Below the pieces are notes generated by a model. The model was not told the origin of the DNA. It saw nothing but the letters and a program-made list of their open reading frames with translations, and did not search any database. A stretch of 64,000 nt of DNA from Plantibacter elymi (nom. nud.) (GTDB lineage: Bacteria; Actinomycetota; Actinomycetes; Actinomycetales; Microbacteriaceae). The DNA is taken from NCBI RefSeq assembly GCF_900177795.1, contig NZ_FXWJ01000003.1, positions 496,001 to 560,000 on the forward strand. Reading direction: 5' to 3'. Below, piece by piece: positions 1-64,000 of this stretch (position 1 is its first letter; each line of letters begins with the position of its first letter). The translations under genes were made by a program, and so were the position numbers.

Positions 1-135
1 CTTCAGGGGTGGAGCCGGGCGAAGAAGCAGGCCGTGATCGACGGGCGGTTCGACGACCTCCCGCGTCTCAGCTGCTCGCGGATCACCGCCCGGCGCGATC
101 CAGAACCCGGAACGGACCCGGTGGCCGGTCCCTGA
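1..135 (+). CDS. C-terminal fragment, GIY-YIG-like nuclease domain protein (partial)
   Basis: Only the last 44 codons are in the window; the gene begins upstream. Frame 1 reads WSRAKKQAVIDGRFDDLPRLS before a short tail ending PVAGP and TGA. The basic WSRAKK-ALI--G---LP-LS pattern resembles the C-terminus of small single-domain GIY-YIG family proteins, where the last helix follows the nuclease core. No catalytic residue is visible, so the family call rests on that tail alone. The stop codon TGA at 133-135 lies inside the first arm of the palindromic repeat (GGTCCCTGA), so the last residues (AGP) are encoded by repeat DNA. Confidence 0.45.
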   Translation, partial: LQGWSRAKKQAVIDGRFDDLPRLSCSRITARRDPEPGTDPVAGP

Positions 136-664
136 GCCTGTCGAAGGGCACACGAACAGACCCCACCCTTCGACAAGCTCAGGGACCGAACGGTTGGGCT
201 GGCAGGGACCGAACGGGTGCGGCGGCAAGGACCGAACGGGTGGGCCGGCAAGGACCGAACGGGTGGGCCGGCAAGGACCGAACGGTTGGGCTGGCAAGGA
301 CCGGCCGAGTGAGCGGACAGGGACTGACCGTTCAGAAACGATCAACTCCAACCCCGGTCCCTGAGCCTGTCGAAGGGCACACGGCAAGACCCCACCCTTC
401 GACAAGCTCAGGGACCGATCGGTTGAGCTGGCAGGGACCGGCCGAGTGAGCAGACAAGGACCGGCCGTTCAGAAACGACCGACTCCAACCCGGTCCCTGA
501 GCCTGTCGAAGGGCACACGGCAAGACCCCGCCCTTCGACAAGCTCAGGGACCGATTGGTTGGGCTGTCAGGGACCGCCCTTCGACAGGCCCAGGGGCCCG
601 AGAGGCGAGCGAACAGGGACCGGACAGGTGTGCGGACCGGGAACGCCCTTCGACAAGCTCAGGG
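127..664. repeat. Palindromic repeat cluster A (three hairpin modules plus single arms)
   Basis: A 590-bp stretch with no supportable gene beyond the fragment at its left edge. It holds three paired modules, at 127-187, 356-416 and 492-552. Each has a 22-bp left arm (GGTCCCTGAGCCTGTCGA continuing into AGGG) and a right arm that is its reverse complement except for one C/T position, separated by a 17-nt loop (CACACGGCAAGACCCCR type). Single arms follow near 579 and 645. Between modules are GGACCGG and GTTCAGAAACGA spacer repeats. The same unit occurs in three other clusters in this window. Transcribed, each module would form a strong hairpin, so roles as terminator or mobile REP-like element are possible; neither is shown. 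Confidence 0.9.
183..320. repeat. 23-bp tandem repeat inside cluster A
   Basis: The unit GGACCGAACGGGTGGGCCGG plus CAA starts at 183, 206, 229, 252, 275 and 298, an exact 23-bp period over five units and a degenerate sixth. Units differ at a few positions (GGTTGGGCT versus GGGTGGGCC). The period is not a multiple of three, so it is not a protein repeat. It sits between hairpin modules 1 and 2. Confidence 0.85.
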
Positions 665-722
665 CCGGCCCGCGCGCTCCCGGCTGGGAGACGATCGGGT
701 GGCCTCCCAGCCGATGCGCACG

Positions 723-1901
723 TCACAGCGCGATCGCGCGACCCTCCTCGTGGGAGCGGATCGCCGCTCGGTAGATGTCGTGGGTGAGTGCTGCCTCCTC
801 AGGACGTGCGGCCCCGAAGCGGTCGCCGAGCGAACCGTGCCGCTCGGCGAGGAACACGGCCCACATCTGCAGGATCGTGTCGGAGAACCCGGACTCGAAG
901 TTCGGCCCGGTCACCGTCGGCCACACCGACTGGCTGCCCGCGTCGAGCTGCTGCCACACCTGCTCCCGACCGCCACCCGGGATGTCCCGCATCGCGAACA
1001 CCTCGACGAGCTTCGGGTTCTTCGTACTGAACCGGACCCCGCCGTCGAGACCGATCGCCTCGAACTCCCACGTGTTCTTCTGCCCGGGATCGATGCGCTT
1101 CGTCTCCGTCGTCAGCGGGAAGCGGACACCGTCGTGGGTCGCCCAGCTGTGCAGCACGGCGTTGTCCCAGGTGTCGCACGGCACGAGCGAACCATCGGGG
1201 CCGGGACGCTCGGTGACGATGTTCTGCAGCACCCCGTACACGCTCTCGGGTGCCCAGCCGAGCCGCAACGGCACGTGCCAGGTGTGCATCCCGAGGTCGT
1301 TCATCACGCCGGCCTCACCGCAAAACTGCGTCTGGCGCTTCCAGTTGATCTGCTTGCCCCGATCGATGTCGCTCGAGTGCAGGAAACTGTTGCGCGCCTC
1401 GACGATCGTGCCGAGCGCTCCGGATCGCACGTAGTCGATCGCCAGCTGCGCACCCGGGAAGAACGGCATCTCACTCGAACACCGGACGAAACTCTCCGGG
1501 TGCTCGGCCATCGCCGCGAGGACGGACTGCGCGGCCGCCGCGTCGATCCCGAACGGCTTCTCCGCCAGGAGACCCTTCCCAGCGCGGATGACGTCGGTGT
1601 AGATCTGCTCGTGGAGGTCGTGACGCACGGCCACGTAGACGACGTCCACCGACGGGTCGGCGAGCAGCTCGTGGTAATCCGTGGTCTTCGTGACGACCGT
1701 GTCGATCTCGTCGAACCAGTCGAGCGCCGCCGGGTTGATGTCGCAGACGGCGGTCAGTCGCGGTCGCACCGGGTGGTCGATGAGTGCCGGCCAGCGTTGG
1801 ATGGCCGCGGCGATCTCGCGCCCCATGAGTCCGCCGCCGATGATCGCGACGTTGACGCGCTCCGCCGTCGCCCGGTCGGCCGTCACCTGGTCGGCGCTCA
1901 T
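723..1901 (-). CDS. Gfo/Idh/MocA family oxidoreductase
   Basis: 392 residues. The N-terminus carries the Rossmann dinucleotide-binding motif GGGLMG (about residues 22-27), and further on is the family signature EKPFG (about residue 117), whose lysine contacts nucleotide and substrate. The C-terminal half is the usual alpha/beta substrate domain, with N-H--W and EAG-MND-G-H elements. Such enzymes oxidise or reduce sugars, inositols or their derivatives with NAD(P). The start codon overlaps the stop of the upstream aldolase (ATGA), so both are translated from one mRNA. Together with the divergent PfkB kinase and LacI regulator it forms a sugar or polyol catabolic locus; the substrate is not evident. 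Confidence 0.9.
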   Translation of the reverse strand: MSADQVTADRATAERVNVAIIGGGLMGREIAAAIQRWPALIDHPVRPRLTAVCDINPAALDWFDEIDTVVTKTTDYHELLADPSVDVVYVAVRHDLHEQIYTDVIRAGKGLLAEKPFGIDAAAAQSVLAAMAEHPESFVRCSSEMPFFPGAQLAIDYVRSGALGTIVEARNSFLHSSDIDRGKQINWKRQTQFCGEAGVMNDLGMHTWHVPLRLGWAPESVYGVLQNIVTERPGPDGSLVPCDTWDNAVLHSWATHDGVRFPLTTETKRIDPGQKNTWEFEAIGLDGGVRFSTKNPKLVEVFAMRDIPGGGREQVWQQLDAGSQSVWPTVTGPNFESGFSDTILQMWAVFLAERHGSLGDRFGAARPEEAALTHDIYRAAIRSHEEGRAIAL

Positions 1902-2740
1902 GCGCGAGCCGCCTCGAGGATCGCGAGGCCGGCATCGGCGTCGGCGCCGTCGTGCAGCACCGCCATGAGTGCCGCGGTGATGGCGGCCGGGTGCTCGTGC
2001 TGGATGATGTTGCGGCCGTAGACGATGCCGCTGACCCCGGCGTCGAGGACGGCGACCGTGCGCTCCAGCAGGGTCCGGTCGTCGACGCGACCGCCACCAC
2101 GGACGAGGACGGGGATGTCTCCGGCGACCTGCACGACGCGCGCGTACTCGGTGATGTCGCTACTCGGGTCGGCCTTGATGAGGTCGGCGCCGAGTTCGAC
2201 CGCCTGGCGCACGAGGGTGACGATCTTCTCGATGTCGCCGTCGACCTGGTACCCGCCGGCCGTCATGTTGTCCTGCATGACGAGCGGTTCGATCATGAGC
2301 GGCATCCCGTACCGGGTCGCTTCGCGGCGCAGGGCCATGATCGAGCGGATGTTCGCCTCGCGGACCTCGGGGTGGTCGGGGATCTGCATGAGGTTGACGC
2401 ACACGGCGACGGCGTCGAGCCGGACGGCCTCCTCGATCGCGTGGGGGACGTGGTGGCTGTAGAGGATCGAGTCGAGCGGGTTGCCGTAGACGTTCGCGAC
2501 GTCCGTGCGCAGGACGAGCGCCGGCTTGTCCTTGCCGGGGACCTGCTGCAGGAGACGGGCCTGGCCGAGGGTCAGCTGGACGGCGTCCGGGCCCGCGGCG
2601 ACGAGGGTGCGGACGACCTCGCCCATGTCCTCGATACCGGTGATGAACGAACGCTCGCCGAAGAACCCGTGGTCGACGGCGACGTCGAGCGCGCGACCGG
2701 ATCGGGCGTTGAAGAGACGATTGAGGCGGTACAGCGACAT
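1898..2740 (-). CDS. Class I aldolase, DhnA/LsrF-like (TIM barrel)
   Basis: 280 residues from MSLYRLNRLF. This ATG is preferred over upstream in-frame starts because AGGAG lies about 8 nt before it. The chain has the DhnA/FbaB/LsrF layout: a conserved D-A-VDHGF-G segment near the N-terminus, IEPLVMQDNM in mid-barrel, ADLIKADPSSD holding the candidate Schiff-base lysine, and a phosphate-binding VRGGGR and SGIVYGRNI end. Family members cleave or condense phosphorylated sugars. It is first in a two-gene operon with the Gfo/Idh/MocA enzyme (4-nt overlap), and its promoter faces that of the PfkB kinase across a LacI-type palindrome. The exact substrate is unknown. Confidence 0.88.
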   Translation of the reverse strand: MSLYRLNRLFNARSGRALDVAVDHGFFGERSFITGIEDMGEVVRTLVAAGPDAVQLTLGQARLLQQVPGKDKPALVLRTDVANVYGNPLDSILYSHHVPHAIEEAVRLDAVAVCVNLMQIPDHPEVREANIRSIMALRREATRYGMPLMIEPLVMQDNMTAGGYQVDGDIEKIVTLVRQAVELGADLIKADPSSDITEYARVVQVAGDIPVLVRGGGRVDDRTLLERTVAVLDAGVSGIVYGRNIIQHEHPAAITAALMAVLHDGADADAGLAILEAARA

Positions 2741-2809
2741 TGCGGCGGCTCCTGATCGTGACGGGGAGGGTTTCCGAATCGTCCCTCGGTGTGTCACAGT
2801 AGTGGCCTG

Positions 2810-2823
2810 AGACAACGTTGTCT
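2810..2823. promoter_or_regulatory. LacI-family operator (perfect palindrome)
   Basis: AGACAACGTTGTCT is a perfect 14-bp palindrome centred on CG, the usual shape of a LacI/GalR site. It lies in the divergent region between the aldolase start (2740) and the kinase start (2865). The LacI-type regulator encoded at 3967 is the obvious candidate to bind it and control both operons. Confidence 0.75.
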
Positions 2824-2864
2824 AGCTTGCGTCGGGTCACCCCGGGGCGAAGAACGGAGGGTCC

Positions 2865-3941
2865 ATGGGCGAGATCGTCGTCGCCGGTCACATCTGCGTC
2901 GACCTGTCGCCAGGGCTGAGCGCGAGCGCACGCATCGATCCGGGCGCCCTCATCGACACCGGCCCGCTCCGCATCTCCCTCGGCGGCTGCGTCGCGAACA
3001 CCGGCCTGGCCCTCGCCGACCTCGGGAGCACGGTCCGCCTCCACGCGACCGTCGGCGACGACGAGCTCGGCGCGATCGTCGCGTCGCGCATCGCCGCGCA
3101 CGAGCGGCTGCACCCGGCGCTCGAGGTCACCGACCGGGCCGCGACCTCCTACAGCGTCGTCGTCGAGCCCGCCGGCCTCGACCGCACCTTCTGGCACCAT
3201 ACGGGCGCGAACGAGGTGTTCACCGGCGAACACCTGGCCGTCGGCGACGCCGACCTCGTCCACCTCGGCTATCCCCCGCTGCTCCCCGGGATCGTCGCCG
3301 ACGACGCGGCGCCCCTCGCGAAACTGCTCGAACGGATCCACCGACACGGTGCCACCACCTCGATGGACCTCGCCGTCGTCGACCCCACGAGCGCCGTCGG
3401 CGGACTCGACTGGGAGGCGATCCTCCGGCGCACCCTGCCGCTGACCGACATCGTGAGTCCGAGCGTCGACGACCTGCGTTCGGCGCTCGGCACGCTCCGC
3501 CTGCCGGCCGGAACCAGCGCATCGCCCCTGGCCCAAGCGGCGGCCTTCGCCGACCTGCTGCTCGCATGGGGTGCCGGAGTCGTGGCGATCTCGGCCGGCG
3601 AGGACGGTCTGCTCCTCCGGGCCGCCGGTGTCGACCGCCTGCGTTCGGGCGGACGGATGCTCGCACCGCTCGCCGAGGCCTGGGCCGACGTCGACCTCGT
3701 CGCGCCGCCCGTCCCCGCACCCGCGTTCGTGTCGACCAACGGCGCCGGGGACGCGTCGACCGCCGGCCTGCTCTTCGCGATGTCACACGGTGCCGCACCG
3801 GCGGAAGCGGCCGAACTCGCGGGCGCGAGTGCCGCAGCGACGATCGCGGGACGCCGTCCGACGGCGGCCGAGATCACCCGACTGCGACCCGGACTCAGCG
3901 GTCGCTTCGCGGTCGCGGGGGCGGGCGAGCCGGTCGAGTGA
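2865..3941 (+). CDS. PfkB family carbohydrate kinase
   Basis: 358 residues of ribokinase fold. The N-terminal glycine pair motif is visible as ISLGGCVANTGLALADLG, and the C-terminal PfkB signature as NGAGDAS with the catalytic base Asp near residue 296. It would phosphorylate a sugar or sugar acid in the cytoplasm with ATP. GGAGGGTCC precedes the ATG. It is followed after 25 bp by a LacI regulator on the same strand, and it diverges from an aldolase/dehydrogenase operon. Together they suggest oxidation, phosphorylation and aldol cleavage of one carbohydrate. The chain is somewhat longer than typical 300-330 residue PfkB kinases because of loop insertions. Confidence 0.9.
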   Translation: MGEIVVAGHICVDLSPGLSASARIDPGALIDTGPLRISLGGCVANTGLALADLGSTVRLHATVGDDELGAIVASRIAAHERLHPALEVTDRAATSYSVVVEPAGLDRTFWHHTGANEVFTGEHLAVGDADLVHLGYPPLLPGIVADDAAPLAKLLERIHRHGATTSMDLAVVDPTSAVGGLDWEAILRRTLPLTDIVSPSVDDLRSALGTLRLPAGTSASPLAQAAAFADLLLAWGAGVVAISAGEDGLLLRAAGVDRLRSGGRMLAPLAEAWADVDLVAPPVPAPAFVSTNGAGDASTAGLLFAMSHGAAPAEAAELAGASAAATIAGRRPTAAEITRLRPGLSGRFAVAGAGEPVE

Positions 3942-3966
3942 TCCCCCATACGCCAGGATGGTGAGC

Positions 3967-4989
3967 ATGCGCAGCTCCCGACCCCCGACCATGAACGATG
4001 TCGCCGCGGCAGCCGGGGTCGGGCTGAAGACGGTGTCGCGGTACGTGAACGGCGCGACGAACATCAACCAGGAGCTGTCGGAACGGATCGGCGCGGCGAT
4101 CGAGGCCCTCGGCTACCGACACAACCTGGCGGCCGCGAGCATCCGGCCCGGCCGGTCGAGCAAGGTCGTCGGGCTGATCATCAGCGACCTGGCGAACCCC
4201 TATTACTCGGTGTTGGCACGCTCGGTGGAGCGCGTGTGCACGGAACACGGCTACCTGCTGATGTCCGCGAGCTCCGAGGAGGACGCCGGCCGGCACCGCC
4301 TCCTCGTCGACCGGCTGGTCGCACAACGCGTGGACGGCCTCGTCGTCGTGCCACCACGGCAGGCGACCACGTCCTGGGCCACGAGCACGATCGTGCACGT
4401 CCCGATGGTGCTCGTCGACCGACCGACCGGGCCGCTCGAGTCGGTCGAGGTGCACACGGTGCTCGCCGACAACGCGGGCGGGGCGACCCGGGCGACCGCG
4501 GCCATGCTCGCCGCGGGTGCACGTCGGGTCGCGTTCCTCGGCGACTCACTCGAGCTGTACACGATGCGCGAGCGACTGGCCGGCTACCACCGGGCGCTCG
4601 CCGAGGCCGATCTCGGCGGCGCGACGGGGACGGGTCCGATCGAGCCGATCGTCTCCGACGGCGCACACTCCGTCGAGGACGCTGCGGCGGTCGTGGCGGG
4701 GTTCCTGGCGTCGGGTGAGGTCGACGCGGTGTTCGCAGCGAACAACCGGGCCGCGATCGGGGCCATGCAGGCGTTCGCGACGGCCGGGCGACGGCTGCCG
4801 CTCGTGGGGTTCGACGACTTCGAGGCGGCACCGCTCGTGTCCCCGGCGGTGTCGGTGGTGGCGCAGAACGTCGCGCTCATGGGCCGGGTCGCGGCGGAGA
4901 CCCTCCTCGGACTCATCGCAGGCGAGGCGGGCCCGCCCGTGACCCACACGCTGGACGTGCGTCTGGAGCTGCGCGGTTCCGAGCGCTGA
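3967..4989 (+). CDS. LacI family transcriptional regulator
   Basis: 340 residues. The N-terminal helix-turn-helix reads TMNDVAAAAGVGLKTVSRYV followed by the hinge helix region NLAAASIRPGRS, then a periplasmic-binding-protein-like sugar domain (VGLIISDLANPYYSVL, VDGLVVVPP, VGFDDFEAAPLVSP). The start at 3967 is chosen because CAGG lies about 9 nt upstream; ATG 3958 and GTG 3961 are in-frame alternatives. It is probably cotranscribed with the PfkB kinase and binds the palindrome at 2810-2823. The ligand is presumably the sugar handled by the neighbouring enzymes. Confidence 0.92.
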   Translation: MRSSRPPTMNDVAAAAGVGLKTVSRYVNGATNINQELSERIGAAIEALGYRHNLAAASIRPGRSSKVVGLIISDLANPYYSVLARSVERVCTEHGYLLMSASSEEDAGRHRLLVDRLVAQRVDGLVVVPPRQATTSWATSTIVHVPMVLVDRPTGPLESVEVHTVLADNAGGATRATAAMLAAGARRVAFLGDSLELYTMRERLAGYHRALAEADLGGATGTGPIEPIVSDGAHSVEDAAAVVAGFLASGEVDAVFAANNRAAIGAMQAFATAGRRLPLVGFDDFEAAPLVSPAVSVVAQNVALMGRVAAETLLGLIAGEAGPPVTHTLDVRLELRGSER

Positions 4990-4990
4990 C

Positions 4991-5320
4991 GCCCTTCGAC
5001 AAGCTCAGGGACCGGAAGAAGTGCACCGGGACCGGAAGAAATGCTCCGGGGCCGGAGGGGCATTCACGGACCGGGGGAAGCCACCCCCGAGTACGAAGAA
5101 ACCGCACACGGAGAACCGCTCCCTGAGCCTGTCGAAGGGCACACGAGAAGACGCCGCCCTTCGACAAGCTCAGGGACCGGAAGAAGTGCACCGGGACCGG
5201 AAGAAATGCTCCGGGGCCGGAGGGGCATTCACGGACCGGGGGAAGCCACCCCCGAGTACGAAGAAACCGCACACGGAGAACCGCTCCCTGAGCCTGTCGA
5301 AGGGCACACGAGAAGACGCC
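4991..5320. repeat. Perfect tandem duplication of a 165-bp unit
   Basis: Copy 1 (4991-5155) and copy 2 (5156-5320) are identical in every base. A third copy starts at 5321 and matches for about 28 bp before diverging into a G-run. Each unit begins with a right repeat arm (GCCCTTCGACAAGCTCAGGG) and ends with a left arm (CCCTGAGCCTGTCGAAGGGC), so the duplicated block is framed by the palindromic repeat. Zero divergence indicates a very recent duplication, probably by recombination or slippage between repeat arms. Confidence 0.95.
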
Positions 5321-5432
5321 GCCCTTCGACAAGCTCAGGGACCGGAAGGGGGGGGGCTCAGGGACCGGGAGAGGTGCACCCGGACGCCCTTCGACAAGCT
5401 CAGGGACCGGGGACGGGGGCTCAGGGACCGGC
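4991..5432. repeat. Palindromic repeat cluster B
   Basis: A 430-bp gene-free interval between two convergent genes (LacI at left, GH3 at right). It contains five or more copies of the CCCTTCGACAAGCTCAGGG arm in both orientations, GGACCGG spacers, and the 165-bp duplication. Its right edge supplies the stop codon of the GH3 gene. Since the flanking genes converge on it, a transcription-termination role is plausible. Confidence 0.9.
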
Positions 5433-7193
5433 GGGGTACGTGAGGCCGTGGCCGAAGCGGAAGATCGGGTCCTCGGTGTCGTAGGGGACGTCGGACCGAC
5501 TCGCCTCGACGGCCGCCATCGAGCGGGGCAGGTCGAACGGCAGCCGGCCCTCGGGCAGCGCCCGGCCGAAGACGACGTCGAGGAACGCCGCGTCACTGCC
5601 GCCGAAGCTCGCGACGAGCGCCGCGACCGCATCCGCCACCCCGGTGAGGATCGCCGGTCGGTCGAGGTGCATGTCGAGCACGGTCGGCAACGTCAGCGCG
5701 AGCGTCTGCAACCGCTCGACCTCGTCGGCCGGGATGTCGAGCGATCCGGCGTGGAACATGGCTTCGAAGCCGCCGGGCCGCGGTTCGTACGGCGTCTGCA
5801 TGCGCACGAGGGCGACGTCCGCCGAAGCCGGGTCCGCGACGATCTCGCCGTACGCGCCCGCGAGCTCGGGATCGACGCCCTCCAGGTACAACCGGGGACG
5901 CGGCGAGCGCACCGGCAGGGTCTCCTCCACGTTCGTCAGGACGGTGAACGCGCGGCGCTGTGCGGCCTCGCCGGCGGCGACGAAGTCCGCGCGGCCGACG
6001 ATCCCACTCGCGGCGCCCGCGTCGACGTACGGCTGCTCGAAGAGCCCGAGCACGAACTTCTCGCGCAGCAGTCGGCGCACCGAAGCGTCGATGCGATCCT
6101 CGGTGACACGTCCCTGCTCGACGAGTTCGACGACGAGCTCGGGTCGGGCCTCGCCGCCGAACTGGTCGCAGCCGGCCTGCAGGATGCGCTCGACCCGGGA
6201 CAGCTCGTCGAGGTGTTCCAGGCCCCAGGCCCGCGCGGGCATGTCCTGTCCCATGATCGACGTGTCGGTGACGAGTCCCCAGTCGGTGCAGACGATGCCT
6301 GCGAACCCGAGCTCCTCGCGGAGGAGCCCCGTGATGATCCCGTGGTTGAAGGCGAACGCGACCTCCTCGTGCTCGGTCCCGACGGGCATCCCGTAGTACG
6401 GCATCATCTGCGCGGCTCCGGCGGCGATCGCGGCGCGGAACGGGATGAGGTGGTAGTCGAAGTTGTCGCCGGGGTACACCTGTTCGCGTCCGTAGGCGAA
6501 GTGCGGGTCCTCCCCGTCGAGCTGGGGCCCACCACCCGGGAAGTGCTTCGTCATCGTGGAGACCGATTGCGGCCCGAGTTCGGCGCCCTGGAACCCTCGG
6601 ATGTAGCCGGCGACGAGTTCGGCACTGAGCTCGGCGTCCTCGCCGAAGGTGCCGCCGATGCGCGACCAGCGCGGTTCAGTCGCGAGGTCGACTTGCGGGT
6701 GCAGCGCCAGCCGGATCCCGACCGCGAGGTACTCCTGCCGCGCGGTGTCGGCGAACGCCTCGACGAGGTCGGCCGATCCGATCGCCGCGAGGCCGAGCGT
6801 CTCGGGCCACTGCGAGAACGCGCCGGCACGGGCCGCCGTCCCCACGTTGTCGGTGAAGTGGTTGCGCGGGTCGGTCGACAGCGTGACCGGGATGCCGAGT
6901 CGCGTGCGCGACGCGCGCTCCTGCAGGGCGTTGGTCCACTCGGCGAGGGCCGTCGTGTCGGGCGCGGTGCCGAGGACGTTGAAGTGGGACATGAGCTGCT
7001 CGCCGATCATGTGCTCGCCGCTCGCGAGTCCCATGTGCGGGTTCGCCTCGTCGATGGGGCCAGGGGCGATCATCGTCTGGAAGAGCATGCCGGCCTTCTC
7101 GGCGACGGTCATCCGTCCGAGGAGGTCCTCCACCCGGTCCTCCACCGGCAGGCTCGCGTCGCGGTAGGGCAGCGCCGATTCGTGCTCGCTCAT
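5421..7193 (-). CDS. Glycoside hydrolase family 3 protein (beta-glucosidase type)
   Basis: 590 residues starting MSEHESALPY. The GH3 N-terminal barrel shows KHFPGGG and ALHPQVDLATEPRWSRIGGTFG, and the nucleophile motif is VCTDWG (Asp in the TDW triplet). A shortened C-terminal sandwich ends FRFGHGLTYPAGP; the FGHGLTY motif is typical of beta-glucosidases. No signal peptide is present, so it is probably cytoplasmic and acts on imported disaccharides or glycosides. At about 590 residues it is shorter than three-domain GH3 enzymes (700-800). The last residues and TGA stop fall in repeat DNA (GGTCCCTGA). No strong ribosome binding site is seen; GGACC lies just upstream. Confidence 0.88.
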   Translation of the reverse strand: MSEHESALPYRDASLPVEDRVEDLLGRMTVAEKAGMLFQTMIAPGPIDEANPHMGLASGEHMIGEQLMSHFNVLGTAPDTTALAEWTNALQERASRTRLGIPVTLSTDPRNHFTDNVGTAARAGAFSQWPETLGLAAIGSADLVEAFADTARQEYLAVGIRLALHPQVDLATEPRWSRIGGTFGEDAELSAELVAGYIRGFQGAELGPQSVSTMTKHFPGGGPQLDGEDPHFAYGREQVYPGDNFDYHLIPFRAAIAAGAAQMMPYYGMPVGTEHEEVAFAFNHGIITGLLREELGFAGIVCTDWGLVTDTSIMGQDMPARAWGLEHLDELSRVERILQAGCDQFGGEARPELVVELVEQGRVTEDRIDASVRRLLREKFVLGLFEQPYVDAGAASGIVGRADFVAAGEAAQRRAFTVLTNVEETLPVRSPRPRLYLEGVDPELAGAYGEIVADPASADVALVRMQTPYEPRPGGFEAMFHAGSLDIPADEVERLQTLALTLPTVLDMHLDRPAILTGVADAVAALVASFGGSDAAFLDVVFGRALPEGRLPFDLPRSMAAVEASRSDVPYDTEDPIFRFGHGLTYPAGP

Positions 7194-7270
7194 GGGTGGT
7201 CCGTTTCTCGTCAGTGAGTGGGGCGGCGTCGGGATCACCCGGGCTCAGGCGAGCCGGAAGCGAAAACCGA

Positions 7271-7290
7271 ACTCCGTTCGGGAACGGAGT
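7271..7290 (-). terminator. Inverted repeat between esterase and GH3 genes
   Basis: ACTCCGTTCGGGAACGGAGT has 9-bp perfect arms. On the minus strand it follows the esterase stop by about 40 nt and is trailed by TCGGTTTTCG, so an intrinsic terminator is the simplest reading. It also lies about 80 bp upstream of the GH3 start and could instead be an operator. Confidence 0.5.
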
Positions 7291-7329
7291 GTGACTCCAG
7301 TATGCCCGCTGACGAGGATCACGCAAGAC

Positions 7330-8283
7330 TCAGCCGGCGTGGTTCCCCATGGCGCGTAGCCCGTCGGCCAGCCAGTCCAGCGACGGGGAGACGCCTGGCG
7401 CGACCGGATGGCGATTGAGATGGCCGTGGAGGACGCCCGGCTCGAGCCGACTGCGGACGGGTGCACCGGCGGCCTCCGACGCCGCGATGAGCAGCTCCCC
7501 CGACGGCCGGAGGTCGTCGAACTCCGAGAGCAGGACCGACAGCGGCGGGCGGTCCGGGGTCACGGGGACGATTCCCGGCAGGGCGAGCTCGGGCACGTCC
7601 TCCAATCGACCGACGTAGTTCTCGACCATCCAGTCGATCGACTCGGTCGGGAACCGCATGAAGTCTGGGAGGACCGCCATCTCGGCCAGGACGTCCGCGG
7701 GCAGGGCTGGCACGGCGGCGTGCAGGAACGGGTAGGCCAGCAGCACGGCGTCCGCGCGACGATCGCTGCGGAGCGACGCGGCGAGCGCGAGGGCCGCTCC
7801 GGCGCTGGCTCCACCGATGGCCGTCCGTGCACCGGGAACGGCCGACCGCTCGTCGTCGAGCTGCTCCCAGACCGCGAGCACGTCGTCGAGCGGCACCGGG
7901 TATCGCGTGGTGCCCTCTGCCAGGCGGTAGTCGACGGAGACGACCTCGGCGCCCGCCCGCGCCGCCAGTTCGGCGCTCACGACGTGCGCCTCCGGCCAGT
8001 CGAGCGTCCCCGCCGCGAAGCCGCCGCCGTGCACCCAGAGGAGGGCGACACCACCGGGGTCTGCCGGGACGTAGCGCCGGATCGGGACCGTACCGTGCGG
8101 ACCGTCGACGGCCTCGTCGGTGATCACCACGTCGCTCGACGGACTCCACGGCCCGTCGTCGCCGTAGTCTGCGAGTCGTTCCTGGAACGCCTCGTCGAGC
8201 GTCCCGCCGGCGGCGGAACGATCGGTGTTCGAGAACCCGTCGAAGAGGCTCAGGCGGTCGCGGTAGTACGGATCGAGTGACAT
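7330..8283 (-). CDS. Alpha/beta hydrolase, HSL/Aes-type esterase
   Basis: 317 residues with hormone-sensitive-lipase hallmarks: oxyanion-hole motif HGGG (residues 85-88) and nucleophile elbow GASAG with Ser160. Candidate acid and base are Asp in SEFDDLRPSGE and His in VLHGHLNRHP. Cytoplasmic, no signal peptide; it would hydrolyse short-chain or acyl-sugar esters. The start has no Shine-Dalgarno sequence, but TAGGCT lies exactly 6 nt before the ATG, which fits a leaderless transcript. The MerR gene lies 40 bp upstream on the same strand, separated by a 15-bp direct repeat (ACCCAGCCGACTCAG at 8295 and 8313). A functional link to GH3 downstream is possible but not shown. Confidence 0.88.
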   Translation of the reverse strand: MSLDPYYRDRLSLFDGFSNTDRSAAGGTLDEAFQERLADYGDDGPWSPSSDVVITDEAVDGPHGTVPIRRYVPADPGGVALLWVHGGGFAAGTLDWPEAHVVSAELAARAGAEVVSVDYRLAEGTTRYPVPLDDVLAVWEQLDDERSAVPGARTAIGGASAGAALALAASLRSDRRADAVLLAYPFLHAAVPALPADVLAEMAVLPDFMRFPTESIDWMVENYVGRLEDVPELALPGIVPVTPDRPPLSVLLSEFDDLRPSGELLIAASEAAGAPVRSRLEPGVLHGHLNRHPVAPGVSPSLDWLADGLRAMGNHAG

Positions 8284-8323
8284 GCGCCGAGCCTACCCAG
8301 CCGACTCAGTCGACCCAGCCGAC

Positions 8324-8689
8324 TCAGACCACGATGCCGCCGACGCGGTGGAGGTAGACGTCGATGGCGTCCCGGCTCTCCTGGATGCAGCCGAGCTTCG
8401 CGTCCAGCCGCTCACGGTGCTCGAGCAACCGCTCCAGCACCTCCGCCGAGGGCGTCACCTGGTAGATCGTGTCGTCGTCCTCGAAGCAGGGCAGGACCTG
8501 GAGGATGAGTGCGGTCGGCATGCCGACGGCGATCAGCTCGCGGATGCGCTGCACCTTCGCGACGAGGTGGTCCCCGTACTCGCGGTACCCGTTCGGGCAG
8601 CGGGTCGGGCGCAGCAACCCCTGTTGCTCGTAATACCGGAGCAGCCGCGGCGTGCTCCCGGTGGCCGCCGCCAGTTCGCCGATGCGCAT
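8324..8689 (-). CDS. MerR family transcriptional regulator
   Basis: 121 residues, beginning MRIGELAAATGSTPRLLRYY, the standard MerR winged-helix start, followed by EQQGLLRPTRCPNGYREY and a C-terminal dimerisation helix (EVLERLLEHRERLDAKL). No cysteine-rich metal site is present, so an organic effector is likely. It diverges from an MFS exporter across an 18-bp palindrome and is probably that exporter's activator. Confidence 0.92.
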   Translation of the reverse strand: MRIGELAAATGSTPRLLRYYEQQGLLRPTRCPNGYREYGDHLVAKVQRIRELIAVGMPTALILQVLPCFEDDDTIYQVTPSAEVLERLLEHRERLDAKLGCIQESRDAIDVYLHRVGGIVV

Positions 8690-8775
8690 GCAAGACCCCT
8701 TCGACCGAGTTGTGTCCTCTTGGAGCAGCCGTCGGTGCCGGGAGGATATTCCCGGGACATCCTCGTCGACTTGAC

Positions 8776-8793
8776 CCTGCCACCAGTGGCAGG
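8776..8793. promoter_or_regulatory. MerR-type operator
   Basis: CCTGCCACCAGTGGCAGG has perfect 8-bp arms around CA. It directly overlaps the end of TTGACC (8771-8776), a good -35 element for the MFS gene, as in MerR-controlled promoters where the dyad sits in the spacer. Confidence 0.75.
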
Positions 8794-8810
8794 CCGGGAG
8801 ACTCACCGAC

Positions 8811-10007
8811 ATGACCACCGACAGCGTGCGCACGACACGATCCACGACCCCTCCTGCCACCCGAACCCGCTCTCCCCTCCCGACCGCGCTGCTCCTCGCC
8901 GCCGTCGGTTTCGTGACACTTCTCACCGAGGTGCTCCCGGCCGGGGTCCTCCCTGCGATGGCCGCCGGCCTGGGCGTCTCGGAGTCGATCGCGGGCCAGA
9001 GCGTCGCCGTCTTCGCACTCGGTTGCATCGTCGCCGCGATCCCGCTCAGCCGTGCGCTCGCGAAGCTCGACCGCCGGACGGTCGTGCTGCTCGCCCTGGT
9101 CGTCTCGGCGCTCGCGAACGCCGGCACGGCCGTCGCGCCCGACCTGCTCACGCATCTCGCGACCCGGTTCGTCGCGGGTCTCGTGGCCGGCGTCGTCTGG
9201 GCGATGCTCCCGGGGTACACGCGCGGGTTCACCGCCCCGGAGCGGTTCGGTTCCACCCTCGGCATCGTGCTGTCCGGTGCCACGCTCGGCTTCGCGCTCG
9301 GCGTCCCGGCCGGCGCGGTCCTCGGTGAGGAGTTCGGTTGGCGCGCGGTGTTCGGGATCGTCGCCGCCACCACCGCGCTCCTCGGCGTCCTCGCGGTCGT
9401 CGTCGCTCCTCGCGTGGCAGGCAGCGCCCCCGGGCGTTCGACGCGCATGGGTGCGGCGCTCCGCAGCCCCGCGGTCGTCACGATCCTCGTCGCCCTCGCC
9501 GTCTGCATCATCGGCCAGAACATCGCGTACACCTACCTCGCACCGGTCCTGTCCTCCCGCGGGACGCCCGTGCCGCTCGGGTTGCTCCTCGCCACCTTCG
9601 GTGTGGCGTCGGTCGTCGGGACGCTCGGCGCCGGACGGCTGGCGAACCTGCGCCTCGGGACGACCATCCTCGCGGCCGCCCTCCTCGGGACCGTCGGCCT
9701 CGCCGTCGTGGCCTGGGATCCCCCGGTCGTCGTCCTCCTCCTCGCCGCGGCAGGCTGGGGGCTCGCCTTCGGCGCCTACTCCGTGCTCTTCCAGGTCGCG
9801 ATCGCCCGGGTCGCCGGGAACGCTGCGGACGCGGCCCAGTCGGCGCTCGTCACGGTGTGGAACTGCTCGATCGCCACCGGCGGGGCGGTCGGCGGGATCG
9901 TCCTCGGCACCTGGGGCCCGGCCCTGCTCCTCCCGGCAGCGGCCGCGCTGACCGTCGTCGCCATCCCCCTCTGCGCCGTGATCGCACGCGCCGTCCGCCG
10001 CGGGTGA
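8811..10007 (+). CDS. MFS transporter, DHA1/AraJ-type efflux pump
   Basis: 398 residues with twelve predicted membrane segments. The first is ALLLAAVGFVTLLTEVLPAG, and the loop 2-3 region reads ALAKLDRRTVVLL. The FVTLLTEVLPAGVLPAMAAGLGVSES opening, given here only as its shared pattern, is typical of DHA1 sugar or drug exporters such as AraJ and YdhP. GGGAG is located about 11 nt before the ATG. It is expressed from the promoter controlled by the divergent MerR regulator, suggesting inducible export of a toxic or signalling compound. A strong hairpin follows the stop. Confidence 0.88.
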   Translation: MTTDSVRTTRSTTPPATRTRSPLPTALLLAAVGFVTLLTEVLPAGVLPAMAAGLGVSESIAGQSVAVFALGCIVAAIPLSRALAKLDRRTVVLLALVVSALANAGTAVAPDLLTHLATRFVAGLVAGVVWAMLPGYTRGFTAPERFGSTLGIVLSGATLGFALGVPAGAVLGEEFGWRAVFGIVAATTALLGVLAVVVAPRVAGSAPGRSTRMGAALRSPAVVTILVALAVCIIGQNIAYTYLAPVLSSRGTPVPLGLLLATFGVASVVGTLGAGRLANLRLGTTILAAALLGTVGLAVVAWDPPVVVLLLAAAGWGLAFGAYSVLFQVAIARVAGNAADAAQSALVTVWNCSIATGGAVGGIVLGTWGPALLLPAAAALTVVAIPLCAVIARAVRRG

Positions 10008-10012
10008 ACGAC

Positions 10013-10044
10013 GGAGGACCCGGCACGCCGCAGCCGGGTCCTCC
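10013..10044. terminator. Intergenic hairpin after MFS gene
   Basis: GGAGGACCCGGC (10013-10024) and GCCGGGTCCTCC (10033-10044) form a perfect 12-bp stem with an 8-nt loop. No U-tract follows, as is common in high-GC actinobacteria. It begins just after the MFS stop and ends before the TAGACT -10 element of the next gene. Confidence 0.8.
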
Positions 10045-10057
10045 TAGACTCGATGCG

Positions 10058-10909
10058 ATGCCCGTCCCGTTCCTGCACTCGCCGAACATCCTGTTCGACA
10101 CCGTCGTGGACCGCACGGAACGACTGTCGCCCGGCTTCGTCCGCCTCACCCTGGCCGGTGCCTCGCTCGCCGACTTCGCCCCGTACGAGCGGGACCAGCG
10201 GATCAAGATCCTGCTGCCGGGAGAGGACGGCGCCTACCCGGACGAACTCCACGACGGTCTGCCGGAGCACGCGTGGCGGCGGGCCTGGCGCGCACTCCCA
10301 CCCGCGGACCGCCCGGTGATGCGCAGCTACACCGCCCACCGCGTCAGGCCGGCGCAGCAGGAGGTCGACCTCGACGTGTTCGTCCATGAACCGGCCGGCC
10401 CGGCCAGTCGATGGGCACTCGGGGCGCGGGTGGGCGACCGGTTGCTCGTCTCAGGGCCGGACGTCCGTCGCGGCGACCCGACACACGGTGTCCAGTGGGC
10501 ACCCGGTACCGCGACGACCGTCCTCATCGCCGCGGACGAGACGGCCTTCCCCGCCGTCCACGGGATCCTGCGTTCCCTCGACGACGACGTCCGCGCCCAC
10601 GTCCTCCTCGAGCTCGGCGACCCCGCCGACACCGCCTTGCTCGAGCCCCTGCTCGAGCGTCACACGGTCGACGTCCATGAACGGGCCGGGCAGGCGGGCG
10701 GTGACGCGCTCGTCGCCGGCGTCGAACAGTGGCTCCGCACCCACGGCTCGTCGGCGGCGACACTGGGCACCGGCTTCGCCGCCTGGCTGGTGACCGAGAG
10801 CACCCGGATCCCCCTCCTGCGCGCTGCGACGACCGACCACGGGATCGACCCGGAGCGCGTCCACGGGCAGGGCTACTGGAACGCCCGGCCCAGAGCCACA
10901 CCCGAGTGA
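10058..10909 (+). CDS. Siderophore-interacting protein (FAD-dependent ferric reductase)
   Basis: 283 residues of the ViuB/SIP family. The FAD-binding barrel carries the R-x-Y-T type motif MRSYTAHRV, preceded by DQRIKILLP. The second half is the SIP-type NAD(P)H domain (LLIAADETAFPAV pattern) with the conserved C-terminal GYWNARPRATPE end (GYW in family members). It reduces ferric siderophore in the cytoplasm to release iron. TAGACT lies 7 nt before the ATG with no ribosome site, consistent with a leaderless message. It immediately precedes the siderophore importer genes, and its stop codon is inside the DtxR-like box. Confidence 0.9.
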   Translation: MPVPFLHSPNILFDTVVDRTERLSPGFVRLTLAGASLADFAPYERDQRIKILLPGEDGAYPDELHDGLPEHAWRRAWRALPPADRPVMRSYTAHRVRPAQQEVDLDVFVHEPAGPASRWALGARVGDRLLVSGPDVRRGDPTHGVQWAPGTATTVLIAADETAFPAVHGILRSLDDDVRAHVLLELGDPADTALLEPLLERHTVDVHERAGQAGGDALVAGVEQWLRTHGSSAATLGTGFAAWLVTESTRIPLLRAATTDHGIDPERVHGQGYWNARPRATPE

Positions 10910-10926
10910 AGGTTATGCTTGCCTTA
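10908..10926. promoter_or_regulatory. DtxR/IdeR-like iron box
   Basis: GAAGGTTATGCTTGCCTTA matches 13 of 19 positions of the actinobacterial consensus TTAGGTTAGGCTAACCTAA, including the AGGTTA and CCT half-site cores. It lies 40 bp before the siderophore-binding-protein gene and overlaps the TGA of the reductase gene. It should repress the importer when iron is replete. Confidence 0.7.
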
Positions 10927-10965
10927 CTCGGTCGCGTCCGCCGCGACCCGTTCGAAAGGTGATCC

Positions 10966-11901
10966 GTGCCCCTCCTCCTCGCCGATCGTCGACGTCTCGT
11001 CGCCGTCGCCGCCCTCTCCATCGCCGCCCTCGGCCTCGCCGCCTGCAGCAGCTCGAGCGCCTCGACCCCCTCGGACACCGCGACGAGCGCGACCCACGTC
11101 ATGGAGCACGCCCACGGCGAGACCACCATCCCCGACGCACCCAAGCGGGTCGTCGTCCTCGAACCGGTGCAGCTCGACACGACCGTCGCGCTCGGCATCA
11201 CCCCGGTGGGCGCAGCGGTGCTGAACGAGACCGCCGGCGTCCCCGCCTACCTCGGCGAGCAGGCCGCCGACATCCCCACCGTCGGGACCGTGGCGGAGCC
11301 GAACGTGCAGCTGATCGCCGCCGCGAAGCCCGACCTCATCATCGGCACCGAGTCGCGGCACTCCGCCCTGTACGACCAGTTGTCCGAGATCGCGCCGACC
11401 GTGTTCATGGCGACGCAGACCGACCCCTGGCGCGACAACGTGCAGTTCGTCGCCGAGGCACTCGGTGACCCGGACGGCGCGGACGAACTCCTCGACGCCT
11501 ACGACGCGCGCTGCGCGGAGATCGCGAAGGAGCACGACACCGCCAGCAAGACGGCACAGCTGATCCGCCCGCGCGACGGTGTCCTGACGCTCTACGGCCC
11601 GACCTCCTTCGCCGGCAGCACCCTCGAGTGCGCCGGGTTCACGACGCCCGAACACGCCTGGGAGGACATCTCCCTCGACCTCTCCCCTGAGCGCGTACTC
11701 GAGGCGAAGGCCGACCAGGTCTTCGTGACGAGCGTCGATCCCGATGACACCTCGACGCTGCCGGCCTCCCTCACTGCGAACACGGACGCCTTCCCCGAGC
11801 TGCACCTCGTCGACCAGTCGTTCTGGATCACCGGTGTCGGCCCCCTCGGCGGTATGGCCGTCCTCGACGACCTCGACCGGCTGCTCTCCGACGGGTCGTG
11901 A
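10966..11901 (+). CDS. Iron-siderophore ABC transporter, substrate-binding lipoprotein
   Basis: 311 residues from a GTG start with GAAAGG upstream. The lipoprotein signal is SIAALGLAAC with the acylated Cys near residue 26. The mature part is the class III (FepB/FhuD) fold: VMEHAHGETTIPDAPKRVVV, then LDTTVALGITPVG and LIAAAKPDLIIG. It captures ferric siderophore at the membrane surface and passes it to the two permeases encoded next. The GTGA overlap with the following permease indicates translational coupling. Expression is probably iron-regulated through the upstream box. Confidence 0.92.
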   Translation: MPLLLADRRRLVAVAALSIAALGLAACSSSSASTPSDTATSATHVMEHAHGETTIPDAPKRVVVLEPVQLDTTVALGITPVGAAVLNETAGVPAYLGEQAADIPTVGTVAEPNVQLIAAAKPDLIIGTESRHSALYDQLSEIAPTVFMATQTDPWRDNVQFVAEALGDPDGADELLDAYDARCAEIAKEHDTASKTAQLIRPRDGVLTLYGPTSFAGSTLECAGFTTPEHAWEDISLDLSPERVLEAKADQVFVTSVDPDDTSTLPASLTANTDAFPELHLVDQSFWITGVGPLGGMAVLDDLDRLLSDGS

Positions 11902-12953
11902 CGAACCCGACCGCGATCCTGACCGCCCGCGACACCTCGGTGGGACGGCGGGCGCCGCAGCGACACCGCCTGCTCGTCGTGCTGCTCGCGGGCGTCGCGG
12001 TGCTCGCGGTCGCCGTCCTCCTGTCCCTGTTCGTCGGCGCGAACCCGATCTCGCCGGATGACGTCCGTGCGGCGCTCCTCGGCGCGGGCTCGGACGAGGC
12101 GGACTTCGTCGTGTGGGACCAGCGAGTGCCGCGCACGGTCGCAGCGCTGGCCGTCGGTGCGGCCCTGGGTGTCGCGGGTGCGCTCATGCAGGCGTTCACC
12201 CGGAACCCGCTCGCCGACCCGGGCATCCTCGGGGTCAACGCCGGGGCAGGCTTCGCGGTCGCCATCGGCCTGGCGTTCCTCGGCGTCCGGGCGCCGGGCG
12301 ACATCGCCTGGCTCGCCTGCGGTGGGGCGCTCGTCGTCACCCTCGTCGTGTACGCGATCGGTTCCGGCGGGCGTGAGCAGTCCTCCACCGCCCGCCTCAC
12401 GGTCACGGGTGTCGCCTTCGGCGCCGTACTCGCCGGGCTGACGACGGGGATCGCGATCACGCACCCCGACGCGTTCGACCGGATGCGCGGCTGGAATGCC
12501 GGCAGCCTGCTCGAACGCGACCTCGGTGTCGTCGTGCCGGTCCTCCCCTTCCTCGTCGTGGGGCTCGTCCTGGCCGCGGCGAGCGCGCGGAGCCTCAATG
12601 CGATCGCCCTCGGTCCGGACGTCGCCAGAGCACAGGGCGTCAGCGTCACGCGCAGTCGCATCCTGGTGCTCGCCGCGGTGACGCTGCTCGCCGGCGGCGC
12701 CACGGCGATCGCCGGGCCGATCGCCTTCGTCGGCCTCGTCGTGCCCCATCTCGTGCGCTGGTCGATCGGCAGTGATCAGCGCCGCATCCTCGGGGGTTCG
12801 GTCCTCGTCGGCTGCGTCCTCGTGCTGTGCTCCGACGTCGTCGGACGGATCGCGGTGCTCCCGGGCGAGATGCCCGTCGGGCTCGTGACCGCGTTCGTCG
12901 GGGCGCCCGTCCTCATCGCGCTCGCCCGACGCAGAACGGCCTCGGGCCTGTGA
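11898..12953 (+). CDS. FecCD-family siderophore ABC permease (first)
   Basis: 351 residues, about ten membrane helices. Family marks are VPRTVAALAVGAALGVAGALMQ in pattern, TRNPLADPGILGVNAGAG, and the C-terminal PHLVRW coupling region with GEMPVG. GTG start overlaps the binding-protein stop by 4 nt, and its own stop overlaps the next permease in the same manner. It forms the heterodimeric channel with the product of the following gene. Confidence 0.93.
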   Translation: MTNPTAILTARDTSVGRRAPQRHRLLVVLLAGVAVLAVAVLLSLFVGANPISPDDVRAALLGAGSDEADFVVWDQRVPRTVAALAVGAALGVAGALMQAFTRNPLADPGILGVNAGAGFAVAIGLAFLGVRAPGDIAWLACGGALVVTLVVYAIGSGGREQSSTARLTVTGVAFGAVLAGLTTGIAITHPDAFDRMRGWNAGSLLERDLGVVVPVLPFLVVGLVLAAASARSLNAIALGPDVARAQGVSVTRSRILVLAAVTLLAGGATAIAGPIAFVGLVVPHLVRWSIGSDQRRILGGSVLVGCVLVLCSDVVGRIAVLPGEMPVGLVTAFVGAPVLIALARRRTASGL

Positions 12954-13978
12954 GCACGACACGGGAACGGGAGACCGCACATCCGATCACCGGGCGCCGA
13001 CCGGCACGGCGGACGCTCCTCGTCTGCGCCGCCGCACTCCTGGCGATCGTCGTCGCGGCGATCGCCGGTCTCGCGCTCGGCGACTACCCGCTGACCACCG
13101 ACGAGGTGGTCGGCGTCCTCACCGGACGCGTCGACGGCCTGGCCCGCACCGTCGTGCTGGACTGGCGCCTGCCTCGGGTCCTCGCGGCGATCGGCTTCGG
13201 CGCAGCGCTCGGTGTCTCGGGAGCGATCTTCCAGACCCTCACCCGGAATCCGCTCGCGAGCCCCGACATCATCGGCCTCGCGAACGGCTCGTTCACCGGG
13301 ATGCTCGTCGCGCTGCTCCTCCTCGGTGGCAGCTGGCCGGCGTTGATGGCCGGGTCGCTGATCGGCGGTCTGGCGGCCGCGGTCGCGATCTTCCTGTTGG
13401 CCCTCCGCCAGGGCTTGTCGGGCTTCCGCTTCATCGTCGTGGGCATCGGCGTCTCGGCCATGCTGGCGGCGTTCAACAGCTGGCTCCTGCTCCGGGCCGA
13501 CCTCGACGTCGCGCTCTTCGCGGCGGCCTGGGGCGCGGGGACGCTCAACACCGCGACCGCTACCGTCGTCTGGCCGGCACTCGCGTGCCTCGTGGCGCTC
13601 TTCGCGGTCCTGCCGTTGGCCGCCCGTCCGCTCCGCCAGCTGGAACTCGGTGACGACGTGGCCGCTGCGACCGGGGTGCGCCTCACCCGTGAACGCGCCA
13701 TCCTCATCGGCCTCGCGGTCGCGCTGGTGAGCGCGGTGACCGCCGTCGCTGGCCCGATCGCGTTCATCGCCCTGGCCGCGCCGCAGATCGCACGCCGACT
13801 GACCCGCTCGCCGGGCATCCCGCTGGTCGCGACGGGGCTCGTCGGCGGCGTCCTGCTCCTCGCGTCCGACCTCGTGGCCCAGCATCTGATCCCGCTGACG
13901 GTGCCGGTCGGCGTCGTCACGGTGGTCGTCGGCGGGCTGTACCTCACGCAATTGCTGCTCCGCGAACGGCGGCGCTGA
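12950..13978 (+). CDS. FecCD-family siderophore ABC permease (second)
   Basis: 342 residues from a GTG that overlaps the previous stop (GTGA). It shows the same family signatures: RLPRVLAAIGFGAALGVSG, TRNPLASPDIIGL and APQIARRLT. Its partner is the preceding permease. No ATP-binding protein follows; the next gene is on the other strand 19 bp away, so the FecE-type ATPase must be encoded elsewhere or shared. Confidence 0.93.
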   Translation: MSTTRERETAHPITGRRPARRTLLVCAAALLAIVVAAIAGLALGDYPLTTDEVVGVLTGRVDGLARTVVLDWRLPRVLAAIGFGAALGVSGAIFQTLTRNPLASPDIIGLANGSFTGMLVALLLLGGSWPALMAGSLIGGLAAAVAIFLLALRQGLSGFRFIVVGIGVSAMLAAFNSWLLLRADLDVALFAAAWGAGTLNTATATVVWPALACLVALFAVLPLAARPLRQLELGDDVAAATGVRLTRERAILIGLAVALVSAVTAVAGPIAFIALAAPQIARRLTRSPGIPLVATGLVGGVLLLASDLVAQHLIPLTVPVGVVTVVVGGLYLTQLLLRERRR

Positions 13979-13997
13979 GGGGTCGGGACCGCACGGC

Positions 13998-14237
13998 TCA
14001 GCGGGCGTCGTCGAGCTCCAGCAGTTCGCCGACCGTGCAGTCGAGCACCCGGCAGATCGCCGTCAGCGTCGAGAACCGGATCGCCTTCGCACGGTCGTTC
14101 TTCAGCACCGACAGGTTCACCACGCTCACCCCGACGAGCTCGCTGAGTCGGGCGAGGGTGAGACCGCGGTCGGCGAGCAACCGGTCGAGGTTGCAGTGCA
14201 CGCCGGTCGCGACGTCCTCCTCGGGCGCCGGCACCAT
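13998..14237 (-). CDS. XRE-family (Cro/CI, YozG-type) small regulator
   Basis: 79 residues containing a single helix-turn-helix: LDRLLADRGLTLARLSELVG followed by SVVNLSVLKNDRAKAIRFSTL and CRVLDCTVGELLEL. This is the compact YozG class that regularly partners DUF2975 membrane proteins. Its ATG overlaps the stop of the upstream DUF2975 gene by one base. It is likely an autoregulator of the pair. Confidence 0.9.
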   Translation of the reverse strand: MVPAPEEDVATGVHCNLDRLLADRGLTLARLSELVGVSVVNLSVLKNDRAKAIRFSTLTAICRVLDCTVGELLELDDAR

Positions 14238-14902
14238 CAGACGAGTCCCTCGGTGTCGGCGCGCAGGCGCTCACCGGCGCGGAAGGCGATCGCGAGGCCG
14301 CCGACCGCCATGGCGACGAAGAACGGGATCCAGGTGAGCGGATAGGGGGTTCCTTCGACGGCGCCGTCGGTCGCGGCCGCGAGCGCGCCGTTCGACGCCA
14401 TCGTGCCGAACCAGGTGTCCGCGATCCACCCGCAGAGGATGGCGATGGAGGCGATCGAGAGCAGCCGTGCGTTCCCGGGTGCGAAGGCATCGCCACGCAG
14501 CAGGCGGCGGAAGAAGCGGAACGCGCAGACGATGACCACGAGGTTCGCGATCGCCGGCAGGATCGCGGCGAGCAGCACACACACGAAGGTCACCACCGGG
14601 AGGTCGGCCACGACGACCGAGCCCTGGTCGATCGTGAAGGAGCCGGCTCCTGCCGCACCCGGAAGGACTGCATCGACGGCGTCGAAGAAGACGGGCACCC
14701 GGGTCCCGTCGGTGCCGAAGACGTCGAGCAGCCGGAGGACGAGCGTGACGACGACAGCCCCTGCCGCGACGACGGCGGCACCGAGCACGGATACGAGGTC
14801 GTTGCGGGTGGAGCGCTCGGTCTTCGCAGCCTGCCAGGCCGCGTGGTCGAAGCCGGACGGCGTCGGGCGATCGGTGGACTCGGTCATGATCATCACATCC
14901 AT
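14237..14902 (-). CDS. DUF2975 family membrane protein
   Basis: 221 residues with four predicted membrane helices: a long first one after TRNDLVSVLG, then VVTFVCVLLAAILPAIANL, LLSIASIAILCGWIADTW and TWIPFFVAMAVGGLAIAFRA. Between the third and fourth blocks is the DUF2975 pattern RFFRRLLRGDAFAPGNARLL. Function unknown; the family is coupled to YozG-type XRE regulators, as here. Three in-frame ATGs (14902, 14893, 14887) compete. The first lies inside the inverted repeat of the promoter, so 14887 (MTESTDR) may be the true start. Confidence 0.85.
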   Translation of the reverse strand: MDVMIMTESTDRPTPSGFDHAAWQAAKTERSTRNDLVSVLGAAVVAAGAVVVTLVLRLLDVFGTDGTRVPVFFDAVDAVLPGAAGAGSFTIDQGSVVVADLPVVTFVCVLLAAILPAIANLVVIVCAFRFFRRLLRGDAFAPGNARLLSIASIAILCGWIADTWFGTMASNGALAAATDGAVEGTPYPLTWIPFFVAMAVGGLAIAFRAGERLRADTEGLV

Positions 14903-14934
14903 ATCGATTGTCGTTGGTATCGATAAACGATATG
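14900..14934. promoter_or_regulatory. Inverted-repeat operator of the XRE/DUF2975 pair
   Basis: CATATCG (14900-14906) and CGATATG (14928-14934) are 7-bp inverted arms, with a perfect TATCGATA palindrome between them near 14919-14926. AT-rich ATCGAT motifs stand out against the surrounding GC. The XRE regulator of this operon is the likely ligand. Confidence 0.55.
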
Positions 14935-14987
14935 CCGAGATCGATCAGAACGCAAGAGCGGGCGGCAAGCACGTCCGCCCAGCCGGA

Positions 14988-15356
14988 TCATCCGGGCGGT
15001 GACTCGTCGAGCGCGTCGAGCTCTCGCAGCGCCGCCTCGGCACGCTGGAGTCGATCAGCCTCCGGCTCCTCCCACCACTTCGGGCCGCGTTCACCGAGCC
15101 CGTGCTTGGCGAGGCCGACGCGACGGCGGGCAGCAGCGACCGCATCGTCGTCACCCGCCCGCTTCGCGACGCCGACGCCGGAACGCCCGCGGCCGAGGTG
15201 GGACTGCAGGGACGCGACGAGCTCCGACGGCAGACTCGGGTCCGTCCGGCGCCAGCGCCTGCCGTTCACGACGAACCAGTGGTCGTCCTCCACCGGCCCG
15301 TCGTCCGATCGCGGCGTCACGGGTGCTTCCTGGAGACGACGCAGGGCCCGGCCCAC
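14988..15356 (-). CDS. Conserved hypothetical protein (122 aa)
   Basis: No domain of known function recognised. It is a soluble, charged protein containing WFVVNGRRWRRTDPSLP, an arginine-rich helix region (LVASLQSHLGRGRSGVGVAKRA pattern) and a G-KWWE motif near residue 90. Similar short proteins with the NGRRWR-TDP-LP motif occur in many Microbacteriaceae, so it is a real gene; I know of no supported function. The start is a GTG without a clear ribosome site, and shorter starts are possible. It lies between the DUF2975 pair and another orphan. Confidence 0.65.
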   Translation of the reverse strand: MGRALRRLQEAPVTPRSDDGPVEDDHWFVVNGRRWRRTDPSLPSELVASLQSHLGRGRSGVGVAKRAGDDDAVAAARRRVGLAKHGLGERGPKWWEEPEADRLQRAEAALRELDALDESPPG

Positions 15357-15401
15357 CGCGCATGCGGACGAGACCGGACCCTGGAGGTCATGACGACGCG
15401 A

Positions 15402-15710
15402 TCAGCCGTTCTTGACGGCGTCGAGCACGCCCGCCCAACCGAAGGCGGAGATGGCGTCGGCGAAGGTCGAGTCGCCGCGCCCCTCGCCGATCTGCTTGCC
15501 CGAGGCGTCGCGGACGACGACCGTGTGGTCCTTCTCGGCCTCGGTGCCGTTACCCTCCTCGATGAAGTCGATGTGGATCTCGCTGTCGCCGAGGGTGCCG
15601 GTGACCGTGGTCGTGGCGTCCTGCTCGGTGGTCTTCGTCGTGAGGAACGGACCGCCTCCAAGTGCCGCGAGCGCCTCGTTGATCTGGTTCGTGAGCGATG
15701 AGGTGTTCAT
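15402..15710 (-). CDS. Conserved hypothetical protein (102 aa)
   Basis: An acidic, soluble small protein: MNTSSLTNQINEALAALGGG, then TTVTGTLGDSEIHIDFIEEG and a C-terminal DAISAFGWAGVLDAVKNG. The pattern of short beta-strands and two helices resembles an isolated small domain; no family recognised. GGAGAGACAC precedes the ATG. It is alone in its strand context, 45 bp from the next orphan. The 282 bp to its right up to 15992 show no gene or repeat I can support. Confidence 0.65.
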   Translation of the reverse strand: MNTSSLTNQINEALAALGGGPFLTTKTTEQDATTTVTGTLGDSEIHIDFIEEGNGTEAEKDHTVVVRDASGKQIGEGRGDSTFADAISAFGWAGVLDAVKNG

Positions 15711-15992
15711 GTGTCTCTCCCTACGGTGGTGAAGAGTCCAGGGTAGTGAGCGGACCCGGGAACGACGGGAGCATGGCGCTCGCGCACGAGATGTGCGATA
15801 GGGCGACCCGAGACGTCGCCTGGAGACGGCGATCGGACACGACGGCCGGAGTCGCCGCAGGAGCAGAAGATCCGCCTCGCGTCAACGGTCGGCACCATCC
15901 AGGTGCTGTCGGAGCCGCGAGTCGTAGGCTGCGAGCCACGCAGACCGGCACCCCGACACCGACGGGCCGGTCGACGAGACGAAGGAGACCCC

Positions 15993-16478
15993 ATGGCCGG
16001 AGACACCGACCCCTATACGACCCTCAACAAGCTGCTCGCGGACTTCCGCTTCGCGATGCTCACCACGGTGGACCTCGACGGCAAGCTCGTCGCCCACCCG
16101 CTCACCGTCCAGGAGCGCGAGTTCGATGGCGACCTGTGGTTCATCGTCGGCAAGGACGCCTCCGCCGTCCAGCAGCTCGACGTCAACCCGAACGCCGGCG
16201 TCACGCTGAGCTCGGACAGCTCATGGGTGTCGCTCGCCGGCACCGCCGAGCTCGTCGAGGACCACGCCAAGCTGGAAGAGCTCTGGAACAGCGTCGTCGA
16301 GGCCTGGTTCCCGGACGGCCCCTCCGACCCGCGCGTCGGTCTGCTGAAGTTCTCGGCCGACAGCGCCGAGTACTGGGACAGCCCCGGCGGCAAGATCGCG
16401 ACCGCCGTCGCGTTCGTGAAGTCGAAGGTCACCGGCGAGACCTACGACGGCGGCGACAACGCGAAGCTCGACCTGTAA
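15993..16478 (+). CDS. Pyridoxamine 5'-phosphate oxidase family general stress protein
   Basis: 161 residues with the split-barrel flavin-binding fold typical of general stress protein 26. Visible elements are FRFAMLTTVDLDGKLVAHPL, then LWFIVGKDASAVQQL, the YWDS--GK motif (AEYWDSPGGKIA), and AFVKSKVTGE. The family binds FMN or F420 and is linked to stress tolerance in actinobacteria and Xanthomonas; the reaction is not defined. GAAGGAGA lies 5 nt before the ATG, which fixes the start. It stands alone, and the next gene is on the other strand. Confidence 0.9.
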   Translation: MAGDTDPYTTLNKLLADFRFAMLTTVDLDGKLVAHPLTVQEREFDGDLWFIVGKDASAVQQLDVNPNAGVTLSSDSSWVSLAGTAELVEDHAKLEELWNSVVEAWFPDGPSDPRVGLLKFSADSAEYWDSPGGKIATAVAFVKSKVTGETYDGGDNAKLDL

Positions 16479-16499
16479 CGAACGATCGCCTGGACACCT

Positions 16500-17912
16500 T
16501 CAGGCACGTTCGTCCGCCAGGACACCGCCGAGGATGCGGGCCGCCTCACCGAAGCGACCCGCGTCCTCGCCGGAGTAGTTGATTCTGAGGTAGGGCCCCG
16601 CCGGCTCCGCCGGGAACCACTCGGTGCCGTCGGAGACGATGAGCCCACGGCTCTCGCAGGTGCGGACCACGCGCGGCACATCGGTGCCTTCCGGGAGCCG
16701 CAGCCACAGGTTCAGCCCACCGAGCGGCAGCCGCTCGAGGTGCGCCGTCGGGGCGTGCTCACGCAGACTCGCGACGAGCAGGTCCCGCCGAGCACGGAGG
16801 AGCGGTCGCAGACCACGGAGGTGCGACCGCCACCCGGGTTGGGTGACGACGTCGAGGGCTGCGGCCTGCAGGACCCCGCTGATGTACATCGACTCGGCGG
16901 CCAGGTCGGCCAGGATCCGGTCGTGGGCGGGCCCCCGCGCGATGACGGCGGCGACCCGGAGCGCCGGCGAGACGCTCTTGGTCAGCGACCGCAGGTAGAT
17001 GACGTGTCCGTCGTCGTCGAGTGCGGCGAGCGGCCGGGCATCGACGTCGATCGCGAGGTCGTGCGCCCAGTCGTCCTCGACGAGGAACGCGCCGTGCCGC
17101 CGGACGGCCTCGAGGATCGCGATCCCCGTCTCCGGCGACCAGCGGCCGCCGGTCGGATTCGCGAAGGTCGGCTGCGCGTAGAACGCCCGCGCACCGGTGT
17201 CCTGGAACGCGCGTTCCACGACGTCCGGGTCCGGTCCGTCGGGACCGGTCGGCACGGGGACCAGCGTCACGCCCGCCTGCTCGGCCGCGAGGATCGCACC
17301 CCAGTAGCTCGGCGACTCGATGAGCATCGGCTGCCCCGGGCCGACGAGCGCTCGGAAGATCGAGCTGAGCCCGCTCTGACTGCCGGAGATCACGATGACG
17401 TCCCGCGCGGTCGGCGGCGTGACCCCGGGCGGTGCGGCTGCCGCGAGGTCGGCTGCGAACCACGCCTGGAGCTCCGGCGAGCCGGCCGCCGGCGATCGGG
17501 TCATCGCCACGTCGGTGCGGGCGGCACGCGCGAGTGCGGCGCGGACCAGCCGTTCAGGCAGGAGTTCTCGGGCGGGGTATCCGGAGTGCATCGCGATCGC
17601 AGCGGGTGCGACCGACCGTTGCGCCGAGGAGAGTGCGCCAGAGCGCCACGGCAGCGCCCCGAGCGCAGCGGTCTGCCAGCCGTAGTCCACCGATCGCGCC
17701 GGACGAGCCGCCCGCACGAAGGTGCCGACGCCCGGCCGACTCTCGATGAGCCCTCGGCCGGCGAGCTGGCGCATCGCATTCTGGACGGTGACGGGGCTCG
17801 CTGCGAACTCGGCGGTCAACGCCCGGTTGGAGGGCACGCGTGCACCCGGAGGTGCCGCGGCGATCCAGGCGGCCATGGCGGCGACGATCCGTCCGGTGCT
17901 ATCGTTGTCCAT
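16500..17912 (-). CDS. MocR/PdxR-like regulator (GntR helix-turn-helix plus aminotransferase domain)
   Basis: 470 residues. Residues 1-70 are a GntR winged helix (VPSNRALTAEFAASPVTVQN, LAGRGLIESRPGVGTFV). The rest is a type I aminotransferase fold with the PLP lysine in YLRSLTKSVSPALRVA and upstream VISGSQSGL and VEDDWAHDL. Such proteins sense PLP or an amino-acid-like ligand and activate a divergent gene. Here that is an EamA exporter whose possible first codon shares bases with this start (CATG). No ribosome site is present; TACTCT lies 8 nt before the ATG, so a near-leaderless transcript is likely. Confidence 0.92.
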   Translation of the reverse strand: MDNDSTGRIVAAMAAWIAAAPPGARVPSNRALTAEFAASPVTVQNAMRQLAGRGLIESRPGVGTFVRAARPARSVDYGWQTAALGALPWRSGALSSAQRSVAPAAIAMHSGYPARELLPERLVRAALARAARTDVAMTRSPAAGSPELQAWFAADLAAAAPPGVTPPTARDVIVISGSQSGLSSIFRALVGPGQPMLIESPSYWGAILAAEQAGVTLVPVPTGPDGPDPDVVERAFQDTGARAFYAQPTFANPTGGRWSPETGIAILEAVRRHGAFLVEDDWAHDLAIDVDARPLAALDDDGHVIYLRSLTKSVSPALRVAAVIARGPAHDRILADLAAESMYISGVLQAAALDVVTQPGWRSHLRGLRPLLRARRDLLVASLREHAPTAHLERLPLGGLNLWLRLPEGTDVPRVVRTCESRGLIVSDGTEWFPAEPAGPYLRINYSGEDAGRFGEAARILGGVLADERA

Positions 17913-17936
17913 GAGTCTAAAGAGTAGCGTTATCGT
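17900..17936. promoter_or_regulatory. Direct-repeat MocR site between divergent genes
   Basis: TATCGT occurs at 17900-17905 and again at 17931-17936, a 31-bp spacing close to three helical turns. MocR regulators typically bind spaced direct repeats. The pair spans the start of both genes, so binding could control both. Confidence 0.5.
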
Positions 17937-18825
17937 GACGCCGGCGCGAGTGTTATCCCGCAGCGGGCTCGGCTGGGGCTTCCTCGGCGTCCTGGCGTTC
18001 TCCTTCACGGTCCCCGTCACGAAGGTCGCGCTCGTCGGGCTCTCGCCACTCTTCATCGGTTCCGGGCGCGCGGTCGTCGCAGCCCTGCTCGCCGCGATCA
18101 CCCTCGCCACCCTGCGAGCGCGGCGACCGACCGGCGTGCAGTGGGCTCGCCTCGCGATCGTCGCCGGCGGCGTCGTCGTCGGATTCCCACTCCTGACCTC
18201 CTTCGCGCTGACCACCGCTCCCGCCGGTCACAGCGCCGTGGTGATCGGCCTCCTCCCGGCGGCGACGGCGGTCGCCGCCGTCCTCCGGGGCGGCGAGCGC
18301 CCGACGCGCCGCTTCTGGATCTTCGCCGGCTCGGGCGCGGTCGCGGCGATGGTCTTCGCCTCGGTGCAGCACGGCGGCCTCGCACCGATGGCCTGGTCGG
18401 ACCTGCTCCTGCTCGGTGCCGTCGTCGCGGCCGCGATCGGCTACGCGGAGGGCGGACTGCTCGCCCGGGAGCTGGGCTCCTGGCAGACGATCTCCTGGGC
18501 GCTCGTCGTGGCAGCACCGCTCATGGTCGCCCTCACGGCACTGTCGGTCGTCCAGCAGCCGCCGACCGCAGCCATCGGCAGCTGGCTGGCGTTCGGCTAC
18601 CTCGGCGTCGTGAGCATGTTCCTCGGCTTCTTCGCCTGGTATCGCGGACTCGCCATCGGCCCGATCGCCCGGGTCAGCCAGATCCAACTCGTCCAGCCCG
18701 TGCTGAGCATCGTCTGGGCGACCCTCATCCTCCGCGAGCGACTCGACTGGGCCACCGTGCTCGGCGGGCTCGCGGTCATCCTGTGCGCCGGCCTCGCCGT
18801 CCGCACCCGTCTCGACCGGAAGTGA
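17935..18825 (+). CDS. EamA/DMT superfamily transporter
   Basis: About 296 residues with ten predicted helices in two EamA repeats; the second repeat contains FLGFFAWYRGLAIGPIARVSQ and LRERLDWATVLGGLAVILCAG. It probably exports amino acids or related metabolites. In-frame starts exist at ATG 17911, GTG 17935 and GTG 17950. I prefer GTG 17935 because AAAGAG lies about 10 nt upstream, whereas ATG 17911 has no such site and overlaps the divergent regulator's start codon. Control by the adjacent MocR protein is expected. Confidence 0.88.
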   Translation: MTPARVLSRSGLGWGFLGVLAFSFTVPVTKVALVGLSPLFIGSGRAVVAALLAAITLATLRARRPTGVQWARLAIVAGGVVVGFPLLTSFALTTAPAGHSAVVIGLLPAATAVAAVLRGGERPTRRFWIFAGSGAVAAMVFASVQHGGLAPMAWSDLLLLGAVVAAAIGYAEGGLLARELGSWQTISWALVVAAPLMVALTALSVVQQPPTAAIGSWLAFGYLGVVSMFLGFFAWYRGLAIGPIARVSQIQLVQPVLSIVWATLILRERLDWATVLGGLAVILCAGLAVRTRLDRK

Positions 18826-18832
18826 CCCCACC

Positions 18833-19450
18833 ATGCGCCACACCCCCACGTACCTGATGACCGACGTCGACGAGGTCAAGCGCCTCATCCGCAACCACCC
18901 GTGGGCGACGTTCGTCTCGCCTGCGAGCACCGGACTCGTCGCCTCCCATTACCCGGCGATCCTCGAGGAGGACCGGGACGAGCTGTCGATCGTCAGCCAC
19001 TTCGGCCGGCCGGACGAGCGCTCGCACGAGCTCGGCGAGCACGAGGTCCTCGTCATCATCCAGGGACCGCACGACTACGTCTCGCCGAGCTGGTATCCGG
19101 AGGGCCAGCTGATCCCGACGTGGAACCACGTCACAGCGCACCTGTACGGCACACCGGAGGTCCTCAGCGAGGACGAGAACTACGAGATGCTCTCGCGACT
19201 CACCGACCACTTCGAGGATCACCGCCCGGACGGCCGCCACCTGTCCCAGGACGAGGCCGGCACCCGGCGGGCCGCGAAGGGGACGGTCGGCCTCCGGATG
19301 CGCGTGACCCGCTTCGACGCCCGCGCGAAGCTCAGTCAGAACAAGACGCCCGAGGTGGTCGACGACATCACCGCGCACCTTGCGGAGCGGAATCCGGCAC
19401 TGGCCGAAGAGATGCGCCGTCAGCAGGATCGGCAGCCGGAGGGGCACTGA
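18833..19450 (+). CDS. FMN-binding negative transcriptional regulator, PaiB-like
   Basis: 205 residues of the PaiB family. Conserved features are MRHTPTYLMTDVDEVKRLI, LVASHYPAIL, GPHDYVSPSWY and WNHVTAHLYG, plus the C-terminal LRMRVTRFDARAKLSQNK. The family has an FMN-binding split barrel; in Bacillus PaiB affects sporulation and protease genes, but direct DNA binding is poorly supported in general. It begins 7 bp after the EamA stop, so the two are probably cotranscribed. Its 3' end overlaps the convergent EamA gene by 83 bp. Confidence 0.9.
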   Translation: MRHTPTYLMTDVDEVKRLIRNHPWATFVSPASTGLVASHYPAILEEDRDELSIVSHFGRPDERSHELGEHEVLVIIQGPHDYVSPSWYPEGQLIPTWNHVTAHLYGTPEVLSEDENYEMLSRLTDHFEDHRPDGRHLSQDEAGTRRAAKGTVGLRMRVTRFDARAKLSQNKTPEVVDDITAHLAERNPALAEEMRRQQDRQPEGH

Positions 19451-20378
19451 CCCGACGGGCGTCGACGCGACCGCGGGCGTCGCTCACGAGCACGAGGGCG
19501 ACGCCCGCCGCACTGAGCAGGAACCCGCCGGCCGTCAGGAGCGTGAACGGCTCCCGGAACAGGAGCGCACCCGCGACGGCGGTCGTCGGCGCGACGAGGA
19601 ACAGGAGCGCGTTGAGGACCGTGACCCCGATGCGATGCAGCAGCCACCAGTAGAGCCCGTAGGCCGAGAGCGTGGGGACGAGCGCGAGGAAGAGCGTCGT
19701 CAACCAGAAGGTCGCGTCGCCCGGCGGCACCGCCTCACCGGTCGCGAGGGCGAGCACGGCGAGGAGCACCATGGTCGCCGTCGCGTGGACGGTCAGCGTG
19801 AGGAGGACCGGGGCTCGGTGCGGCGAGCGCCGTTCCAGGATCGTCGCGGTGATGAGGCTGGCCATGGCCAGTGCGGGCAGGGCGTAGGCGATCGGCGGTG
19901 CGTCCGAGGCGCCGAACTGGGACTGCACGATGAGGAACACCCCGACCGCGCCGATCCCGAGTCCCAGCCACTGGGCCCCCGGAACCCGCACGTGCAGCAG
20001 CGGTCCGGCGAGCGCCGCGATGACGAGCGGCTGGACGGCGTCGATGAGCGCGGTCGTCCCGGTCGAGATGCCCACCGCGACCGAGGCGTAGACGAACACG
20101 ACGTAGCCGAACTGCGCGAACAGGCCGATGACGAGCTGCGAGCGCACCTGTGCCCGGGTGGCGTTCCGCCACTGCCCGCTCAACAGCAGCACGATCGCGA
20201 GCCCCACGGCGAGCGGCACGAACCGCCAGAGGAGCACGGTGAGCACCGGCACCTCCTCGGTTCCGATCTTCGCGACGATGAACCCGGAGCTCCACGCGAG
20301 GACGAACCCGATCGCCGCGAGGGGGACGATGACCGCGCGGATCGCACGAACCGCAGGTATACCGATCTGTTTACTCAT
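19368..20378 (-). CDS. EamA/DMT superfamily transporter (second)
   Basis: 336 residues from MSKQIGIPAV. Ten helices, with the EamA N-terminal FVLAWSSGFIVAKIG and C-terminal ALLFREPFTLLTAGGFLL marks, then a cytoplasmic Ala/Pro-rich tail. It is not a close copy of the EamA gene at 17935. TATACT sits exactly 6 nt before the ATG with no ribosome site, so it is probably leaderless. It diverges from a TetR gene, with TetR-type dyads covering the shared region, and so is the likely repressed target. Exports an unknown small molecule. Confidence 0.9.
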   Translation of the reverse strand: MSKQIGIPAVRAIRAVIVPLAAIGFVLAWSSGFIVAKIGTEEVPVLTVLLWRFVPLAVGLAIVLLLSGQWRNATRAQVRSQLVIGLFAQFGYVVFVYASVAVGISTGTTALIDAVQPLVIAALAGPLLHVRVPGAQWLGLGIGAVGVFLIVQSQFGASDAPPIAYALPALAMASLITATILERRSPHRAPVLLTLTVHATATMVLLAVLALATGEAVPPGDATFWLTTLFLALVPTLSAYGLYWWLLHRIGVTVLNALLFLVAPTTAVAGALLFREPFTLLTAGGFLLSAAGVALVLVSDARGRVDARRVSAPPAADPADGASLRPVPDSAPQGAR

Positions 20379-20402
20379 CCCCGCAGTATACAGACTGGTA
20401 TA
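20358..20402. promoter_or_regulatory. Two TetR-type dyads in divergent leaderless promoters
   Basis: TATACCGATCTGTTTA (20358-20373) and TATACAGACTGGTATA (20387-20402) are two copies of one site in opposite orientation, 13 of 16 bases alike, each of the form TATAC-N6-GTWTA. The -10 hexamers TATACT (minus, 20385-20390) and TATAGT (plus, 20399-20404) each lie exactly 6 nt from their ATG and overlap the second dyad, so one bound TetR dimer could close both promoters. Confidence 0.75.
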
Positions 20403-20410
20403 GTTTTCGC

Positions 20411-20998
20411 ATGACGGTCGACACTCCAGAGCTCGCACCCCTCACGCCGGGCGCCCGACGCGTGCTCGACGCCGCCTCCGTGCTCTTCTATGAGAACGGC
20501 ATCCACGCGGTCGGCGTCGACACCATCGCGGAGGCGGCCGGGGTCACGAAGAAGACGCTCTACGACCGCTTCGGCAGCAAGGAGGCCCTCGTCCTCTCCT
20601 ACCTGCAGCATCGCGACGCCCGCTGGCGCGTCTGGGTCGACGAGTTCCTCGCCCGGCACCCGGAGCCCGGGATCGACCGGGTCCTCGCGATCTTCGACGC
20701 GGCGATCGGCTGGTCGGACGACAACAGCCCCAAGGGCTGCAGTGCCGTCAACGCGCGCGCGGAGATCCCCGACCACGCGACGAGCGGCCTCGTCCTCCCC
20801 GAGGTCACCCGACAGAAGCAGTGGCTGCTCGACCGCTTCGCCGAGCTCATCACCGAGGCCGGCCTGTCGGACCCCGGAGCACGCGCCCGCGAACTCATGC
20901 TGCTGTACGAGGGCGCCATCGTGACGGTCGGGATGCGCACCTTCCGCGAACCGTTCGAGACCGCCCGCGCGATCGCCGGTCGCCTCCTGGCCGTCTGA
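20411..20998 (+). CDS. TetR/AcrR family transcriptional regulator
   Basis: 195 residues. The N-terminal helix-turn-helix reads ARRVLDAASVLFYENGIHAV and DTIAEAAGVTKKTLYDRFGS, and the ligand domain includes KGCSAVNARAEIPDH, which is common in YcdC/TetR_C-type regulators. TATAGT lies exactly 6 nt before ATG, so translation is likely leaderless. It probably represses itself and the divergent EamA exporter through the dyads at 20358-20402. Confidence 0.93.
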   Translation: MTVDTPELAPLTPGARRVLDAASVLFYENGIHAVGVDTIAEAAGVTKKTLYDRFGSKEALVLSYLQHRDARWRVWVDEFLARHPEPGIDRVLAIFDAAIGWSDDNSPKGCSAVNARAEIPDHATSGLVLPEVTRQKQWLLDRFAELITEAGLSDPGARARELMLLYEGAIVTVGMRTFREPFETARAIAGRLLAV

Positions 20999-21051
20999 CC
21001 GGAACCGGGGCGACCTGTCGGCGACCACCCGACATCGCGTAGGGTCTCGGG

Positions 21052-21843
21052 ATGGACTTCACCGATGACGCCACCGCCGCCGACCGCATCGCTATCATCA
21101 CCGGGGTCGGACGCCGCCGCTCGATCGGCGCAGGGCTCGCCACCGGTCTCGCCGCGGACGGCTGGAACCTCGTCCTCAACGCGTGGCGGCCCTACGACGA
21201 GCGCCTCGGCTACGAGCGGACCCCCGACGACCCCGAGGCGATCGCGGACGAGTGCCGCGCGCTCGGCGTGACCGTCGAGGTCGTGTTCGGTGACCTCGCC
21301 GACCCCGCGTTCCCGGCCGAACTCGTCGATCGGGCGGCGCAGCTGGGTCCCGTGTCGGGGCTCGTCATGTCGCACTGCGAGTCGGTGGACAGCTCGATCC
21401 TCACGACGGACCTCGACAGCTGGGACCGCCACTTCGCCGTGAACGCGCGGGCGACGTGGCTGCTCATCAAGGCCTTCGCCGAACAGCTCCCCGTGCAGGA
21501 GGCGCCGCCCCGGGTGGCCGGTCGCATCGTCGCCCTCACGAGCGATCACACCGTGAACAACCTCCCCTACGGCGCGAGCAAGGGTGCGCTCGACCGCATC
21601 GTGACCGCCGCCGCGGTGGAGCTGGGCGACCGCGGGGTGCGGGCGAACGTCATCAACCCGGGTCCGATCGACACGGGTTGGATGACCGACGACATCCGCC
21701 GCTGGGGAGCCGAGGCGACGCCCGCCGGCCGGCTCGGTACGCCGTCCGACACCGCCGACCTCGTCCGCTTCCTGTTCTCGCCGGCCGGGTCCTGGATCAA
21801 CGGCCAGGTGCTCTCGAGCAACGGCGGGTTCAACGTCGGCTAG
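21052..21843 (+). CDS. SDR family oxidoreductase
   Basis: 263 residues of the classical short-chain dehydrogenase fold. The nucleotide motif is ITGVGRRRSIGAGLA (a TGxGRRRSIG variant). The catalytic region has VALTSDHTVNNLPYGASKGAL, with Tyr and Lys of YxxxK, and the serine position appears as T-S-D-H. NPGPIDTGWMTDDIRR and the C-terminal GQVLSSNGGFNVG complete the fold. The TGxGRRRxIG pattern resembles SDRs annotated as oxoacyl-reductase or aminoglycoside-linked; substrate unknown. TAGGGT lies exactly 6 nt before the ATG (leaderless pattern). It shares a CTAG with the convergent mmuM stop. Confidence 0.9.
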   Translation: MDFTDDATAADRIAIITGVGRRRSIGAGLATGLAADGWNLVLNAWRPYDERLGYERTPDDPEAIADECRALGVTVEVVFGDLADPAFPAELVDRAAQLGPVSGLVMSHCESVDSSILTTDLDSWDRHFAVNARATWLLIKAFAEQLPVQEAPPRVAGRIVALTSDHTVNNLPYGASKGALDRIVTAAAVELGDRGVRANVINPGPIDTGWMTDDIRRWGAEATPAGRLGTPSDTADLVRFLFSPAGSWINGQVLSSNGGFNVG

Positions 21844-22748
21844 GGGCGTCCCTCCCGGCCGATCCGCGCACGGATGTCGGCGATGTCGTCCGGCATGATC
21901 CGGCAGCAGCCGCCGACGATCGTCGCCCCGGCCTCCAGCCAGGCCTCCACCTCACCGACCCCGGCGGCTCCGCGCCAACAGCGGGCGTCGGCATCCCAGC
22001 GCTCGCCCGAGTTCGGATAGACCACCACGGCCTTGTCCGTCACGGACCGCGCAGCGGCGATGGCCGGGAGGACCTCGTCCGGGTGCGAACAGTTGACGCC
22101 GACGGCCTGGAACTCGTCGATCCCCTCGACGAGACAGAAGCCCTCCGCCATCGGTTCACCCGAGCGCAGACGACCGCCCTCCACCGTGAACGACAACCAT
22201 GCCGGCACGCCCGAACCCCGCACCAGATCGGCGAGCGCCGTCGCCTCGTCGAGCGTCGGGATGGTCTCCAGGGCGAGGAGGTCGGGGCCCGCGTCAGCCA
22301 GCACCGCCAGACGCCGCTCGTGCCACTGCCGCAGCTCGGTCCGACTGAGACCGGAGGCCCCCTGGTACTCCGAGCCGCCACCGAGCGTCGCGCCGTACGG
22401 ACCGACCGAGGCGGCGACGAGGAGCGGGCCGTCGGGGTCCGATTCCGACCGCGTGTCGCGCGCCGCACGCGCCAGCTCGACGCTCGACCGCAGAAGCCGT
22501 TCGGTCTCGAGATCCGAGATGCCGATCCGCTCGAACGCCTCGAAGCCGACCTGGTACGACGCCGTGATCACGATCTGCGCTCCAGCGGCGAAGAACTCCC
22601 GATGAGCGTCCAGAATCGCCTGCGGCTTCTCGAGGAGCAGACGAGCACTCCACAGCGCGTCGGAGAGGTCGTGCCCGCGTGCCTCGAGCAGCGTTCCGAG
22701 ACCACCGTCGAGGGTCCAGACACCGCGACGAACATCCATGCCGTCCAT
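21840..22748 (-). CDS. mmuM: Homocysteine S-methyltransferase
   Basis: About 302 residues (ATG 22739 is an alternative start). It transfers a methyl group from S-methylmethionine or S-adenosylmethionine to homocysteine, making methionine. The zinc ligands are visible as GVNCSHP and the paired cysteines GGCC near the C-terminus. The N-terminal LDGGLGTLLEARGHDL and ITASYQ motifs are also standard for MmuM. The upstream region holds GGTATTGTCTATACC, a possible operator or promoter. No transporter for S-methylmethionine is adjacent; the next gene is a divergent MFS carrier whose substrate is unknown. Confidence 0.9.
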   Translation of the reverse strand: MDGMDVRRGVWTLDGGLGTLLEARGHDLSDALWSARLLLEKPQAILDAHREFFAAGAQIVITASYQVGFEAFERIGISDLETERLLRSSVELARAARDTRSESDPDGPLLVAASVGPYGATLGGGSEYQGASGLSRTELRQWHERRLAVLADAGPDLLALETIPTLDEATALADLVRGSGVPAWLSFTVEGGRLRSGEPMAEGFCLVEGIDEFQAVGVNCSHPDEVLPAIAAARSVTDKAVVVYPNSGERWDADARCWRGAAGVGEVEAWLEAGATIVGGCCRIMPDDIADIRARIGREGRP

Positions 22749-22789
22749 TGTGCCCGTACGACCGCGGGGAGGGGCGCCACTGGACACCT

Positions 22790-22804
22790 GGTATTGTCTA
22801 TACC
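22790..22804. promoter_or_regulatory. Palindrome upstream of homocysteine methyltransferase
   Basis: GGTATTGTCTATACC has 5-bp arms around TGTCT and is flanked by TGGAC and GTCCA at 22781 and 22806, so an outer dyad encloses it. It is about 40 bp upstream of the mmuM start and could be its operator. The evidence is the symmetry only. Confidence 0.4.
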
Positions 22805-22976
22805 CGTCCAGAGCCGAGAGGACGCGTTCTCCCCGAGAACGACCCGCCACCCGACGTGAAGCTCCCCCGAGCTCCGTGCCAGTGCAGCATGGCGATCCTC
22901 CGGCATTTCTCGGGCACTGAGCGACTACGCGAGTGCCGAATGATTCAACACGACTGTCAGGAAACGAGTACTACTT

Positions 22977-24563
22977 GTGAACTCCAGCGACAACGCGGCA
23001 TCATCGTCCCCCGCATCCCCCTCCCCCAAAACCGGCCGGAAGCCGGCCCGCAAGACCAGGCGCCTCCGCGTCGACGACGTCCTCGTCGTGAAGACGTCCA
23101 AGGTCCGCACTGCCATCTCAGGCACCGTCGTCGGCAACTTCATGGAGTGGTTCGACTTCGGCATCTACGGCTACCTCGCGGTCACGATGACCGTCGTCTT
23201 CACCGAGGGACTCCCTCCTGAGGCGGGCATCCTCGTCACCCTGTTCGGTTTCGCCGTGTCGTTCCTCGTGCGTCCGCTCGGCGGGCTCGTGCTCGGACCA
23301 CTCGGCGACAAGATCGGCCGGAAGAAGATCCTCTTCCTCACGATGTCGATGATGGCCGCGGCGACCGCGCTCATCGGCGTGCTGCCGACCGCCGCCCAGA
23401 TCGGGCTGTGGGCCATCGCCCCGCTGTACCTCCTCAAGATGATCCAGGGCTTCTCGACCGGTGGTGAGTACGCCGGCGCGTCCACCTACGTCGCCGAGTT
23501 CTCACCCGACCGTCGCCGCGGGTTCTGGGCCTCCTGGCTCGACGTCGGGTCCTACGTCGGCTTCGCGGCCGGCGCCGGGACCGTCGCCCTCACCACGCTG
23601 ATCGCGGAGGGCCTCGCGGGCCCCGACGCGATGACCGAGTTCGGTTGGCGCATCCCGTTCCTCATCGCCCTGCCGCTCGGTGCGGTGGCGGTGTGGTTCC
23701 GCCTCAAGATCCCCGAGACCCCGGCCTACGAGGTCGCCGAGACCGCCGGCGGGATCGAGTCCGAGCACGAAGACCCGATGGCCCGCCAGGGTGTCTTCGG
23801 GATCTTCCGTCACTTCTGGCGCCAGATCCTCATCGCGATGGCGATCGTCGCCGCGACGAACACGGCCGGCTACGCGCTCACGAGCTACATGCCGACCTAC
23901 CTCGAGAAGGACGTCGGCGTCTCCAACCTGACGGCCGCGGTCGCGACCATCCCGGTCCTGCTGATCATGTCCGCCTGCCTGCCGCTCGTCGGCCGTATGT
24001 CCGACAAGCTCGGCCGCAAGCCCGTCTACCTCATGGCCGTCGGCGCGACCCTCGCCCTCATGGTGCCGGCGTTCGCGGTCATGCAGATCGGTGAGATCTG
24101 GGCGATCTTCATCGCCCTCTTCATGGTGGCCGCCCCGGTCGCGCTCTGGGCGGGACCGTCCGCGGCCTCGCTGCCGGCGTTCTTCCCGACGGCGTCCCGC
24201 TTCGGTGCCATGGCGATCGCCTACAACCTGTCGGTATCGCTCTTCGGTGGCACGACGCCGCTGTTCAGCGAGTTCCTCATCCAGCTCACCGGCAACACCT
24301 TCATGCCCGCGTTCTACATCATGTTCTTCGCGGCGGTGGCGGGCGTCGGCGTGCTCACGATGCGGGAGACGGCTCGTCGTCCGCTCATCGGCTCGGTGCC
24401 GACGGTCGAGACGAAGGCCGAGGCGGTGGAACTCGTCAAGGGGCAGGACGACAACCCGCTCATCGACACCCACACGATGCCGCTCGACATCCTGCCGCCC
24501 GCGTCGACCACCGGTGCCGCGGCGGACGGCCAGGACGGACGCGTCACGACGCCCGCCGGCTAG
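22977..24563 (+). CDS. MFS transporter, metabolite:H+ symporter (ProP/MHS) family
   Basis: 528 residues, twelve helices. MHS-family signatures are clear: GNFMEWFDFGIYGYLA in helix 1, FLVRPLGGLVLGPLGDKIGR between helices 2 and 3, and IQGFSTGGEYAGASTYVAEF in helix 4-5. An unusual 40-residue Ser/Pro/Lys/Arg-rich cytoplasmic extension precedes helix 1, and the C-terminus carries a long hydrophilic tail. Substrates of the family include proline, betaine, citrate and aromatic acids. The start is GTG; AGGAAACGAG lies 10-18 nt upstream. The last 20 bp overlap the convergent tatB gene. Confidence 0.9.
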   Translation: MNSSDNAASSSPASPSPKTGRKPARKTRRLRVDDVLVVKTSKVRTAISGTVVGNFMEWFDFGIYGYLAVTMTVVFTEGLPPEAGILVTLFGFAVSFLVRPLGGLVLGPLGDKIGRKKILFLTMSMMAAATALIGVLPTAAQIGLWAIAPLYLLKMIQGFSTGGEYAGASTYVAEFSPDRRRGFWASWLDVGSYVGFAAGAGTVALTTLIAEGLAGPDAMTEFGWRIPFLIALPLGAVAVWFRLKIPETPAYEVAETAGGIESEHEDPMARQGVFGIFRHFWRQILIAMAIVAATNTAGYALTSYMPTYLEKDVGVSNLTAAVATIPVLLIMSACLPLVGRMSDKLGRKPVYLMAVGATLALMVPAFAVMQIGEIWAIFIALFMVAAPVALWAGPSAASLPAFFPTASRFGAMAIAYNLSVSLFGGTTPLFSEFLIQLTGNTFMPAFYIMFFAAVAGVGVLTMRETARRPLIGSVPTVETKAEAVELVKGQDDNPLIDTHTMPLDILPPASTTGAAADGQDGRVTTPAG

Positions 24564-25029
24564 CGGACTCGTCGACACGTTCGTCGAGTCCGACGCGTTC
24601 AGTGATCACGATCGGGGCGGGTGCGCGGTGCGCATCCGCCCCGTCGCGTCCCACCCGCTCGAGGAGCGCGGCCTGCCAGCCGCCGCTCGCGACCGGCTTC
24701 GCCGGGGCAGACGGCACGGACGGCTCCACCTGCACCTCCGACGTCGTCGACTGCTCGAGCTGCGGGACCGACCCACGATCCTCGACGAGCGCCTCCTGGA
24801 TGATCCGTCGGGGATCGAACTGTCGAGGGTCGAGGCGTTTCCACTCGGTCGGGTCGAACTCGGGGCCGAGCTCCTCGGCGGCTCGCGCCTTGGTCGTGGC
24901 GACGAGGTCGCGCACGGTACGGACGAGCACCCCGAGTCGCTCGGCGTACACCGGCAACTGTGTCGGGCCGATGAGCACGGCCGCGAGGATGCCGATGACG
25001 ATCAGCTTGTCCATGGTGAGTCCGAACAC
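24544..25029 (-). CDS. tatB: Twin-arginine translocase subunit TatB-like
   Basis: 161 residues. One N-terminal membrane helix (DKLIVIGILAAVLIGP) is followed by the TatB-type amphipathic helix (YAERLGVLVRTVRDLVATTKA) and the actinobacterial TatB motif FDPTEWKRLDPRQFDPRRII. A Pro/Val-rich cytoplasmic tail follows. It would couple Tat substrates to TatC; no tatC is nearby. It lies 15 bp downstream of tatA on the same strand and overlaps the convergent MFS gene by 20 bp. At least four Tat-signal proteins are encoded in this window, one of them just upstream. Confidence 0.88.
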   Translation of the reverse strand: MFGLTMDKLIVIGILAAVLIGPTQLPVYAERLGVLVRTVRDLVATTKARAAEELGPEFDPTEWKRLDPRQFDPRRIIQEALVEDRGSVPQLEQSTTSEVQVEPSVPSAPAKPVASGGWQAALLERVGRDGADAHRAPAPIVITERVGLDERVDESASRRAS

Positions 25030-25044
25030 GATGCGCTCCGGTGA

Positions 25045-25236
25045 TCAGGCGGCCGGGGTGTCTGCGCGGGTGTCGGCGCGCGTGTCGGCGTCGCCCGACA
25101 CCTCGTCCTTCAGGATGCGTGCCGACTGCCCGACGCTGCGGGCGAGGCTCGGGAGCTTCGCGGCGCCGAAGAACAGCAGGATGACGGCGAGCACGATGAG
25201 GGCGTGCCAGCCCGTGAGGTTCTGGAGGAATCCCAT
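25045..25236 (-). CDS. tatA: Twin-arginine translocase subunit TatA
   Basis: 63 residues: a short N-terminus, the membrane helix [18 protein letters not shown] with the FFG hinge and KLP, then the amphipathic helix [16 protein letters not shown] and an acidic Thr/Arg/Asp repeat tail ([13 protein letters not shown]). This is the pore-forming Tat subunit. AAAGGACCC precedes the ATG. It lies between the Tat-exported dioxygenase and tatB, all on one strand. Confidence 0.92.
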
Positions 25237-25292
25237 GACGGGTCCTTTCGGGTCGATGCGGGTCGGGACAGGAGGGCGTGGAGGCGCCGCGA

Positions 25293-26273
25293 TCAGCGTC
25301 CGCTCGGCGGCGTTCCTCCGCCGCCAGCCCCGCCACCGCCGGACGGCGCGGCACCGGCGGTCGGCGTCGTCGTGGTGTCCACCCGGACGGTGAGCGCCAC
25401 CTGGTACCCGGAGGTCGCGTCGCCCGTCACCGTCGCGAGCTGCAGGGCACCGCCGTCGTCGCCGAAGACGTTGTCGTCGTCGAGACTCACCTGGGCGAGG
25501 TTCGCGCTCGATCCGTCGTAGCCGGACAGCGCGTAGACGGTGTCGCACGCCGCCTGCGGGAGGGCGACCTGGGAGGTCGCGATCGCGTTCGCGGAGTCGG
25601 AGATGTCGTTCACCGTGGGGTACACCTCGAAGTGGATGTGCGGCCACCGGCCCGAGTAGCAGGCCGGGAAGATCGAGGTGTACGAGACGGTCCCTGAGCT
25701 GTCGGCGACCTGGACACCGCGCAGGTAGGTCTCGTCCTCGATCCCGTCGGAGTACATCGAGTAGCCGCCCGACGCGTCGCAGTGCCAGACGTACACGGCG
25801 ACATCGGCGAACGGCGCGTCACCGTTCGCCATGTCGAGGATGGTCAGCGAGAGGGCCATGGGGACCCCGCTCGCGGTGGTGCCGGACCCGATGCTCGACC
25901 GGATGTCGCTGCGGACGATGCCGGACTCCTCGAGCACGTCGGCTCCGTTCGAGCCGTCGCCCGGGTAGGGACCTGCGGTCTCGTCGGGGATCTCGCCCGA
26001 TGGGAGGTCGCCGGTCGCGGTCGCGGTGCTCGTGCCGGAACTCGCGGCGCCGGTGCTCGTGCTGCTGCTACCGGACGCCCCGGTGGAGCAGGCGGCGAGC
26101 GCGACGGCCCCGACCCCGGCACCCACGAGGCTCAGCACCGTGCGTCGGCTGACGAGGGTTCCGAGGTCGAACGCGACGCCCTGGTCGACGACCTCCTCGT
26201 CGGCCCGGTCGAGCAAGCGGCCCTCGTAGGCCGGGCCGTCCGGGGTGGTCTCGGGTGTCGGGATCCTGCTCAT
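25293..26273 (-). CDS. Intradiol ring-cleavage dioxygenase-like Tat lipoprotein (internal start)
   Basis: 326 residues from ATG 26273, with GAAGGCGAGG upstream supporting this start. The N-terminal 45 residues are acidic; then comes the twin-arginine signal [20 protein letters not shown] ending in a lipobox Cys. The mature protein has a Ser/Thr/Gly linker followed by the intradiol fold: [33 protein letters not shown] and the iron-ligand region [18 protein letters not shown] with Tyr and two His. A Gly/Pro tail ends it. Such exported members probably act on extracellular aromatics or extracytoplasmic oxidations, not established. It is followed by tatA and tatB. Confidence 0.85.
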
Positions 26274-27365
26274 GGTGCGCCTCGCCTTCGTCTGCGATCG
26301 GTGGTCTCGATCGGTCGTAAGACGAGCATCGGTGTGCCGGCTATGGGCTTCCTCTGAGCTGTCCATACGTCGTCGATGGGTCTGCTGGGCGGTTGCCGAG
26401 CCCGCATCGTCCCACCAGGCGAGGACCCGGGAACCGATGAGCGTGAGCCACTTCGACGGTTCGCCCTCCGGCACGTCGGTCTCGAACCAGACGCGTCCGG
26501 GCAGCGGCCGCCCCTGGAGCCAGGTCCCGTCCGACCGGCGAGCCGCGCGGACGAGCTCGACGGCGTCGGCGAGGCGCGGATCCGGCGGCGCGCCATCGGC
26601 GACGGAGGCGTCCCGGAAGTGGTCGAGGGCGGCGAGGGCGCTGTAGCGGTAGCGGTTCGGGAAGACCAGGTGGTCGACGAACGAGCCGACCCGCTCCCCG
26701 GTCGTCGCCCGGTTGAGCAGTCGTCGCGTCAGGAGGTACTCCTCGCCACCCTGCCGGGCCTCACGAACGCTCGAGTCACCCGTGTACGCCTCGTACGCCA
26801 GGAGACCGCGCACCGCGTTGAGGGTCGAGTGGAAGGAGGACCGCACCGAGTCGCCCTCCTCCGCCTCGCAGTTCCAGCCGCCGTCGGCGAGGCGATGCGT
26901 GGTGAACCAGGCGGCGAGCGGCGAGACATCGACGCCGAGCCAGGCGCCGGTGGCGAGCGTGAACGAGTTGATGCAGACGTCGACCTCACCGCCCCAGTAC
27001 GGCAGATCGTCGTACTCCCACCGACTGTTGACCGCCAGGCGCTCGGCCGTGTCGGTCAGGACGGCGGCATCCACGCCCCACTCACGGAGGTCCTTGAGCG
27101 CCCAGGTGGTCCCGACCCAGGGTTGCCCGGGCTCCTCCTGCTCCGCACTGCCGAAGAAGCCCGCCGGGAAGTACGCACCGCCCGCCCACTGCCCGTCGGG
27201 GTCCTGATGTGCGAGCAGCTCGGCCCCGAACCCGGTCGTCGCGACGGTGCTCCGCGTCGCCTCCCAGACCTCGGGTGGCGCACCCGCCAGGTCTCGTTCG
27301 ACCTGCCACCGGAGGGCCGGATCGGCGTCGAGCAACCAGTCGAGCAGCTTCGGATCGATCGCCAT
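25293..27365 (-). CDS. 690-codon frame: terpenoid-cyclase-like domain fused in frame to Tat dioxygenase
   Basis: From ATG 27365 the frame stays open through two unrelated domains. Residues 1 to about 320 resemble the alpha/alpha-toroid fold of squalene cyclase or prenyltransferase proteins, with repeated DG-W motifs ([36 protein letters not shown]). Residues about 321-364 are a His/Arg/Thr-rich linker. From residue 365 it continues as the Tat lipoprotein dioxygenase listed separately. TAGCGT lies exactly 6 nt before ATG 27365, so the first domain has its own leaderless promoter. An N-terminal extension would bury the Tat signal, so full-length protein should not be exported; either the stop codon was lost or two products are made. 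Function of the first domain is unknown. Confidence 0.7.
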
Positions 27366-27407
27366 GCGGGAACGCTACTCCCCGACGGCGCGCACCGACA
27401 GAGCGGA

Positions 27408-27683
27408 TCAGCGCGGGGTGGCCTTGAGTCCGTTGGGCGGTCCATCGCGGTCGGAGGCGGTGCGCGGGACGTCGTACCGCACGAGCGCATCGGCACGCTC
27501 GAGGCTCGGCTGCACGCTCATCAACACCCGCTTGAGCGGATCGATGTCCCAGGCGATGACGAAGTACGCGTCGGCACCGCCCCGATCCCGGCGCCGTTCG
27601 ATGACCGCCTTCGGGATCACCGGGTCGTTCCGCATCACGAGCCACGTGTCGTGGTCGAGGCGGATCGGACGCGGACGGGTCAT
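27408..27683 (-). CDS. Small conserved protein (91 aa) with SOS-box promoter
   Basis: 91 residues starting MTRPRPIRLDHDTWLVMRND. It is soluble and basic, with a conserved-looking core DAYFVIAWDIDPLKRVLMSV and a helix SLERADALVRYDVP. Similar small proteins occur across Microbacteriaceae without a known function. The promoter is telling: TATGTT lies exactly 6 nt before the ATG, with CTTGCC 18 nt further upstream, and a perfect LexA-type box overlaps the -10. That suggests a leaderless, DNA-damage-inducible gene. It lies 42 bp downstream of nothing on its strand; the next gene (cyclase-like) starts 43 bp after its stop and may be read through from it. Confidence 0.75.
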   Translation of the reverse strand: MTRPRPIRLDHDTWLVMRNDPVIPKAVIERRRDRGGADAYFVIAWDIDPLKRVLMSVQPSLERADALVRYDVPRTASDRDGPPNGLKATPR

Positions 27684-27686
27684 GTG

Positions 27687-27702
27687 TCGAACATACGTTC
27701 GA
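27687..27702 (-). promoter_or_regulatory. LexA (SOS) box
   Basis: TCGAACATACGTTCGA is a perfect 6-bp inverted repeat with a 4-bp spacer and fits the actinobacterial SOS box TCGAAC-N4-GTTCGA at every defined position. It overlaps the -10 element of the 91-residue gene and ends 3 nt before its start codon. Confidence 0.8.
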
Positions 27703-27744
27703 ATGTCGCACGAGGCAAGTCGAGGATCGAGCTGCTTAACTTTG

Positions 27745-27803
27745 CTTAACCGCTTGACCACCTTCTCAGCACCCCGCTACGGTAACTGCGTAACCGATTA
27801 ACC
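27745..27803. promoter_or_regulatory. Two LacI-type operator copies upstream of fructan operon 1
   Basis: CTTAACCGCTTGACC (27745-27759) and CGTAACCGATTAACC (27789-27803) agree at 12 of 15 positions, are each pseudo-symmetric around CG, and start 44 bp apart, about four helical turns. They lie 20-78 bp upstream of the GH32 start codon. The LacI regulator at 32616 is the expected ligand and could loop the DNA between them. Confidence 0.6.
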
Positions 27804-27822
27804 ACTCACTGCAGAGGACGTC

Positions 27823-29313
27823 ATGAACCAACGAGGGTTCCACCAGCCGAACGGCGCATGGGTCGGAGACGTCATCCCCTGGCAGGAGGACGGTGTCTTC
27901 CACCTCCTCTACCTGCACGAGTCGCGTCGCGTGCCCAAGATCGGTATGCCGTGGCATCGCGTGACCACCCGGAACCTCGTCGACTTCGACGAGCTCGGCG
28001 AGGCACTGGCGTCGGGCGGACCGTCCGCGCCGGACTTCAACGTCTACACGGGGAGCATCGTCCGGGGTCCCGACGGGGTCCACCACGTCTTCTACACGGG
28101 ACAGCACCCGGAGCGCCGCGGTGCCGACGGTCTGGCGCTGCAACTCGTCATGCATGCCGTCAGCACCGACGGCATGCGCACCTGGGAGCGCCGGGAGGCC
28201 GACACCTTCGGCGCCACCGCAGGGTATGAGACCGCCGACTGGCGGGATCCCTTCGTCTTCTGGGACGAGGACGCGGCCGTCTGGCGGATGCTCATCACCG
28301 CCCGACACGCACACGGCCCGGAACGGCGTCGTGGCGTCATCGCCCAATGCATCTCCACGGACCTCTCGAGCTGGGAACCGGTCGAGCCGTTCTGGGACCC
28401 GCGCCGCTACATCGCCCACGAGTGCCCCGAGGTCTTCCAATGGGGCGACTGGTGGTACCTCGTGTACTCCGAGTTCAGTGAGTCGTTCACGACGCGCTAC
28501 CGGATGTCGCGCACCCTGCACGGCCCCTGGCTCGTCCCCGAGCACGACACACTCGACGGGCGCGCCTACTACGCGGCGAAGTCCGCCGCCCGCGACGGAC
28601 GTCGGTTCTTCTTCGGCTGGATCGCCTCGCGTGAGGGAGCCCACGACGCGGGCGCCTGGCAGTGGGCCGGCACCATGTCGGTCCTCGAAGCGGAGCAGCG
28701 TGCCGACGGCAGCCTCGCCTTCCACCCGCCCGCCGAACTGCGTGACACGTTCGCACCCGCCGACGAGCCGACTGACACCGTCGTCGCCTCGGGCACGGTG
28801 CTGAGCGCTCCGGACGGATACGCCGACGCTCTCTCGGCCGTGGACGCGCCGACGTCCTTCCGGCTGGTCGCCCGATTCGACATCGCCCCCGGCACGACCG
28901 AGTGCGGCGTCCTCCTCCGGGCGAGCGACGACGGCGACGAGGGGTACGTCCTGCGCCTGGAGCCGAAGCGCGACCGCCTCGTCTTCGACCGCTGGCCGCG
29001 CTCCAGCACCGGCACGGAGCAGTGGCAGATCTCCGGCGACGTCCCGTTCGTCGTCGAGCTCGAACGCCCCTGCCACCTCGCCCCCGGCTTGCACGAGCTC
29101 GAGGTGATCGTCGACGGCGACCTGTGCGTCGCGACCGTCGACGACGCGGTCGTCCTCAGCACGCGCCTCTACGACCGACCGACCGGTCGCGTCGGCGTCT
29201 TCGTCGGTGAAGGGACCGTCACCGTCGAGGCGTGCACGCTCCTGGAATGCGACGGCGGCGACTCCGACGACGACCCCACCTCACACCGACTCCTCACCAG
29301 CACCACGTCCTGA
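27823..29313 (+). CDS. Glycoside hydrolase family 32 protein, divergent (beta-fructosidase type)
   Basis: 496 residues with a five-bladed propeller and a C-terminal beta-sandwich. The canonical WMNDPNG nucleophile motif is replaced by GAWVGDVIPW with Asp16 as candidate nucleophile. The transition-state motif is WRDPFVFW (Asp142) and the acid/base motif AHECPEVFQ (Glu200). This belongs to the GH32 branch with a GD-P-type first motif. No signal peptide, so it is cytoplasmic; it probably splits imported fructosides. AGAGGA precedes the ATG. It is the first gene of an operon with a CUT1 importer, a LacI regulator and two further GH32 genes. Confidence 0.85.
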   Translation: MNQRGFHQPNGAWVGDVIPWQEDGVFHLLYLHESRRVPKIGMPWHRVTTRNLVDFDELGEALASGGPSAPDFNVYTGSIVRGPDGVHHVFYTGQHPERRGADGLALQLVMHAVSTDGMRTWERREADTFGATAGYETADWRDPFVFWDEDAAVWRMLITARHAHGPERRRGVIAQCISTDLSSWEPVEPFWDPRRYIAHECPEVFQWGDWWYLVYSEFSESFTTRYRMSRTLHGPWLVPEHDTLDGRAYYAAKSAARDGRRFFFGWIASREGAHDAGAWQWAGTMSVLEAEQRADGSLAFHPPAELRDTFAPADEPTDTVVASGTVLSAPDGYADALSAVDAPTSFRLVARFDIAPGTTECGVLLRASDDGDEGYVLRLEPKRDRLVFDRWPRSSTGTEQWQISGDVPFVVELERPCHLAPGLHELEVIVDGDLCVATVDDAVVLSTRLYDRPTGRVGVFVGEGTVTVEACTLLECDGGDSDDDPTSHRLLTSTTS

Positions 29314-29394
29314 TCCCGGCACCACGCTCCGCCCTGCTGCACCACTACCCGCACACCCGCACCCACCTGTGATCGATCAACGGAGATTCCGACC

Positions 29395-30756
29395 ATGCCA
29401 ACCACCGCACGCCCCCGCACCATGCGCCCCACCCGTGGCACCGCCTTCGTGGCGCTCGTCGCCGCTGCAGCACTCGCCCTCTCCGGCTGTGCCGGCGGAT
29501 CGAGCGCCACGGACCCGACCGACGTCGACCCGAAGGGCGACATCGTCCCCCGCGAGATCTCGTGGCTGCTCTCCCGCCCGGCCGACGGCGGGGTGATCAC
29601 CGCCATGGAGCAGATCGCCGACGAGTATGCGAAGGACCACCCCGGCTTCTCGCTGAACCTCATCACGACGCCCGACCGTCCGTCCTACATCCAGAAGTAC
29701 GAGACGCTCGCGGCCGCGAACAAGCTCCCCGAGCTCTTCGACACCGACGCGACCCCGTTCGCGCAGAAGCTCGCGAAGCAGGGCCGGATGGTCGACGTCG
29801 ACCTGCTCCTCGAAGACCTCGGTCTCGCCGACTCCTACCGCGAGGCGGCGCTCAACTACCAGCGGTTCGACGACGGCTCGCTGTACATGGTGCCGTTCGA
29901 GTTCCAGCTGGAGTTCTTCTGGTACAACCGCTCCCTGCTCGAGGACGCCGGTGTCACCGTCCCGGCCACGCTCGACGACTTCCCCGCCATGTGCAAGGCG
30001 CTCCGCGCCAAGGGCGTCACCCCGATCGCACTCGACGGTCAGGACCAGTGGCCGCTCGAGCGCTATATGGCCTACTACCCGTTCCGGATGGCGGGTCCCG
30101 AGTACATCCAGGACCTCAAGGCCGGGAAGGCCTCCTTCTCAGACCCGGCAGGAAAGGCCGCGGCCGAGTGGCTGTACGACCTCGGGCAGGCCGGCTGCTT
30201 CCAGGAGGGCTTCTCCTCGACCGGCTACGCGGACGCGCAGGCGCTCTTCACCTCGGGGAAGGCGGCGGTCTACAACATCGGCACGTGGGAGCTCTCGAAC
30301 CTCGCGACGGATGCGCTCGACCCCGGTGTCCGTGACGCGGTCGGCACCTTCACGCTGCCGACCATCGACGGTGCCGTCACCGCCGACAACGAGTACGTCA
30401 CCCCGTCCGGCATCGGCATGGCGGTGAACGCGAAGACGTACGACCCGCTCGTGCGCGACTTCCTCGCGTTCGCCCTCGAGCGCTACCCGGAGCTCTACGC
30501 GGCGACTGGCGCGCTGTCGCCGACGACCTCCGCGCAGACCACCGTCCCCGCGAACGCGACCGAGCTGTACGCGAGCTCTGTGGCGCAGGCGGACGGCGTC
30601 GGACCGGCGATCGCGATGCCCTGGGACACCCAGCTCGACCCGGCCACGAACACCCGACTCCAGCAGGAGCTGACCCTGCTCGTGCAGGGCGACATCACGC
30701 CGGACGAGTTCATCACGACGATGGATGCGGCCCTCACGGAGAACGTCGATGACTGA
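29395..30756 (+). CDS. CUT1 ABC transporter sugar-binding lipoprotein
   Basis: 453 residues. A long basic N-terminus precedes the hydrophobic helix FVALVAAAALALSGC with lipobox LSGC (Cys near residue 31). The mature protein is a family 1 extracellular solute-binding protein (ISWLLSRPADGGVITAMEQI, YMVPFEFQLEFFWYNRSLLE, MAGPEYIQDLKAGKASF). It binds an oligosaccharide, here presumably a fructo-oligosaccharide, and feeds the permeases that follow. Its stop overlaps the start of the next gene by 8 bp in another frame. Confidence 0.9.
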   Translation: MPTTARPRTMRPTRGTAFVALVAAAALALSGCAGGSSATDPTDVDPKGDIVPREISWLLSRPADGGVITAMEQIADEYAKDHPGFSLNLITTPDRPSYIQKYETLAAANKLPELFDTDATPFAQKLAKQGRMVDVDLLLEDLGLADSYREAALNYQRFDDGSLYMVPFEFQLEFFWYNRSLLEDAGVTVPATLDDFPAMCKALRAKGVTPIALDGQDQWPLERYMAYYPFRMAGPEYIQDLKAGKASFSDPAGKAAAEWLYDLGQAGCFQEGFSSTGYADAQALFTSGKAAVYNIGTWELSNLATDALDPGVRDAVGTFTLPTIDGAVTADNEYVTPSGIGMAVNAKTYDPLVRDFLAFALERYPELYAATGALSPTTSAQTTVPANATELYASSVAQADGVGPAIAMPWDTQLDPATNTRLQQELTLLVQGDITPDEFITTMDAALTENVDD

Positions 30757-31708
30757 GCTCACCCAGACCGCGGTGGGCGCGGCACCGGCCCGCCCACCGC
30801 GGCGGCGGAAGCCGATGTCCACGTCGATGCTGCCCCGCCGGTCGACGCTGTCGGTGCTCGTGTTCCTCGTGCCGCCCCTCGTGCTCTACGGTGTCGCCGT
30901 CCTCCTGCCGATCGTGCAGTCGCTGTTCCTCAGCCTGTTCTCGTGGGACGGCATCACGGACATGGCGTTCGTCGGACTCGACAACTACGTCAAGATGCTC
31001 ACGCGGGACGACGTCTTCTGGACCTCCTTCGGCAACGCCCTCGGCTACCTCGCGATCTGCCTGGTGCTCCAGCTCGGCGGCGCACTCCTCGTCGCCGGGC
31101 TGCTCACCGCCCTCCCCCGGGCCCGCGAGCTCGTCAAGACGCTGTACCTCCTGCCGGCCGTCATCTCGACGGTCGCGATCGCCATCCTGTTCCAGCGGCT
31201 GTACGCGCTCGAACCGGTCGGGCTGATCAACCAGCTGCTCGCGTGGGTCGGACTCGGCGACCTCCAGACGGCCTGGCTGTCGAACGTGCAGACCGTCCTC
31301 GCAGCCGTGTCGATCCCGGAGGGCTGGCGGTTCACCGGCCTGTACATGCTCATCATCTACGCCGCCCTCATGGCCGTGCCCCGCGACCTCGAGGAGGCCG
31401 CCCGGCTGGACGGCGCCTCCTGGTGGCAGATCTTCTGGCGGATCCGCTTCCCGTACATCCGGCCGGTGTGGATCACGACGACGGTCATGGCGACGACCTT
31501 CGCCCTCCGCGGCTTCGACATCCCGTACCTGCTGACGAACGGCGGGCCCGGCCAGTCGTCGGAGCTGCTGACCACGTACATGTACAAGACGGCGTTCGTC
31601 CACACGGACTACGGCTACGCCAGCGCGATCTCCATGTTCATCGTCGTCGAGTGCCTCGTCGCCGTCGGCCTCATCTTCCTGCTGCTCCGACGGAAGGACA
31701 AGTCATGA
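30749..31708 (+). CDS. CUT1 ABC sugar permease, MalF/UgpA type
   Basis: 319 residues, six helices after a basic leader (PPRRRKPMSTSMLPRRS). The EAA loop reads EEAARLDGASWWQIFWRIRFP, the ATPase-contact element of importer permeases. It pairs with the next gene's product. The start overlaps the binding-protein stop and the end overlaps the following permease start (ATGA). Confidence 0.93.
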   Translation: MTELTQTAVGAAPARPPRRRKPMSTSMLPRRSTLSVLVFLVPPLVLYGVAVLLPIVQSLFLSLFSWDGITDMAFVGLDNYVKMLTRDDVFWTSFGNALGYLAICLVLQLGGALLVAGLLTALPRARELVKTLYLLPAVISTVAIAILFQRLYALEPVGLINQLLAWVGLGDLQTAWLSNVQTVLAAVSIPEGWRFTGLYMLIIYAALMAVPRDLEEAARLDGASWWQIFWRIRFPYIRPVWITTTVMATTFALRGFDIPYLLTNGGPGQSSELLTTYMYKTAFVHTDYGYASAISMFIVVECLVAVGLIFLLLRRKDKS

Positions 31709-32619
31709 CCGCCACCCTCCCCGCCCGGCCGACCGAAGACGTCGCGCCCCCGGCGGCGCCGGCACCGAAGCGGAAGCCCCGGCACACGCCACGCGTGCGG
31801 GTGCAGCGGACGATCCTCACCGTGACCGTCGTCGCGATCGTGGTCGTCCAGGTCTACCCACTCGTCTGGTTGCTGCTCACGAGCTTCCGGACGGCGGCGG
31901 ACTTCGCGGGCGGCAACCCCTTCGCGCTGCCGTCCGAGTGGACGCTCGACAACTACGCGCGGGCGTTCTCGACCGGCAACCTCGGGCTGAACATCGTCAA
32001 CAGTCTGATCGTCACCCTCGGGTCGAGTGCCCTGATCGTCATCGCCGGCATGATGGCGGCGTACGCGCTCCAGGTCCTCGGGTTCCGGTTCAGCGGACTC
32101 GTCCGCGGCCTGTTCCTCCTCGGCATCATCGTGCCCGTGCAGATCGCGCTCGTCCCCCTGTTCATCGACTACTCGCAGGTCGGCCTGCTCGACACCCACC
32201 TGTCGATGATCATCCCGCTGGCGGCGTTCGCCCTGCCGATGGCGGTGTACCTGTTCTCGTCGTTCTACGAGTACATCCCGAGGGAGATGTACGAGGCCGC
32301 GTCGCTCGACGGGGCGGGCCCGTACCGGATCTTCGGCCAGATCACGTTCCCACTCTCGGTCAACACGATCATCACGGTCGTGCTCGTCAACAGCATCTTC
32401 ATCTGGAACGACTTCATCTTCGCGAACACCTTCGTGCTCTCCGATGGATTGAAGACCATCCCGCTCGGCCTGCAGAACTACATCGGGGCGATGGGGAACA
32501 CTGATTGGACGGCGACGTTCGCCGCCGTCTGCGTCACGGTCACACCGCTGCTGCTGGTGTTCCTCGTGTTGAACAAAGCGATGATCAGCGGCCTCGAGAG
32601 CGGAGCGACCAAGGGATGA
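31705..32619 (+). CDS. CUT1 ABC sugar permease, MalG/UgpE type
   Basis: 304 residues, six helices; a Pro/Lys-rich cytoplasmic leader precedes the first. EAA loop: YEAASLDGAGPYRIFGQITFP. Heterodimer partner of the preceding permease. No ATP-binding subunit is encoded in the operon, as is common for actinobacterial CUT1 systems that share an MsiK-like ATPase. ATGA overlaps on both sides couple it to its neighbours. Confidence 0.93.
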   Translation: MTATLPARPTEDVAPPAAPAPKRKPRHTPRVRVQRTILTVTVVAIVVVQVYPLVWLLLTSFRTAADFAGGNPFALPSEWTLDNYARAFSTGNLGLNIVNSLIVTLGSSALIVIAGMMAAYALQVLGFRFSGLVRGLFLLGIIVPVQIALVPLFIDYSQVGLLDTHLSMIIPLAAFALPMAVYLFSSFYEYIPREMYEAASLDGAGPYRIFGQITFPLSVNTIITVVLVNSIFIWNDFIFANTFVLSDGLKTIPLGLQNYIGAMGNTDWTATFAAVCVTVTPLLLVFLVLNKAMISGLESGATKG

Positions 32620-33656
32620 GCAGCACCGACCAGTCGAAGCCCGGCGCGGACCACCCGAAGAACACCTCGGGCATCACGATGCGCGACGTCGCGAAGGCCG
32701 CCGGCGTCTCCGTGGCGACCGTCTCGCACGTCGTCAACGACAAGCCGGGGTCGCGGATCGGCGAAGACGCCAAGCGCCGGGTGCACGAGGCGGTGGCGGA
32801 GCTCGGCTACCGGCCGAACGCCCTCGCGAAGACCCTGTCCCAGGGGCACTCCCGGTTCATCGGCCTCGTCGCCGACGCGATCGCGACGACCCCGTTCGCC
32901 GGCCAGATCATCCACGGCGCCCAGGACGAGGCGTGGCGCCACGGCTACGTCCTGCTCGTCGCCAACACCGACGGCAACACGGCCGCCGAGGAGGAGGCGA
33001 TCGCGATGATGCTCGAGCACCAGGTCCGCGGGATCCTCTACTCGACCTGGTTCCACCACGAGATCACCGTGCCGGAGGCACTCCTCCAGACCGACACGGT
33101 GCTCGTGGACTGCTACGCCGCGGGCAGCGGGCTCCCGGCCGTCGTCCCCGACGAGGAGCAGGGCGGGCGGACCGCGACCGAGGCGCTGCTCGCGGCCGGT
33201 CACCGACGGATCGCGTTCGTCAACACGACGACCCCCTCACCGGCACAGACCGGCCGGCTCGCCGGATACCGCTCGGCGTTGCAGACGGCGGGGGTGGCGT
33301 TCGACGACGCCCTCGTGTTCCCGGCCTCACCGGAGCAGGAGGGCGGGTACGCGGCGACCGCGGCGGTCGTCGACTCGGGCGCCAGCGCGGTGTTCTGCCA
33401 CAACGACCGCGTGGCGATGGGACTCTACGACGGCCTGCGGGAACGCGGACTGCGGATCCCCGACGACATGGCCGTCATGGGCTTCGACAACCAGGACGTC
33501 ATCGCCGCCCACCTCCGGCCGCCGCTGTCGACGGTGGCCCTCCCCCACTACGAGCTCGGAGCGGCCGGTGTCCGTCGGCTGCTCGGTCTCGACGCCGCGC
33601 TGCCCGCCGGGCCGCAGCTCATCGCCTGCCCGGCCGTCCCGCGGCACTCCGTCTGA
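32616..33656 (+). CDS. LacI family regulator of fructan operon 1
   Basis: 346 residues. Helix-turn-helix TMRDVAKAAGVSVATVSHVV, hinge PNALAKTLSQG, and a sugar-binding core (VLLVANTDGN, VMGFDNQDVIAAHLRPPLST). Unusually, the regulator sits inside the transport operon, its ATG overlapping the permease stop, so it is made with its targets. Its likely operators are the paired sites at 27745-27803. Confidence 0.92.
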   Translation: MSSTDQSKPGADHPKNTSGITMRDVAKAAGVSVATVSHVVNDKPGSRIGEDAKRRVHEAVAELGYRPNALAKTLSQGHSRFIGLVADAIATTPFAGQIIHGAQDEAWRHGYVLLVANTDGNTAAEEEAIAMMLEHQVRGILYSTWFHHEITVPEALLQTDTVLVDCYAAGSGLPAVVPDEEQGGRTATEALLAAGHRRIAFVNTTTPSPAQTGRLAGYRSALQTAGVAFDDALVFPASPEQEGGYAATAAVVDSGASAVFCHNDRVAMGLYDGLRERGLRIPDDMAVMGFDNQDVIAAHLRPPLSTVALPHYELGAAGVRRLLGLDAALPAGPQLIACPAVPRHSV

Positions 33657-33666
33657 GGGCGCGACC

Positions 33667-35109
33667 GTGCACGACGAGCAGCACGCCCTGCCGAGGCCCG
33701 GCTTCCACCTGACGCCGCAGCGGAACTGGATGAACGACCCGAACGGCTTGGTCTTCCACCGCGGGCGGTGGCACGCGTTCTTCCAGTACAACCCGGAGGG
33801 TGGCGACTGGGGCAACATGAGCTGGGGCCACGCCTCGAGCGTCGACCTGCAGCACTGGGACGAGCATCCGGTCGCCCTGCGGTACACCGCCGAGGAGCAG
33901 GTGTACTCGGGATCCGTGGTCGCCGCGGGTCCCGACGGACGCCTCACGGCGTATTACACGAGCGTGTCCCCCGACGGTCGGCAGGCGCAGGCCCGGGCGA
34001 CCAGTGACGACGACGGGCTCACCTGGCAACGCGACCCGGACAACCCGATCCTCGATCGCGGCTCGCACGCGTTCCGCGACCCGAAGATCATCCGGTACGA
34101 GGACGCAGCGGGCTTCCGCTGGATCATGCTCACGGTGGAAGCCGTGGAGCGTCAGGTCCTCGTGTACTCCTCCACCGACCTGCGCTCCTGGGAGCACGTC
34201 AGCACCGTCGGGCCGATCGGTCCCGCCGGTGTCGTGTGGGAGTGCCCCGACCTCATCCCGCTCGCGGTCGACGGCCGCCCGGACGAGCTCCGGTGGGTCC
34301 TGCTCCTCAGCACCAACCCGGTCGGCGACGCGCAGGACCCGGACGGGTCGTCGATGAGCTATCTCGTGGGCGACTTCGACGGCACGGTGTTCACGCCTCA
34401 GCGGGCAGAGTTGCAGCGACTCGACCACGGTCGGGACTTCTACGCGGCGGTCGGGTTCGACCGCGCTCCGGACGGTGAAGCGGTGATCCTCGGCTGGATG
34501 GGCAACTGGCGCTACGCGGCCGACCTCCCCGCCTCACCGTGGCGGGGCGCGATGTCGCTCCCCAGACGCCTCGCCCTGACCACGGTCGACGGCGCGCCGC
34601 GACTCGTGCAGGAGCCGCCGGCCTTCGTCAGGGATCGACTGGCCACGATCGAACCGACGACCGTCGCCCTCTCCTCGGACGCCGTCGACCTGCCGCTCGA
34701 GGGCGACGGCGTGGTCGAGTTGCGCTGGGATCCGTCGGTCACGGGCGAGCTGCGGCTCCGACTGACGGCCGACACCGACGGAGCGGTCCTCATCGTCCAC
34801 GACCCGAGGTCGTCGTCACTCGCCGTCACCCGGTCGGGCGGCGCCATGGACACGGTGCACCCCGACTTCGCCTCCACGAGCATCGTCCCGCTCACCGGCG
34901 ACCGTCCGGCCCGGCTCCTCCTCAGCCTCGACGGCCCGTTGCTCGAGCTGTTCGTCGACGGCGGTCTCGCGACCGTCTCCGACCTCGTCCTCCTCGGAAG
35001 CGGACGACCGACGCTGACGCTCGCGAGCGAACGCGCCAGTCCCGTCTCGGTCGCCGTCGCCGTCCTCGACCGGGCACCCGCCACCGACCAGGTGCACGCG
35101 CTCGCCTGA
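33667..35109 (+). CDS. Glycoside hydrolase family 32 (cytoplasmic levanase/invertase type)
   Basis: 480 residues from a GTG start 10 bp after the LacI stop, with GAGGGCG upstream. All three GH32 motifs are intact: NWMNDPNG with nucleophile Asp24, FRDPK with Asp138, and WECPDL with acid/base Glu192. The C-terminal GH32C beta-sandwich (from about residue 330) includes LELFVDGG. No signal peptide is present, so it acts on imported sucrose or fructo-oligosaccharides, releasing fructose. It is inside the LacI-controlled operon. Confidence 0.93.
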   Translation: MHDEQHALPRPGFHLTPQRNWMNDPNGLVFHRGRWHAFFQYNPEGGDWGNMSWGHASSVDLQHWDEHPVALRYTAEEQVYSGSVVAAGPDGRLTAYYTSVSPDGRQAQARATSDDDGLTWQRDPDNPILDRGSHAFRDPKIIRYEDAAGFRWIMLTVEAVERQVLVYSSTDLRSWEHVSTVGPIGPAGVVWECPDLIPLAVDGRPDELRWVLLLSTNPVGDAQDPDGSSMSYLVGDFDGTVFTPQRAELQRLDHGRDFYAAVGFDRAPDGEAVILGWMGNWRYAADLPASPWRGAMSLPRRLALTTVDGAPRLVQEPPAFVRDRLATIEPTTVALSSDAVDLPLEGDGVVELRWDPSVTGELRLRLTADTDGAVLIVHDPRSSSLAVTRSGGAMDTVHPDFASTSIVPLTGDRPARLLLSLDGPLLELFVDGGLATVSDLVLLGSGRPTLTLASERASPVSVAVAVLDRAPATDQVHALA

Positions 35110-35191
35110 GCAGTCCTCCACCGCACGATCCAGCACCATCCCCGCCACGGGTGCCTTCGGCGCGCCCGCGGCACCGACGAAAGGAACAGCA

Positions 35192-36769
35192 ATGACGCAC
35201 GACCTCTCCCGCCGGACCGTCCTCCAGGGCGTCGGCTTCGGGGCGCTCGCCCTGTTCGTGAGTGCCGGCACGCCCCTCGCCGCCCAGGCGACGACCACCG
35301 CCCAGGCGCAGGCCTCCCTCCGATCGGTGTTCCACATGACGCCGCCGTCGGGGTGGCTCTGCGACCCGCAACGACCGGTGTTCACGAACGGCGCCTACCA
35401 GCTGTACTACCTGCACTCCGGCCAGAACAACGGCCCGGGCGGTTGGGATCACGCGACGACGACCGACGGGGTCGCCTTCACCCACCACGGGACCGTCATG
35501 CCGCTGCAGCCGGACTTCCCGGTGTGGTCGGGATCCGCCGTCGTCGACACCGCGAACACCGCCGGTTTCGGTGCGGGTGCGGTCATCGCCCTCGCGACAC
35601 AGCCCACGGACGGCGTCCGGAAGTACCAGGAGCAGTACCTCTACTGGTCGACGGACGGCGGCTTCACGTTCACGATGCTCCCCGACCCGGTGATCGTGAA
35701 CACCGACGGACGTGCTGCCCAGACCACGGCGGAGATCGAGAACGCCGAGTGGTTCCGGGACCCGAAGGTCCACTGGGACGCGGCCAGGAACGAATGGGTC
35801 TGCGTCATCGGCCGGGCGCGCTACGCGGCCTTCTACACCTCGCCCGATCTCACGACGTGGCAGTTGCAGCACAACTTCGACTTCCCGAACCACGACCTCG
35901 GCGGCATCGAGTGCCCGGACCTGTTCCAGATGCGAGCGGGTGACGGCAGCTGGCACTGGGTCTTGGGCGCCAGCATGGACGCCTACTCGATCGGCCTGCC
36001 GATGACCTACGCCTACTGGACGGGCACCTGGGACGGGACGCGGTTCACGGCCGACGACCTCACCCCGCAGTGGTTGGACTGGGGCTGGGACTGGTACGCC
36101 GCCGTCACCTGGCCGAAGGCGGAGTCGCCCGACGACCGCCGGCTCGCGATCGCCTGGATGAACAACTGGAAGTACGCGGCCCGCGACGTCCCCACCGACG
36201 CCTCCGACGGCTACAACGGCCAGAACTCCGTCGTCCGGGAGCTGCGACTCGAGGCCCAGTCCGGTGGTCGGTACAGCCTGCTCAGCTCACCCGTGGACGC
36301 CCTCGCCGGGTATGCGACCACCACCGTCCCCCTCCCGGACCAGACGGTCACCGGGAGCGCCGTCCTGCCCTGGAGCGGCCTGGCGTACGAGATCGAGCTC
36401 GACCTCACCTGGGACACCGCGACCAACGTCGGTCTCTCCGTCGGGCGCTCGGCGGACGGCTCCCGCCACACCAACATCGGGAAGGCCGGGGCCGAGCTCT
36501 ACGTCGACCGCGCGCCGTCCGACCTGGCCGGCTTCTCGCTGCAGCCGTACACGCGGGCCGCAGCGCCGATCGATGCCGCTGCGCGCTCGGTCCACCTGCG
36601 GGTCTTCATCGACACCCAGAGCGTCGAGGTCTTCGTCGACGCCGGTCACACCGTCGTCTCGCAGCAGGTGCACTTCGCCGAGGGCGACACGGGGATCTCG
36701 CTCTACTCCGATGGCGGGCCGCTGACCGCCTCGGGGATCACGATCCGCGAGTTCGGCACGGCGATCTGA
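35192..36769 (+). CDS. Tat-secreted glycoside hydrolase family 32 (levanase/inulinase type)
   Basis: 525 residues. The N-terminus carries a twin-arginine signal, LSRRTVLQGVGFGALALFVS, with cleavage expected after ATPLAAQA-like sequence near residue 32. The first catalytic motif is altered to SGWLCDPQRPV with candidate nucleophile Asp58. RDP appears as FRDPKVHW (Asp190) and the acid/base as GIECPDLF (Glu240). The C-terminal sandwich ends VEVFVDAGHTVVSQQ and GITIREFGTAI. It should hydrolyse levan or inulin outside the cell and supply the CUT1 importer. GAAAGGAACAGC precedes the ATG. A hairpin terminator follows. Confidence 0.92.
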   Translation: MTHDLSRRTVLQGVGFGALALFVSAGTPLAAQATTTAQAQASLRSVFHMTPPSGWLCDPQRPVFTNGAYQLYYLHSGQNNGPGGWDHATTTDGVAFTHHGTVMPLQPDFPVWSGSAVVDTANTAGFGAGAVIALATQPTDGVRKYQEQYLYWSTDGGFTFTMLPDPVIVNTDGRAAQTTAEIENAEWFRDPKVHWDAARNEWVCVIGRARYAAFYTSPDLTTWQLQHNFDFPNHDLGGIECPDLFQMRAGDGSWHWVLGASMDAYSIGLPMTYAYWTGTWDGTRFTADDLTPQWLDWGWDWYAAVTWPKAESPDDRRLAIAWMNNWKYAARDVPTDASDGYNGQNSVVRELRLEAQSGGRYSLLSSPVDALAGYATTTVPLPDQTVTGSAVLPWSGLAYEIELDLTWDTATNVGLSVGRSADGSRHTNIGKAGAELYVDRAPSDLAGFSLQPYTRAAAPIDAAARSVHLRVFIDTQSVEVFVDAGHTVVSQQVHFAEGDTGISLYSDGGPLTASGITIREFGTAI

Positions 36770-36775
36770 GGCGAG

Positions 36776-36808
36776 CGCGGTCGGGCGCGGCGACGGTGCC
36801 CGACCGCG
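36776..36808 (+). terminator. Terminator hairpin after fructan operon 1
   Basis: CGCGGTCGGGC (36776-36786) and GCCCGACCGCG (36798-36808) form an 11-bp perfect stem 7 nt after the GH32 stop, without a U-tract. Confidence 0.75.
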
Positions 36809-36880
36809 TCCGACGGGTGCGCTCGCTAGGCTTGACGTTCCTTCCGGCGGGATCGCCGGACAACAGGAGATGGGGATCCC

Positions 36881-37366
36881 GTGAAACACGCCGCGTCGTA
36901 CGCGATCGGACTCGCGCTGAGCCTGGTCTACGTCTCTCTGGTCGGCGTGCTGTCGATCCAGATCGCCGGTGTCGCCGGTGGCGCGGTGTTCGACCTCAGC
37001 AACACCCTGACGGCCGTCACCGAACCGAACGCCGGCCTGCTGCAGCTGCTCGGTATCGCCGTGGCGAGCGGAGCGGTGCTGTGGATCCTGATGCGGCGCG
37101 GCGGGACCACGGGGACGGACACGCAACGCCTCCTGCGACTCGGCTTCGGCACGGGCACGCTCGTGCAGATCGCCGTCGGTGTCGCCCTCCTCGTCGGACG
37201 CTTCTCCGTCTTGGACCTGAATCAGGGTCCGGCGAAGTGGCTCGAGGGCTGGATCACCTCCGGCGCCTCGAACTCGGCCGTCCACGTCGTGTTCATCGTG
37301 ACGGTCTACCTGATCGTGACGAGGCGACGCCGTACCGGCGGCACAGCACAGACGTCGCCGGCCTGA
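36881..37366 (+). CDS. Hypothetical integral membrane protein (161 aa)
   Basis: Four predicted membrane helices: IGLALSLVYVSLVGVLSIQI, LLQLLGIAVASGAVLWILM, FGTGTLVQIAVGVALLVGRF and AVHVVFIVTVYLIV, with a basic RRRRTGG C-terminus. Polar segments contain no recognisable catalytic motif, and I do not recognise the family. The start is GTG with AGGAGATGGGG upstream. It stands alone between the operon terminator and a DUF1349 gene. Confidence 0.75.
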   Translation: MKHAASYAIGLALSLVYVSLVGVLSIQIAGVAGGAVFDLSNTLTAVTEPNAGLLQLLGIAVASGAVLWILMRRGGTTGTDTQRLLRLGFGTGTLVQIAVGVALLVGRFSVLDLNQGPAKWLEGWITSGASNSAVHVVFIVTVYLIVTRRRRTGGTAQTSPA

Positions 37367-37444
37367 CCGACCGGACGCCGTCCCGCACCGTGCCTCAACG
37401 ACCCCGCCCCTGCGGCGCCCGCATCCATACGTCAGGATGGACGG

Positions 37445-38032
37445 ATGGATCTCCAGAACCTCGCCGAGCACGGACGTTGGACGACAGCCCCTGCGGCGGT
37501 GACGACGGAGCCGGACGGTTCCCTGCTCGTCACCGCCGTCGAGGGCAGTGACGCCTGGCGGCACACCTCCTACGGCTTCGTCCATGACACGGAGCATGCG
37601 CTGATCGCGCCGATGCAACGACGGGCGGCGATCGAGGTGTCGTTCGTCCTCGACGGCTCCGAGCAGTTCGATCAGGCCGGCGTGTTCCTCCGCGCCTCCG
37701 AGTCGACGTGGATCAAGGCCGGGGTCGAGGTGTCCGACGGGGTCGCCCAGCTCGGTGCGGTCGTCACGCACGGGACCTCCGACTGGTCGGTGGCGCCGGT
37801 CCCCGACTGGCTCGGACGAACGGTCACCGTGCGCGCGAGCCGCGACGGCGACGCCGTGACCGTGCGCGCCCGGGTGGACGACGAGGACTGGAGACTGGTC
37901 CGCGTCGCCCACCTCGACCCGGAGGCCGACATCGAGGCGGGACTCTTCTGCGCGGCGCCGACGCGGGCCGGTCTCACCGTGCGGTTCACCGCCGTCCGTC
38001 TCGGTCCGCCGGACGACGCGCTCCACGGCTGA
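37445..38032 (+). CDS. DUF1349 domain protein (concanavalin-like fold)
   Basis: 195 residues matching the DUF1349 pattern across the whole chain: DAWRHTSYGFVHDTEHAL, IEVSFVLDGSEQFDQAGVFL, RASESTWIKAGVEVSDG and the C-terminal AGLFCAAPTRAGLTVRFTAV. The domain is a beta-jelly-roll related to carbohydrate-binding lectin folds; a carbohydrate role is plausible given the neighbouring GH32 genes, but unproven. It is cytoplasmic by lack of a signal. Its 3' end overlaps the convergent WYL regulator by 47 bp. Confidence 0.88.
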   Translation: MDLQNLAEHGRWTTAPAAVTTEPDGSLLVTAVEGSDAWRHTSYGFVHDTEHALIAPMQRRAAIEVSFVLDGSEQFDQAGVFLRASESTWIKAGVEVSDGVAQLGAVVTHGTSDWSVAPVPDWLGRTVTVRASRDGDAVTVRARVDDEDWRLVRVAHLDPEADIEAGLFCAAPTRAGLTVRFTAVRLGPPDDALHG

Positions 38033-38993
38033 CGGTCTGCGCGGTCGCGGCATTGCGCTCCGCGAGCTGCGCGAACGCGGTGACGAGCTCGGGCGGCTCG
38101 ACGACGTCGATGTCGGTGTCGAAGCGGTTCAAGGAGGCGGCGAGCGCCACCCACGACCACGCGCCGGCGGTGTAGCGCGTGCGTTCCTGGCCGAGGGGCT
38201 CGGCGGTGCCGTCACCGACGAACGGTCGGACCGCCTCGATCGGCAGGTGGAGCACGACGGTGCCGACACAGGGCCAGGCGTCGGTCTGATCGGATCCCTT
38301 GAACCTCGCAGCCACGAACGCCTGCACGTCTCCACCCGGCACCTCACGCGGACGGAACCGCGGTCCGGTCGGCGTCCTCGGCACGATGCGGTCGGCACGG
38401 AAGATCCGCCAGTCGTCGCGATCGAGGTCCCAGGCCACGAGGTACCAGCGTCCCTGGGAGGTGACCAGGTGGTGCGGCTCGACGCGCCGAGGGGGTTCCG
38501 GGTCGTCCGTGGACCGGCCGAAGCGGAGCACCTCCCGTGCGCGGATGGCCGCGGACAGCGCGAGGAGGCCCGGAACGGCCACCTGCGGGGTCGGCCCATC
38601 GCCTGAGCGGGGCACCGAGGTGACGTCGACGGCGTCCAGTCGATGCCGCAGCCGCGACGGCAGGACCTGTCTCACGGTCGCCAGTGCTCGGAGCGCGGGC
38701 TCCTCGAACCCGGATCCCGCGACGGCGGCGGTCTGGAGGGCGATGGCGAGCGCAACGATCTGCTCGTCATCGAAGAGCAGCGGCGGGAGCTCGCTCCCGG
38801 CGTCGAGGTGGTACCCGCCGTCCGGCCCCATCGTGGCCTCGATGCGATACCCCATCTCCCGGAGCCGGTCGACGTCGCGGCGGATCGTGCGGTGACTGAC
38901 GTCCAACCGGTCGGCGAGCAGGGCACCCGGCCAGTCGCGCCGAGCCTGCAGGAGCGAGAGCAACTGCAGGAGTCGGGAGGTCGGTGAAGCCAT
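37986..38993 (-). CDS. WYL-domain (YafY-type) transcriptional regulator
   Basis: 335 residues. N-terminal DeoR-like helix-turn-helix: LQLLSLLQARRDWPGALLAD and SHRTIRRDVDRLREMGY. The WYL domain follows (RVEPHHLVTSQGRWYLVAWD, FRADRI), then a WCX extension. Such regulators sense nucleotides or other ligands. The start has no ribosome site; TACGCT lies exactly 6 nt before ATG, a leaderless arrangement. It diverges from a VOC-family gene across an inverted repeat, its likely operator. Confidence 0.92.
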   Translation of the reverse strand: MASPTSRLLQLLSLLQARRDWPGALLADRLDVSHRTIRRDVDRLREMGYRIEATMGPDGGYHLDAGSELPPLLFDDEQIVALAIALQTAAVAGSGFEEPALRALATVRQVLPSRLRHRLDAVDVTSVPRSGDGPTPQVAVPGLLALSAAIRAREVLRFGRSTDDPEPPRRVEPHHLVTSQGRWYLVAWDLDRDDWRIFRADRIVPRTPTGPRFRPREVPGGDVQAFVAARFKGSDQTDAWPCVGTVVLHLPIEAVRPFVGDGTAEPLGQERTRYTAGAWSWVALAASLNRFDTDIDVVEPPELVTAFAQLAERNAATAQTVSRGARRPADRDGRR

Positions 38994-39024
38994 GGTGCGA
39001 GCGTAGTCCGAGTGCAGGACATGA

Positions 39025-39048
39025 ACTGTCCTAGACGCCTGGGACAGT
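39025..39048. promoter_or_regulatory. Operator between WYL regulator and VOC gene
   Basis: ACTGTCC (39025-39031) and GGACAGT (39042-39048) are perfect 7-bp arms with a 10-nt spacer, placing equivalent faces about 17 bp apart. It sits between the divergent starts (38993 and 39092) and is the likely WYL-regulator site. Confidence 0.7.
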
Positions 39049-39091
39049 GGTGCTCGACCGGGAGGAGCCCGGCACGAACCGAGGAGCACGC

Positions 39092-39550
39092 ATGAGCATC
39101 ACGACCACGACCCACCTCAATTTCCAGGGCGACGCCCGCGCTGCGCTGGAGTTCTACGAGTCCGTCTTCGGCGGGCGGACGACGATCGCGAGCTACAGCG
39201 ACTTCGGGATGCCGAAGGACGCCCCGGGTGCCGACCTGGTCGTCTTCGGTCAGGTCGAATCCGAGGACGGCTTCCGGGTGATGGCGTACGACAGCCCCGG
39301 AGCTCCTGCGGCGTCGCTGATCGGCACCGGAACGACCCGCCGCGAGCACGGGACGACGGTCACCGAGCAGTCCTGCTTCGTCGCGGTGCGTGGCGAGACG
39401 CTCCCGGAGGTCGAGGTGTTCTGGAACCGCCTCGTCGTCGGAGGTTCGGTCGTCGAGGAGCTCGCCGCGTCCGCCTGGAGCCCCGGCTTCGGCATGGTGA
39501 CGGACCGGTTCGGCGTCACGTGGGTGCTCGACGTCGCGGCGGCCGGCTGA
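39092..39550 (+). CDS. VOC family protein (PhnB/glyoxalase-like)
   Basis: 152 residues of the vicinal-oxygen-chelate fold, PhnB subgroup: THLNFQGDARAALEFYESVFGG near the N-terminus (its pattern), then DLVVFGQVESEDGFRVMAYD and VTDRFGVTWVLDV at the end. GAGGAG 6 nt upstream sets the start. The function of PhnB-like proteins is not defined; many are damage- or stress-linked. It is divergent from a WYL regulator, a recurrent pairing. Confidence 0.92.
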   Translation: MSITTTTHLNFQGDARAALEFYESVFGGRTTIASYSDFGMPKDAPGADLVVFGQVESEDGFRVMAYDSPGAPAASLIGTGTTRREHGTTVTEQSCFVAVRGETLPEVEVFWNRLVVGGSVVEELAASAWSPGFGMVTDRFGVTWVLDVAAAG

Positions 39551-39579
39551 GGCGTTCCCGCCTGTCCTGCGAGACAGAG

Positions 39580-39619
39580 AACGGGCCGGTGCGGACGATC
39601 GTGTCCACACCGGCCCGTT
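39580..39619. terminator. Bidirectional terminator hairpin
   Basis: AACGGGCCGGTG (39580-39591) pairs perfectly with CACCGGCCCGTT (39608-39619), with a further GGAC/GTCC pairing inside the loop. It lies between the convergent VOC and DUF805 genes and can terminate both. Confidence 0.85.
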
Positions 39620-39638
39620 CCGGTCGTCAGGTCGCGGC

Positions 39639-40229
39639 TCAGCGCGCCAGGTCGAACCGCTGGCCCTCGGGCTTCGAGGGCAGGAGGAAGAGGACGAACA
39701 GGATGAGGCCGCCGACCGACGGGATGAGCGAGAGGAAGTAGAACGGGCCGGGGAAGTTGGCGTCGTGCAGGCGGCGCCAGGCGATGGCCAGGTTCGGGAC
39801 GATGGTCGCCAGCCAGATGAGGCCGAGGAGCACCAGCCCGGTCAGGATCAAGGGAGCGGCTCCGGGGATCTCGAGGATGCCGGGCTGGGTGTAGTACGTC
39901 TTGGAACTGGTGATGCCGTCGAACACGACCGGCTCACGCTGCGCGGCGGCCGACACGGACCCGATCACGACACCCGTGATGAAGAGGATGTTGGGGATGA
40001 GCGCGACGAGGAAGACGAACAGCGTGGCCCACCAGTACTCGCTCCGCGAGGCGCGGCCGGTGAAGGTCGCGTACTTGCGGAGGTAGCGCTTGATGGCCTG
40101 CGGGAAGGTCGCCCCGTAGAGCGGGAGCGTCAGGTCCTCCGGGGAGGCGGCGCCGCGGATCGGAGCGGGCGCGTACGGCTGTCCGTACGTCGGCGTCGCG
40201 GGGTATTCAGGGGTGGTGTTGGAACTCAT
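39639..40229 (-). CDS. DUF805 family membrane protein (copy 1)
   Basis: 196 residues. A 40-residue Pro/Tyr-rich cytoplasmic start (PATPTYGQPYAPAP) is followed by the DUF805 core: RYLRKYATFTGRASRSEYWW, two or three long helices, then WRRLHDANFPGPFYFLSLIPSVGG and a last helix. DUF805 proteins (YhaH-like) are of unknown function, sometimes linked to phage or stress. A paralogue lies at 42283 on the same strand, and an HNH nuclease and repeats separate them. Confidence 0.9.
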   Translation of the reverse strand: MSSNTTPEYPATPTYGQPYAPAPIRGAASPEDLTLPLYGATFPQAIKRYLRKYATFTGRASRSEYWWATLFVFLVALIPNILFITGVVIGSVSAAAQREPVVFDGITSSKTYYTQPGILEIPGAAPLILTGLVLLGLIWLATIVPNLAIAWRRLHDANFPGPFYFLSLIPSVGGLILFVLFLLPSKPEGQRFDLAR

Positions 40230-40350
40230 GGTGTCTTTCGATCGAGGTACACGGTACTGAGATCCTGGCATAACACTGGACTACTCAAGAACAACTTGCG
40301 CGACCGACCGATTTCGGGCATGGCCCCATCAGTCCCGGGCAACCTCGTCC

Positions 40351-40612
40351 GGCCCCTGAGCCTGTCGAAGGACGCACGGCGCATCCCACGAATCCGACGG
40401 ACCTCTCCCGGTCCCTGGCCTGTCGAAGGGCACACGGGTAATCCCGCCAATACGACGCACCTCTTCCGGTCCCTGAGCCTGTCGAAGGGCGCGCGGGGCC
40501 CTCCCGCTCCGGTGATCTTCCCCCGGTTCCTGAGCCTGTCGAAGGGCGCACGAGGACGCTCCCGCTCCGGTGACCTTCTCCCGGCCCCTGAGCTTGTCGA
40601 AGGGCACACGAG
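40351..40612. repeat. Palindromic repeat cluster C (five direct arms)
   Basis: The gene-free interval 40230-40676 holds five single left arms of the family, CCCTGAGCCTGTCGAAGGG or variants, beginning near 40351, 40410, 40468, 40525 and 40583. All are in one orientation and spaced 57-59 bp. Copies differ (the second lacks GA, the fifth has TTG). Unlike cluster A the arms are not paired into hairpins here. The remainder of the interval, about 60 bp before the HNH gene, presumably contains its promoter. Confidence 0.88.
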
Positions 40613-40676
40613 AAGACTTCCACAACCGGTACAACTCACCATCTGGAATGTCAGTGGTCCATGGTGGACTTGTCCC

Positions 40677-41945
40677 ATGACCGAGACCACCACCGCGATC
40701 CGCGACGGCGACGAGTACGCCGCGCAGCTCGCGCAGTTCTCGGACGAGTACGCGGACATCCACCGGCAACAGGCCGTCTTGGACGCACGCAAGGCGCGCC
40801 TCCTGGCCCGCTCCGCCGCATACGCGGATGCCTTCGCCGACTCGGTGGTCCCGGCCGCGTTCCCGCCCGCTGAACGCCGTGCCCTGTCTCGCCGGTCAAC
40901 CTGCGCGGCCCTCGCGATGGCGACCCGCACACCTGAGCGGACCGTGCAGCGGGCCACGAACGACGCTGAGGCGCTCATGGACGAGGCCCCGTCCGTTCTC
41001 GAGTCATTGGAGGCAGGTCGCATCTCGGCTCGGCATGCCAAGACCATCACCGATCAACTCAGCGACGTCCCCACCGAGGGACGGGCGGTGTTCCTCGCGA
41101 AGGTGCTGCCCGTGGCCGAGCAGACCACCGACGCGGAGCTCCGCAGGCGCGCCCGCGTCCTGCGCGAACGCCTCCACCCGGAATCCATCACGACCCGCTC
41201 GAAGCGTTCCGAAGCGGACCGTCGCGTCGAGTTCGAGCCTGCCGCCGACGGGATGGCGTGGGTGCACCTGTTCACCACGGCGCCCATAGCGCAGGGGATC
41301 ATCGAGCGGGTCGAAGCCGCGGCAGCGGAGTCGCGCGCCGCTGGCGACACTCGCACCTGCGCACAACTCCAGGCAGACGCCCTCGCGGCCCTCGCGCTCA
41401 CCGGCGTCACCCCCGATGAGGCCGCCTCAAGCGCAGTGCTCCCGCACCCGATCGAGGTCCAGGAACACATCGTGCCCACGGTGCAGATCACCGTGCCGGC
41501 GCTCGCCATGGCCGGCGTTTCTGACGCCCCGGCCACCCTCGACGGCTACGGTCCCATCGACCCGGCGACCGCTGCACGTATCGCGGTGAACGCGCCCAGC
41601 TTCGCCCGGATCCTCGTGCAGCCGGAAACCGGCGCGGTCCTCTCCGTCGGGCGAAAGCAGTATCGGGTTCCGGCAGACCTCCAGCGCGCGGTGCGCCTTC
41701 GGGACGGCACCTGTCGCGCACCTGGCTGCGGGAGACGAGCCCGGGCGTGCGACCTCGATCATTCGGTGGCGTGGGAGGACGGCGGGACGACGGATGTGGG
41801 CAATCTCGCCTGCCTGTGTCGACATCACCATCGGATGAAGCACCTCCCGGGGTGGAACCTCGACCACGGGCCCGGCGGGGTGCTCAAGTGGACGACGCCC
41901 GACGGGAAGCATCATCGGACGGAACCGGATCCCGCACCGTTCTGA
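40677..41945 (+). CDS. HNH endonuclease with DUF222 (13E12 repeat family)
   Basis: 422 residues. The DUF222 region covers about residues 30-310 (RRSTCAALAMATRTPERTVQ, LEAGRISARHAKTITDQL, DGMAWVHLFTTAPIAQGI). The C-terminal HNH motif is RAPGCGRRARACDLDHSVAW, then N-ACLCRHHHRMKH, with the Cys pair, DLDH and HHH metal ligands intact. These proteins are multi-copy in actinobacteria (REP13E12 in Mycobacterium) and are suspected mobile or homing-type nucleases; target unknown. It is flanked on both sides by palindromic repeat clusters and by DUF805 paralogues on the other strand. No clear ribosome site precedes the ATG. Confidence 0.92.
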   Translation: MTETTTAIRDGDEYAAQLAQFSDEYADIHRQQAVLDARKARLLARSAAYADAFADSVVPAAFPPAERRALSRRSTCAALAMATRTPERTVQRATNDAEALMDEAPSVLESLEAGRISARHAKTITDQLSDVPTEGRAVFLAKVLPVAEQTTDAELRRRARVLRERLHPESITTRSKRSEADRRVEFEPAADGMAWVHLFTTAPIAQGIIERVEAAAAESRAAGDTRTCAQLQADALAALALTGVTPDEAASSAVLPHPIEVQEHIVPTVQITVPALAMAGVSDAPATLDGYGPIDPATAARIAVNAPSFARILVQPETGAVLSVGRKQYRVPADLQRAVRLRDGTCRAPGCGRRARACDLDHSVAWEDGGTTDVGNLACLCRHHHRMKHLPGWNLDHGPGGVLKWTTPDGKHHRTEPDPAPF

Positions 41946-41957
41946 CCGTTTCCGGGC

Positions 41958-42270
41958 CCTGAGCTGCGCCGCACTGAGCCTGTCGAAGTGTCGAAGGGTT
42001 CTTCGTGGGCACTTCGACAAGCTCAGTGACCGGGAGCAGTGCGCCCGGAATGACGACGCGCCCTCGTGGGCACTTCGACAAGCTCAGTGACCGGGAGAAG
42101 TGTGCCCGGAACGACGACGCATCCTCGTGGGCACTTCGACAAGCTCAGTGACCGGGAGACGTGCGCCCGGAATGACGACGCGCCCTCGTGGGCACTTCGA
42201 CAGGCTCAGCGACCGGGAGAAGTGCACCCGGAACAGGTTGGCCCTCAAGCCTGTCGAAGGGCACGCTCGA
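41958..42270. repeat. Palindromic repeat cluster D
   Basis: The 337-bp interval after the HNH gene has no gene. A 19-bp inverted pair forms a hairpin: CACTGAGCCTGTCGAAGTG (41972-41990) with CACTTCGACAAGCTCAGTG (42010-42028). The tandem array listed next follows, then a final left arm near 42248 (GCCTGTCGAAGGGCAC). Here the arm end reads CACTTCGAC instead of CCCTTCGAC, a sequence variant shared by all units of this cluster. Confidence 0.88.
42004..42240. repeat. 61-bp tandem array
   Basis: Four units start at 42004, 42065, 42126 and 42187 with an exact 61-bp period. Each runs CGTGGGCACTTCGACAAGCT, then CAGTGACCGGGAG, an A/CGTGYGCCCGGAA segment and GACGACGC. Units 1-3 differ at only a few positions; unit 4 is more diverged (CAGGCTCAGCGACC). 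Confidence 0.9.
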
Positions 42271-42282
42271 ACCGGGAGCGGA

Positions 42283-42813
42283 TCAGAGCGTCCTGTCGAA
42301 CCGCCGCCCTGCCGACTTCGACGGCATCAGGAGCAGGACGAACACGGTGATGCCGCCGATCAACGGGATCATCGAGAGCAAACACAGCGCACCGGGGAAG
42401 CCGGCGTCATGCAAGCGCCGCCAGAGGATGGCCAAACTGGGCACGACCGTGACCACAACAAGCAGGCCGACGACGATCAGGGCGGCATTGAGGAGCCGAG
42501 ACGCGTCGTCGAACCCAGGTTCCCGTTGCGATGCCACGACGCCCGCGATCACCAGGCCGGGGCCGAACAGGACGGTCGGTACCAGCCAGACCAGGGAGAG
42601 GAACAGCACCGTCCACCAGTACTCGCTCCTCGAGGCTCGACCAGTGAAGGTCGCATACTGGCGGAAACAGCGCTCGATCGCCTGTGACATCGTGGCCCCG
42701 GGGAGCGGGAGAGCATGTGCCTGCGGAGCGTCGGCCCCGCGGACGGAGCGGGTTGCGCACGTCGGCCCGTCGGGTGGGCCGGGCGCGTAGCCGACGGAGG
42801 TGTCGTCACTCAT
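42283..42813 (-). CDS. DUF805 family membrane protein (copy 2)
   Basis: 176 residues from ATG 42813, chosen because AAAGGC lies 4-9 nt upstream. The core matches copy 1: RCFRQYATFTGRASRSEYWW and WRRLHDAGFPGALCLLSMIP, ending LLMPSKSAGRRFDRTL versus LLPSKPEGQRFDLAR in copy 1. N-terminal 40 residues are unrelated to copy 1 in sequence. The pair probably arose by tandem duplication. A 15-bp palindrome lies 35 bp upstream. Confidence 0.9.
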   Translation of the reverse strand: MSDDTSVGYAPGPPDGPTCATRSVRGADAPQAHALPLPGATMSQAIERCFRQYATFTGRASRSEYWWTVLFLSLVWLVPTVLFGPGLVIAGVVASQREPGFDDASRLLNAALIVVGLLVVVTVVPSLAILWRRLHDAGFPGALCLLSMIPLIGGITVFVLLLMPSKSAGRRFDRTL

Positions 42814-42847
42814 ATTGCCTTTCATGTGTGAAATACGAACTTCTTCT

Positions 42848-42862
42848 AGAATGTAACATTCT
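42848..42862. promoter_or_regulatory. AT-rich palindrome upstream of DUF805 copy 2
   Basis: AGAATGTAACATTCT has perfect 7-bp arms around a single A. It is unusually AT-rich for this DNA and lies between the divergent DUF805 and BNR_4 genes, 35 bp from the former's start. It is a candidate operator for an unidentified regulator. Confidence 0.5.
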
Positions 42863-42889
42863 TTATCGCACTGAATCGTCGCACGGGCG

Positions 42890-42901
42890 GAAAGCGCTTG
42901 C
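42890..42901. promoter_or_regulatory. LacI-type operator upstream of BNR_4 gene
   Basis: GAAAGCGCTTGC contains the perfect 8-bp palindrome AAGCGCTT (42892-42899) centred on CG and resembles LacI/CcpA-type sites. It is about 55 bp before the BNR_4 start. No LacI gene is adjacent, so the regulator would act from elsewhere. Confidence 0.5.
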
Positions 42902-42955
42902 CGAACGCGCGTCCAGGCGGGTAGCCTCGTCCGGAACCCCACCCGGAAGGTCGCG

Positions 42956-44299
42956 ATGCTGCGCCGAAACGACACCTCCACCACGCCGATCGTCGTCAAC
43001 GACAACGCCGCCTGGTGCTGGTTCCAGGACGAACGCGCACTCGTCGATCCGGTCTCGAACCTCCTCGTCGTCGGCTCGATCGCGTCAACGGGCGGCGTCG
43101 ACGGCGAGCAGCGCGGCGGCAACGTCGAGGTCACCGTCGTCGACCTCGCGAGCGGCACCGCCGACATCGTCGTCCTGCACGAACGCCTCGAGTCCGACGA
43201 CCACGACGTCCCGGCCCTCTGGCGGCGGCGCGACGGGCGCTGGCTCGCGATGTACACCCGTCACAAGACCGACGACCTCACCCGCTGGCGCATCAGCGAA
43301 CCACACGACCCGCGCCGCTGGGGGCCCGAGCACACGTTCGACTGGAGCGCCCACACCGGCGGACTCGGCGTGACCTACTCGAACCTCCACGAACTCGACG
43401 GCCGCCTGTACTGCTTCGCCCGCGCCGTCAACGACGACCAGTGCGCCCTCGTGTCGAACGACGACGGCGACACCTGGAGCTACGCCGGCAAGCTGTTCAC
43501 CCGACCGAAGATCGGCTACGTCAACGGCTACACGCGCTACGTCTCCGCCCCCGGTCGCATCGACCTCATCACCACCGACCACCACCCGCGCGACTACGAC
43601 AACAGCGTGTATCACGGCTTCCTCGACGCCGACGGGCTCCACCGAACCGACGGCGCCGTCATCGACCCGCATCCGTTGCGCGGCGACGCACCCTCGCAGG
43701 TCGAGCTCACCACCCTCGTCGCCGCCGGCTCACGAATGCCCGACGGCGGTAGCTGGGCCGGCGACCTGCTCTCCCACTGCTGGACTGTCGATCTGCGGCG
43801 AGCCCCCGACGGCACCGTGGCCGCCATCGTCTCCGCTCGCGCCGACGACGGACCGGCGCATCCGGACGAGGCGACCGAACGCCTCCGGCCCGTCCTGGAC
43901 CACCGGTTCCTCTTCGCCCGCCTCACGCCCGGTGGCTCCTGGCAGGTACACCCACTCGCCCTCGCCGGCCCCGGCCTCCTCCCGCACGAGCAGGACTACA
44001 CCGGACTCGCCGCCATCGACCCGGACGACATCGACTCGCTCTACGTCTCGACACCGATCGATCCGCGAGACGACCAACCGCTCGCCCACCACGAGATCTT
44101 CCACGGTCGCACCGACGACGACGGGGCGACCTGGACCTGGACGCCGGTCACGGCGGACTCGGACGTCGACAACCTGCGGCCGATCGTCGCGCCCGGCGAT
44201 CCCTCGATCGTCTCGCTCCTGTGGTTCCGCGGCGACATGGCGAGCTCGCAGGACTACCGGTGCGAGGCCGTCCTGCTCCGACTGCCGCGCACCGGGTGA
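42956..44299 (+). CDS. BNR_4 repeat protein (sialidase-like propeller)
   Basis: 447 residues. The opening VVNDNAAWCWFQDERALVD and following GNVEVTVVDL are typical of the BNR_4 domain, a seven-bladed propeller shared with PL24-type ulvan lyases and related polysaccharide enzymes. Asp-box-like stretches include SNDDGDTWSYAGK and DDDGATWTWTPV. No signal peptide. It probably binds or cleaves a uronic-acid or rhamnose-containing oligosaccharide; lyase residues cannot be assigned by eye. GGAAGG lies 8 nt before the ATG. A LacI-type palindrome in the promoter suggests carbohydrate control. Confidence 0.82.
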   Translation: MLRRNDTSTTPIVVNDNAAWCWFQDERALVDPVSNLLVVGSIASTGGVDGEQRGGNVEVTVVDLASGTADIVVLHERLESDDHDVPALWRRRDGRWLAMYTRHKTDDLTRWRISEPHDPRRWGPEHTFDWSAHTGGLGVTYSNLHELDGRLYCFARAVNDDQCALVSNDDGDTWSYAGKLFTRPKIGYVNGYTRYVSAPGRIDLITTDHHPRDYDNSVYHGFLDADGLHRTDGAVIDPHPLRGDAPSQVELTTLVAAGSRMPDGGSWAGDLLSHCWTVDLRRAPDGTVAAIVSARADDGPAHPDEATERLRPVLDHRFLFARLTPGGSWQVHPLALAGPGLLPHEQDYTGLAAIDPDDIDSLYVSTPIDPRDDQPLAHHEIFHGRTDDDGATWTWTPVTADSDVDNLRPIVAPGDPSIVSLLWFRGDMASSQDYRCEAVLLRLPRTG

Positions 44300-44306
44300 C
44301 GACCGC

Positions 44307-44636
44307 TCACTCGGGCCGCGACGCCTCGTCGGGCCAGGACACCTCGCCACTGAAGTCCGGGTGCTTGCGGAGGTAGGCCTGGATGAAGGGGCAGTACGGC
44401 ACGATCGTCAGTCCTCGCTCGACCGCATCGTCGAGTGCCGCGGCAGCGAGGACGCTGCCGAGCCCCCGCCCACCGAAGTCCGGATCGATCTCGGTGTGGG
44501 TGAACAGGATGCGACCCGGTTCCTCCCGGTACCCGGCGATCCCGGCGACGCGCTCCCCCACGAGGATCTCGTACTCGTGACGCTCGTCGTTGCGGACGAC
44601 CTGCGGGCCATCCTCGGGTGTGCTCGATGTCGACAT
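44307..44636 (-). CDS. GNAT family N-acetyltransferase (small, YjdJ-type)
   Basis: 109 residues. The compact GNAT core shows EYEILVGERVAGIAGYRE, HTEIDPDFGGRGLGSVLAAA (the acetyl-CoA loop as GGRGLG) and the C-terminal IVPYCPFIQAYLRKHPDF, which is characteristic of the YjdJ/GTNAT subgroup. Substrate unknown. AGGGAG precedes the ATG. Its stop lies 8 bp from the convergent BNR_4 stop. Confidence 0.92.
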   Translation of the reverse strand: MSTSSTPEDGPQVVRNDERHEYEILVGERVAGIAGYREEPGRILFTHTEIDPDFGGRGLGSVLAAAALDDAVERGLTIVPYCPFIQAYLRKHPDFSGEVSWPDEASRPE

Positions 44637-44710
44637 CGGGGCTCCCTTCCGTTCGTCCCCACTGTACGTCGAGCGATCCGTCATGTGCTGTTTACGCAGC
44701 GGCCGATTCC

Positions 44711-44759
44711 GCAACGTGCCGGAAACACGCGCACAGGCCATCGGAAACACGCCGGTGTC
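44711..44759 (+). promoter_or_regulatory. GlnR-type binding array upstream of amt
   Basis: Five 5-bp boxes recur every 11 bp: GCAAC (44711), GAAAC (44722), ACAGG (44733), GAAAC (44744) and GTGTC (44755). The alternation of a GTNAC-like box and GAAAC with N6 spacing is the actinobacterial GlnR site. It lies about 55 bp upstream of the ammonium transporter start. Confidence 0.65.
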
Positions 44760-44813
44760 ACGCTGGGCGCACCCGACGCGCTCCAGCCGCGTCCCTGCGG
44801 AGAGGCACCTCGA

Positions 44814-46082
44814 ATGGATCAAGGAAACACAGCGTTCATCCTGATATCAGCGGCACTCGTGCTGCTCATGACACCAGGGCTCGCGTTCTTCTACGGCGGC
44901 CTGGTCAAGGCGAAGAGCGTCATCAGCATGATGATGATGAGCTTCGGCGCACTCGGCCTCATCGGCGTCCTCTGGGTGCTCTACGGCTACGCGATCGCGT
45001 TCCCCGGCTCCGAAGGCACCGTCGCCCCCTGGGCGATCGACACCGGGAACATCGGCCTGACCGCCGCCCTCGAGACGCCTGAGGGAGCGGCCTACCCGCC
45101 ACTCGCCTTCGTCGCCTTCCAGGCCACCTTCGCGATCATCACCGTCGCCCTCGTCTCCGGCGCCATCGCCGACCGCGCGAAGTTCGGTTCCTGGATGATC
45201 TTCGCCGGCATCTGGGCGACCGTCGTCTACTTCCCGGTCGCGAGCTGGGTGTTCAACTTCGGCCTCGCCGACGACGGCAGCTTCGCCTACGGCGGCTGGA
45301 TCACGCACGGCCTGCAGGACGTCTTCGGCGTCGGCGTCATCGACTTCGCCGGTGGCACCGCGGTCCACATCAACGCCGGTGCTGCAGCCCTCGCCCTCGC
45401 GCTCGTCCTCGGCCGCCGCGTCGGCTTCAAGAAGGGCGCCTACGTCCCCCACAACCCGCCGTTCGTCCTCCTCGGCGCCGGTCTCCTCTGGTTCGGCTGG
45501 TTCGGGTTCAACGCCGGTTCGGAACTGGCGGCCGACGGCACCGCGGCACTCGTGTTCGTCAACACCATCGCCGCACCGGCAGCAGCCCTGCTCGCCTGGC
45601 TCGTCGTCGAGAAGATCAAGGACGGCAAGCCGACCTCCGTCGGTGCCGCGTCGGGTGCCGTCGCCGGTCTCGTCGCGATCACCCCGGCGTGCGGTTCGCT
45701 GCACCCGATCTGGGCCATCGTCCTCGGTGTCGTCGCCGGCGCGGTCTGTGCGCTCGCGATCGACCTGAAGTTCAAGCTCGGCTTCGACGACTCGCTCGAC
45801 GTCGTGGGCATCCACCTCGTCGGTGGTCTCATCGGCACCCTGTACCTGGGCTTCTTCGCCAACGGCACCGGCCTCTTCATGGGTGGTGACGCTTCGCAGT
45901 TGCTCGTCCAGGCGATCGCCGCGTTCTCCGTCCTCATCTACTCCTTCGTGCTCGCCTTCATCATCGGCTTCGCGATCGAGAAGACGATCGGATTCCGTGT
46001 GAAGAACGAGGATGAGATCGCCGGTATCGACACCGTTGTCCACGGTGAAGAGGGCTACATCCTCGTCGACGACAAGGCCTGA
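44814..46082 (+). CDS. amt: Ammonium transporter (Amt/MEP family)
   Basis: 422 residues, eleven helices. Family marks are PGLAFFYGGLVKAKSVISMM, the GVLWVLYGYAIAF Phe-gate region, DFAGGTAVHINAGAAALALA with the first pore His, and VVGIHLVGGLIGTLYLG with the second. The C-terminal tail (IGFRVKNEDEIAGIDTVVHG-E) is the regulatory segment contacted by GlnK. It imports ammonium under nitrogen limitation. GAGAGGCACC precedes the ATG. glnK and glnD, usually next in actinobacteria, are absent here. Nitrogen control is likely through the upstream array. Confidence 0.94.
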   Translation: MDQGNTAFILISAALVLLMTPGLAFFYGGLVKAKSVISMMMMSFGALGLIGVLWVLYGYAIAFPGSEGTVAPWAIDTGNIGLTAALETPEGAAYPPLAFVAFQATFAIITVALVSGAIADRAKFGSWMIFAGIWATVVYFPVASWVFNFGLADDGSFAYGGWITHGLQDVFGVGVIDFAGGTAVHINAGAAALALALVLGRRVGFKKGAYVPHNPPFVLLGAGLLWFGWFGFNAGSELAADGTAALVFVNTIAAPAAALLAWLVVEKIKDGKPTSVGAASGAVAGLVAITPACGSLHPIWAIVLGVVAGAVCALAIDLKFKLGFDDSLDVVGIHLVGGLIGTLYLGFFANGTGLFMGGDASQLLVQAIAAFSVLIYSFVLAFIIGFAIEKTIGFRVKNEDEIAGIDTVVHGEEGYILVDDKA

Positions 46083-46116
46083 TCCACCGGCCTGAACGAC
46101 CTGCCCGACCCGACCC

Positions 46117-46185
46117 GACGAGGACGAGATGCGCGGAGCAGCTGGACCCGAACCGGCTGCCACCCCCGCTCATCTCGTCCTCGTC
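46117..46185 (+). promoter_or_regulatory. 15-bp inverted repeat burying the start of the HutD-like gene
   Basis: GACGAGGACGAGATG (46117-46131) and CATCTCGTCCTCGTC (46171-46185) are perfect reverse complements with a 39-nt loop. The first arm contains both the GAGGACGAG ribosome site and the ATG of the downstream gene, so the folded mRNA would hide its start. It lies 35 nt after the amt stop and could also act as that gene's terminator. Confidence 0.7.
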
Positions 46186-46752
46186 GACGTCGCGTCACGA
46201 CCACCGGCCGACCCGGGCCCACCGCGGCTCATCCGGTTCGCCGACCTCGTGCGGCAACCACTCGACCGTGGCCGGGGCAGCGTGCGAGACGTGTGGACCA
46301 GCACCGACGTCGACCGCCGCATCCGCTGGCGACTGCAGGTCGTCGAGCTCCGTGACGCCGCCGGACTCATCACCGCTCCCGACGACATGAACCATGCGAT
46401 CGTCGGCTTCGCCGGCCCACAGGTCGCGGTCCGCGCGGGTGGGAACGAGCTGAACGGCCCCGGACGCATCCTGCACCGCGACGAGGTCCTGACCGTGCGC
46501 GAATCCTCGGTGCGTCTCTCGAGACCGCGACTGCGGGCCTCGGGGTCGAGCTCGATGATCCTGCTGAGCTACAGCACCTCGGAGGACCCTCCGACGCTGA
46601 ACTTCGAGCAGCCGGAGACGGAGCACGATCCCGCCGACGGCCTGCGGATCACCCTCACCCTGCGCGGTCCGATCCGGCGCGGCGAGGGCGAGGTCCCGCA
46701 GGGTGCCGCCCTCGTCTCCGCTCCCCTCGCGGTTCCGCCGCGCTACCGCTGA
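46129..46752 (+). CDS. HutD/Ves-like cupin protein (divergent)
   Basis: 207 residues. The segment IRFADLVRQPLDRGRGSVRD, then IRWRLQVVELRDAAGLITAP and HAIVGFAGPQVAVRAG follows the HutD/Ves layout (a W-N-G-G-T-R-E-like block, W-R-S-A-E, then R---L-G). The HutD core Trp and Gly-Gly residues are only partly kept, so it is a distant member. HutD proteins are bicupins linked to histidine use; no hut gene is nearby. GAGGACGAG immediately precedes the ATG. The last 10 bp overlap the convergent DUF4188 gene. A long antisense frame covers it, but the family match and ribosome site favour this strand. Confidence 0.55.
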   Translation: MRGAAGPEPAATPAHLVLVDVASRPPADPGPPRLIRFADLVRQPLDRGRGSVRDVWTSTDVDRRIRWRLQVVELRDAAGLITAPDDMNHAIVGFAGPQVAVRAGGNELNGPGRILHRDEVLTVRESSVRLSRPRLRASGSSSMILLSYSTSEDPPTLNFEQPETEHDPADGLRITLTLRGPIRRGEGEVPQGAALVSAPLAVPPRYR

Positions 46753-47234
46753 CCGGCGGTCCGGCCGTCGGCGAACCGCTGGCGCGCGTGCTGCTGCCGT
46801 GACCCGACCGGCACGGCCTCGGTCGCCGCAGGGAGCCCCATCGACGGCGTCGACACGTAGATGCTCTCGGCGCGATCGACGAGGAACGTCTCGTGCCAGA
46901 CGCCGACGGCCTTCGGCGCGGACCGGGCGCGCTTGTTGAACCGCGACCAGGCGGGCCGATGGGCGGAGGCCGGTGCCGACGCGTAGGCGTAGAGCTTGTC
47001 GATCGACGACCAGTACTGGACGAGGTACGGGCCGCTGGAACCGAGCAGGATGTGCGAACCGAGGAGCCCTGACTCCGGGTCGGACATGAGCTCCTGCAGC
47101 ATGCGCGGCATGTCGCCGAAGATCGGGAGCCACTTGTCCACCCGCCACCACTGGTTGATGGTCATCCCGATGTGGAACACGACGAGCTCACCCTCGTGAC
47201 GATGAGTGATTCGGCCGACGACGACGCGTGACAT
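46743..47234 (-). CDS. DUF4188 (monooxygenase-like) protein
   Basis: 163 residues from MSRVVVGRITHRHEG. DUF4188 features: VVFHIGMTINQWWRVDKWLP, GLLGSHILLGSSGPYLVQYW and SIDKLYAYASAPASAHRPAW, ending with VGVWHETFLV. The fold is a dimeric alpha/beta barrel related to antibiotic-biosynthesis monooxygenases and haem-binding proteins; substrate unknown. AGGAGCAG precedes the ATG. It diverges from a MerR-type regulator across a chain of palindromes, a pairing seen repeatedly in bacteria. Confidence 0.9.
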   Translation of the reverse strand: MSRVVVGRITHRHEGELVVFHIGMTINQWWRVDKWLPIFGDMPRMLQELMSDPESGLLGSHILLGSSGPYLVQYWSSIDKLYAYASAPASAHRPAWSRFNKRARSAPKAVGVWHETFLVDRAESIYVSTPSMGLPAATEAVPVGSRQQHARQRFADGRTAGQR

Positions 47235-47249
47235 AGACTGCTCCTGTTC

Positions 47250-47287
47250 GATAGTGACGCTATCCAAGTTGGATAGTAGCACTATCC
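47250..47287. promoter_or_regulatory. Chain of overlapping MerR-type palindromes
   Basis: CTATCCAAGTTGGATAG (47260-47276) is a perfect dyad with a 5-bp spacer. It overlaps two weaker dyads of the same half-site, GATAGTGACGCTATC (47250-47264) and GATAGTAGCACTATC (47272-47286). Four alternating GATAG/CTATC half-sites recur every 10-12 bp, covering the divergent promoters of the DUF4188 and MerR genes. Confidence 0.8.
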
Positions 47288-47303
47288 AGACGAGGGGGAC
47301 AGG

Positions 47304-47936
47304 ATGAGGATCTCGGAACTCGCGGCGGCGTCAGAGGTGCCGGTGGCGACCATCAAGTACTACCTGCGCGAGCAACTCCTCCCGGAGGGCGAGCGCACCT
47401 CGGCGACCCAAGCGAGCTACGGCGACGCCCACGTGTCCCGGCTCCGCGTGATCCGCGCACTGCTCACCGCCGGCGTGAGCATCGCGGAGACCCGCAACGT
47501 CGTCGCCGCGCTGGACTCACCGCCGGCGGGCCCCTACGACCTCCTCGGCGTCGCCCACACCGCCGTCACCCCGCGCCCGAGCGGTCCGGTCGACACGACC
47601 CGCGCACTGGAGCTCTACGAACGGCTCGGCGGCATCGAGGCGCAGTGCGATCCCGGACTCCTCGCCGGCCTGGCCGGGGCGCTGGACACCCTGGAACGAG
47701 CCGGCTTCACCGTGCCACCCACGGTGCTCGACCGCTACGTCGACGCAGCGCGCAGCATCGCCGAAGCCGAGATCGACGGCATCCCCGCGGACTCCCCCGA
47801 GCTCGCGGTGCAGTACATCGTGCTCGGCACCGTGCTCACCGAACCACTGATCCTCGCCCTCCGTCGGGCGGCCCAGCAGGTGGTGTCGTCGGAGCGCTTC
47901 GCCGGGACGGAAGCCCCGGCGTCCCAGCCGTCCTGA
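47304..47936 (+). CDS. MerR family transcriptional regulator
   Basis: 210 residues: MRISELAAASEVPVATIKYY, LREQLLPEGERTSATQASYG and a long C-terminal effector domain (LYERLGGIEAQCDPGLLAGL, VLDRYVDAARSIAEAEIDG). The TIKYYLREGLLP pattern marks the TetR-like-C MerR subgroup paired with DUF4188 proteins. GAGGGGGACAGG lies just before the ATG. Likely ligand site: the palindrome chain at 47250-47287. Confidence 0.92.
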   Translation: MRISELAAASEVPVATIKYYLREQLLPEGERTSATQASYGDAHVSRLRVIRALLTAGVSIAETRNVVAALDSPPAGPYDLLGVAHTAVTPRPSGPVDTTRALELYERLGGIEAQCDPGLLAGLAGALDTLERAGFTVPPTVLDRYVDAARSIAEAEIDGIPADSPELAVQYIVLGTVLTEPLILALRRAAQQVVSSERFAGTEAPASQPS

Positions 47937-47939
47937 CGC

Positions 47940-48857
47940 TCAGGCGTCGAGTTCCGCCGAGGTGGGCGGGTTCGCTCCCGGCCGCGACACCGTGATGCTC
48001 GCAGCTCGTGCGGCGCGGTCGAGCAGCTGCTGCAGCACCTCGTCGGACACCCCGCGAAGCCGTTCCTCGGCCCCGGGCCCCGCGATACCGGCGGTCAGCA
48101 GCCCGTCGATCAGCGCACCCATGAACGTGTCGCCGGCACCGACGGTGTCGGCCACCTGCACCCGCGGCGTCTCGATCTCGAGCACGGAACCGTCTCTGAC
48201 CGCGACCGCCCCGTCACCGCCCATCGTCACGACCACGAGTCCCGGCCCGGCCGCGACCCACTCCCGAGCTGCGTCGACCGGCGCCACACCGGGCAGCAGG
48301 AACACGACGTCCTCGTCACTCGCCTTCACGACGTGGGCGCGCGCGATGCAGTCGAGGGCCGCCTGACGGACGCGGGCCGCGTCGTCGATGAGCGACGGCC
48401 GGATGTTCGGGTCGTAGGTGATGAGGGCCGAGGGACGACGCGCCTCGACCAGCTCGCGCAGGCGGTCGGCGCTCGGCTCGAGGACCGAGGCGATCGAGCC
48501 CGTGTGGACGACGGCGGCGTCCGGCGCACCCGAAGCCTCCAGATCGAGCGAGAGGTCGAACTCGTAGGTGGCCGCGCCCTCGGCGTCGAGGGTCGCCTGC
48601 GCCGTGGACGTCCGGCCGGTCGGAGCCGACACGAGGGTCACCGCGGACGCGTCGAGCCAGGAGCGGATCGCCGCGCCTCGCTCGTCGTCGCCCACATGGG
48701 TCACCAGGGCCGGGGCGCGGCCCAGCCGACCGAGGGTGATCCCGACGTTCGCCGGGCTGCCGCCGGGGCTCTCCGCCTGCGTCCCGTCGAGCCGCCGGAC
48801 GATGTCGATGAGGGTCTCGCCGGCGATGAGGACGTCGGTCGTGGGGGCTGCGTGCAT
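47940..48857 (-). CDS. PfkB family kinase, probable fructokinase
   Basis: 305 residues of ribokinase fold. N-terminal AGETLIDIVRR and PGGSPANVGITLGRLG, then the C-terminal signature DTVGAGDTFMGAL with catalytic Asp243. The sequence and setting in a fructan locus fit ATP-dependent phosphorylation of fructose to fructose 6-phosphate; other hexoses are possible. It starts 37 bp after the LacI gene on the same strand and is likely cotranscribed with it, divergent from the CUT1 importer and GH32. Confidence 0.88.
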   Translation of the reverse strand: MHAAPTTDVLIAGETLIDIVRRLDGTQAESPGGSPANVGITLGRLGRAPALVTHVGDDERGAAIRSWLDASAVTLVSAPTGRTSTAQATLDAEGAATYEFDLSLDLEASGAPDAAVVHTGSIASVLEPSADRLRELVEARRPSALITYDPNIRPSLIDDAARVRQAALDCIARAHVVKASDEDVVFLLPGVAPVDAAREWVAAGPGLVVVTMGGDGAVAVRDGSVLEIETPRVQVADTVGAGDTFMGALIDGLLTAGIAGPGAEERLRGVSDEVLQQLLDRAARAASITVSRPGANPPTSAELDA

Positions 48858-48894
48858 GGCATCTCTCTCTGCTGGATCCGAGGGTCAGGTGGCG

Positions 48895-49935
48895 TCAACC
48901 GGCGTCGGTCGACACCGCGGCGATGAGCGAGTCCCGCTCGATGATCGGCATCGTGACCAGCTCGTGCCCGAGGGCGTGCTGGCCGAGGAGCATCGAGGCT
49001 CCGAGCGCGCCGATCTCCTGGTAGGGCAGCCGCGCGGTGGTGAGGCCCGGGCGCAGGTAGCCGGCGAGGATCTCGTCGTCGAAGGAGACGACGGAGACGT
49101 CCTGCGGGATCCGACGCCCCTGTTCGAGCAGCACCTGGTAGGCACCGAAGGCGACGCCGTCGTTCGCGGCGAGGATGGCCGTGACGTCGGGGTGGCGCTC
49201 GAGGAGCGCGGCCGTCGCCTCGTAACCGGGTTCCGGCTGCCACTCGACGATGTCGACGCGCGCCGGTTCGATCCCGGCCTCTGCGAAGGCCGCGGCGATG
49301 CCCGCGAAGCGGAGTGCCACCGTCGCACTCTGTCGTGGGTCGCTGATGACGTCCTGCGGCAGGTCGCCGACCACGCCGATCCGTCGGTGGCCGGCGTCGA
49401 CGAGCCGCTTCGCGACCGCGTACCCGGCAGCCCGTTCGTCGGGCAGGACGTTCGCGTGTCCGGCGGAGGACGCTCCGTTGAGCACGACGACCGGTACACC
49501 GGTCGAGGTGGCGGGGAGGTCGATGAGGCGGGCACCGAGGAGGCCGATGAGGATGCCGTCGACCCGGTGGTCGATCATCGTCTCGAACGCGCGGGCGAGA
49601 CCGCCTTCGATCCCCTCGGTCTCCGCGATGAGCATCGTGTGGTCGTGGGCCTTCGACACCTCGAGCGCACCGCCGATGAGCCCCGAAGCGTGCCGGGTGA
49701 GCGTGACCTCGTCGGAGATGAACCCGATCGTCCTGGTCTTCCCGCGGCGCAGCACCTGGGCCGCGGGGTTCGGGCGGTAGTCGAGCTCCGCCGCGGCGGC
49801 GCGGACCCGCTCGACGGCGTCCGCGGACAGCCGGGAGCCGGGGCGGTCGTTCATGATCATGCTCACCGCGGCCTTGGACATGCCCGCACGCTCCGCGACG
49901 TCCGCGAGGGTCGTGCGGCGGCGTTGCGTGGACAT
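48895..49935 (-). CDS. LacI family regulator of fructan operon 2
   Basis: 346 residues. Helix-turn-helix TTLADVAERAGMSKAAVSMI, hinge PNPAAQVLRRGKTRTIGFI, and a sugar-binding core with VVSFDDEILAGYLRPGLTTA. It is divergent from the transporter operon and upstream of fructokinase. Two identical-arm palindromes in the divergent region (49955-49972, 50002-50019) are its probable operators, one only 20 bp from its own start, implying autoregulation. Confidence 0.93.
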   Translation of the reverse strand: MSTQRRRTTLADVAERAGMSKAAVSMIMNDRPGSRLSADAVERVRAAAAELDYRPNPAAQVLRRGKTRTIGFISDEVTLTRHASGLIGGALEVSKAHDHTMLIAETEGIEGGLARAFETMIDHRVDGILIGLLGARLIDLPATSTGVPVVVLNGASSAGHANVLPDERAAGYAVAKRLVDAGHRRIGVVGDLPQDVISDPRQSATVALRFAGIAAAFAEAGIEPARVDIVEWQPEPGYEATAALLERHPDVTAILAANDGVAFGAYQVLLEQGRRIPQDVSVVSFDDEILAGYLRPGLTTARLPYQEIGALGASMLLGQHALGHELVTMPIIERDSLIAAVSTDAG

Positions 49936-49954
49936 GACACTCCCTCGTGCGGTT

Positions 49955-49972
49955 TGCTGAATCAGTTCAGCA
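49955..49972. promoter_or_regulatory. LacI operator 1 of fructan operon 2
   Basis: TGCTGAATCAGTTCAGCA has perfect 7-bp arms. The arms are the same as those of the second site 47 bp away (start to start). It lies 20 bp upstream of the LacI start. Confidence 0.85.
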
Positions 49973-50001
49973 TATCGCGCGGAGCTGTGTTATGTTTCGT
50001 C

Positions 50002-50019
50002 TGCTGAATCCGTTCAGCA
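50002..50019. promoter_or_regulatory. LacI operator 2 of fructan operon 2
   Basis: TGCTGAATCCGTTCAGCA, with the same 7-bp arms and a different 4-bp centre. It lies 67 bp upstream of the binding-protein start and just after TATGTT (49991-49996), a possible -10 element of the importer promoter. Confidence 0.85.
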
Positions 50020-50085
50020 CCTCCATTCACGGCTCATCGTCCGCGCCCTGCGAACGATCTGCCCCGATCTCGCAGGAGCAACAAC

Positions 50086-51468
50086 GTGGTTGATCTGAGT
50101 CGCAGGGCGGCACTCGCCCTGCTCGGTCTCGGTCTGGCGGGCACGGCCATCTCCTGGCCGCGCCTCACCGGCGGAGACATCCCCGGCCGAGGCGACGACG
50201 CCCTCACCGTCGCCCTCTTCGGCACCGCCCAGGACGCCGCCGCGCGGCAGTCGCTCGTGGACGGCTTCCAGAAGCTGCACCCCGACATCCCCGTCCGGAT
50301 CATCGCGATCCAGGGCCAGGACTGGGGCAACTTCTTCGCGAAGATCCTCACGATGGTCGCGGCCGGCACCCCGCCGGACATCGTGTCGGTCGCCACGGAG
50401 GGCACCCAGCTGTTCGCCGAGCGCCTCGCCCACCCGATCGACGAGTACGTGCAGCGCGACGCCGCCGAGCTGCAGGAGTACTTCGACGACGTGAACCCCT
50501 CGCTCATCGAGTCGTTCATGTACAAGGGCAACCTGTTCCAACTGCCCGACAACTTCAACGCGGCGAACATGTACTACAACACCTCCGCGTTCGAGCGCGC
50601 CGGCCTCGAGCGTCCGCGCGACGACTGGTCGGTGGAGGACTTCTTCACCGTCGGCCGCACCATGCAGGCCAGCGCCCCGGGATCGTTCCTGCCGTACTTC
50701 TGGAACAACCGGCTCTGGGGCGGCGTCGTGCCCTGGTTGTACATCAACGACACGAGCTTCCTCACCGAGGAGAAGGCACCCGGCGGCGACTGGATGTGGT
50801 CGAAGTTCTACCCGAACGAGACCCCTCGTGGTGGTGGGTACCTGTGGGAGAACGCCGACGCGCTGAGCGACCGCACCGTCGAGAGCTTCGAGGTCCTGCA
50901 GCGCATGGTCTCGGAAGGCATCGCCGCGAACCCCGCGCAGGGCGGCGGTAACGAGCTCGTCTCGCTCTTCTCCCGCGGCTCGGTCGGCATGACGCCGGCC
51001 GGCGGGTTCTGGGTCAAGGGCCTCAACGACGCCGGCCTCGGGAACGACGAGTACGACGTGACCTACTTCCCGAAGATGCGCGGACAGCGCCACCAGTTCG
51101 GAGCCGGTGGGTACGCGATGATGCAGACCTCCGAACGCAAGGACGAGGCGTGGGAGTGGATGAAGTACTGCATCTCCGTCGAGGGCATGTCGATCGCGCA
51201 CAGCCAGCCCGACTCGTCGCTGCCCCGGCGCTCACTCAACGCGGAGCTGTACGGCGGTGACATCGGCCCGAAGCACTGGGAGGTCTTCTACGACACCCTC
51301 GACCGGTTCCCGACGACCGGCCCGATGCCCGCACCGCCCCAACAGGCGGCCGTGGAATCGGCCCTCATCAAGAACGTGGTCGGCACGATCACGAACGGCC
51401 CGAACGGCGTCCGCCGCGGCCTCGAGACGATGCAGCGGGACCTCGAGCTCGCGCTGAAGGGACGATGA
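50086..51468 (+). CDS. CUT1 ABC sugar-binding protein with Tat signal
   Basis: 460 residues from a GTG start. The N-terminus is a short twin-arginine signal, LSRRAALALLGLGLAGTAIS, without a lipobox Cys, which is unusual for a CUT1 binding protein; most are Sec lipoproteins. The mature part is a family 1 solute-binding protein (VALFGTAQDAAARQSLVDGF, KLHPDIPVRIIAIQGQDWG, FMYKGNLFQLPDNFNAANMY). It probably binds fructosides. The stop overlaps the first permease start. Confidence 0.9.
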   Translation: MVDLSRRAALALLGLGLAGTAISWPRLTGGDIPGRGDDALTVALFGTAQDAAARQSLVDGFQKLHPDIPVRIIAIQGQDWGNFFAKILTMVAAGTPPDIVSVATEGTQLFAERLAHPIDEYVQRDAAELQEYFDDVNPSLIESFMYKGNLFQLPDNFNAANMYYNTSAFERAGLERPRDDWSVEDFFTVGRTMQASAPGSFLPYFWNNRLWGGVVPWLYINDTSFLTEEKAPGGDWMWSKFYPNETPRGGGYLWENADALSDRTVESFEVLQRMVSEGIAANPAQGGGNELVSLFSRGSVGMTPAGGFWVKGLNDAGLGNDEYDVTYFPKMRGQRHQFGAGGYAMMQTSERKDEAWEWMKYCISVEGMSIAHSQPDSSLPRRSLNAELYGGDIGPKHWEVFYDTLDRFPTTGPMPAPPQQAAVESALIKNVVGTITNGPNGVRRGLETMQRDLELALKGR

Positions 51469-52418
51469 TGGCACTGCAGTCACCGACGGCGACCCGGGCA
51501 CTGGTCGTCCCGCCCGAGGCCGAGACCGGACGGCGCAAGCGGTCCCCCCGCGGCAGCCGGCTGCTCGTCTGGGTGTTCCTCGCCCCGACGCTCATCGGCC
51601 TCGGACTCTTCAGCTTCGTCCCGATCATCGGGTCGTTCGTCCTCGCCTTCTTCCGGTGGGACATCATCTCGGCACCCGAGTTCGTCGGCGTCGGCAACTT
51701 CGTCGACCTCGCGGCCAACCCGACGGTGCGCGTGTCCTTCCTGAACACGGTCGGCTTCGTGGTGGTGGCGGTGACGCTGCAGCTCGCCGTGGCCCTCCTG
51801 CTCGCGATCCTCGTGCAGTCGCGGATGCCGGAATGGCTTCGCACCTTCTTCCGTTCCGCGCTGTTCTTCCCCTTGGTGCTGTCGGCCGCGTCCGTGTCCC
51901 TCGTGATGTCGTACCTGTTCAACCAGGAGTTCGGCCTCGTCAACGAGTTCCTCGGGCTCTTCGGCGTCGGGAACATCGGCTGGTTGACGACCGGGTTCGG
52001 CGCGAAGATCGTCGTCCTGCTCGTGTACGTGTGGCAGAACTTCGGCTTCACCTTCCTGCTCTTCATCGGCGGACTCGCCGCGATCCCACGCGAGGTCTAC
52101 GAGGCGTCGTCGCTCGACGGCGCACACGGCTGGAGCCAGTTCCGGAACGTCACCCTGCCCCTCGTGAGCCCGACCATGCTCGTCGCGTCCGTCATGGCCA
52201 TCATCAGCGCCCTGCAGATCTTCGACCAGCCGTACGTCCTCACGCGAGGTGGGCCGGGAGACGACACCCGTACCGCGGTGATGGTGATCTACGAGTCCGC
52301 GTTCCAGCAGCTCGACTTCGGTCTCGCCGCAGCGATCGGCATCGTGCTGACGCTCCTGATCATGCTCGTCACCGCCGCACAGTTCCGGCTGAGCAAGCGT
52401 TTCGTCTTCTACGGATGA
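51465..52418 (+). CDS. CUT1 ABC sugar permease, MalF type (operon 2)
   Basis: 317 residues, six helices. EAA loop: YEASSLDGAHGWSQFRNVTL. A basic leader (RRKRSPRGSR) precedes helix 1. Coupled by ATGA overlaps to both neighbours. Pairs with the next permease. Confidence 0.93.
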   Translation: MMALQSPTATRALVVPPEAETGRRKRSPRGSRLLVWVFLAPTLIGLGLFSFVPIIGSFVLAFFRWDIISAPEFVGVGNFVDLAANPTVRVSFLNTVGFVVVAVTLQLAVALLLAILVQSRMPEWLRTFFRSALFFPLVLSAASVSLVMSYLFNQEFGLVNEFLGLFGVGNIGWLTTGFGAKIVVLLVYVWQNFGFTFLLFIGGLAAIPREVYEASSLDGAHGWSQFRNVTLPLVSPTMLVASVMAIISALQIFDQPYVLTRGGPGDDTRTAVMVIYESAFQQLDFGLAAAIGIVLTLLIMLVTAAQFRLSKRFVFYG

Positions 52419-53260
52419 GGTCCCAGATGTCCATCGCAGCAGTCACCCCCGACTCGTCACGCCGCCGACTCGCCACGGCCGGGAAGTTCCTCGTCCTCGT
52501 CATCGCCGCCTTCCTCACCCTCGCTCCGGTGGTGTGGACGCTCATCACGGCCCTCACCCCCGCGAACGTCGCCACCGGGCAGACCGAGTTCGGCCCAGGA
52601 GCGTTCATCGACGTCTTCCAGAAGATCCCGATCCTGCTCTACACGTGGAACAGCGCGCTCGTGACGCTGCTCATCGCGGCCGGGCAGATGCTCAGTGCGG
52701 CGATGGCCGGCTACGTGTTCGCGCGCTTCGACTTCGGCGGCAAGCGCATCCTGTTCGGCCTCATCCTCGCCACGATGATGGTGCCGATGCAGGTGACGAT
52801 CGTCCCCGTGTTCATGCTCATCCGCGGCATGGGACTCTCCGACACGCTCCTCGCGCTCATCATCCCGATGATCCCGACGGCGTTCGGCACGTTCCTCATG
52901 CGGCAGTACTTCATGGGGTTGCCGCCGGAGCTCGCCGAGGCGGCGCAGATCGACGGGGCGGGACCGTGGAAGATCTTCTTCCGCATCTACCTGCCGCTCG
53001 CCGCCCCGGGCCTCGCGATCGTCGGCATCCTCGCCTTCAACTACCACTGGAACGAGTTCTTCCGACCACTGATCCTCACGATCAGCGAGCAGAACTTCAC
53101 CCTCCCGCTCGGGCTCGTGACCCTGCAGGGCAACCTCGGCACCGGGTCGGTCGCGACCGTCCTCGCCGGTGTCGTCCTGTCCATGATCCCGGCCGCGCTG
53201 GTCTTCGTCTTCGGCCAGAAGCCGCTGCGCGAGGGGCTCACCGCCGGCGTCAGCAAGTGA
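52415..53260 (+). CDS. CUT1 ABC sugar permease, MalG type (operon 2)
   Basis: 281 residues, six helices; EAA loop AEAAQIDGAGPWKIFFRIYL. ATG 52415 overlaps the previous stop, but a second ATG at 52427 has GAGG about 7 nt upstream and could be used. No ATPase gene is in the operon; a shared MsiK-like subunit is assumed. Confidence 0.92.
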   Translation: MRSQMSIAAVTPDSSRRRLATAGKFLVLVIAAFLTLAPVVWTLITALTPANVATGQTEFGPGAFIDVFQKIPILLYTWNSALVTLLIAAGQMLSAAMAGYVFARFDFGGKRILFGLILATMMVPMQVTIVPVFMLIRGMGLSDTLLALIIPMIPTAFGTFLMRQYFMGLPPELAEAAQIDGAGPWKIFFRIYLPLAAPGLAIVGILAFNYHWNEFFRPLILTISEQNFTLPLGLVTLQGNLGTGSVATVLAGVVLSMIPAALVFVFGQKPLREGLTAGVSK

Positions 53261-53313
53261 TCAGCACCACCGCCCTCCCCTCGATCCGACTGATCTCGAA
53301 CCGAAAGGAAGCC

Positions 53314-54651
53314 ATGACCGGCCTCCACGCAACGCACGTCCTCGACCGCGGCTTCCCGCAGCTGCACCCACGACCCGAGGCCGGGTGGTTGAACGACCCC
53401 AACGGCATCATGTCCGTCGACGGTCGCTGGCACGTGTTCTTCCAGTACAACCCGGGGTCGGCCCGGCACGAGGACATCCACTGGGGTCACGTGAGCTCGC
53501 CGGACCTGCTCGCCTGGGAGGAGCACCCGGTGGCCCTGGCACCCCGCCCGGGCACCACCGACGGCTTCGGCTGTTGGAGCGGCGTCGGGGTCGTCGACCA
53601 GGGCCGGCCGGCCGTCGTCTACTCGGGCGCGCGTGATCGACACGGGTTCTCGGAGGTCGTCGTCGTCCACGGCTCGGCGGATGCGCAGGACTGGAGCGGC
53701 GAACGCATCGTCGCTGCCGGGCTCCCCGCGGATGAGCGCGTGACGATGGTGCGCGACCCGTTCGTCTTCGAGCTGGGTGGGCGCCGCTGGGCGATCCAGG
53801 GCGCCGGCCGTTCCGACGTCGGTGGCGCACTACTCCTGTACGGCGTCGACGACCTCGACGCCTGGAGCGAGGAGGGGTACCTGCTGACGGCCGAGGCGCC
53901 GGTCGTCTCGGAGCTCGCTCCGTGCGAAGGGTGGGAGTGCCCCCAGCTCGTGCGCGTCGGCGACGACTGGGTGCTGCTGGTGTCACTGTGGCTCGACGGC
54001 CAGCCGCACCGCGGGGTGGCCTGGGTCCTCGGCTCGATGGAGCTCGACGAGGCCACCGGGCGGCCGGTGTTCAGCGCTCGCCGGACCGGCATCATCGACG
54101 AGGGATCGAGCTTCTACGCGCCGCAGGCCGTGCAGTCCGACGGCTCGGATGGACAGTCGGAGCGGGTGCTCCTCTGGGGCTGGGCCCAGGAGATCGCACC
54201 AGATGGCGTGCGCGGCCGGACGCAGGCGGACACCGACGCGCAGGGCTGGTCGGGCATGCTGACGTTCCCACGCGAGCTCGTGGTCCGCGGCGACGAGGTG
54301 GAGCTGATCCCCGCACGGGAACTGACGGGACTCCGCGCCGAGGTCGTCGACGCGGCGGAACTCCCCGATCAGGCGGAGGTGCGACTCACGGGCGCCGGCG
54401 CGGCCTCCCTCGAGCTGGCGGGTTCAGACACGCAGCTGATCTGGCACGGCGAGCTGGCCGAGGGCGACGAGGTCCGGATCCTCATCGACGCGTCCATCGT
54501 CGAGATCCACCACACCGGGCACCCCGCCCGGACGTTCCGCGCGTATCCGGCCGACGGCGAGCGGTACGCCGTGCGGCACGACGCGGGCGTGCGAGCCGAC
54601 GCCTGGTCGCTGGCGCTCCCCGTCGCGGGCGGCGTGTCGGCGCCCCACTGA
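53314..54651 (+). CDS. Glycoside hydrolase family 32 (cytoplasmic beta-fructosidase, operon 2)
   Basis: 445 residues from ATG 53314, fixed by AAAGGAAG 5 nt upstream; a GTG overlapping the permease stop at 53257 lacks such a site. All motifs are canonical: GWLNDPNG with nucleophile Asp28, VRDPFVFE with Asp148, and WECPQL with acid/base Glu208. The C-terminal sandwich is short (LIDASIVEIHHTGH). No signal peptide. It would hydrolyse imported sucrose or fructo-oligosaccharide, feeding fructokinase. A 12-bp hairpin follows the stop. Confidence 0.93.
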   Translation: MTGLHATHVLDRGFPQLHPRPEAGWLNDPNGIMSVDGRWHVFFQYNPGSARHEDIHWGHVSSPDLLAWEEHPVALAPRPGTTDGFGCWSGVGVVDQGRPAVVYSGARDRHGFSEVVVVHGSADAQDWSGERIVAAGLPADERVTMVRDPFVFELGGRRWAIQGAGRSDVGGALLLYGVDDLDAWSEEGYLLTAEAPVVSELAPCEGWECPQLVRVGDDWVLLVSLWLDGQPHRGVAWVLGSMELDEATGRPVFSARRTGIIDEGSSFYAPQAVQSDGSDGQSERVLLWGWAQEIAPDGVRGRTQADTDAQGWSGMLTFPRELVVRGDEVELIPARELTGLRAEVVDAAELPDQAEVRLTGAGAASLELAGSDTQLIWHGELAEGDEVRILIDASIVEIHHTGHPARTFRAYPADGERYAVRHDAGVRADAWSLALPVAGGVSAPH

Positions 54652-54660
54652 CCCGGAGAC

Positions 54661-54699
54661 GCGGTGACGCGCAGCGCTGGATGCGCCGCGCGTCACCGC
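54661..54699. terminator. Bidirectional terminator after fructan operon 2
   Basis: GCGGTGACGCGC (54661-54672) pairs with GCGCGTCACCGC (54688-54699). It sits 10 nt after the GH32 stop and overlaps the last codons of the convergent LuxR gene. Confidence 0.8.
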
Positions 54700-56324
54700 T
54701 CGGTCGGAAGCAACCCCAACCGCCGTGCGGTGGCCAGCGCGTCCTCCCGGGAGTCGACCCCGAGCTTCCGGTAGACGTTCCGGAAGTGGAACTTCACCGT
54801 GTTCGCGGACACGTACAGCGCCTGCGCGATGTCCTGTCGGGTCCGGCCCTCCGCGGAGAGCTGGAGGATCCGGCGCTCGGTGGCGGTGAGCTCCACGAGC
54901 TGCACGGTCTCCGGCGTCGGCTCGGGACTCGAGGCGAGCGTCCGCTCGATCCGCGCATGGGTCTCGCTGGGCGACATCGTGCCGAGGAGCTGCCGAAGCG
55001 GCCTGCGCGGCGCGACCACGAACGGTGTGAGCATCCCCGTCCGCGCCGTCGTCGCGATCGCCTGCAGGAGATGCCGCCGACCGTCCTCGTCCGAGTCGTC
55101 GGCGAGCGCGGAGGTGATGAGCAGCTCCGTCTGCGCACCGGCGTCGATGTGCTCCTCCGCGAGCCCGGCGGTGGCGAGCTCCCGGGCGAGGGGTTTGCGG
55201 TCGGTCAGGAGCGCGAGCCGCGAGGCGACCGCCGCGGTGTGGGCGTTCCGGTCACGGCCGTCGAGGAGGACGCTGGCCTCCGTCGGACGGTCGAGGGCGA
55301 GGAGGAGTGACGCCTCCACGGCGTCGAGGAGGCGCTCCGACCCGGCATGACGCAGGCTGCGACCGGCGAACACCCGGGTGCGTTCGATGAGCTGCAGCGC
55401 CGCCCGTCGATCGCCCCAGAGGAGTGCGTGCTGCGCCTGCGCGTAGGTGATGAACGGCGCCCAGGACCGTTCACGGTTGACCTGCAGCTCCAGGGTCGCG
55501 AGCGCTGCCTCCGCCGCCACACGGTCGACACGGGCGATGGCGATCAACGCCCGGGCGATCGAACCGGACAGTTGGACCAAGGGCACCATCCACCCATGGG
55601 CGCCGCCCCCGTCGTCGTGGCGCCCGAGCCAGCGGTCCGCCTCCACGATCTCGCCGCGCACCGCGTAGAGCAGGGCGAGCTTGCCGGAGGCGTCACCGCC
55701 GTTCCGGCCGTCCCACGACTCGTGCCGGAGTTCGTACGCCTCGCGGAGCACGAGGCTCGCCTCGTGGAGGTCACCCACGAGCAGTTTCGTGATCCCCACC
55801 TGCAGCAGGGCGGTGGGGACACGGGGCGCGAACTCGGTCGGGCGGTGCACGCGGGCCCGTCGCGCGAGCTCCTCGGTGATCCGCGCGTAATGCAACGCCC
55901 GCTGGTGCCGACCGTGCACGCGGTAGGCGATCATGAACGCCGTCGATGCGCTGAGGCTGATGCGCGCGAGCTCGCCGCGGGCTCGGTCTCGGAGGTCGTC
56001 GGGATCGTTCGGGAGCTGGAACCGCGCCACCGACTGGTCGAGTGCGTCGGTCTCCCCACGGATGTTGAGCCGGATCTCCCGGACGGCGAAGACGATGGGG
56101 TGGTTCGAGAGCACCCGCGCCGGGAGCGCCTGCAGTGCGTGGTCGAGTGTCGCGAGGTCGAGCGCCATGAGGATCCCCCACTCGTACTCGATCACCGAGA
56201 CGACCGTGTCCCAGTCCTCCTCCTGGATGGCCGTGGTGAGGAGACGGGTGACCGGGGCGACGTCCGTGGGGTGGAGGAACCCCGCCCCGAGGGAGGGAAA
56301 GTACCTATTCCGACCGATGCGCAC
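54693..56324 (-). CDS. LuxR family regulator lacking the STAND ATPase domain
   Basis: 543 residues from a GTG. The C-terminal LuxR helix-turn-helix is clear: LTATERRILQLSAEGRTRQD and SANTVKFHFRNVYRKLGVDS. The preceding 450 residues are helical TPR/MalT-like repeats (LLTTAIQEEDWDTVVSVIEY, LATLELQVNRERSWAPFITY). The N-terminal STAND NTPase of MalT-type regulators (about 300 residues) is missing. TAGGGT exactly 6 nt before the GTG argues that the gene truly starts here and is not a fragment. It is divergent from a large sortase-anchored protein, a possible target. Confidence 0.9.
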   Translation of the reverse strand: MRIGRNRYFPSLGAGFLHPTDVAPVTRLLTTAIQEEDWDTVVSVIEYEWGILMALDLATLDHALQALPARVLSNHPIVFAVREIRLNIRGETDALDQSVARFQLPNDPDDLRDRARGELARISLSASTAFMIAYRVHGRHQRALHYARITEELARRARVHRPTEFAPRVPTALLQVGITKLLVGDLHEASLVLREAYELRHESWDGRNGGDASGKLALLYAVRGEIVEADRWLGRHDDGGGAHGWMVPLVQLSGSIARALIAIARVDRVAAEAALATLELQVNRERSWAPFITYAQAQHALLWGDRRAALQLIERTRVFAGRSLRHAGSERLLDAVEASLLLALDRPTEASVLLDGRDRNAHTAAVASRLALLTDRKPLARELATAGLAEEHIDAGAQTELLITSALADDSDEDGRRHLLQAIATTARTGMLTPFVVAPRRPLRQLLGTMSPSETHARIERTLASSPEPTPETVQLVELTATERRILQLSAEGRTRQDIAQALYVSANTVKFHFRNVYRKLGVDSREDALATARRLGLLPTER

Positions 56325-56499
56325 GGGTCAACCCTAAGTGACCGTCACCTGTCGGGGAACACCCGGGGCAGGATGCGGGGTGGTCTTTGGCCGATCCGCC
56401 CGGGCCGCGTCGGGGTTGCCGCTCTACTGATCCTCGGCCCCACAGCTGGGGCCAGGTTTTCGGCGGGCGCACCGCCGCTTCACGGGGAAGGCAACACAC

Positions 56500-59400
56500 A
56501 TGCAGCAGCACACGGGTCGAAGGAGTCACCGCGCACGGTGGCGGAACCGGTGGGGCGCACCGTCCGCCGGTCGCGCGACCATGGGGATCATCGGGGTGAC
56601 CGTCCTGTCGGCGCTCTCGCTCGTCGGGGTCGGCTCGAGCGCGCAGGCGCTGCCGGGGACGCCGGGAACACCGCAGTCGGGCTCGGTCGTCTACACCGAG
56701 GACTTCGAGAACGGCGTGACGTCGCCGACGTACATCGAGGACTACGTCGGAGCCGACGGCACGCGGTACACCGCGGACGCCTCCTGGCGCGACCACACCC
56801 AGTGCAACGGCAACATCACGAGCTTCGCCTCGTCCGCGGAGCCGCAGTGCCTCGCGGCGTCGGCGTCCGGTGAAGGGCGCACGCGGCAGCTCGCCTGGGC
56901 CCTCGGCGCCGGCGACACGGCCAACCACTCCGTGAGCGCCTGGACCTCGCAGCAGAACCTCACGATGAACCCGCCGAACGCGGTCGAGTTCGCGACCGTC
57001 GACCCGATCGCGCTCACGAGCGCCGGCCGGTACCTCACGACCTCGGTGGATCTCGCGGCGGTGTCCTGCAACGCGTCGCAGCAGCCCGTCCTCGAGTTCT
57101 TCCTCACCGACGACCAGGGCGGTGCGCACTCCGTCGGGGCCATCAACGGTTGTACCGCAGCCGGCTCCCGGTCCGTCACGGCACCGGCCACCGGTGCGGC
57201 AGGGGCCGAGAACGTCCGCGTCGGCACCTACGTCTCGCCGGGAGCGGTCCTGCTCCCCGGGGCGACCGTCGGCATCGTCGCCCGCAACCTGACCGGCGGC
57301 GGCACGGCCGGCAACGACCACGCCTTCGACAACATCCAGGTGCTCGACGTCTCCCCGCAATTGGACAAGTCGTTCAGCCCGGCGAGCGTCGTCGCCGGTG
57401 AGACGTCCACGCTGACCCTCACGATCACGAACACCGACGAGCTCGCGGCGAAGAACGGCTGGTCCTTCACGGACGCGCTGCCCGCCGGCCTGACGATCGC
57501 CGACGGCGACGCCTCGACCACCTGCCCGTCGGGTGTCGTCACCGCGCCCGAGGGCGGCTCGTCGATCGACGTCACCGGGAACCTCAGCCAGGGGATGACC
57601 TCCTGCGCCGTCACCGTCGAGGTCACCTCGCCCGTCGCCGGGACCTTCACGAACGGTCCCGACAACATCACGAGCGTGGGCCTCAACCCGCCGGCCGACG
57701 CCACGGTCGAGTTCGTGCCGCGGGCCCCCGCGATCACCGTCGTGAAGTCCGCGTCCCCCGCTGCTGCGGAGTACGCCGTCGGCGACGAGATCACCTACTC
57801 CTTCCTCGTCACCAACACCGGCAACGTCCCGCTCACCGACGTCCAGGTCGACGAGGGCGCGTTCACCGGGACCGGTGACCTCTCCGATGTCGTCTGCCCG
57901 GCGGGAGCCGCCTCGCTCGCGCCTACGGCGACCGTCACCTGTGAGGCCACCTACACGATGACGCAGGCCGACATCGATGCCGGTAGCGTCTCCAACTCGG
58001 CCACTGCGACCGGGACACCGCCCCAGGGCCAGCCGCCGGTCTCACCGCCGTCCGAGGTCACCATCCCGGGCGTGGCCCAGGCCCCGGCACTCACCGTCGC
58101 GAAGTCGGCGACGCCGACGACGGTCGCGAACGCAGGCGACGACGTCACGTACTCCTTCCTCGTCACCAACACCGGCAACGTCACCCTCTCCGACGTCTCG
58201 ATCATCGAGGGCGACTTCACCGGCTCCGGCGAGCTCTCCGACGTGGTCTGCCCGCCCGCAGCGGGCTCGCTCGCCCCGGCGGCGACCGTCACCTGCGAAG
58301 CGAGCTACACGGTCACGCAGGCCGACGTCGACGCCGGCTCGGTGACCAACTCGGCGACCGCGACCGGCACCCCGCCGGCAGGCGGCACTCCCCCGGTCTC
58401 ACCGCCGTCGGAGACCACGGTCGAGTTCCCCGCCGCGCCCGCCATCACGGTGGCGAAGTCCGCGACGCCGACCACGGTCGCGAACGCCGGAGAGGACGTC
58501 ACCTACTCGTTCCTCGTCACGAACACCGGCAACGTCACCCTCACCGACGTCCAGGTCATCGAGGGCGAGTTCACCGGCACCGGCGAGCTGTCCGACGTGG
58601 TGTGCCCGCCCGCGGCAGGCGCGCTCGCCCCAGCTGCGACCGTCACCTGCGAGGCCACCTACACGGTGACCCAGGCCGACGTCGACGCGGGATCGGTCAC
58701 GAACAGCGCGACCGCGACCGGCACCCCGCCGAACGGTGGTACTCCCCCGGTCTCGCCGCCGTCGGACACCACCGTCGCGTTCCCGGCGACACCGGCCATC
58801 ACGGTCGTGAAGTCGGCCGATGCGGTGGCTCAGGACGGCCTCGCGGTCGGCCAGGTCGTCACCTACTCCTTCCTCCTCACCAACACCGGGAACGTCACGC
58901 TGACGAACCCGACGGTGGTGGAAGGGGAGTTCTCCGGCGCCGGCGAGCTGTCCGACGTCGTCTGCCCGGCCGAAGCCGCTTCGTTGGCGCCGGGCGCGAC
59001 GATCACCTGCGAGGCCACCTACACGGTCGTGCAGGCCGACGTCGACGCGGGCCTGATCACGAACTCGGCGACCGCGACGGCCACGCCGCCGAACAGCGTG
59101 AACGGTGTGCCGCCGGTCTCGCCGCCGTCCGAGGTCACGATCCCGTCGCCGCCGGTCCCCGGTCTCTCGGTGGTCAAGACGGCCGACGTCGAGCGGGCCA
59201 CGACTGCGGGACAGGTCGTCACCTACTCGTTCCAGGTGACGAACACCGGCAACGTCACGCTGCGTGACGTCGCGGTCCAGGAGGGTGACTTCACCGGCAC
59301 CGGGACGCTCTCGGCGATCACCTGCCCGACCGGCACGGCGCTCCTCGCCCCCGGCCTCCAGGTCGTCTGCACCGCGACCTACACGGTCACCCAGGCTGAC

Positions 59401-59619
59401 CTGAACGCGGGCTCGATCCGCAACACCGCGTTCGGGACCGGCACGACGCCGGGCGGCGAGTCGTTCACCTCCGACCCGTCCACGGCCACCGTGCGCACGC
59501 CGGGTCCGGTGCTCGCCTCGACCGGAACGACCTTCGCACCGCTGGTGGTCGGGGCGGCGATCCTGCTGCTGCTCGGTACCGGGCTCGTCATCCGACGCCG
59601 CCTCGTCACCGGGCGCTGA
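56500..59619 (+). CDS. Sortase-anchored surface protein with five DUF11/DUF7507-type repeats
   Basis: 1039 residues. A basic leader and hydrophobic segment (TMGIIGVTVLSALSLVGVGS) form the signal, with cleavage after AQA. Residues about 55-285 are a lectin-like beta domain (VYTEDFENGVTSPTYIEDYV, then NAVEFATVDPIALTSAGRYL). Residues 286-407 are a DUF11-type domain starting LDKSFSPASVVAGETSTLTL. Then come five repeats of about 119 residues beginning near 408, 528, 647, 765 and 887, each with VTYSFLVTNTGNVTL, a T-G-GELSDVVCP block and TYTVTQADVDAGSVTNSATA. The end is LASTG (1005-1009), a hydrophobic helix and RRRLVTGR, a class E sortase signal. Probable stalk-like adhesin. GGGGAAGG precedes the ATG. 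Confidence 0.92.
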   Translation: MQQHTGRRSHRARWRNRWGAPSAGRATMGIIGVTVLSALSLVGVGSSAQALPGTPGTPQSGSVVYTEDFENGVTSPTYIEDYVGADGTRYTADASWRDHTQCNGNITSFASSAEPQCLAASASGEGRTRQLAWALGAGDTANHSVSAWTSQQNLTMNPPNAVEFATVDPIALTSAGRYLTTSVDLAAVSCNASQQPVLEFFLTDDQGGAHSVGAINGCTAAGSRSVTAPATGAAGAENVRVGTYVSPGAVLLPGATVGIVARNLTGGGTAGNDHAFDNIQVLDVSPQLDKSFSPASVVAGETSTLTLTITNTDELAAKNGWSFTDALPAGLTIADGDASTTCPSGVVTAPEGGSSIDVTGNLSQGMTSCAVTVEVTSPVAGTFTNGPDNITSVGLNPPADATVEFVPRAPAITVVKSASPAAAEYAVGDEITYSFLVTNTGNVPLTDVQVDEGAFTGTGDLSDVVCPAGAASLAPTATVTCEATYTMTQADIDAGSVSNSATATGTPPQGQPPVSPPSEVTIPGVAQAPALTVAKSATPTTVANAGDDVTYSFLVTNTGNVTLSDVSIIEGDFTGSGELSDVVCPPAAGSLAPAATVTCEASYTVTQADVDAGSVTNSATATGTPPAGGTPPVSPPSETTVEFPAAPAITVAKSATPTTVANAGEDVTYSFLVTNTGNVTLTDVQVIEGEFTGTGELSDVVCPPAAGALAPAATVTCEATYTVTQADVDAGSVTNSATATGTPPNGGTPPVSPPSDTTVAFPATPAITVVKSADAVAQDGLAVGQVVTYSFLLTNTGNVTLTNPTVVEGEFSGAGELSDVVCPAEAASLAPGATITCEATYTVVQADVDAGLITNSATATATPPNSVNGVPPVSPPSEVTIPSPPVPGLSVVKTADVERATTAGQVVTYSFQVTNTGNVTLRDVAVQEGDFTGTGTLSAITCPTGTALLAPGLQVVCTATYTVTQADLNAGSIRNTAFGTGTTPGGESFTSDPSTATVRTPGPVLASTGTTFAPLVVGAAILLLLGTGLVIRRRLVTGR
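57721..59500 (+). repeat. Intragenic tandem repeats of the surface protein
   Basis: Five coding repeats of 345-366 bp. Copies 2 and 3 (starting near 58081 and 58438) are the closest in DNA, sharing stretches such as GCGACGCCGACSACGGTCGC and the TGCCCGCCCGCRGC block; copies 4 and 5 are more diverged. This gradient suggests recent duplication of the middle units, and such arrays often vary in copy number between strains. Confidence 0.75.
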
Positions 59620-59636
59620 CCCGGACCTGACCGATC

Positions 59637-59668
59637 GGGCGGGTCGAGCCTTCGGGCTCGGCCCGCCC
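59637..59668 (+). terminator. Strong terminator with UUCG loop
   Basis: GGGCGGG (59637-59643) and CCCGCCC (59662-59668) enclose GAGCC-TTCG-GGCTC, giving a 12-bp stem with a 2x2 internal mismatch and a stable UUCG tetraloop. It lies 18 nt after the surface-protein stop. Confidence 0.88.
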
Positions 59669-59702
59669 GTCGTACTTCCACCACCACTACCCTGTTGAGG
59701 CC

Positions 59703-60263
59703 ATGAGATCCGCGACCACCACGACCCTGCTGCGCTGCGCGGCCTTCGGCGCCGTCGGTGCCGTCGTCCTGTTCCTCGTCAGCCCGCTGACGTCGACCGC
59801 CGCGGTGCTCAACCCGGTGCTCTACGCCGCGATCGCCGCCGTCACGATGGTGATGCCGATGCTCGCCAGGCGCTGGACGGGCGTCCCCGGTGCGACGGTG
59901 CTCACCGCAGCCGTCACGGGGCTCCTGGCGCTGCCCGTCACGGCCCTCGGCCCGGCGATCATCGTCGCGCTCGTCGTTCCGGCAGCCGCGATCGACCTGG
60001 TGCTCGCCCGCCGCCGTCACCCCGGCCGCGTGACGACCTGGCTTGCGGCTGCGGCCGGTGGCGTCGCGATCTGGGCACTGTCGTTCGCGCTGATCTCGCC
60101 CGACCTCGTCTCGCCGGTGCTCGTCATCGTGCTGCTCGTGGTCCGCGTCGTGAGCTATGTCCTCGCCATGGAGCTGGCCGGTCTCGTCGCCGGGCGCCTC
60201 CGCCGATCCGGCGTGCGATCAGGGCGTCGCCGGGACGCCCACCGAGGATCCTCCGACGCCTGA
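59703..60263 (+). CDS. Membrane protein, ECF transporter S-component-like
   Basis: 186 residues with five or six helices: FGAVGAVVLFLVSPL, VLNPVLYAAIAAVTMVMPML, VTGLLALPVTALGPAIIVAL, TTWLAAAAGGVAIWALSFAL, LVSPVLVIVLLVVRVVSYVL, and a basic tail. Size and helix pattern fit the YkoE-type substrate-binding (S) subunits of ECF vitamin importers, but no binding residue can be assigned, and no EcfA or EcfT gene is adjacent. TTGAGG precedes the ATG. Alternatively it is an unrelated small membrane protein. Confidence 0.5.
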   Translation: MRSATTTTLLRCAAFGAVGAVVLFLVSPLTSTAAVLNPVLYAAIAAVTMVMPMLARRWTGVPGATVLTAAVTGLLALPVTALGPAIIVALVVPAAAIDLVLARRRHPGRVTTWLAAAAGGVAIWALSFALISPDLVSPVLVIVLLVVRVVSYVLAMELAGLVAGRLRRSGVRSGRRRDAHRGSSDA

Positions 60264-60269
60264 TCCGCG

Positions 60270-60893
60270 TCAGCCTTCGACAGCCGCGTTCCACCGGGGA
60301 CGGTCGGGGTCGGCGTCCCACTCCTCCAGCACCGCCGCTCCGGAGGCGACCGGGAAGGTCGTGATCAGGCGTTCGTCGATGCCGTACACGAGCGCGACGG
60401 CGTCGGTGTCCGTCGGGTCACCGAGCCCCAGAACCATCCGACCGATCGGCCCGTCGGCCATCCGTACCGGTCGTGCGAGCAGGTCCTGCGCGGCCGCCGT
60501 CACCCGCGACAGCAGGGACGACGCACGGGCCCACGGGACGAACTCGTCGTCGGGGAGCCCGAACGCGCGCGCGAGCGTTCCGTCCAGCCAGCGGTCGCGC
60601 TTCAACCCGTACGGCGTCGGGACCGACGAGAGCAGATAGCCGTACACGTGGAGGAGCCCGGCGTTCCCGACGGGCCAGGCCGCGGCGAGGCCGGCGCGCG
60701 CATGGAGCGCCTCGAACAGCGCACGTGGGATCACGGGCCCGCCGGTGTGCTCGTCGATGACGGTCGACGCACCCCACGAGGCGAACCGGCCGGCCGCCGT
60801 GTCGTCGTCGATCGCCGCGCCCAACCAGGAGTGCTCCTCGAGCACGGTCGAGGGTTCGGTCTCTGCTCGTCGCGCGAGCTCCGTCATCATCAC
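60270..60893 (-). CDS. Conserved hypothetical protein (207 aa)
   Basis: Soluble, about 205 residues, with motifs LEEHSWLGAAIDDDTAAGRF, VIPRALFEALHARAGLAAAW, PVGNAGLLHVYGYLLSSVPT and PYGLKRDRWLDGTLARAFGL. The PVGNAGLLHVYGYLLS--PTPYGLKR block is strongly patterned and recurs in actinobacterial homologues, so this is a true gene; I cannot assign a function (database labels such as deaminase would need testing). Starts at GTG 60893, ATG 60890 and ATG 60887 are possible; TATGCT lies 8 nt before the first, so a leaderless GTG start is plausible. It is divergent from the phosphonate operon. Confidence 0.7.
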   Translation of the reverse strand: MMMTELARRAETEPSTVLEEHSWLGAAIDDDTAAGRFASWGASTVIDEHTGGPVIPRALFEALHARAGLAAAWPVGNAGLLHVYGYLLSSVPTPYGLKRDRWLDGTLARAFGLPDDEFVPWARASSLLSRVTAAAQDLLARPVRMADGPIGRMVLGLGDPTDTDAVALVYGIDERLITTFPVASGAAVLEEWDADPDRPRWNAAVEG

Positions 60894-60928
60894 AGCACCA
60901 GAGCATAGGCGGCTCGTGCGTCGGTGAA

Positions 60929-60950
60929 TTCACCCGCCGTTCACCCGCCA
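60929..60950 (+). promoter_or_regulatory. PHO box (PhoP direct repeats)
   Basis: ATTCACCCGCC (60929-60939) and GTTCACCCGCC (60940-60950) are adjacent 11-bp direct repeats differing only in the first base. They match the actinobacterial PhoP unit (GTTCACC-type). The site lies 88 bp upstream of the HAD-phnDCE operon and 36 bp from the divergent start. Confidence 0.8.
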
Positions 60951-61037
60951 TGGTGATTGCGTCCACACTCGCCATCCATGATGGACGCAGCGTCCGCAGG
61001 AGCGGCCGTGTGAACGACACGCTCAGAAGGAGCGCCT

Positions 61038-61745
61038 GTGGCCCCCACCATCCTCTTCGATTTCGACGGCACCCTCGCCCTCGGCGACGGGCCGATCACG
61101 GCCTTCGCCCGCGCAATCGCCGAGCGCACCGGCAACACCGGATTCGCGATGCGCGCCGAGGCCGCCCTCGCCGCATTCACGAACGGCGAGACAGACGCCC
61201 GCGACGGGTACGACGCCGTGACCCGGATCGCCCGCGAAGCCGGCGTCGGCGCCGACGTCATCGGCGCGTCCTACGACGACTCCCGCGCGCTGCTCGGCTC
61301 GAGCGAAGCGGCGGTCGACTCCCCTGAGGGCCTGCCCGCGTTCCTCGAGACGTTGGGCGCCCACGCCCGACTCGTCCTGGCCACGAACGCCCCCGGCGAC
61401 GGCATCACGGCGCTCCTCCAGTCCTGGGGCGTCGCCGAGGCGTTCGACGCCGTGCACTTCACCGTCGGGAAGCCGGCCGGACTCGTCCCGCTCATCCGCG
61501 ACGCGCTCGCCGCCGGCCCCGTCCTCGCCGTCGGCGACATCGTCGAGAACGACCTCGCTCCCGCCGCCGAGCTGGGCGCCGACACCGCCCTCGTCGGCGC
61601 GACCTTCGAGCGCTCGACGGCCACCGCCACGATGCGTGGGCGGTCGCTCGCCGATCTGTACGAGCAGATCATCGCCTGGGCCGCAGCAGCATCGCGCCTC
61701 CCCGACGCCTCCCAGACCTCCACTCCCGCTCCGTCCGCCTCCTGA
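61038..61745 (+). CDS. HAD family phosphatase (phosphoglycolate phosphatase-like)
   Basis: 235 residues from a GTG with AAGGAG 6 nt upstream. HAD motifs: I, FDFDGTLALGD; II, LVLATNAPGDG with Thr; III, the Lys in VGKPAG; IV, AVGDIVENDLAPAAELGADT. It dephosphorylates a small organic phosphate; in this operon a phosphonate- or phosphite-derived intermediate such as phosphonoacetaldehyde or a phosphate monoester is plausible, though not shown. It is first in the phn operon, 31 bp before phnD, behind a PHO box, so probably induced by phosphate starvation. Confidence 0.88.
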   Translation: MAPTILFDFDGTLALGDGPITAFARAIAERTGNTGFAMRAEAALAAFTNGETDARDGYDAVTRIAREAGVGADVIGASYDDSRALLGSSEAAVDSPEGLPAFLETLGAHARLVLATNAPGDGITALLQSWGVAEAFDAVHFTVGKPAGLVPLIRDALAAGPVLAVGDIVENDLAPAAELGADTALVGATFERSTATATMRGRSLADLYEQIIAWAAAASRLPDASQTSTPAPSAS

Positions 61746-61776
61746 TCACCCTCCACCCTCGAAAGGCATCCCGAAC

Positions 61777-62787
61777 ATGCGCAAGACCCTGCTCCTCACC
61801 GGCGTCGCGGCCGTCGCCGCCCTCGCCCTCGCCGGCTGCAGCCCCGCCGCCTCGTCCCCGTCGGCCACGGGCACGGCATCCTGGCCCGACTCCATCACCA
61901 TCTCGCTCGTGCCGTCGGTGGAGGGCGAGGACCTCGCCGAAGCACTCGACCCGCTCACCAGCTACCTGTCGGAGAACCTCGGCATCGAGGTCAACGGGGT
62001 CGTCGCGACCGACTACGCCGCGACCGTCGAGGCCCTCGGCAGCGACCAGGCGCAGGTCATCATCACCGACGCCGGCTCGCTCTACAACGCGACCGAGCGC
62101 TACGACGCGAACCTCGTCCTGCGCGACGTCCGCTTCGGCGCGACCTCGTACGCGTCGGTCGCCTACACGAACAACCCCGACAAGTACTGCGCTGAGGCGC
62201 CGGTCATGGTCACCTATGCGGCGAGCGACACCCCGCTCTCGTACTGCAACGGCATCGAGCCCGGCGCAGACGCTGCGACCGGCGCAGGGCCGGCGGCACT
62301 GAAGGCCCTCGACAAGATCTCGAAGGGCACCAAGGTCGCCCTGCAGGCCGCGACCTCACCCGCCGGATACCAGTACCCCGTGGTCGCCATGCGTGACGCC
62401 GGCATCGACACCGACGCCGACATCACCCAGGTGCCGGTCGAAGGCAACAACAACGCGGTCCTCTCCGTCTACAACGGCGACGCCGAGGTCTCGTTCGGCT
62501 ACTGGGACGCGCGCACGACCGTCCTCAAGGAGGCGCCCGACGTCGCCGACAAGGTCGTCGCCTTCGCCTACACCGAGATGATCCCCAACGGTGGCGTCGC
62601 CGTCTCGAAGTCGCTCCCGGCCGACCTCACCAAGCAGCTCACGAAGCTCATGGCGGGCTACGCGGACTCCTCCGACGCGGCGAAGAAGGTCATGTTCGAC
62701 CTCGTCGGCCTCTCCGGCTGGACCGACAAGACCGCACCGGACGAGATCACCCGCTACGGCGAGATCCTCGACCAGTTCTCGAACTGA
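61777..62787 (+). CDS. phnD: Phosphonate/phosphite ABC transporter binding lipoprotein
   Basis: 336 residues. Lipoprotein signal TLLLTGVAAVAALALAGC with lipobox LAGC. PhnD-family features: ITISLVPSVEGEDLAEALDP, TDYAATVEALGSDQAQVIIT (ligand region), FGATSYASVAYTNNPDKYC and VSFGYWDARTTVLKE. It binds a phosphonate, phosphite or phosphate compound outside the membrane. GAAAGG 11 nt before ATG supports the start. The ATPase gene follows after 39 bp. Confidence 0.92.
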   Translation: MRKTLLLTGVAAVAALALAGCSPAASSPSATGTASWPDSITISLVPSVEGEDLAEALDPLTSYLSENLGIEVNGVVATDYAATVEALGSDQAQVIITDAGSLYNATERYDANLVLRDVRFGATSYASVAYTNNPDKYCAEAPVMVTYAASDTPLSYCNGIEPGADAATGAGPAALKALDKISKGTKVALQAATSPAGYQYPVVAMRDAGIDTDADITQVPVEGNNNAVLSVYNGDAEVSFGYWDARTTVLKEAPDVADKVVAFAYTEMIPNGGVAVSKSLPADLTKQLTKLMAGYADSSDAAKKVMFDLVGLSGWTDKTAPDEITRYGEILDQFSN

Positions 62788-62826
62788 CCCGCTCCAACCG
62801 ATCGACCCTCTCCAGGAATCCGGTGC

Positions 62827-63651
62827 ATGAACACTGATCAGCATCGCGCGGAGGCCCGAGCCCAGCTCGCGGCCTCCGCGTCGTGGTCCATCCGTCTCGA
62901 CGACGTCTCGGTCACCTACCCGAACGGCACGAAGGCGCTCCGCAACGTCTCACTCGACATCGCCGCCGGGGAGATGGTCTCCGTCGTGGGGCTCTCCGGC
63001 TCCGGCAAGTCGACGCTCATCCGCACGATCAACGGCCTCGTGCCGGCGACGAGCGGGACCGTCGCCGTCGGGCCGCACACCGTCACCGGTCTGCGCGGCC
63101 GGCAGCTGCGTCGTCTGCGCGGGCACGTCGGCATGATCTTCCAGGGCTTCAACCTGGCCGACCGGACGAGTGTGTACCGCAACGTGCTCGTCGGCCGGTT
63201 CGCCAGCACCCCGACGTACCGGAACGTCCTCGGCCTGACGACGGCTACCGACCGGGAGCTCGCGCTGCGCTCGCTCCAGTCGGTCGGCATGCTCGACAAG
63301 GTCTGGACCCGCGCGGCGCAGCTCTCCGGCGGGCAGAAGCAGCGTGTCGCGATCGCCCGCGCCCTCACGCAGCAGCCGAGCGTCATGCTCGCCGACGAGC
63401 CCGTCGCGAGCCTCGACCCGCCGACCGCGCACACAGTGATGAACGACCTGCGCCGGGTGAACACCGAGACGGGCCTCACGGTGCTCGTGAACATCCATCT
63501 CATGGACCTCGCGCGCACCTACACGACGCGCATGATCGGGCTCCGCGACGGCGAACTCGTCTACGACGGCTCCGCAGCCGACGCGACCGAGGCGGACTTC
63601 GAGCGGATCTACGGTCGCCCGATCCAGCCCGACGATCGGCTCGACCGATGA
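62827..63651 (+). CDS. phnC: Phosphonate ABC transporter ATP-binding protein
   Basis: 274 residues. Walker [10 protein letters not shown] (about residues 57-65), Q-loop [20 protein letters not shown], signature [15 protein letters not shown], Walker [14 protein letters not shown] and switch His in [11 protein letters not shown]. The phrase NLVLVNIH is typical of PhnC. Energises import by the PhnE permease. Stop overlaps the phnE start (ATGA). Confidence 0.95.
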
Positions 63652-64000
63652 CGGCGACCGGGACCGACGTGAAGCTGCCGTCCGGGACCGACTGGCAGCT
63701 GCCGCCCAGGCCGAGCACCCGGCTGCGGACCGCCCTCATCATCGGGGCCGTGGCCGCCTTCACGATCGCCACCTGCCTCCCTGCGATCGGCGGCGTGCAG
63801 CTCGACTTCGGCGCGCTCATCTCCCACTGGGACAACGGATCCGGGCTGCTCCTCCAGCTCTTCCAACCCGACTTCGCCTTCCTACCCCGCACGGTGCAAC
63901 CGATGCTGGAGACGCTGCAGATGGCGCTCGTAGGTGCGGTGGCCGCTGCGCTGCTGTCCGTCCCGCTGACGCTGTGGGCGGCAGCCCCGACGAACCCGAA
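63648..64000 (+). CDS. phnE: Phosphonate ABC transporter permease (partial, cut by window end)
   Basis: The first 117 codons are present. After a Pro-rich leader ([16 protein letters not shown]) comes helix 1 ([20 protein letters not shown]), then the PhnE pattern [20 protein letters not shown] followed by [19 protein letters not shown], the conserved start of the permease core. It continues beyond the window. ATG overlaps the phnC stop. Confidence 0.93.

Follow-up and report, generated by a model that had tools for sequence, protein, structure and literature searches.

On the minus strand of the window, the whole stretch of 64,000 nucleotides of Plantibacter elymi DNA that was analysed, a short reading frame lies directly behind a putative LexA binding site, which raises the question of whether this gene belongs to the SOS response and what its product might do there. 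A literature search found no paper on LexA or the SOS response in Microbacteriaceae, and searches for SOS work on Clavibacter, or on Curtobacterium with mitomycin, returned none on the subject as judged by title; a UVC RNA-seq study of Curtobacterium aetherium has been published (excerpt of PMC12029717). Little seems to have been published on SOS in this bacterial family.

Small gene and its promoter

On comparative grounds, the 91-codon reading frame (Table 1) is a real gene. Its product is encoded in all seven Plantibacter genomes, that of the window included, with 90-100% identity. The ATG at 27683 (minus strand) is very likely the start codon because in two of the seven orthologues no earlier start codon is in frame with it. 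An upstream GTG, which would give a product of 117 aa, was rejected because two orthologues lack such a start. The protein, described as small and basic in the initial annotation, has 91 aa and a pI of 10.1. A search of Rfam with positions 26500-28500 of the window gave no match at the gathering score.

Table 1. Features of the small gene and its promoter in the window, and family loci lying next to a DUF7882-like gene.
Feature	Position or loci	Strand	Basis
LexA (SOS) box, 12/12 defined bases, 3 nt before ATG	27687..27702	minus	sequence; identical in 7/7 Plantibacter genomes
-10 hexamer TATGTT inside LexA box	27690..27695	minus	sequence; similar hexamer there in family boxes
-35 hexamer TTGCCT, 17-nt spacer	27713..27718	minus	sequence and TTG in 19/19 family promoters of this layout
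91-codon gene, family member found first here	27408..27683, stop included	minus	ORF and orthologues
DUF7882-adjacent loci	L013, L034, L036-L040, L121, L127, L128, L133, L136, L156		

A LexA box had been reported here to agree with the consensus at every defined base and to overlap the -10 hexamer of a leaderless promoter, and this was confirmed, coordinates included. The box reads TCGAACATACGTTCGA, or TCGAACGTATGTTCGA on the gene's own strand, and fits the motif tCGAAC-N4-GNNCGa derived from ChIP-seq in Streptomyces venezuelae (excerpt of PMC9380542). From TATGTT (27695-27690) to the ATG there are 6 nt, and given the spacing of -35, -10 and ATG the mRNA should begin at or beside the ATG, that is, be leaderless. 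The family boxes that were compared carry TATGTT, TATATT, TACATT, TATCTT or a TACGTT-like hexamer in the -10 place. No promoter was listed at the small gene by a generic sigma-70 promoter scan because the -35/-10 pair agrees with the consensus at 8 of 12 positions, one short of the 9 that the scan demands.

The perfect box pattern occurs once in the window, against 0.01 occurrences expected from shuffling, and its stricter RNNY form occurs at five places in the genome, the reversed control pattern at none. When up to two mismatches were allowed, 751 places were found in the genome versus 152 for the reversed control; since loose matches are this frequent, only near-perfect boxes at promoters carry much meaning.

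Conservation in Plantibacter

Each of the seven Plantibacter genomes has the identical box, separated by 3 nt from the start codon of the small gene. In their alignment, all 16 columns of the box were identical, compared with 22 of 71 in the stretch upstream. As a palindrome ~120 nt ahead of the start of a glycosidase-like gene (by eye), which runs divergently from 27823 on the plus strand, the box might serve that gene instead, the small gene being incidental. That this is so appears highly improbable: the divergent neighbour, otherwise ~0.12 kb away, is found ~0.9 kb off in two of the genomes, yet the box, the -35 hexamer and the ATG of the small gene remain together there, and the same layout recurs at family members elsewhere. 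The neighbour comparison pooled ORFs of all frames, and real frames therefore stand together with antisense ones in its clusters.

A second member of the protein family, 107 aa long and 26-27% identical to the window protein, is encoded on contig C7 of the window's own genome. It has a perfect box, a TTGACA-17-TATGTT promoter and an ATG 3 nt after the box, and it was found in all seven Plantibacter genomes, each time with a perfect box at that distance.

LexA boxes elsewhere in the genome

LexA is encoded in the genome (TIGR00498, E 3.3e-70, above the cut-off). Boxes of the same kind are located upstream of recA (TCGAACATCCGTTCTA) and ruvC (TCGAACGGATGTACGA), lexA itself has a 10-of-12 box upstream, and further boxes accompany a cassette of a small protein and a dnaE2-like gene (L004) and a radical SAM gene (L056). 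Gene names were assigned by eye from the translations for recA, ruvC, dnaE2 and the Rv2578c-like radical SAM gene. The perfect match at L041, on contig C3, lacks a neighbouring gene start of this sort and is possibly a chance occurrence.

The proposal of the initial annotation that the small gene is a member of the SOS regulon is strongly favoured by this setting (lexA, boxes at recA and ruvC), by the box retained in all seven Plantibacter genomes, by the perfect box at the second member and by the enrichment of boxes in the family described below. The box of the small gene lies at the promoter, follows the actinobacterial consensus and covers the -10 element. LexA would bind it and thereby cover that element, so that the promoter would be closed to RNA polymerase. 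Upon DNA damage, RecA would be activated and LexA would cleave itself, after which the small protein would be made from an mRNA starting at or beside its ATG, presumably by leaderless translation. Judged from the sequence, the small gene is probably a LexA-repressed, leaderless SOS gene, a reading held with good confidence.

Two further perfect boxes were recorded in this genome. The one at L042 (G000:C8:564510-564525) lies 17 nt before an ORF of 86 codons without a Pfam match, which is a candidate for another SOS gene. The one at L001 (G000:C5:220829-220844) lies immediately before a phage-like gene for an M23-type endolysin (by eye) and suggests a prophage gene under host LexA.

Protein family in Microbacteriaceae

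The protein had been called an orphan, a description that did not survive comparison: in addition to the paralogue in the same genome, a profile of 24 members (A1) matched 104 of the 398 genomes of Microbacteriaceae, drawn from 37 of 85 genera, the other 294 genomes having no match. With the window protein alone as query, 51 of the 398 genomes were matched. Three genomes were matched in an order-level sample of 297, and all three were Microbacteriaceae. The family is patchy in its spread and often present in more than one copy per genome. With nothing matching in the libraries searched, it is an undescribed family of the Microbacteriaceae.

Family DNA was fetched for profile matches down to E = 7.4e-7. 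From 100 rows, 96 members were obtained by leaving out rows with E > 1e-5, proteins shorter than 60 aa, and entries at L140, L141 and L157 that were duplicates or fragments. Identical proteins were merged (L006 stands in for the window protein), and for L100, a single gene broken by a stop, the box was measured from the second part. A box with at least 11 of the 12 bases within 160 nt upstream was found for 29 of the 96 members (13 from Plantibacter, the rest from seven further genera), versus 6 of 1743 control stretches of equal length from the same loci. The expectation that homologues would share the box was therefore borne out only in part: it is kept in all Plantibacter orthologues, but in the wider family 67 of the 96 members, including the phage-borne clade described below, are without a near-perfect box, so control by damage does not extend to every member. 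On a tree of 92 rows and 85 columns (32 open forks; long rows L141 and L157 included), boxes with at least 10 of 12 bases required no fewer than 10 changes of state, and boxes were therefore gained or lost several times.

Among the 29, box positions cluster, the box beginning 19 nt before the start codon in 16 members and 24 nt before it in 6. All 17 rows compared that have the 19-nt layout carry TTG in the -35 place, with 17 nt to the -10 inside the box, as do L193 and L197; this makes 19 of 19 family promoters with a box of at least 11 of 12 bases at that distance. The same arrangement of -35, box and ATG was seen in the distant members L142, L149, L193 and L197, the last two of which match the family profile at 95%. 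Seven relatives with a GTG start have the box 24-25 nt upstream and at most 3 of 6 -35 bases at the tested spacing.

Boxes lying 3 nt before an ATG were also collected over all 398 genomes, and 70 such places were found in 59 genomes versus 4 for the reversed pattern. All were inspected except G253. Twenty of the 70 belong to this family (14 in Plantibacter, one each in G130, G062, G203 and G153, plus L193 and L197). Many of the remaining places have only short or doubtful frames, and some precede other small proteins, a DUF6504-like one or a radical SAM gene (by eye). A second group of small proteins (A8: L173, L184, L192, L209, L210) was encountered in four Microbacteriaceae genera; its members are 83-90 aa long, contain the motif WRVTRxDGxVLGYVE and share both the promoter layout and the 3-nt distance between LexA box and ATG. 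Kinship of this group with the family was unsupported (hhalign probability 15%), as was that of L178, which was compared likewise.

The sole recurrent neighbour found was a DUF7882-like gene, from a multicopy family of small proteins. It lies within 1.6 kb, on either strand, at 13 of 95 family loci in five genera (Table 1), two of which (L034, L136) have boxed members, and one such neighbour protein was compared with PF25355. Eight genomes hold 5 to 16 DUF7882-like genes each, so that about 1 locus in 100 would be expected to be adjacent by even spread. The association of DUF7882 with family loci is recurrent; the window's small gene has no such neighbour.

Protein properties and predicted fold

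No family match was obtained for the window protein in Pfam, PHROGs or NCBIfam, and Pfam gave only EccE (E 0.046) and DUF3124 (E 0.35) below threshold. The 24 members had no match in Pfam and NCBIfam at E 0.01, and so none to a model of DinI, SulA, YneA or another known SOS effector, not all of which these libraries need contain, and none of the 24 matched a known defence family in PADLOC. A search of PDB sequences with the family profile yielded nothing usable (best E 0.31).

Over 93 rows, the highest 19-residue hydropathy was 1.11, which indicates no membrane segment. An AlphaFold2 model (10 sequences) has strands at residues 7-10, 13-17, 24-32, 38-44 and 54-58 and a helix at 61-71, with block pLDDT of 81-87 for residues 11-70, a mean of 73.6 and a low-confidence tail from residue 74. 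The protein is thus predicted to be soluble, with five strands, a C-terminal helix and a floppy tail. Foldseek found no match at E 0.001 among PDB and viral models, and the best hit of VIA-align was YkuJ (Z 5.0, a level that the tool calls common).

The initial annotation had suggested a DNA-damage checkpoint or repair accessory factor. No family or fold pointing to either was found, and the patchy spread together with the phage copies argues against an essential checkpoint. A small DNA-binding factor, acting as repair accessory or regulator with its sheet gripping DNA as in AP2-like domains, would suit the basic character of the window protein and of the family (median pI 9.7 over the 93 rows), and AP2 domains are among the weak structural matches (7et4, Z 4.0; 1gcc, Z 3.1). 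These matches are, however, at noise level, rank below YkuJ and are mixed with SH2 domains, and 11 of the 93 rows have a pI below 7; this role is a minority reading, rated on a par with host-phage conflict (below).

Phage-borne copies

Homologues were found in seven viral contigs (L094-L097, L098, L158, L160). Four of these contigs, L094-L097, form a boxless clade with three Plantibacter paralogues (L012-L014). The clade has a support of 99 and is placed beside the Plantibacter SOS clade with a support of 82. In L094, the order is an integrase gene (PHROG, E 3.8e-33), small genes and the family gene, followed by tail and endolysin genes on the opposite strand. A motif scan detected an integrase upstream in four of the seven contigs (L094, L095, L096, L160), three of which were checked with PHROGs, and none upstream in L097, L098 and L158. 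The regions of L012-L014 contain an integrase-like gene in two of three cases and matches to the tail or endolysin genes of L094 in all three, some of them short. The boxless clade adjoining the Plantibacter SOS proteins is phage-borne. With the window protein alone as query, neither 50,697 annotated phage records nor the annotated plasmid records gave a match at E 0.1, and a scan of viral contigs with alignment A5 gave no relative. In L097 (277-695), the phage-borne member of the family comes directly after three tRNA genes (Glu, Asp, Phe), which may mark the insertion site of a prophage.

The protein may be a piece of host-phage conflict, either prophage cargo serving exclusion or anti-induction that came under LexA control on domestication, or a host gene that phages acquired. 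The seven viral contigs, the three boxless Plantibacter copies in regions with phage genes, the position of the phage clade beside the SOS clade and the patchy, multicopy family would all fit such a history, while no PADLOC model matched any of the 24 members and the window protein alone found nothing in the annotated phage records; the idea is a minority one. A brake on growth or division, halting growth during DNA repair as SulA, YneA, SidA and DivS do, is judged somewhat less probable. Known SOS division inhibitors are lineage-specific, as is this family, which is also under LexA, small and often multicopy. Gram-positive SOS division inhibitors are generally membrane proteins, whereas the proteins of this family are without a membrane segment, the profile found no match in 294 of the 398 genomes, and relatives occur in phages, in some cases close to an integrase.

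The reading tentatively put first, by analogy with known modulators, is that the protein docks onto a partner in the damage response, either DNA or another protein, and so modulates SOS or prophage induction. A modulator is preferred over a core repair enzyme because the protein is small, belongs to no recognised enzyme family, is lineage-specific and multicopy, and is carried by temperate phages. The likelihoods attached to these four readings of activity overlap. A bolder form of the modulator reading, which is unlikely, would have a lineage-wide SOS effector of Microbacteriaceae whose host version is made only after damage, and whose phage version, without a LexA switch, is made constantly in the lysogen and restrains RecA-driven prophage induction.

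Comparison with known systems

The locus resembles the LexA/SOS regulon known from Actinobacteria such as S. venezuelae and M. tuberculosis in that its box fits tCGAAC-N4-GNNCGa (excerpt of PMC9380542) and overlaps the promoter, and that lexA is present. It differs in that the regulated protein has no match in Pfam, NCBIfam, PHROGs or PADLOC. Small size and a LexA box are also features of the mutasome-cassette proteins DUF6504 and its relatives (L004, L176 by eye, this genome); the small protein of L004 matches DUF6504 below the cut-off (E 0.0065). They belong to another sequence family, and the L004 protein precedes a dnaE2-like gene (by eye), which the window gene does not.

For the modulator reading, DinI was one type used for comparison. 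Its fold is unlike the order of five strands followed by a helix that is predicted here. The other type was Hex of phage 434 (excerpt of PMC3564112). The proposed likeness is one of role, by analogy: such modulators are small, soluble and linked to SOS, with host and prophage versions (for Hex, according to the same excerpt). Unlike them, the 24 family members have no Pfam match. LexA-controlled genes as such are known; what is new is a recurrent undescribed family with a common arrangement of LexA box and promoter, and with phage copies that lack the box. The family offers a candidate, open to testing, for a damage effector specific to this lineage, and it may connect SOS with the control of prophages.

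Flanking sequences

Downstream of the small gene by 43 nt, an ORF of 690 codons (25293-27365, minus strand) could share a transcript with it. An unrecognised N-terminal protein seems to be joined there to a dioxygenase-like lipoprotein (by eye) with no stop between, and the ORF may represent two genes. On the other side, half sites of the TTAACCG/TTAACC type are repeated at 27735-27815, before the divergent gene at 27823, and are possibly operators of a LacI-type regulator (by eye) encoded at ~32.5 kb.
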